Part shown: one piece after another, positions 1 through 6,134 of the stretch
How positions within the stretch are numbered: position 1 is the stretch's first letter
How the letters are laid out: every line of letters starts with the position of its first letter
Source of the DNA: an uncultured Ruminococcus sp.
GTDB lineage: Bacteria; Bacillota_A; Clostridia; Oscillospirales; Acutalibacteraceae
Direction of reading: 5' to 3'
Length of the DNA: 6,134 nt
Assembly (NCBI GenBank): GCA_902798605.1
Contig: CADBXH010000103.1
Location: 1-6,134, forward strand
Notes under the pieces: generated by a model
What the model was told of the DNA's origin: nothing
The model's database searches: none
What the model saw: only the letters and a program-made list of their open reading frames with translations
Translations under genes and position numbers: made by a program

Positions 1-13
1 TATCATTAAGTAC

Positions 14-49
14 AAAATAAAAATCCCTGCACGCAAAAGCGTACAGGGA
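14..49 (-). terminator. Intrinsic terminator of the T-box leader
   Basis: On the minus strand an 11-bp stem (one G-U pair) pairs 49-39 with 34-24 around a TTTT loop, followed by a T-rich run (TTTTTATTTT, 23-14). Its 5' arm contains the CCCT (48-45) that the antiterminator also needs, so the two structures exclude each other. This is the regulated transcription stop of the T-box leader. Any upstream transcript reading leftward would meet it as well. Confidence 0.93.
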
Positions 50-250
50 CGAATTTTATCCGTGGTACCACCCTGATTCCCGTAAAACGGGCTCTCATCT
101 GACTTTTAACGGTGTCTGCCGTCAGAACCTACTGCTGTTTCAATCCTGCCACTCGGGAGCGAACTTCACATTGATCCGCAATAACGCGCTTTCAGCCGCC
201 GACGCGCCTCTCTTTCAGAGCAGGAGTCAAAGCTACTCTCTCCGTCGCTG
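24..250 (-). promoter_or_regulatory. T-box riboswitch leader, probably isoleucine-specific, for an aminoacyl-tRNA synthetase gene off the left edge
   Basis: A T-box leader binds a tRNA by its anticodon and reads whether the acceptor end is charged; uncharged tRNA stabilises the antiterminator and lets the downstream gene be transcribed. The T-box core (AGGGTGGTACCACGG) lies at 74-60 on the minus strand. The antiterminator is canonical: AGGG (74-71) pairs with CCCT (48-45), ACG (63-61) pairs with CGT (51-49), and the 7-nt bulge TGGTACC lies between. Stem I starts near 250: AGCGA at its base pairs with TCGCT near 163-159, with a GAGAGTAG loop-E-like motif and an AGAGAG/GGCTGAAAG distal region. 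A small ACGG/CCGT hairpin and a CCCG/CGGG hairpin precede the T-box. The bulge base U (UGGU) predicts a tRNA discriminator A. The best specifier is ATC at 175-173, followed by A. AAT and TCA are overlapping alternatives, but tRNA-Asn and tRNA-Ser usually carry discriminator G. Isoleucine, hence ileS, is therefore an inference. The coding sequence is not in the window. Confidence 0.93.
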
Positions 251-311
251 TGTTTTTTTGTCTTATATTATCAGCCTTCGTTTTCGACCGAAAGCATCAG
301 CTATCTTTAGT

Positions 312-340
312 ATAATACCACTGTTCACCCGATTTTGCAA
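312..340 (-). promoter_or_regulatory. Sigma-A-type promoter for the T-box transcript
   Basis: On the minus strand, TTGCAA (340-335) and TATTAT (317-312) are separated by exactly 17 bp, which would start transcription near 305, about 55 nt before stem I. A second -10-like TAATAT lies near 270 with only a poor -35, and would give the shorter pre-stem-I leader more usual for T-boxes. Either could be the real start. The promoter begins only 24 bp beyond the stop codon of the aldo/keto reductase gene. Confidence 0.65.
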
Positions 341-363
341 GGGGTAAAGCGAATTAATTTGAT

Positions 364-1293
364 TTAGGGTAAATATTTGCCCGAGGCAAGGTAGAGTCTG
401 TACCACTCGTTGTGCGTGAGCTCGACCTTTGACGCCTGACATATATCGCTGAGGTGGTTCGGGTTCATCGTACCCGCTATCGCCTGCATTTTTGCGGGGT
501 GTCGGAGTATCCAAGCAATTGCCACGGCGGTTTTTGGCACGCCGTACTTCTCCCCTATCTCCCACAAAACGCGGTTTAGCTCGGGGAATTCGGGGCTGTC
601 GACAAAGCAGCCCTTAAAAAATCCGTACTGCAACGGCGACCAAGCCTGGATCGTAACATCATTTAGGCGGCAATAGTCGAGCGTGCCGTTATCGCGGTCA
701 AGCGAGCGCTCAGTAGTGATATTGTTAACGTACAGCGCCTGATCGAGAAGCTGCGACTGCTCCAGCGAAAATTGAAGTTGGTTGAATACAAGCGGCTGAC
801 GGATGTGTTTTTTCAGCACCGCGAACATCATTGAAGGCACGTTGCTAACACCGAAATATTTTACCTTTCCGCTTTTTTCAAGCTCGTCGAACGCCTCGGC
901 GATCTGCTCCGGCTCATAGAGCAAGTCGGGTCTGTGCAGCAAGAGCGAATCGAGATATTCGCATTTTAATCTGCGCAGGCTGTCATCCACGCTGTTGATT
1001 ATATTCTCCTTTGTCCAGTTGAACTCGCCTTGGTCTGAAAGGATACCGCACTTGCTCTGTATAAAAACATCCTCGCGCTTTATCCCTGTTTTTGGGAACG
1101 CGTCGCCGAAGCGGGTCTCCGCCTCGCCGTTTTCACCGTAACAGGTGGCGTGGTCGTAATAATTGATACCTAAATCATAAGCGGTGCGGATGATATTCGC
1201 GGCGTCATCTACGGATAGCGCCGGCATCCGCATACAGCCCATAATTATTGATGACGCGTTTTGCGGTCCGTTTAAGACATTGATGTACTTCAT
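364..1293 (-). CDS. Aldo/keto reductase (YdhF-like oxidoreductase)
   Basis: This 309-residue protein is a full-length NAD(P)H-dependent aldo/keto reductase of TIM-barrel type, which reduces carbonyl groups in the cytoplasm; its natural substrate cannot be read from sequence. The catalytic tetrad is complete: D47 (in NYYDHA), Y52 (CYG), K81 (QSKCG) and H120 (LLLHRPD). Further family hallmarks are GKVKYFGVSN (142-151), the NQLQ strand (171-174), AWSPLQYG (217-224) and a C-terminal cofactor-binding region (AIAGTMNPNHLSDI, 271-284). The AWSPLQYG and NPNHLSDI wording resembles the E. coli YdhF group rather than the iron-sulfur aldo/keto reductases, and there is no ferredoxin-like cysteine cluster. 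The ATG at 1293 follows a TGAGGT ribosome binding site by about 6 nt. It lies 22 bp downstream of the VanY-type gene on the same strand, with no promoter evident between them, so the two are probably co-transcribed. No functional link to the carboxypeptidase is known to me. Confidence 0.93.
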   Translation of the reverse strand: MKYINVLNGPQNASSIIMGCMRMPALSVDDAANIIRTAYDLGINYYDHATCYGENGEAETRFGDAFPKTGIKREDVFIQSKCGILSDQGEFNWTKENIINSVDDSLRRLKCEYLDSLLLHRPDLLYEPEQIAEAFDELEKSGKVKYFGVSNVPSMMFAVLKKHIRQPLVFNQLQFSLEQSQLLDQALYVNNITTERSLDRDNGTLDYCRLNDVTIQAWSPLQYGFFKGCFVDSPEFPELNRVLWEIGEKYGVPKTAVAIAWILRHPAKMQAIAGTMNPNHLSDICQASKVELTHNEWYRLYLASGKYLP

Positions 1294-1315
1294 ATTTTAC
1301 CTCACTTAATAATTA

Positions 1316-2389
1316 TCAATACCCGTTATCGACTATCTCCCAGCCGCCTTTATCATTTTTTGACAGCAGCCATTTATAGTCCGTATAATCGTGATTAGGC
1401 TCGAACGCCTTATCCGCTGTGTTTTCCGGCGTGCGGAAATCCATCAGCAATTCAATAAACTCGGTGTAGTTTTGCTTGGGATATTTAGCTTTGGCTTTTG
1501 CGATCTCCTCATCGGAAGCGGCGTCATCGCCCGCGTAACGAATACTCTTCAGACAAAAACCGTCAAAGCCCGCGAACCGGCACTTTGCCTGTATCACAGC
1601 GTTTTTGAGATCATCCTCCGTATACTTTGCGGAACTGCCATAGTCAACGGTTATGTCTCCCGAGCTTGCGGCGCCAAGGTATTCCTCAAAGGTGATACCC
1701 TTTGACATAATTTTCCCGGCAACATCGGCGTTGTCTATATAGCGGATATGCCACGGCTCATAGGCGTAGCCGGTGATGTGCTCCTTGCCCTCAAGATAGC
1801 GGAGGATAAATCCGTAGCTGTCAAGCTTTTTGTGTATCTTCTCCCAAATCTCGGGATACTGCACCATATCCTCGTTCTCGGTGATATCCTTGCCGTCTAT
1901 GATAAGATAAAGGTCGAGCGCAAGTCCCGTGTGATGCTCCGAAAAGCCGGGCTTTGCCACCGTTTTAGCGGCATAATCGGCGCCGTATTGCTTGGTAAAA
2001 TCGTCCATAATACGCTGCTGCTCGGCTACGCTTCTGTAGGCGGAGTCAAGGTCTACATATACTCCCTCTTTCTCCAAATCAGCCTTGAGCTTTAGGTACG
2101 CGTCGTATGCCTTTGACTCAACTTCGACGTCATCCTTGATCGAGTTGGTCATATGGACGGTTTGAAGCTTTTGCTCCCAGCCGTCGGGAAGCGCGTGCGT
2201 TTTGTTTACGAGCGCCATATAATCTATACCGCCGGGCTTTGCCTCATCTACGCTCGCCTCATCGGCAGTAGCTTCATCGGCAGTCGCAGCGCTTGATTCC
2301 TTTTCGGTATTGTTGTTGCAGCCTGCGAGCACCGCTGTCGTGAGCAGACAAAAGCAGAGTATCAGGCTTAAAAATATACTTTTTTTCAT
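1316..2389 (-). CDS. VanY-type D-Ala-D-Ala carboxypeptidase lipoprotein
   Basis: A 357-residue zinc peptidase of the M15B/VanY family, expected to remove the terminal D-Ala from peptidoglycan pentapeptides outside the membrane. The ATG at 2389 is chosen because a perfect AAGGAGGT (2404-2397) precedes it by 7 nt; an in-frame ATG at 2422 has no such site. Residues 1-24 are a lipoprotein signal peptide ending in lipobox LAGC (C24 the lipidated cysteine). A low-complexity linker with DEA repeats (35-50) follows. The catalytic domain spans about 55-240: SAYRS (116-120), SEHHTGLALD (150-159) with zinc ligands H152 and D159, and EPWH (211-214) with catalytic E211 and zinc ligand H214. Residues 250-357 form an extra C-terminal domain rich in Tyr/Trp, ending GGWEIVDNGY, a pattern seen at the end of small Firmicutes lipoprotein domains. 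Without vanH/A/X or vanR/S nearby it is more likely a housekeeping wall enzyme than a vancomycin-resistance gene. Confidence 0.92.
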   Translation of the reverse strand: MKKSIFLSLILCFCLLTTAVLAGCNNNTEKESSAATADEATADEASVDEAKPGGIDYMALVNKTHALPDGWEQKLQTVHMTNSIKDDVEVESKAYDAYLKLKADLEKEGVYVDLDSAYRSVAEQQRIMDDFTKQYGADYAAKTVAKPGFSEHHTGLALDLYLIIDGKDITENEDMVQYPEIWEKIHKKLDSYGFILRYLEGKEHITGYAYEPWHIRYIDNADVAGKIMSKGITFEEYLGAASSGDITVDYGSSAKYTEDDLKNAVIQAKCRFAGFDGFCLKSIRYAGDDAASDEEIAKAKAKYPKQNYTEFIELLMDFRTPENTADKAFEPNHDYTDYKWLLSKNDKGGWEIVDNGY

Positions 2390-2396
2390 TATGTTT

Positions 2397-2404
2397 ACCT
2401 CCTT
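2397..2404 (-). promoter_or_regulatory. Ribosome binding site deciding the VanY-type start
   Basis: AAGGAGGT on the minus strand is fully complementary to the anti-Shine-Dalgarno core and lies 7 nt before the ATG at 2389. It falls inside the longer reading frame that would begin at 2422, which argues against that upstream start. Confidence 0.85.
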
Positions 2405-2430
2405 CGCACAACCGCGAATCAATATATTTT

Positions 2431-2459
2431 ATAATATCACATCATTCACTGTCTTTCAA
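2431..2459 (-). promoter_or_regulatory. Sigma-A-type promoter of the VanY/aldo-keto reductase operon
   Basis: TTGAAA (2459-2454) and TATTAT (2436-2431) are separated by 17 bp. Transcription would start near 2424, giving a leader of about 35 nt before the VanY-type ATG. It is back to back with the cls promoter, and 30 bp lie between the two -35 boxes, so a shared regulator is possible, although no clear operator palindrome is visible. Confidence 0.75.
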
Positions 2460-2489
2460 TATATACGGCAAGAATAATAACCATTTCCC

Positions 2490-2518
2490 TTGTCATAATC
2501 ATTCACTCGTGATATACT
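2490..2518 (+). promoter_or_regulatory. Sigma-A-type promoter of cls
   Basis: TTGTCA (2490-2495) and TATACT (2513-2518) are separated by exactly 17 bp. The start would fall near 2525, leaving a short leader of about 27 nt that contains the ribosome binding site. Confidence 0.8.
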
Positions 2519-2536
2519 GGATTTGCAACGGAAATG

Positions 2537-2543
2537 AAGGGAG
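2537..2543 (+). promoter_or_regulatory. Ribosome binding site deciding the cls start
   Basis: AAGGGAG lies 8 nt before the ATG at 2552. An in-frame ATG at 2534 would place this site inside the coding region and has no purine-rich site before it, so 2552 is preferred. Confidence 0.75.
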
Positions 2544-2551
2544 ATAATACT

Positions 2552-4114
2552 ATGAGTGACGTCTTCAGGCTTGCGCCGCCGAAAAAGAAAGGAATTATGA
2601 GTCTGGTTTTCAGCCGTTTTTCCATTATCGCCTTGCTGATACTTCTGCAAATAGCACTGTATGTTGTCATCTACGGCTGGCTGATCCATTTACTGCCGTT
2701 TTTCTCGGTGTTCTTGGTGATTTTTACATTGCTTATGGTCTTTTATCTGTTCAACAACAATATGGATTACAGCGCAAAGCTTACATGGATGCTTGTTATC
2801 GCCGTGCTGCAGGTACCGGGCGCTATATTTTTGCTGTTCACTCAGACGAATGTCGGGTACCGTAAGCTCTCGCAAAGAGAAAACGCGCTGATACATATGA
2901 CACGAAGGGCGATCGAACAGCCGAAGGACGCTGTTGCCGCTCTCGAAAACGACGATTCAGGCACAAAGGAGCTGGTTAAATACCTCAACCGCAGCGGTTG
3001 TTTTCCGGCGTATTGCAACACCGAGGTAACATATTTCCCAATCGGCGAGGATAAGTTTGAAGCTATGCTGAAGGAGCTTGCCAAAGCCGAAAAGTTCATC
3101 TTTATGGAGTACTTTATTTTGGAAGAGGGTTATATGTGGGGCAAGATCCTCGAGATACTCGTCGAGAAAGCAGCGCAGGGCGTAGAAGTCCGCGTTATGT
3201 ACGACGGTATGTGCGAGATGTCCACCATCCAGCCGGATTATTATAAGCTGCTGAGGGAAAAGGGTATAAAAGCAAAGGCTTTTTCTCCTATCCGCCCGTT
3301 ATTATCCTCCCACTACAACTACAGAGATCACCGCAAAATTCTCGTCATAGACGGCGAGGTCGCTTTTAACGGCGGAATAAACCTCGCAGACGAATACATC
3401 AACCGCGTTGAACGCTTCGGTCACTGGAAGGACACCGCGGTAATGCTGCACGGCGACGCCGCAAAGAGCTTTACGCTGATGTTTTTGCAGATGTGGAATA
3501 TCGACGAAAAAAACGCGGAATTCGAACAGTGGCTCACGCCTAACCAAACAACGCCCAAACACCCGAGCGGAATCGTTGTCCCGTACGGAGACAGTCCGCT
3601 GGACGGCAGAAAAGTCGGCGAGACCGTTTATATGGACATCATCAACCGCGCAAACGATTATGTTCATATTATGACGCCGTACCTGATACTCGACGGCGAG
3701 CTTGAAGCCGCGCTGAAATACGCCGCCGAGCGCGGGGTCGACGTAAAGATCATCCTCCCCGGAATACCCGATAAAAGCACGGCATACTCTCTTGCAAAAT
3801 CACATTACAGCCGTTTAATAGCCTCGGGGATAGAAATTTACGAGTACACCCCGGGATTCGTCCACGCAAAGGTTTTTGTCAGCGATCACTGCAAAGCCAC
3901 TGTCGGCACGATCAACCTCGACTACCGCAGCCTGTACCATCACTTTGAGTGCGCGACCTATATGTACAAAACTGATTGCATTCCGGACATAGACGCGGAC
4001 TTTGACGAAACACTGTCAAAATGCCGCAAGGTGACCCGCAAAACCATTAAGGACGAAAAGCTGTCGTACAAGATAATGGGAACTATACTAAAATTCATCG
4101 CGCCGCTTATGTAG
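2552..4114 (+). CDS. cls: Cardiolipin synthase (phospholipase D family)
   Basis: A 520-residue membrane enzyme that condenses two phosphatidylglycerol molecules into cardiolipin and glycerol. The N-terminus carries three hydrophobic segments (about 22-46, 48-67 and 78-97); the last two match the PLD-nuclease N-terminal region of bacterial Cls. Two phospholipase D domains follow, each with an intact HKD motif: H260-x-K262-x4-D267 (HRKILVID) followed by NGGINL, and H438-x-K440-x4-D445 (HAKVFVSD) followed by GTINLDYRS. Length and layout match full-size Firmicutes Cls, and no key residue is missing. The gene stands alone, reading away from the VanY-type operon from a shared promoter region, and converges on the dockerin gene with a hairpin between them. 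A related phosphatidyltransferase of the family cannot be excluded, but the combination of N-terminal membrane segments and motif context favours Cls. Confidence 0.94.
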   Translation: MSDVFRLAPPKKKGIMSLVFSRFSIIALLILLQIALYVVIYGWLIHLLPFFSVFLVIFTLLMVFYLFNNNMDYSAKLTWMLVIAVLQVPGAIFLLFTQTNVGYRKLSQRENALIHMTRRAIEQPKDAVAALENDDSGTKELVKYLNRSGCFPAYCNTEVTYFPIGEDKFEAMLKELAKAEKFIFMEYFILEEGYMWGKILEILVEKAAQGVEVRVMYDGMCEMSTIQPDYYKLLREKGIKAKAFSPIRPLLSSHYNYRDHRKILVIDGEVAFNGGINLADEYINRVERFGHWKDTAVMLHGDAAKSFTLMFLQMWNIDEKNAEFEQWLTPNQTTPKHPSGIVVPYGDSPLDGRKVGETVYMDIINRANDYVHIMTPYLILDGELEAALKYAAERGVDVKIILPGIPDKSTAYSLAKSHYSRLIASGIEIYEYTPGFVHAKVFVSDHCKATVGTINLDYRSLYHHFECATYMYKTDCIPDIDADFDETLSKCRKVTRKTIKDEKLSYKIMGTILKFIAPLM

Positions 4115-4140
4115 CGAAAAAAGTAAAAAACAAAAGAACA

Positions 4141-4180
4141 GAGGCTGACTTAAAACTCGAAAGTTTTTTAGGTCAACCTC
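4141..4180. terminator. Probable bidirectional terminator between cls and the dockerin gene
   Basis: A long imperfect hairpin begins GAGG and ends CCTC, with TGAC pairing with GTCA inside it (one C/A mismatch) and an A-rich/T-rich upper stem. On the plus strand it is followed by TTTGTTTG, and on the minus strand by TGTTCTTTTGTTTTTTAC, so it can serve both convergent genes. It starts 26 bp after the cls stop and ends 22 bp before the dockerin stop. Confidence 0.8.
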
Positions 4181-4202
4181 TTTGTTTGTCTAAATTTTGT
4201 TA

Positions 4203-5123
4203 TTATGATCTGTTGGGGAATTCGGTTATAATACCTGCCGCGTACTCTTGAATCAGGATCGCGTCAAGTGTATCCGCATTACCGTCGTTGTTTACATCTG
4301 CAATATGGATCTGCTCATCGGTGAGCTGAATCTTTTCACCTGCATACTTCTGAATCAATATCGCGTCAAGTATATCAACCGAGCCGTCATTATTTACGTC
4401 GCCTTTGATAACCGGTTCAACCGGCTCTGTAGTATCTGCGGGAGAAGTCGTCGCAACAACAGGATAGGTGGTTTCCGCGGGGAATGTTGTCACGTCCGCG
4501 GGGACTGTTGTCACTTCCTCAGGCTCAGTCGCGTCCATATCCTTGATGATCACCTCATAACCGTTCGCGGTTTTTACTGTGAGCTCATCGACCGAAAAAT
4601 ACACAACGGTATTGACGCCGGTAAGTTCTCCGTAAGTGCAATATTCCACATCGATTTCTATATCCGCGGTCAACAAAGGATCGCCTTTTTTCACCGTCAC
4701 GGGTGAAGCGCCGGCAAAGCTGCCCTTCAGCATCCAAATATCATCTTCCGCTGTTTTGCAGTCCATTGCGGTGAATGGCGTATAGCTGTTCAGGGTAACG
4801 CCTTCTTCCTCGTGATAAAGCGTGAATTTAAAGCTTACTATATCCAGATCCTCGGGCGCGGTAAAGTTAAGCGTGTGACTACCGTATGTGTTTCCCGTAA
4901 AGACTTCATTATCCTTGCAGTAATTTGAATCCTGCCGGATATTGTAATTTGCCCAGTCCTCACAATGATTGGTAGAATCCTCATAGTCGTCCTCGCCCGA
5001 ATAGGTAAAGCCGATCGCTTCTTCATCAGTGACGCTCGCCGTTACGCTTTGAGAACACACAGCCGCAACAGTGACTGTCATAATCACTGCCATCAAAGCA
5101 GCTAAAAGCTTGATTTTAATCAT
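4203..5123 (-). CDS. Secreted protein with C-terminal type I dockerin
   Basis: A 306-residue exported protein. Residues 1-29 are a Sec signal peptide with a hydrophobic core and probable cleavage after VTA (A29); C23 is not in a proper lipobox, so it is not called a lipoprotein. Residues 30-198 form an unrecognised beta-rich domain with several cysteines (C54, C69, C122, C162). A Thr/Pro/Val-rich linker with TTxP-like repeats (about 199-238) follows. Residues 240-300 are a dockerin with two calcium-binding loops, DVNNDGSVDILD (242-253) and DVNNDGNADTLD (276-287), each followed by an AILIQ-(K/E)-Y-A helix. Type I dockerins bind cohesins and attach proteins to scaffolds, so this may be a cellulosome-like or surface-assembly component. 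The near-identical repeats give the two-fold symmetry that permits dual binding modes in known dockerins. No catalytic domain is recognised. The ATG at 5123 follows GGAGGG by 6 nt. Confidence 0.9.
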   Translation of the reverse strand: MIKIKLLAALMAVIMTVTVAAVCSQSVTASVTDEEAIGFTYSGEDDYEDSTNHCEDWANYNIRQDSNYCKDNEVFTGNTYGSHTLNFTAPEDLDIVSFKFTLYHEEEGVTLNSYTPFTAMDCKTAEDDIWMLKGSFAGASPVTVKKGDPLLTADIEIDVEYCTYGELTGVNTVVYFSVDELTVKTANGYEVIIKDMDATEPEEVTTVPADVTTFPAETTYPVVATTSPADTTEPVEPVIKGDVNNDGSVDILDAILIQKYAGEKIQLTDEQIHIADVNNDGNADTLDAILIQEYAAGIITEFPNRS

Positions 5124-5220
5124 AGATAACCCTCCAAAGAATTAATTTATCCGAGCCTTTAAGAGCGCGCAAAAATGTTCATTTATCATTATTTTGCGAA
5201 CACGCCAAGACTATGTATTT

Positions 5221-5249
5221 ATAATAACATAGTATGAATTTTAAGTCAA
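5221..5249 (-). promoter_or_regulatory. Strong promoter of the dockerin gene
   Basis: TTGACT (5249-5244) and TATTAT (5226-5221) are separated by 17 bp, the best promoter match in the window. The predicted start near 5214 gives a leader of about 90 nt. That leader can form a 7-bp hairpin (CGCAAAA with TTTTGCG) about 20 nt into the transcript. It does not match a riboswitch I recognise. No hairpin followed by a T-run precedes the gene, so constitutive or trans-regulated expression is likely. Confidence 0.8.
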
Positions 5250-5306
5250 CTTTTTTTGTGAGTTGTTGATTTGCTTTTGTGATATTTATCACGCAAGTAG
5301 CTTGTG

Positions 5307-5459
5307 GTGGAGATGACGTGTGTTCGTGTAATGCGAAAACTTCCTGCTCGTTTGTTGCGGCGTGTGTTGTGTGCAAACGCGGTGGGGCTCGGCGCCCTAA
5401 AAACATCGCACTGCGATGTTTTCTTAACGGGCTGTTCGATTCCCGTCATCTCTTTCACC
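5307..5459. repeat. Composite repeat, copy 1 (ends resemble the tmRNA 3' end)
   Basis: Made of an A block (5307-5364) and the core of a B block (5396-5477), separated by 31 unique bases. The A block matches 5506-5563 at 56 of 58 positions. The B block matches 5687-5768 with about three differences. The outer ends are imperfect inverted repeats: GTGGAGATGACG on the left, and CGTCATCTC-TTT-CACC on the right. Both resemble the mature tmRNA 3' end (CGTCATCTCCACCA). The B block also contains ACGGG-CTG-TTCGATT-CCCGT, the tmRNA T-arm sequence with three extra bases in its loop. No transposase or credible coding frame is present. It could be a miniature mobile element or the remains of integration next to ssrA. 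Confidence 0.8.
5400..5422. other. Perfect hairpin inside repeat copy 1
   Basis: Two perfect 11-base arms (AAAACATCGCA and TGCGATGTTTT) flank a single base. On the plus strand it is followed by CTTAA, and on the minus strand by a short T-run ending in AGG, so it could act as a weak terminator in either direction. Its identical twin is at 5691-5713. Confidence 0.8.
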
Positions 5460-5505
5460 AAAAAAAATATGATGCCCTGAGGCTAGGTTCTGCGTTTGGA
5501 TTTCA

Positions 5506-5751
5506 GTGGAGATGACGTGTGTTCGTATAATGCGAAAACTTCCTGCTCGCTTGTTGCGGCGTGACCGCGTGCCGCAGCTGTCAGCGCGCCTTTGGAAAGA
5601 ACGGATTAACAGGCAAGTCGGATCAACGGCGCATTTGAACGCGGTCGTAACGGTAAAGTTTCTTTCTGATGAAGATTGCATTTCTACCTAAAAACATCGC
5701 ACTGCGATGTTTTCTTAACGGGCTGTTCGATTCCCGTCATCTCTTTTCACC
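5506..5751. repeat. Composite repeat, copy 2 (adjacent to the ssrA terminator)
   Basis: The same A and B blocks as the copy at 5307-5459 (A 5506-5563, B core 5687-5751), but with 123 unique bases between them instead of 31, so the conserved parts are the ends. Its B block runs on through the A-run into the ssrA terminator stem (TGACGCCC at 5761-5768). Copy 1 runs into a decayed version of that stem (TGATGCCCTGAGGC). The interior holds no recognisable gene; short reading frames here are products of the repeat sequence. Confidence 0.8.
5691..5713. other. Perfect hairpin inside repeat copy 2
   Basis: The sequence is identical to the 23-base palindrome at 5400-5422. Lying on the minus-strand exit path from ssrA, it may serve as a backup stop between ssrA and the dockerin gene; this is inferred from the structure only. 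Confidence 0.75.
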
Positions 5752-5814
5752 AAAAAAATATGACGCCCGAAGGCGTCAATTTTTTTTGGTGGAGATGACG
5801 GGAATCGAACCCGT
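5718..5814. repeat. Large imperfect palindrome centred on the ssrA terminator
   Basis: The left arm 5718-5767 and right arm 5772-5814 are inverted copies. Both carry the tmRNA T-arm and acceptor sequence (ACGGG, TTCGATTCCCGTCATCTC, CACC), an A-run and TGACGCC. The left arm differs by a CTG insertion after ACGGG, a TTTT insertion before CACC, and small changes beside the A-run. The loop is CGAA (5768-5771). The ssrA gene therefore ends in a mirror image of its own 3' terminus. Confidence 0.9.
5751..5778 (-). terminator. Intrinsic terminator of ssrA
   Basis: On the minus strand a 7-bp GC-rich stem (TGACGCC with GGCGTCA) closes a TTCG tetraloop at 5771-5768 and is followed by TATTTTTTT (5760-5752). 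It begins 9 nt after the CCA end of tmRNA, leaving a short trailer for exonucleolytic maturation. Confidence 0.93.
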
Positions 5815-6132
5815 GTCCGAAAAGAATTCGCCGGGATTTTCTCCGAGCGCAGTCGTTATTTTAGGTCTCCCCCGCCGTACCGCCTAACGACAGGCTATAC
5901 GGGTCGGCAGCTCCTGATGTGTGACGGGGAGCGGAGCAGGTCCCTGTTCACATTTACCTCTGATCGACGCCCCTTACGCGGCCGAGGTACTCCGCGCAGG
6001 GACGGGCTGCATCAAGCAGCCATTCTAACTGTATTTTTGTCAGTTATTTTTAAGTTTACGGATTTTATGGCGGTTCCGCACCGCCGCTCGCTTATCCGGG
6101 GTCGTTCTCCCCGTCGAAACCTTTACATCCCC
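5787..6132 (-). ncRNA. ssrA: Transfer-messenger RNA (tmRNA), complete
   Basis: tmRNA rescues stalled ribosomes with SmpB and adds a degradation tag to the unfinished protein. The gene is 346 nt and one-piece. The 5' end GGGGATG (6132-6126) pairs with CATCTCC (5797-5791) to form the acceptor stem with the G3-U70 pair recognised by alanyl-tRNA synthetase. The 3' end is encoded CCA preceded by discriminator A (5790). The 5' body GGGGATGTAAAGGTTTCGAC is the typical tmRNA start. The T-arm is ACGGG-TTCGATT-CCCGT. Pseudoknot 1 is visible at 6085-6059: GGCGGT pairs with ACCGCC, and CGGA in its loop pairs with TCCG. The tag reading frame follows, and further pseudoknot-rich sequence fills the centre. 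Its promoter lies beyond the right edge, with only two bases left. Confidence 0.97.
6012..6041 (-). other. tmRNA tag reading frame
   Basis: After AAAATAACT, the usual context just before a resume codon, the frame reads GAC AAA AAT ACA GTT AGA ATG GCT GCT TGA, giving DKNTVRMAA. With the alanine carried by tmRNA the predicted tag is ADKNTVRMAA. The stop codon lies in the loop of a GGCTGC/GCAGCC hairpin (6021-6005), as is common in tmRNA. The resume position is inferred from the context; the C-terminal residues are secure from the frame and stop. Confidence 0.85.
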
Positions 6133-6134
6133 AT

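Follow-up and report, generated by a model that had tools for sequence, protein, structure and literature searches.

Short modules behind tmRNA and tRNA genes of Ruminococcus carry ends that match the adjacent gene

Two short repeated modules adjoin the 3' end of ssrA in a 6,134-nt stretch of Ruminococcus DNA, which was analysed as a whole and is called the window here. They are members of a family of short non-coding elements that lie right behind tRNA and tmRNA genes, with ends that match that neighbour. We consider it somewhat probable that the family represents a non-autonomous mobile element that targets the 3' ends of tRNA and tmRNA genes and in which the match of the inner arm to the tRNA is maintained.

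Two tandem modules behind ssrA

The tmRNA gene occupies positions 5787-6132 on the minus strand (ARAGORN; RF00023, 166.5 bits). Both modules are on the plus strand, in tandem and convergent with ssrA. Nucleotides of tRNAs and tmRNAs are numbered by counting back from A76 of the CCA. Module 1 begins with an A arm at 5305-5318, the complement of tmRNA nt 76-63 (TGGTGGAGATGACG). This arm is identical in 14/14 positions to 5787-5800, a third copy of the 14-nt motif within the ssrA 3' end, of which it is the distal direct copy. The body of module 1 (5319-5434), of standard length according to its match to the family model and the body alignment, contains a conserved hairpin at 5400-5422 (AAAACATCGCA/C/TGCGATGTTTT) that is supported by covariation over 125 distinct modules. 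It is followed by the B arm (5435-5460), which repeat comparison and the family profile identify as a tmRNA copy starting at T54 of the T-loop (TTCGATTCCCGTCATCTC..CACCA) and inverted relative to ssrA. A decayed copy of the terminator hairpin lies between the two modules at 5461-5483 and shares direct repeat D1 with 5753-5774. In module 2, the A arm (5504-5517) agrees with the tmRNA 3' end in 12/14 positions, the body (5518-5725) has a longer, unrelated interior (about 5564-5686) and a hairpin (5691-5713) identical to that at 5400-5422, and the B arm (5726-5752), again the tmRNA 3' part inverted, likewise begins at T54. Module 2 is separated from ssrA by a bidirectional terminator-like hairpin at 5753-5786 (inverted repeat I4), within which 5761-5778 is terminator-like on both strands, in a scan that found 2 such sites in total against 1.6 expected in shuffles. 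A covariance model, R1, built from 11 modules of which module 1 is one, matches module 1 at 5305-5452 (148 nt, 107 bits, E 3.1e-26) and module 2 at 5504-5743 (240 nt, 79.8 bits, E 5.3e-19).

An initial annotation of this DNA had described two composite repeats made of A and B blocks, and the blocks are present. The A blocks (5307-5364 and 5506-5563, 58 nt) are 97% identical (56/58), and the B blocks lie within an 88-nt direct repeat (5396-5483 and 5687-5774) that is 92% identical ungapped, with a one-base length shift adding differences. The recurrence of the leading motif was borne out as well, TTGTGGTGGAGATGACG being found again at 5302, 5501 (82%) and 5784 (94%). So was the opposite orientation of the B blocks relative to the tmRNA 3' end (5725-5743 versus 5792-5810, 19 nt, 100%), and the inverted copy is indeed incompatible with an attL/attR pair. 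Most of both blocks, however, is the element's own body, the tmRNA making up the lesser share. The two interiors are unrelated, as had been claimed, but the picture of conserved ends around variable interiors holds only in that they differ: the change is mostly local to module 2, while module 1 has the standard length.

Elsewhere in the window, a T-box leader is found at 42-257 on the minus strand (117 bits), its downstream gene falling outside the window. The frames at 364-5123 resemble an aldo/keto reductase, a D,D-carboxypeptidase, a cardiolipin synthase and a dockerin protein. When the window and five loci were compared with Rfam 15, only tmRNA, T-box and tRNA reached the gathering cut-off, other weak matches being far below it.

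A family with arms fitted to the neighbouring gene

Using the neighbouring gene, which we take to be cardiolipin-synthase-like, the nearest relative was found to be a goat-ileum Ruminococcus MAG (L001; 81% protein identity). Its ssrA is at the same place and is accompanied by two modules, whose arms match the relative's own, different tmRNA. R1 matches all of 26 chosen genomes, with 1-41 matches each (E<=0.01). In an even draw from the genus of the nearest relative it matches 39/40 genomes (E<=1e-6), with 1-35 matches per positive genome; seven of these 40 had supplied sequences to R1. Most of the related genomes are split into many contigs, and several are titled as MAGs; the copy numbers come from these relatives. 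Outside the genus, under stricter filters, matches were obtained in three of 40 further genomes of the family and two of 196 further genomes of the order. In four loci (L265, L258, L261, L263) the gap from a tmRNA or tRNA gene to the module is 44-48 nt, and it is larger in L266 (207 nt) and L260 (320 nt); no tmRNA or tRNA gene was found in front of the module in L264, L257 and L262. Strict search terms in the open-licence literature returned no paper or name for this element family.

R1 gave 108 hits in 63 sources, 95 of which were kept after removal of two from the window, three from the nearest relative, two truncated at contig ends and six that were short or weak. Among the 95, 35 lie behind a tRNA called by ARAGORN, 30 behind another module, 9 behind the 3' part of an uncalled tRNA and 5 at a contig end; for the remaining 16, no neighbour in front was recognised. 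Modules are thus often in tandem. The tRNA-adjacent modules are convergent with tRNA genes for 12 amino acids, at gaps of 28-92 nt, and in one locus (L081) the same body stands behind tRNA-Pro and tRNA-Val with arms matching each. The initial annotation had looked to further copies in relatives as a sign of mobility. Many copies with the same body do exist, but they are not restricted to ssrA and their arms differ by tRNA.

Each of the two arms agrees more closely with the adjacent tRNA than with other tRNAs. In the 35 tRNA-adjacent modules found with R1, the A arm matches its own tRNA in 9.63/10 positions and other tRNAs in 5.63/10, and the B arm scores 7.91/10 versus 4.66/10. The sum of A and B own-matches, 17.5, was reached in 0/20000 permutations (maximum 12.3). 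Single failures were seen in the A arm of L250 (5/10) and the B arms of L202 (1/10), L203 and L215 (both 0/10); in the last two, no T-loop motif was found within the searched stretch. Since R1 includes the arms, the test was repeated with a body-only model, R2, in 10 genomes that had given R2 no sequence. There were 83 matches; the loci of 30 of these gave 42 hits, 34 being kept after removal of four duplicates and four fragments. Twenty-one of these lie behind a tRNA or tmRNA, five in tandem, three at contig ends and five elsewhere; of the last group, two show a tRNA 3' end, two the end of another module and one neither. Again, own tRNAs scored higher than others (A, 9.19 versus 5.80; B, 7.90 versus 5.17, of 10), and the sum of 17.1 was reached in 0/20000 permutations (maximum 13.7). 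Here the single failures were the A arms of L321 and L326 (5/10) and the B arm of L305 (0/10).

The limits of the arms were placed with a boundary profile of 56 modules (35 and 20 from these sets and the second module of the window), the B arm being measured on 55. Along the strand opposite to that of the tRNA, a typical module opens with the complement of nt 76-63, and its end copies nt 54 to about nt 70. The edge of the A arm is sharp, with an own-match of 0.89 at nt 63 versus 0.14 at nt 62. In the B arm the own-match is at least 0.87 over nt 54-64, declines over nt 65-70 and is at background from nt 71. Local alignment placed the start of the direct repeat at nt 63 in 26/36 cases and at nt 61-65 in seven more; in the other three (L250, L231 and the window) it chose another stretch. 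In 10 loci the direct repeat continues through the terminator, and in eight of these it reaches the inverted arm, because a further or truncated module follows; later rearrangement therefore blurs the original junction there. The sequence of the 14-nt repeat differs with each tRNA while the boundary at nt 63 stays constant.

At ssrA itself the modules are patchy. A tmRNA scored above cut-off in 87/100 genomes of the genus of L001, and the 87 ssrA loci compared comprise 85 (30 loci and 55 regions) together with L001 and the window; among the 87 tmRNA genomes, G001 (the same as L001) and G091 are outside the 85. An inverted T-arm/acceptor copy, starting about 42-64 nt behind the CCA, is present in 16/87 loci, singly or, at several of them, in tandem. 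At least two more ssrA loci, L132 and L152, came to light through their direct copy and were subsequently found with the model as well. The count of module-bearing ssrA loci is a lower bound, since many of the contigs end soon after ssrA. These figures do not describe a conserved single-copy part of ssrA loci, the pattern that the initial annotation had held to contradict it.

Filled sites, uninterrupted sites and the common body

A query in which tRNA-Pro(TGG) and tRNA-Val of L081 were joined matched 46/100 genomes, mostly at one tRNA only. The junction is uninterrupted in four genomes (G094, G047, G056 and G065); one further continuous match (G076, 78%) is outside the four sites read as uninterrupted. 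In five others it is interrupted by 184-209 nt, after which nt 63-76 recur; this second copy agrees in 14/14 positions in G002, G073 and G010 and in 13/14 in G078 and G074. In G017, a hairpin alone separates tRNA-Pro from tRNA-Val. Lying directly after the CCA, the tRNA-Pro insert comprises a terminator-like hairpin, nt 54-~70 copied in inverted orientation, and the conserved body. The filled sites form two subfamilies, with 89-97% identity among G002, G073 and G010, 74% between G078 and G074 and 68-69% between the groups. At nt 59, the B arm follows the base of its own tRNA in G078 and G074, whereas behind tRNA-Pro of G002, G073 and G010 it has T against G59 of the tRNA. Insertion is the simplest reading of the filled and uninterrupted sites, although the latter could be precise deletions across the 14-bp repeats.

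The hairpin of the body covaries strongly. Its pair cells in the 125 distinct modules comprise 1104 Watson-Crick pairs, 3 G-U, 5 A-C and 7 others, and this near-absence of wobble pairs is expected for selection on DNA. We also considered, and discarded, the idea that the A and B arms pair within the molecule to imitate a tRNA acceptor stem. Folding predicts this pairing in both window modules, but across the family the A/B columns are paired in no more than 44-68% of copies, and the match of B usually stops near nt 70. Since tRNA identity is enough to make the A and B columns covary, that covariation was not counted in favour of pairing. In several modules a spacer separates hairpin and B arm on one side only, which is why fold-back copying at the terminator hairpin is no more than a possible sole origin of B.

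Body and arms have different affinities. The body is closer to same-genome modules at other tRNAs in 39/46 testable modules. Its mean best likeness is 0.75 in the same genome at different tRNAs and 0.65 in other genomes at the same tRNA, but it is also 0.75 at other tRNAs in other genomes, so that the large choice of partners contributes. In G012, for example, the tRNA-Leu module agrees with the tRNA-Pro module over 88% of the body and 50% of the A arm. The arms stay local, while the body is either transferred from one tRNA to another or subject to conversion among loci; the grouping of bodies by genome could reflect gene conversion instead of movement.

Possible origins and comparison with known systems

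The initial annotation had suggested a mobile or recombining element that uses the ssrA 3' end. An element of this kind has the best support, but it is not bound to ssrA: the same family stands behind many tRNA genes with matching arms. It is unlikely that each module encodes instead a structured antisense RNA for its tRNA, with a 5' end complementary to the tRNA 3' end and a 3' end mimicking the T-loop, that could bind or mimic the tRNA and control it. Such an RNA would account for arms that fit the adjacent tRNA, for a conserved and covarying hairpin and for the bidirectional terminator-like hairpin common to module 2 and ssrA, and module 1 does fold better than all of 200 shuffles (z -4.0). 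The fold of module 2, however, is not significant (z -1.65, 12/200 shuffles being as good), and several arrays (such as L217) have a terminator directly before the A arm, which leaves no room for a promoter. The antisense explanation is weakened by a consensus scan that found no module-strand promoter-like site in 5180-5830, by hairpin changes that avoid G-U almost entirely, and by a patchy presence in which uninterrupted sites exist.

The arrays of units bounded by direct copies of tRNA 3' ends could also recall scars of larger tyrosine-integrase tRNA islands, or integron-like cassettes in which the folded arms correspond to attC and the tRNA 3' end to attI. In addition, the tRNA 3' fragments beside some modules, cut at the T-loop or further upstream, resemble island junctions. 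We nevertheless regard this origin as improbable. A core of fixed sequence cannot serve many different tRNAs without spoiling them, and what is constant here is the nt 63 boundary, not its sequence. Moreover, the inserts at split sites are too short for a recombinase gene, and neither phage and plasmid searches with the window stretch nor a viral-contig search with two patterns gave a match. Quite unlikely, in our view, are old local duplications without any mobility, passed on together with each tRNA, made uniform between loci by gene conversion and removed by deletion. Flanking repeats of 14 bp and longer would ease such deletion, and the orthologous tRNA-Pro modules of G002, G073 and G010 are close to one another; but two distinct subfamilies and uninterrupted relatives occur at one site, copy number is very uneven (0-35 over 40 genomes of one genus), and duplication alone cannot create the first module at a new tRNA.

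For the mobile element that we favour, a duplication of constant 14 bp but changing sequence, measured from the T-loop motif, suggests a fixed-stagger integrase and not a sequence-matched recombinase. The universal T-loop motif TTCRANTCC (nt 54-62) would position this integrase, whose stagger of 14 bp would produce the duplication and thereby keep the tRNA intact. The inverted arm may begin as a T-loop mimic inside the element. Together with the hairpin and the tRNA end it would form a large imperfect palindrome, in which template switching during replication might keep correcting the inverted arm to the adjacent tRNA; recombination between the repeats could then yield tandem arrays. We suggest tentatively, and with some doubt, that the element enters nearly any tRNA or tmRNA gene through the universal T-loop and rewrites its own arm for each target, giving one body and many tRNA-specific versions per genome. 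Template-switch correction of imperfect palindromes is a known class of mutation (PMC3820800).

A search for cas1 and reverse transcriptase in 18 genomes, some of which may be incomplete, tied no transposase or integrase to the family. Here, high-copy genomes are those with >=11 hits, counted at E<=0.01 for the chosen genomes or E<=1e-6 for the even draw. Cas1 (PF01867) was found in 6/18 genomes (2/11 high-copy versus 4/7 low-copy) and RVT_1 in 8/18 (5/11 versus 3/7). On these counts, neither is supported as a partner. Nor is a retroelement using a tRNA primer supported, reverse transcriptase being missing from several high-copy carriers (RVT_1 was absent in G012, G035, G022, G010, G040 and G072, each with 11 or more hits). 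A non-exhaustive search found no autonomous partner element.

Among known systems, MITEs are short, multi-copy, non-autonomous elements with a target duplication. The modules resemble them in being too small for a transposase gene (184-209 nt inserts), in their copy number (as many as 41 hits in one genome at E<=0.01), in having a target duplication with an empty-site counterpart (four empty and five filled sites read) and in their covarying inverted-repeat structure. Unlike those of MITEs, their arms match the target tRNA, and the modules sit at tRNA and tmRNA 3' ends; comparison of the ends by eye showed no terminal inverted repeat besides the tRNA-derived arms. Islands and phages that integrate into tRNA or tmRNA genes carry genes and have one fixed core per tRNA. 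Those with tyrosine integrases share the target and a duplicated 3' part that keeps the tRNA intact, but here one body type stands behind many tRNAs, an inverted arm is present and there is no fixed core identical to one attB. Integron arrays likewise string together units that have direct repeats at their borders and imperfect inverted-repeat sites of about 150 nt; the present inserts are too short for cassette genes and their ends are tRNA-specific. The casposase, according to PMC6977970, prefers the 3' ends of tRNA genes and produces target duplications of 14-15 bp, and the 14-bp duplication at the tRNA 3' end (nt 63-76) is similar. However, casposons are transposons with terminal inverted repeats and genes of their own, cas1 was not found in 9/11 genomes with >=11 hits, and the 14-bp duplication in M. 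mazei includes only the last 4 bp of tRNA-Leu in the case shown in the same paper (PMC6977970), whereas here all 14 bp are tRNA.

If the proposed mechanism is true, a shared motif and a 3'-end duplication allow one small element to shelter safely at most kinds of tRNA gene, and its inner arm, matched to each target, would amount to an experiment repeated by nature on inverted-repeat correction beside highly transcribed genes. The element may help to explain assembly breaks at tRNA genes in the genus, and it is a marker for the dynamics of tRNA loci.

Some loci also show features of their own next to the modules. In L255 and L256, the uncalled tRNA in front of the module is cut at the T-loop, and in six others (L210, L200, L225, L232, L235 and L208) the T-arm is intact in the tRNA 3' part that ARAGORN did not call. 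The modules behind such uncalled 3' parts have the appearance of junctions at which larger islands split a tRNA that already bore a module. At 24/87 ssrA loci (L083, L093, L110, L134, L154 and others), a conserved coding-like stretch (TATTGGATGAACACCTAC... or variant forms) follows directly after the CCA, possibly the end of an integrated element; in L133 the stretch is found after the distal A copy as well. L118 has a second B-like end, about 2.6 kb behind ssrA and just past a stretch whose reading frame we take to resemble the C-terminus of a serine recombinase.
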